Of a stretch of DNA of 6,904 nucleotides, positions 1 through 6,904 are shown piece after piece. The notes under the pieces are model-generated. The model saw nothing but the letters and a program-made list of their open reading frames with translations. It was not told the origin of the DNA and made no database searches. The stretch's first letter is position 1. Each line of letters starts with the position of its first letter. The position numbers were made by a program, and so were the translations under genes. The DNA is from an uncultured Nitrosomonadales bacterium (GTDB lineage: Bacteria; Pseudomonadota; Gammaproteobacteria; Burkholderiales; Gallionellaceae), in assembly GCA_903934275.1 (NCBI GenBank), contig CAIZNF010000669.1, positions 1-6,904 on the forward strand, written 5' to 3'.

Positions 1-76
1 CCCCTCGCAAAGCCTCCAAACCTACCTTCGCCTTGAAATCAGGTGTGTGTACCTTACGCTGTTTCGCTTCGCTCAT
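1..76 (-). CDS. IS3-family transposase OrfA, N-terminal part (cut by the window edge)
   Basis: The reading frame starts at an ATG at 74-76 and runs off the window after 25 codons. It begins MSEAKQRKVHTPDFK and continues AKVGLEALRG. The basic stretch followed by [HY]-[ST]-P-[DE]-F-K-A-K-V-x-L-E-A is the standard opening of the helix-turn-helix OrfA protein of IS3-family elements, which binds the element's ends; the DDE catalytic part (OrfB) would lie beyond the window and in this family is usually made by a -1 frameshift. A GAGG ribosome site sits four bases before the ATG. Too little is visible to name the subgroup or to say whether the element is intact. Its orientation is the same as the his-tat genes. 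Confidence 0.8.
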   Translation of the reverse strand, partial: MSEAKQRKVHTPDFKAKVGLEALRG

Positions 77-135
77 TTCGCCTCATCCCTTATGACAGCG
101 CACAGCTTAAACTACTGTCTTGAAAACCGGGTCCA
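1..135 (-). mobile_element. Left end of an IS3-family insertion sequence
   Basis: On the minus strand, about 60 bases before the OrfA start, the sequence reads TGGACCCGGTTTTCAAGACA. IS3-family ends start with TG and often carry a GGACCCG-like block at this distance from orfA, so the outer end is placed near base 135, or up to four bases further out. The other end and any target duplication lie outside the window, so the boundary is an estimate. The element lies about 125 bases downstream of the tatC stop and does not interrupt tatC. Confidence 0.65.
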
Positions 136-261
136 CTATAGGATTTGTTTCGTCTATGATGGAGCTGGAGGGCGATTTTTGCTCGCGCTGTCTTTTGCAA
201 CTGGCGCTGATACCTGCTGTCCTGATGAGTTCGCTAGCCATCTGACTAAGCGCGATGAATC
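136..261. other. Non-coding gap between tatC and the IS element
   Basis: No convincing gene or rho-independent terminator is seen here. One minus-strand frame opens at the ATG at 239-241 and stays open for 44 codons, but it crosses the proposed IS end and stops at 107-109 inside the element. Its product has no recognisable motif, so it is not called as a gene. The original tat operon terminator or next gene may have been displaced by the IS. Confidence 0.4.
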
Positions 262-981
262 TCACCCCTGCTTTGGTTTTATCCAGCTTGCCACCACGAT
301 ACCCGCTTCATACAACAACCACAACGGCACCGCCAACATGAATTGCGACACCACGTCCGGCGGGGTGAAGATCGCACCGAGGATAAATGCACCAACGATC
401 ACGTAGGAGCGGATTTCCCGCAATTTTTCGACGCTGACAGCACCCATACGCACCAGCACCACCACTGCCACTGGCACTTGGAATGTCACGCCGAATGCCA
501 TGAACATGCCGAGCACAAAACTGAGGTATTTATCGATGTCGGTCATTACCGCCACACCCTGTGGCGCGGAGGCGGTGATGAATCCGAACACAACCGGAAA
601 TACCGCGAAGTAGGCGAATGCCATGCCGCAAAAAAATAACAGCGTGCTGGCGACAATGAGCGGCACGACCAACCGCCTTTCGTTCTCATACAAACCGGGT
701 GCGACAAACCGCCATGTCTGATAAAGAATATAAGGCAGCGCAATCAGTAAAGCAGCCATCATCGCGACCTTGAGCGGCACAAAGAAAGGTGTCGTAACAT
801 CGGTAGCGATCATCTGCCCACCTTTGGGCAGCTTGGACAATAGCGGTTGTGCCAGCAGGGCGTAGAGGTCGGATGCCCACGGAAACAGGCAGACAAATAC
901 CAGCAGCAATGCCAATGCGATTTTTAGTAAACGGGTGCGCAGCTCAATCAGGTGCGCAATAAAACTTTCGCTGATACCCAT
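262..981 (-). CDS. tatC: Sec-independent (twin-arginine) translocase subunit TatC
   Basis: TatC is the multi-spanning inner-membrane protein that, with TatB, recognises twin-arginine signal peptides and recruits TatA to export folded proteins. The 239-residue product has six hydrophobic segments, roughly residues 17-35, 68-90, 104-134, 153-178, 190-206 and 211-231. Signature pieces are HLIELRTRLL near residue 10, FVAPGLYENERR at 92-103 with the glutamate at 101 that corresponds to the signal-binding E103 of E. coli, and TPPDVVSQ at 206-213. The ATG at 979-981 is chosen because it forms a TGATG overlap with the tatB stop and gives the usual N-terminus. A TTG one codon earlier (982-984) is possible but less likely. 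It is the last gene of the tat set, and the length is slightly short of E. coli TatC (258) but normal for the family. Confidence 0.96.
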   Translation of the reverse strand: MGISESFIAHLIELRTRLLKIALALLLVFVCLFPWASDLYALLAQPLLSKLPKGGQMIATDVTTPFFVPLKVAMMAALLIALPYILYQTWRFVAPGLYENERRLVVPLIVASTLLFFCGMAFAYFAVFPVVFGFITASAPQGVAVMTDIDKYLSFVLGMFMAFGVTFQVPVAVVVLVRMGAVSVEKLREIRSYVIVGAFILGAIFTPPDVVSQFMLAVPLWLLYEAGIVVASWIKPKQG

Positions 982-1337
982 CAAACTGGCTTGCTTGGTG
1001 CGGGGGAAGATTGCGTAACGGACAGGCTTTGTTCATCGGGCGGTTCGGGCGATTTACCTAATTGCGCATCCAATATTTTTTTCTCCAGCGATAATCTGGC
1101 TTCATACATGGATTGTTCGATGGAGGTAATTTCCTTGCTGATACTACCGTGTAATTTTTTGGCTTCTTCAATGGCAAAGTCGTTTGCAATGTCGTTCTTG
1201 ACACTATTCACATAACGCTGCATCCGCCCCCATAAATTCCCCACCGTGCGCGCCACTTTAGGCAGCCGCTCCGGGCCGATAACGACGAGCGCCACCAGCA
1301 TAATTACCATTAACTCGGAGAATGCAATGTCAAACAT
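981..1337 (-). CDS. tatB: Sec-independent (twin-arginine) translocase subunit TatB
   Basis: TatB is a single-span membrane protein that pairs with TatC to form the signal-peptide receptor of the Tat exporter. The 118-residue product starts [20 protein letters not shown], with the conserved glutamate at residue 8 in the membrane helix (about 4-20), then the GPERLP hinge at 21-26, an amphipathic helix, a charged helical middle (about 45-92) and a Ser/Pro-rich tail. This MFDI...SEL...GPERLP pattern separates TatB from TatA. The start overlaps the end of tatA by eight bases (ATGTTTGA) and its own stop overlaps the tatC ATG by one base, so translation of the three genes is probably coupled. No strong ribosome site precedes it, which fits coupling. 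Confidence 0.95.
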
Positions 1338-1560
1338 GCGTGTTCGACTTATCTTTCGTCTGAGTTTTCAACGTTACTTCGCCTTCGATGACCTGTCCGT
1401 CCTGCTGAGCCTGTTTGGGTTCATCATCGCGCACGCCTTCCTTGAAGTTTTTCACCGCGCCACCTAGGTCGCTGCCAATGTTGCGCAGCTTCTTGGTGCC
1501 GAATATCAACACTACAACCAACAATACAATCAACCAGTGCCAGATGCTAAATGAACCCAT
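1330..1560 (-). CDS. tatA: Sec-independent (twin-arginine) translocase subunit TatA
   Basis: TatA forms the oligomer that lets folded Tat substrates cross the inner membrane. The 76-residue protein has a short membrane helix (about residues 6-20, [14 protein letters not shown]), the F20-G21 hinge, and the amphipathic helix [20 protein letters not shown] up to about residue 42. A charged, low-complexity tail follows. The hinge and the [20 protein letters not shown] type of helix are diagnostic. A GGGAG ribosome site at 1569-1573 lies eight bases before the ATG. The 27-base spacer to the HIT gene suggests the same transcript; tatB overlaps its 3' end. Confidence 0.95.
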
Positions 1561-1587
1561 GTCTGTATCTCCCGAAAAAATTAACAG

Positions 1588-1935
1588 CTAATCGCGCCGC
1601 ACCATGGGCGGAATGTTGCAGCCGCCAATGATGTGAATATGTAAATGGAACACCTCTTGCCCTCCGCCCTTACCGGTATTGATCACGGTGCGAAAGCCGT
1701 TTTCCAGCCCCTGTTCGAGTGCCAATTTGGGAGCTAATAACATCATCCTGCCGAGCAAAGCGGCATGCGCATCCTCCGCATCCGCCAGCGAAGCCAGATG
1801 CAGCTTCGGGATCAACATGAAATGTACCGGTGCGACCGGATTAATGTCGTGAAACGCCAGCATCTCGCCATCTTCGTAAAGCTTGCGGCAAGGTATCTCG
1901 CCGCGTATTATTTTGCAAAAAATGCAGTTATCCAT
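1588..1935 (-). CDS. hinT: HIT-family (histidine triad) nucleotide-binding protein, HinT-like
   Basis: HIT proteins of this type are small cytoplasmic hydrolases of nucleoside phosphoramidates and related adenylates; the physiological substrate is uncertain. The 115-residue product starts MDNCIFCKIIRGEIP, with the usual C4-x2-C7 pair, has the FHDINPVAPVHFMLIPK segment, and carries the triad HLHIH at residues 97-101, where the middle histidines act as nucleophile and acid. Length matches the family. After the triad the sequence is IIGGCNIPPMVRRD, ending a little shorter than E. coli HinT and without its usual GGR. A GAGGAG ribosome site at 1941-1946, five bases before the ATG, supports the start. 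It sits between hisE and tatA, a placement common in betaproteobacteria. The gene name is given by similarity. Confidence 0.9.
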   Translation of the reverse strand: MDNCIFCKIIRGEIPCRKLYEDGEMLAFHDINPVAPVHFMLIPKLHLASLADAEDAHAALLGRMMLLAPKLALEQGLENGFRTVINTGKGGGQEVFHLHIHIIGGCNIPPMVRRD

Positions 1936-1959
1936 TGGTACTCCTCAAACTCGAAACCC

Positions 1960-2027
1960 CTCCCAACCTCCCCTTGTCATGGGAGGAGCAGCGGCATACT
2001 CCTCCCATGACAAGGGGAGGTTGGGAG
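1960..2027. repeat. Perfect 29-bp inverted repeat between hisE and hinT
   Basis: The left arm at 1960-1988 (beginning CTCCCAACCTCCCC) is exactly reverse-complementary to the right arm at 1999-2027 (ending GGGGAGGTTGGGAG), around a 10-base loop CAGCGGCATA at 1989-1998. No mismatch was found over 29 pairs. The hairpin starts five bases after the hisE stop codon, and no T-run follows on the minus strand, so it is not a textbook rho-independent terminator. Its shape and C-rich sequence suggest a dispersed palindromic repeat. In mRNA it could slow or stop transcription, or protect the upstream his message from 3' decay, and so separate his from hinT-tat expression; that role is inference. Confidence 0.93.
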
Positions 2028-2032
2028 AAGGG

Positions 2033-2353
2033 CTATTCTTTCCGGCTTTCCTTCTCTGCAATGCCGGACAAGCCTTCACGACGCGCCAGTTCGTTCAATA
2101 CATCATCCGCGCTCAAGCCGTGTTTTGCCAGCAGCACCATGCAATGAAACCACAAGTCGGCAGTTTCATACACCAGATGAGATTTGTCGCCTGTTTTGCT
2201 TGCTAAAATAACCTCCGTCGCTTCCTCTCCGATCTTTTTCAAGATGGCATCTTCGCCCTTGCTGAACAGTTTGGCAACGTAGGAACTCTCCGGTGATGCC
2301 CGTTTGCGCGCCTCCAGTGTTTCGGTCAATCTTTTCAAGATATCCTGTTTCAT
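2033..2353 (-). CDS. hisE: Phosphoribosyl-ATP pyrophosphohydrolase
   Basis: HisE hydrolyses phosphoribosyl-ATP to phosphoribosyl-AMP and pyrophosphate, the second step of histidine synthesis, in the cytoplasm. The 106-residue, mostly helical product belongs to the MazG-like fold: it has [29 protein letters not shown] (about residues 23-51), with the KKIGEEATE metal-binding motif, and the second helix [19 protein letters not shown] with E63/D66. Length is typical of stand-alone HisE. The ATG lies ten bases after the hisI stop; an ATG overlapping that stop (ATGA) is out of frame and ends after five codons. The ribosome site is weak (GGA just upstream). It is the last his gene, followed directly by the inverted repeat. 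Confidence 0.95.
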
Positions 2354-2363
2354 TTTTCCGGTT

Positions 2364-2753
2364 TCATTTCTTGTATATCTCTTCAGGGTTTTTCAACACG
2401 GCATCCACCTCCACCCATTGTCCTTGTTCCAGCCGGCTGTAGAAGCAGCTTGCGCGCCCGGTATGGCAGGCTATGCCACCCTGTGGCTCTACCAGTAACA
2501 GTATCGCATCGCCATCGCAGTCGAGATAAATATCCTTGATTTTCTGGGTATATCCAGACTCTTCGCCCTTGTGCCACAGTTTTTTACGCGAACGCGACCA
2601 GTATACCGCCTCATTTTTTTGCCAGGATAACTTCAATGCTTCGCGGTTCATCCACGCCACCGTCAGTACACGCCCGGTAGCCGCATCCTGCGCGACGGTC
2701 GCCACAAGCCCGTCTTCGGACCAATTTACCTTGCTCAGCCATTTTTCTTTCAT
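2364..2753 (-). CDS. hisI: Phosphoribosyl-AMP cyclohydrolase
   Basis: HisI opens the adenine ring of phosphoribosyl-AMP, the third step of histidine synthesis, using zinc and magnesium. The 129-residue product has VAWMNREAL at 32-40, [17 protein letters not shown] at 51-67, the metal motif DCDGD at 78-82 (aspartates 78, 80 and 82, cysteine 79) and [13 protein letters not shown] at 92-104 with cysteines 96 and 103 completing the zinc site. All expected metal ligands are present. It is a stand-alone HisI rather than the fused HisIE of enteric bacteria. The ATG overlaps the hisF stop as ATGA, and a GAGGTG ribosome site at 2759-2764, inside the hisF end, is well placed, so translation is probably coupled to hisF. 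Confidence 0.96.
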
Positions 2754-3508
2754 AACCGCACCTCGATGCCTTGCGTTGCCATAAACTGTTTGGCCTGCTG
2801 TACGGTGTATTCGCCGAAATGAAAAATACTCGCCGCCAGCACAGCATCTGCGCCGCCCTGTATCACGCCGTCGGCGAGGTGTTGCAGGTTGCCCACACCA
2901 CCACTGGCGATCACCGGAATCTCCAGTGCATCCGTCACCGCGCGCGTCAGAACCAGATCGAAACCATTTTTCTGACCATCCCGATCCATACTGGTCAGCA
3001 GGATTTCACCCGCGCCCAGTACCTGCATTTTTTTTGCCCATTCCACCACATCCAAGCCTGTCGCCTTGCGTCCGCCGTGAGTGAACACTTCCCATCTGCC
3101 CAACCCGGTTTGCTTGGCATCAATCGCCACCACGATGCATTGTGAACCGTAACGCCCGGAGGCATCCGCGACCAGTTGTGGGTTCAGCACGGCGGAGGTG
3201 TTGATACTGACCTTGTCGGCTCCCGCGTTCAACAAATTCCGCACGTCACCGACCTCGCGCACCCCGCCGCCGACGGTCAGCGGAATAAACACCTGTGAGG
3301 CAACCTGCTCGATGATGCGAAAAATAATCCCTCTATCATCCGAGCTGGCCGTGATATCGAGAAAAGTCAGTTCATCCGCACCTTGGTCGTCATAGCGGCG
3401 CGCGATCTCCACCGGATCACCGGCATCGCGCAGCTCGACAAAACTGACACCTTTAACCACGCGCCCCGCAGTGACATCGAGACAGGGAATAATTCTTTTG
3501 GCGAGCAT
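2750..3508 (-). CDS. hisF: Imidazole glycerol phosphate synthase, cyclase subunit
   Basis: HisF is the (beta/alpha)8-barrel half of imidazole glycerol phosphate synthase. It takes ammonia made by HisH and converts PRFAR to imidazole glycerol phosphate plus AICAR, which returns to purine synthesis. The 252-residue product shows both catalytic aspartates, D11 in IIPCLDV and D130 in VVAIDAK, plus phosphate-binding loops TVGGGVR (78-84), [10 protein letters not shown] (97-106) and VIASGGVGN (199-207), and LTSMDRDG at 171-178. Length equals the family norm. The ATG lies six bases after the hisA stop, without a clear ribosome site, and the TGA overlaps hisI. HisA is its paralogue from an old barrel duplication. 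Confidence 0.97.
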
Positions 3509-3514
3509 CCCGGC

Positions 3515-4279
3515 TTAACTGTTGAAGACTAGTTTGATCGGAGTCAATTCATCGGCCAAGGCTTGTGCGGCACGCAAATCCAGCGAGCCTTCATAAATCG
3601 CACGACCGGTTATTGCGCCGGTGATACCCTCCTGATACACCGCGCACAACGCGCGCACATCGTCCAGATTGGTGATACCGCCGCTGGCGATCACCGGCAC
3701 ATGCAGCGGGCGTGCCAGTTCGACGGTCGCCGGAATGTTCACGCCGGACAACATGCCGTCGCGACCGATGTCGGTATAAATGACGGCTTCCACACCATAA
3801 CCTTCAAAGCGTTGCGCAAGATCCGCCACGTCGTGGCCGGTGAGTTTCGACCAGCCGTCCACCGCCACTTTCCCGCCCTTGGCATCCAGCCCGACCATGA
3901 TGTGTCCGGGGAAGGCATCGCATGCCTCGTGCAGGAACCCCGGCACTTTCACCGCCGCGGTACCGATGATGATGTAGGTCACGCCGATGTCGAGATAGCG
4001 TTCGATGGTCTCCAGGTCGCGAATGCCACCGCCCAGTTGTACCGGCACATCGCTGCCGCCCATCGCTTCGATGATGCTGCGCACTGCAGCCTCATTTTTC
4101 GGCTTGCCGGCGAATGCACCGTTCAAGTCCACCAGATGCAGGCGGCGCGCGCCTTGCTCCAGCCAATGCTGCGCCATGGCAGCGGGGTCTTCGGAAAACA
4201 CTGTGGCATCTTCCATTACGCCCTGTTTAAGGCGCACACAATGACCGTCTTTCAAATCAATCGCGGGGATAATTAGCAT
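3515..4279 (-). CDS. hisA: ProFAR isomerase (phosphoribosylformimino-AICAR-P isomerase)
   Basis: HisA performs the Amadori rearrangement of ProFAR to PRFAR, the substrate of HisF/HisH. The 254-residue barrel protein has the start [17 protein letters not shown] with catalytic D8, LHLVDLNGA at 47-55, QLGGGIRD at 81-88, GLDAKGG at 130-136, the second-half catalytic segment [12 protein letters not shown] at 168-179 with D170, and VIASGGI at 196-202. These match HisA rather than HisF, which has D11/D130 and SMDRDG instead. The ATG lies ten bases after the hisH stop and no good ribosome site is visible. Placement between hisH and hisF is the usual order. Confidence 0.97.
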
Positions 4280-4289
4280 GGCAGTACGT

Positions 4290-5063
4290 TTAAGGATTCC
4301 ATTGCATAAAGTTTTGCAGCAGCTTCAGCCCTGCTGATTGGCTTTTTTCCGGGTGAAATTGCACCCCGAATAAATTGTCTCGTGCTACCGCGCATACAAA
4401 AGGCTGCGGATAGTCGCTGGTAGCTTGTACCAGTGAGGCATCCTGCGGTTGCACATAATAGCTGTGCACGAAGTAGAAGCGCGCGTCCTGATCTATGCCG
4501 TTCCACAGAGGGTGAACTCCAACCACCCCCCTCCCCGACCCTCCCTCGGAGGGATAACCAACGACTTGGACATCGTCTTTTGACGGCCTAGTCGAATGGC
4601 TAATGGTTTTATCAGAGGGAGCAACTGTCGCACCCCCGTGCGGGAATGCGGATTGTTCAATTCTCCGCACCTGATTCCAACCCATGTGCGGTACTTTGAG
4701 CTTGCTGCCTTGCGCGTCGTGCTGACTGCTGGTGAAGCGCAATACTTCGCCGCGCAAAATGCCCAAGCCTGCCGTCTCGCCCTCGGCGCTGTGCTCAAAC
4801 AGCATTTGCAGGCCGATGCAAATGCCGAGAAAGGGTTTGCTGTGTGCTGCTTCCAGCACAGTTTTGCGCAAGCCGCGCATATCCAGTTCACGCATGCAAT
4901 CCGGCATCGCGCCCTGCCCGGGAAATACCACGCGCGTGGCATTCGCAATGACTTCGGCATTGTCGCTGACCGCAATTTCAGCATCAGGGCATACCTTGCG
5001 CAAGGCCTGTTCGACCGAGCGCAAGTTTCCCATTCCATAATCTACAACGGCGACATCGACCAT
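4290..5063 (-). CDS. hisH: Imidazole glycerol phosphate synthase, glutamine amidotransferase subunit, with an extra internal segment
   Basis: HisH releases ammonia from glutamine and passes it to HisF. The class I amidotransferase triad is visible: C82 in FLGICIGLQ, and H237 and E239 in [24 protein letters not shown] at the N-terminus, [13 protein letters not shown] near residue 45 and VPHMGWNQV at 124-132 are typical. The protein is 257 residues, against about 200-215 for the family. The excess is one block of about 47 residues (roughly 137-183) between [10 protein letters not shown] and [21 protein letters not shown]; both flanks are well conserved, the frame is kept and no stop appears. 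In known HisH structures this part is a loop after the GWN strand, so function may be retained, but that is inference. The ATG is six bases after the hisB stop, without a clear ribosome site. Confidence 0.95.
4515..4655. repeat. Palindromic element inserted in frame within hisH
   Basis: This stretch codes for the residues that HisH relatives lack. From 4541 to 4621 its DNA is a nested, imperfect palindrome: CTCCCTC (4541-4547) pairs with GAGGGAG (4615-4621), ATAACCA (4554-4560) with TGGTTTTAT (4604-4612, two extra bases), and CGACTTGG (4562-4569) with CCTAGTCG (4587-4594, one mismatch). A small hairpin CCCTCC-ctc-GGAGGG lies at 4539-4553 and another, CGCAC-cccc-GTGCG, at 4629-4642. The C-rich edge CCCCTCCCCGACCCTCCC (4528-4545) resembles the start of the repeat at 1957-1973. 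The exact ends are set by protein comparison from memory and may be off by several bases; no target duplication was recognised. Confidence 0.75.
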
Positions 5064-5069
5064 TTCAAT

Positions 5070-5657
5070 TTATAGTGTTCCCTTGGTGGATGGCATCACG
5101 CCGACCATTCGTGGATCAAGCTCCAACGCCATGCGTAGCGCGCGGCCAAACGCCTTGAAAATGGTCTCGGCCTGATGGTGGGCATTGTTGCCCGCCAGAT
5201 TGTCGATGTGCAGCGTTACCAAGGCGTGATTAACAAAGCCCTGAAAAAATTCCTTGATCAGATCCACATCGAACTCGCCGATGCTGCCGCGCACAAACTC
5301 GCAATTGAACACCAGCCCGGGTCGGCCCGAAACGTCCAGCACCACACGCGACAGGGATTCATCCAGCGGCACGTAGGCGTGGCCGTAGCGACGCAAGCCT
5401 TTTTTGTCACCGACCGCCTGATTAAATGCTTGCCCCAACGTAATACCAATATCTTCCACGGTGTGGTGCGCATCGATGTGGAGATCGCCCTTGGCGAAAA
5501 TGTCTATATCAAGCAAACCATGCCGGGCGATTTGATCGAACATGTGATCAAGGAACGGCAAGCTGGTGTCAAATTTGGCCTGGCCTGTGCCATCCAGATC
5601 CAGTTCGACGCTGATCTGGGTTTCCAGTGTGTTGCGTGAAACTTTCGCGCTGCGCAT
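5070..5657 (-). CDS. hisB: Imidazoleglycerol-phosphate dehydratase
   Basis: HisB removes water from imidazole glycerol phosphate to give imidazole acetol phosphate, using two manganese ions. The 195-residue product contains the repeated metal-binding halves: [15 protein letters not shown] (33-47, H38 and H46), [11 protein letters not shown] (62-72, H64, H65, E68), LDESLSR (98-104) and [20 protein letters not shown] (156-175, H160, H161, E164), ending in PSTKGTL. The length is that of the stand-alone enzyme, so the histidinol-phosphate phosphatase domain fused to it in enteric bacteria is absent and must be supplied elsewhere. The ATG lies nine bases after the hisC stop, with an AGGG ribosome site at 5665-5668 that overlaps that stop. 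Confidence 0.97.
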
Positions 5658-5666
5658 GATTTAGCC

Positions 5667-6776
5667 CTATGCGGATTGAATAATGGTTTCTTTTAATGCG
5701 GCCACAAATCGCTCATTTTCATCCGGCGTGCCGACTGTCACACGCAGGCAGTCTTTCAACATCGGATGTCCACCGTTTAAATTCTTGATCAGCACGCCGC
5801 GCCGCTTCAGGCCGTCAAACACTGCTGTCGCGCTCGCCACATGGAACAGCAGAAAATTTGCTTCGCTGGGGTAAACCCGTACGGCGGCGACTTCACTCAA
5901 TTGCCGGTACAACTTTGCACGATCCTGCTTGATCTGCTCCGCTTGCTGCAACAACACATTGTGATGTTCAAGCAGCTTTTCGGCAACCAATTGCGGCAAA
6001 ACGCCAACATTATACGGCAAGCGCAGCTTTTCCAACTGTTCCAGCCATGCCGTACTGCCTGCAAGAAAGCCCAACCGCAACCCCGCCATGCCGAGTTTTG
6101 AAAAAGTGCGCATCACCAGCAAATTTGGATAATCCGCAAGGTGTGGAATAAAACTGTCGCTGGCAAAGGCGTAATAGGCTTCATCCACCACTACCAGTCC
6201 AGGAGATGCCGCAATGATTTGCGCTACAGCATCTGCTGAAAAAAGATTGCCCGTGGGGTTATTCGGATAAGCCAGGAACACCAGTGCGGGCTGTTCGCGC
6301 TTGATCGCCGCGAGGGTAGCGGGCAAGTCCAGCGAGAAATCCAATGCGCCAGAATTAGCTGATAGGGGTACGCCCACATAACGCATCCCGGTAAAAGTCG
6401 CGATCATCTTGTACATGACAAACGAAGGCTCCACGCTCAACAATGTCGCGCCGGGTTTGTTGACCGCCATCGCCAACAACTGGATCAGTTCGTCGGAGCC
6501 GTTGCCAAGCAACACGCCCATTTCGCGCGGCAAGCCGGTCGCATCGCGAATCTTTCTCTTCAATGATGACGGATCGGGGTCGGGATAGCGGTTGATCGCA
6601 GCCTGCGCCACGATTGCTGCGATTTCATCGCGCAATTGTTGCGGCACAATGTAAGGATTTTCCATCGCATCAAGCTTGATGTAGCCCGCGCTATCCGGCA
6701 CATGATAGGCGTGCAAATCGAGGATTTCGCGGCGCAGCAACGAACTTGCAAGAGAGATGGCAGAAACGGGGGGCAT
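5667..6776 (-). CDS. hisC: Histidinol-phosphate aminotransferase
   Basis: HisC is a PLP enzyme that transfers an amino group from glutamate to imidazole acetol phosphate, giving histidinol phosphate. The 369-residue, fold-type I protein shows KLDAMENPY near 34-42, [12 protein letters not shown] (62-73), GNGSDELI (91-98), AYPNNPTGN (169-177), VVDEAYYAF (196-204) with PLP-contacting D198, the PLP lysine K227 in [15 protein letters not shown] (223-237), and [11 protein letters not shown] (344-354) with the substrate-carboxylate arginine. This pattern fits HisC and not the aromatic or aspartate aminotransferases, and the his context agrees. The ATG is the only ordinary start: an in-frame TGA lies four codons upstream at 6789-6791. 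No strong ribosome site is seen. It is the first his gene visible. Confidence 0.96.
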
Positions 6777-6801
6777 GAAATAAATCGCTCAGTAAACGAG
6801 T

Positions 6802-6831
6802 GATATAACAATAGCGCGCAGCTTATCACAA
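6802..6831 (-). promoter_or_regulatory. Possible sigma-70 promoter before hisC
   Basis: On the minus strand TTGTGA (6826-6831) and TATATC (6802-6807) are separated by 18 bases. Each matches four of six positions of the -35 and -10 consensus. Transcription would begin near 6795, about 20 bases before the hisC ATG. The surrounding 128 bases are AT-richer than the genes and contain no recognisable end of hisD, so a promoter here is reasonable. The match is weak and could be chance. Confidence 0.3.
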
Positions 6832-6904
6832 AACTCAGCGAGCGCAGTCTGTAATCTGCCTCCAACGCAGGGCAATCGCATCAAATTTCCCCGAAACCAA
6901 GCAA

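Follow-up and report, generated by a model that had tools for sequence, protein, structure and literature searches.

The whole stretch of 6,904 nucleotides analysed here (the window; contig CAIZNF010000669.1 of assembly GCA_903934275.1, an uncultured member of the Gallionellaceae) carries on its minus strand a 257-codon ORF (4290..5063) for hisH, the glutaminase subunit of imidazole glycerol phosphate synthase, whose product matches the HisH equivalog TIGR01855 with 209.6 bits against a cut-off of 105.4. The original prediction had placed the excess length of this HisH in a single block, and alignment with relatives, most of which lack it, confined the excess to codons 133-183 (4515..4667, minus strand), ending before HPLW; the reading frame is uninterrupted on both sides, the ORF being open through all 257 codons. 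The spacing between KVPHMGWN and FYxVHS is 65 residues in the window HisH. The catalytic residues C82, H237 and E239, which we take to be the glutaminase triad, are kept, as had been claimed, and form invariant columns in a 56-row HisH alignment. An AlphaFold model (56 sequences; mean pLDDT 86.0, pTM 0.82) gave pLDDT values below 50 for residues 139-180, and its best PDB match was the HisH of V. cholerae (4gud; TM 0.92 by target length). Because of this pLDDT pattern and the match to 4gud, the block is predicted to be a disordered loop hanging off an otherwise normal, confident HisH fold.

Elsewhere in the window, between two ORFs that from their translations are presumably hinT-like and hisE-like, lies a REP-like element (1960..2027) in the form of an inverted repeat with perfect 29-nt arms and a 10-nt loop, without the core unit described below; a repeat resembling it does contain the core and lies within metG, elsewhere in the genome (L103). 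The last bases of the window (6882-6904) recur, by eye, in other stretches of the same genome (the end of L141 and the start of L142), so the contig probably breaks in a repeat.

Nested architecture of the block

The nested inverted repeats reported for the hisH DNA (CTCCCTC/GAGGGAG and others) are present. Their interpretation as one palindromic element at 4515-4655 was correct as to a mobile palindrome but not as to its unity, as there are two nested elements and only 4527-4624 recurs in the genome. A search of the window's own genome (G000) with the block (query 4505-4665) gave 43 matches including the window itself, so that further copies of this DNA do exist; those elsewhere in the genome fall in query positions 42-144, nearly all in 42-139 (i.e., 4527-4624), with an identity of up to 90%, and for the first 41 nt of the query (4625-4665) no second copy was found in that genome. 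The recurring stretch (4527..4624, minus strand) consists of an outer REP (4527-4553 and 4614-4624) that is split by a core unit of 60 nt (4554..4613, minus strand; codons 151-170), a bulged hairpin whose extent is given by the 60-nt match, a covariance model, a gap in a related hisH and covariation. The hisH core scores 79.5 bits with the covariance model (R1) and encodes 20 residues in the translated ORF. Directly 5' of it on the minus strand is a CT dinucleotide (4614..4615), identified from the sequence and from the rule found across copies (see below). Upstream of the REP there is a short hairpin-like stretch (4629..4650, minus strand; position from the sequence), which varies between species and which the window's own minimum-energy fold pairs partly otherwise. 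We are all but certain that hisH holds a nested insertion of a multi-copy element, a 60-nt unit within an older REP-type palindrome.

Folded alone, the block was moderately better than shuffled sequence (sense-strand RNA: z -2.42, 3 of 200 shuffles as good; antisense RNA: z -1.94, 7 of 200; DNA: z -1.81, 11 of 200). Covariation across copies is stronger proof of the hairpin than this folding of the block alone. Among 40 distinct copies, 95.7% of the cells of the core hairpin were paired (89.6% in shuffles), 46 cells showed double-sided changes (13.7 in shuffles) and the covariation score was 0.253 (0.129 shuffled); none of 500 shuffles was as high on any of these three, and 5 and 4 of 500 were on the two remaining measures, counts that are not probabilities because the copies are related. 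The signal was lost when the pairing partners were slid. At pair 15-59, 38 of the 40 copies have G.T when read on the hisH-sense strand and would have C.A on the other, which suggests that the hisH-sense strand is the one recognised. The loop and the bulge are well conserved across copies. Rfam 15 gave no match at the gathering score in the window and none at E<=5 in 4515-4655.

Copy number, boundaries and landing sites

The 60-nt query found 41 matches in the window's genome (40 candidates scored) and the covariance model at least 66; the model search scored about 67 candidates per genome, so its counts are a lower bound in copy-rich genomes. When copies were aligned, the 60-nt core was common to them and the flanks differed. 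From 187 HMM hits in the loci used, 107 distinct full-length copies remained after partial and duplicate hits had been dropped. CT precedes 100 of the 107 (at an offset from the profile start of 0 bases in 76 copies, one base in 23 and two in 1) and is missing from 7; with the four CT offsets tried, roughly a quarter of the copies would follow CT by chance. Measured from the CT, 87 of the 100 CT-following copies are exactly 60 nt long. The base 3' of the core is C or G in 93%, and the right junction reads ...TTAT and not a second CT. By eye, the core has GATRAAAC or GGGTGAAAC at one end and GGTTAT at the other. The GATRAAAC and GGGTGAAAC forms are two subtypes, told apart by a single base at the 5' end and another in the loop; both therefore keep a length of 60 nt, with different reading frames after the loop. 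A 47-nt version (model 13-59) was found at several places; at two of them (L311 and L313; G027:C2 77553-77718 and 155978-156143) it lies inverted and about 60 nt from a full core within the same longer repeat.

The boundaries stay constant while the host repeats differ: a CCCTCTCCC-type REP, a AATCTGTGTAATCTGCG repeat, and the CCTGAGC and TTCCTGCCTTCGCC types (named by eye). Once the core is removed, the joined flanks (e.g., CCCTTCGACAAGCT joined to CAGGGCGAACGG in L283, and ATTCCTGCCT to TCGCCGGAAT in L280) match a repeat elsewhere among the loci compared at 81 of 100 sites against 96 of 294 CT controls, a count that is favoured because part of the loci were fetched with the outer repeat in the query, and for which controls dropped matches of >=99.9% identity and sites required a match in another locus. 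The joined flanks also fold better than the CT controls (median z -0.93 vs. -0.16, p 3e-6).

Compared by eye with known motifs, a hammerhead ribozyme and an integron attC site were set aside, their fold and junctions seeming not to fit, and so were IS110 bridge-RNA ends (the right junction is without CT, and PF01548, though matched in 8 of 13 genomes, is lacking in two copy-rich ones).

The hisH loop among relatives

HisH was found in 71 of the 76 genomes of the genus, and 70 loci were read. The spacing between KVPHMGWN and FYxVHS is 18-22 residues in 57 of these and 36-65 in the other 13; in none of the 70 was the hisH frame split. By eye, most of the 13 long inserts contain REP-type DNA. Alignment of the window's hisH (L191) with that of G010 (L202) leaves a clean 60-nt gap inside the REP. 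In G038 (L192) the core lies on the opposite strand within the hisH repeat, in a 54-nt version, and the matching empty site is found in G016 (L199). No target duplication was seen at these two pairs, the two that were aligned. Empty REPs occur at the same place of hisH in L202, L197 and L199, and a diverged one in L208/L001. In G010, where the hisH REP is empty, a 54-nt copy of the core (L202 357-410, 55 bits) is located about 1 kb away from hisH. A different palindrome sits at the same loop in G029 (L262), and the loop has taken up several different palindromes depending on the species (L191-L195, L197, L199, L202, L205, L208, L244, L262, L267). Immediately upstream of the REP, the insert-bearing hisH copies have differing sequences, which often look hairpin-like.

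A quick HisH tree computed without the loop requires 13 changes to account for the 13 inserts, 3 of them being made necessary by well-supported branches (30 of the 66 inner branches are weak). The nearest relative of the window on this tree, G017, has no insert; neither this nor the search for further copies gave the outcome that would have refuted the original reading. That all 13 inserts were separate gains was rejected, since L191, L192, L199 and L208 have related DNA upstream of the REP; these flanks indicate that loss or exchange between species probably happened as well.

In-frame copies in other genes

With a minimum of 300 nt required on each side, there were 123 distinct places, at which 30 ORF candidates span the core; the 28 ORFs behind them were scanned with Pfam and ten also with NCBIfam. 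The core lies in frame within family-matched ORFs at 20 of the 123 places (18 ORFs), and in 17 of the 18 the family matches flank it on both sides, the exception being an N6_N4 methylase ORF. The hosts are MutS, UvrC, Mfd, RecJ, MetG, CysS, HisH of two species, ThiL (twice), SucB, an NAD(P)H-hydrate dehydratase, a Mur ligase, an FAD-linked oxidase, a Methyltransf_28 protein, an MFS transporter, an MmeI-like methylase (twice), an HsdR-like protein and the N6_N4 methylase ORF. Besides hisH, fifteen conserved genes of the window's genome and its relatives contain the core in frame. Seven further core-spanning ORFs had no Pfam family match, and three candidates (CoaE, L282; MiaA, L185; DUF559, L164) were dropped from the in-gene count as their matched domain begins only downstream of the core. 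At 18 of the 20 in-frame places the reading is in sense, and in RecJ and the HisH of G038 it is antisense. By eye, several in-frame cores lie within an apparent REP-encoded peptide (between PLPSPL and PQGEGWGEG, or between AVRP and ELVEG). In the thiL of L177, a single reading frame runs through two cores, which belong to different subtypes. The unit is compatible with genes by its own length and open frames; the length of 60 nt is equally common outside the matched genes (69 of 80), so no selection for coding or for the peptide is demonstrated.

Distribution

At E<=1e-5 the core was detected in 140 of 158 genomes of the family, in 14 of its 15 genera. It was found in none of 32 genomes from other families of the order (E<=0.001), and, with one copy each (83, 76, 45 and 44 bits), in 4 of a sample of 368 further genomes of the class; the filters of all these searches were strict, at the cost of weak matches. 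The four single copies (L365-L368) come from four other families; three of them directly follow CT and, by eye, three lie in CCCTC-type repeats. Such copies outside the family hint at rare horizontal spread.

Transposase genes and strand bias

Y1_Tnp genes are present in 63 of the 76 genus genomes. No copy of the core was seen in the 24 Y1 loci that were read, which comprise all 5 of the window's genome and 19 others, and there was no Y1_Tnp match in copy-rich genomes such as G040, G022, G046 and G048 (28, at least 71, at least 74 and 29 core matches, respectively), of which G040 is a single contig of 99% completeness and G022 and G046 are 83% complete. A bias towards one replication strand, as expected of single-strand transposition, was weak (18 of 24 full-length copies in G040, p 0.023; 16 of 29 in G027, p 0.71; pooled 34 of 53, p 0.053). 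Insertion 3' of a short fixed target without duplication, as seen at the two hisH sites, is a trait of IS200/IS605-like elements or TnpAREP, and the target duplication typical of a MITE of a DDE transposon was not found at the two aligned hisH pairs.

Discussion

The original reading of the block as a mobile palindromic repeat in a predicted protein loop is borne out by the many copies, the precise boundaries, the empty sites and the in-frame copies in conserved genes. The explanation that we regard as the likely one overall is that of a mobile 60-nt hairpin that lies after CT in an older REP, moved in trans on single-stranded DNA and is tolerated in HisH. A REP-type palindrome would first settle in frame in the HisH loop that is predicted to be disordered, and the REP, once folded, would serve as a landing site with cleavage after CT, by analogy with TnpAREP (HUH/Y1). 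The unit may travel as single-stranded hairpin DNA, a CT-cleaving single-strand transposase acting on it in trans, and would be translated as 20 extra residues that HisH is predicted to tolerate. Its persistence in genes would be helped by its length of 60 nt, by open frames that fit the reading frame of the REP and by REP-encoded loops that are already tolerated. Translation and tolerance of the unit in HisH seem quite probable.

Insertion at CT, the absence of target duplication at two sites, the bulged hairpin and the REP targets make the unit resemble the TnpAREP system. In view of the missing GTAG, the negative results for Y1 loci and genomes and the weak strand bias, only a single-strand CT-cleaving enzyme acting in trans is proposed, and its assignment to the Y1/HUH type, by analogy, is tentative.

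Other explanations share part of the evidence. The unit might be no new family but a common REP mobilised by a RAYT of its own (a REPtron), which would agree with the long bulged hairpin, the CT site and the frequency of Y1_Tnp genes in the genus; this is unlikely, given that by eye the GTAG/CGTC tag stands at neither end of the core, that no copy lies in the Y1 loci read and that several copy-rich genomes have no Y1_Tnp match. IS110 types such as IS621 target REPs with a CT core. An element of this type, guided by RNA to REPs, might have left the unit as a miniature copy, and PF01548 was indeed matched in 8 of the 13 genomes tested; a second CT is missing from the right junction, however, and the copy-rich G040 and G048 have no PF01548 match, so that we hold this origin to be quite improbable. 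PMC1525189 describes IS elements that insert into REPs, which fits such an origin and makes REPs landing sites as they are for the core, but these are full IS that carry a transposase, and the core, with its 60 nt, has no gene.

A further alternative is that entry of the unit into REPs was rare and that recombination between repeats then spread it, for the most part together with its host REP. Several copies do have the same outer repeat over about 100 nt, but the constant boundaries across many kinds of repeat, and the two orientations found in related hisH REPs of two species, speak against this, and overall we find it improbable. A structured regulatory or catalytic RNA kept for its function, with only apparent mobility, would explain the covarying hairpin and the conserved loop and bulge; the lack of an Rfam match and the occurrence of the unit in unrelated genes and repeats, and in both orientations in hisH, leave it very improbable. 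Local expansion of the HisH loop without mobile DNA would be in line with long inserts at this loop in 13 of 70 relatives and with the first 41 nt of the block query, which have no second copy in the genome. It is already contradicted, and to us hardly conceivable, as dozens of unrelated places carry the remainder of the block, which shows covariation and has clean empty sites.

The best-known protein-coding palindromes are those of Rickettsia. A multi-copy palindrome within one genome that also lies in frame in unrelated conserved genes, as the core does, has the traits of such elements. PMC10969869 and PMC2229807 describe the Rickettsia palindromic elements (RPEs) as palindromes in frame in genes, and the likeness extends to many copies, both intergenic and in many unrelated conserved genes; their length is given there as 105-146 or about 150 bp, compared with 60 nt for the core, which differs further by its other host family, its position after CT and its nesting in a second protein-coding palindrome family. 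Going by these descriptions of RPEs, the unit seems to form a family apart, with a sequence and a CT target of its own.

Outside Rickettsia, PMC3733652 reports in-frame GTAG/CGTC REPs that add 20-30 residues, frequently to DNA repair proteins but to tRNA synthetases as well, some of these REPs lying within other palindromes; for this reason, the betaproteobacterial setting, which the original prediction called notable, is less exceptional by itself than claimed. The unit shares with the REPs described there the in-frame position, the repair and tRNA synthetase genes and the palindrome within a palindrome, but it is without the GTAG/CGTC tag and nests in a range of different repeats. TnpAREP cleaves at CT 5' or 3' of REPs according to PMC8266576, and with the TnpAREP/RAYT REPtrons of that paper the unit has in common the bulged hairpin, the CT beside the element and the REP context; it departs from them in lacking GTAG, in having no linked transposase that we could find and in occurring in some copy-rich genomes without a Y1 match. 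In the open-licence literature, judged by titles and the beginnings of abstracts, we found no publication on the 60-nt unit, Gallionella palindromes included. What is new here is the unit itself, the CT rule, the use of many repeats and the nesting in REPs that already encode protein.

The broadest view of these data, which we put forward with the scales evenly balanced, is that the 60-nt hairpin is a parasite of REPs: a minimal mobile unit that would address many REP families, be cut after CT and enter proteins through tolerated REP-encoded loops, giving a two-tier traffic of palindromes across a whole family (probably the Gallionellaceae), driven by an enzyme not yet known for such hairpins. 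With its sharp ends, empty sites and many copies, the unit lends itself to direct tests of which enzyme moves it and of what it costs the protein. The in-frame outcome of palindromes is extended to another bacterial family, including MutS, UvrC, Mfd, RecJ, MetG and CysS, and the element probably adds short stretches, predicted to be disordered, to proteins that would in all likelihood still work. The nesting suggests one route by which this may come about, in which a first repeat makes a loop safe and a second repeat exploits it.
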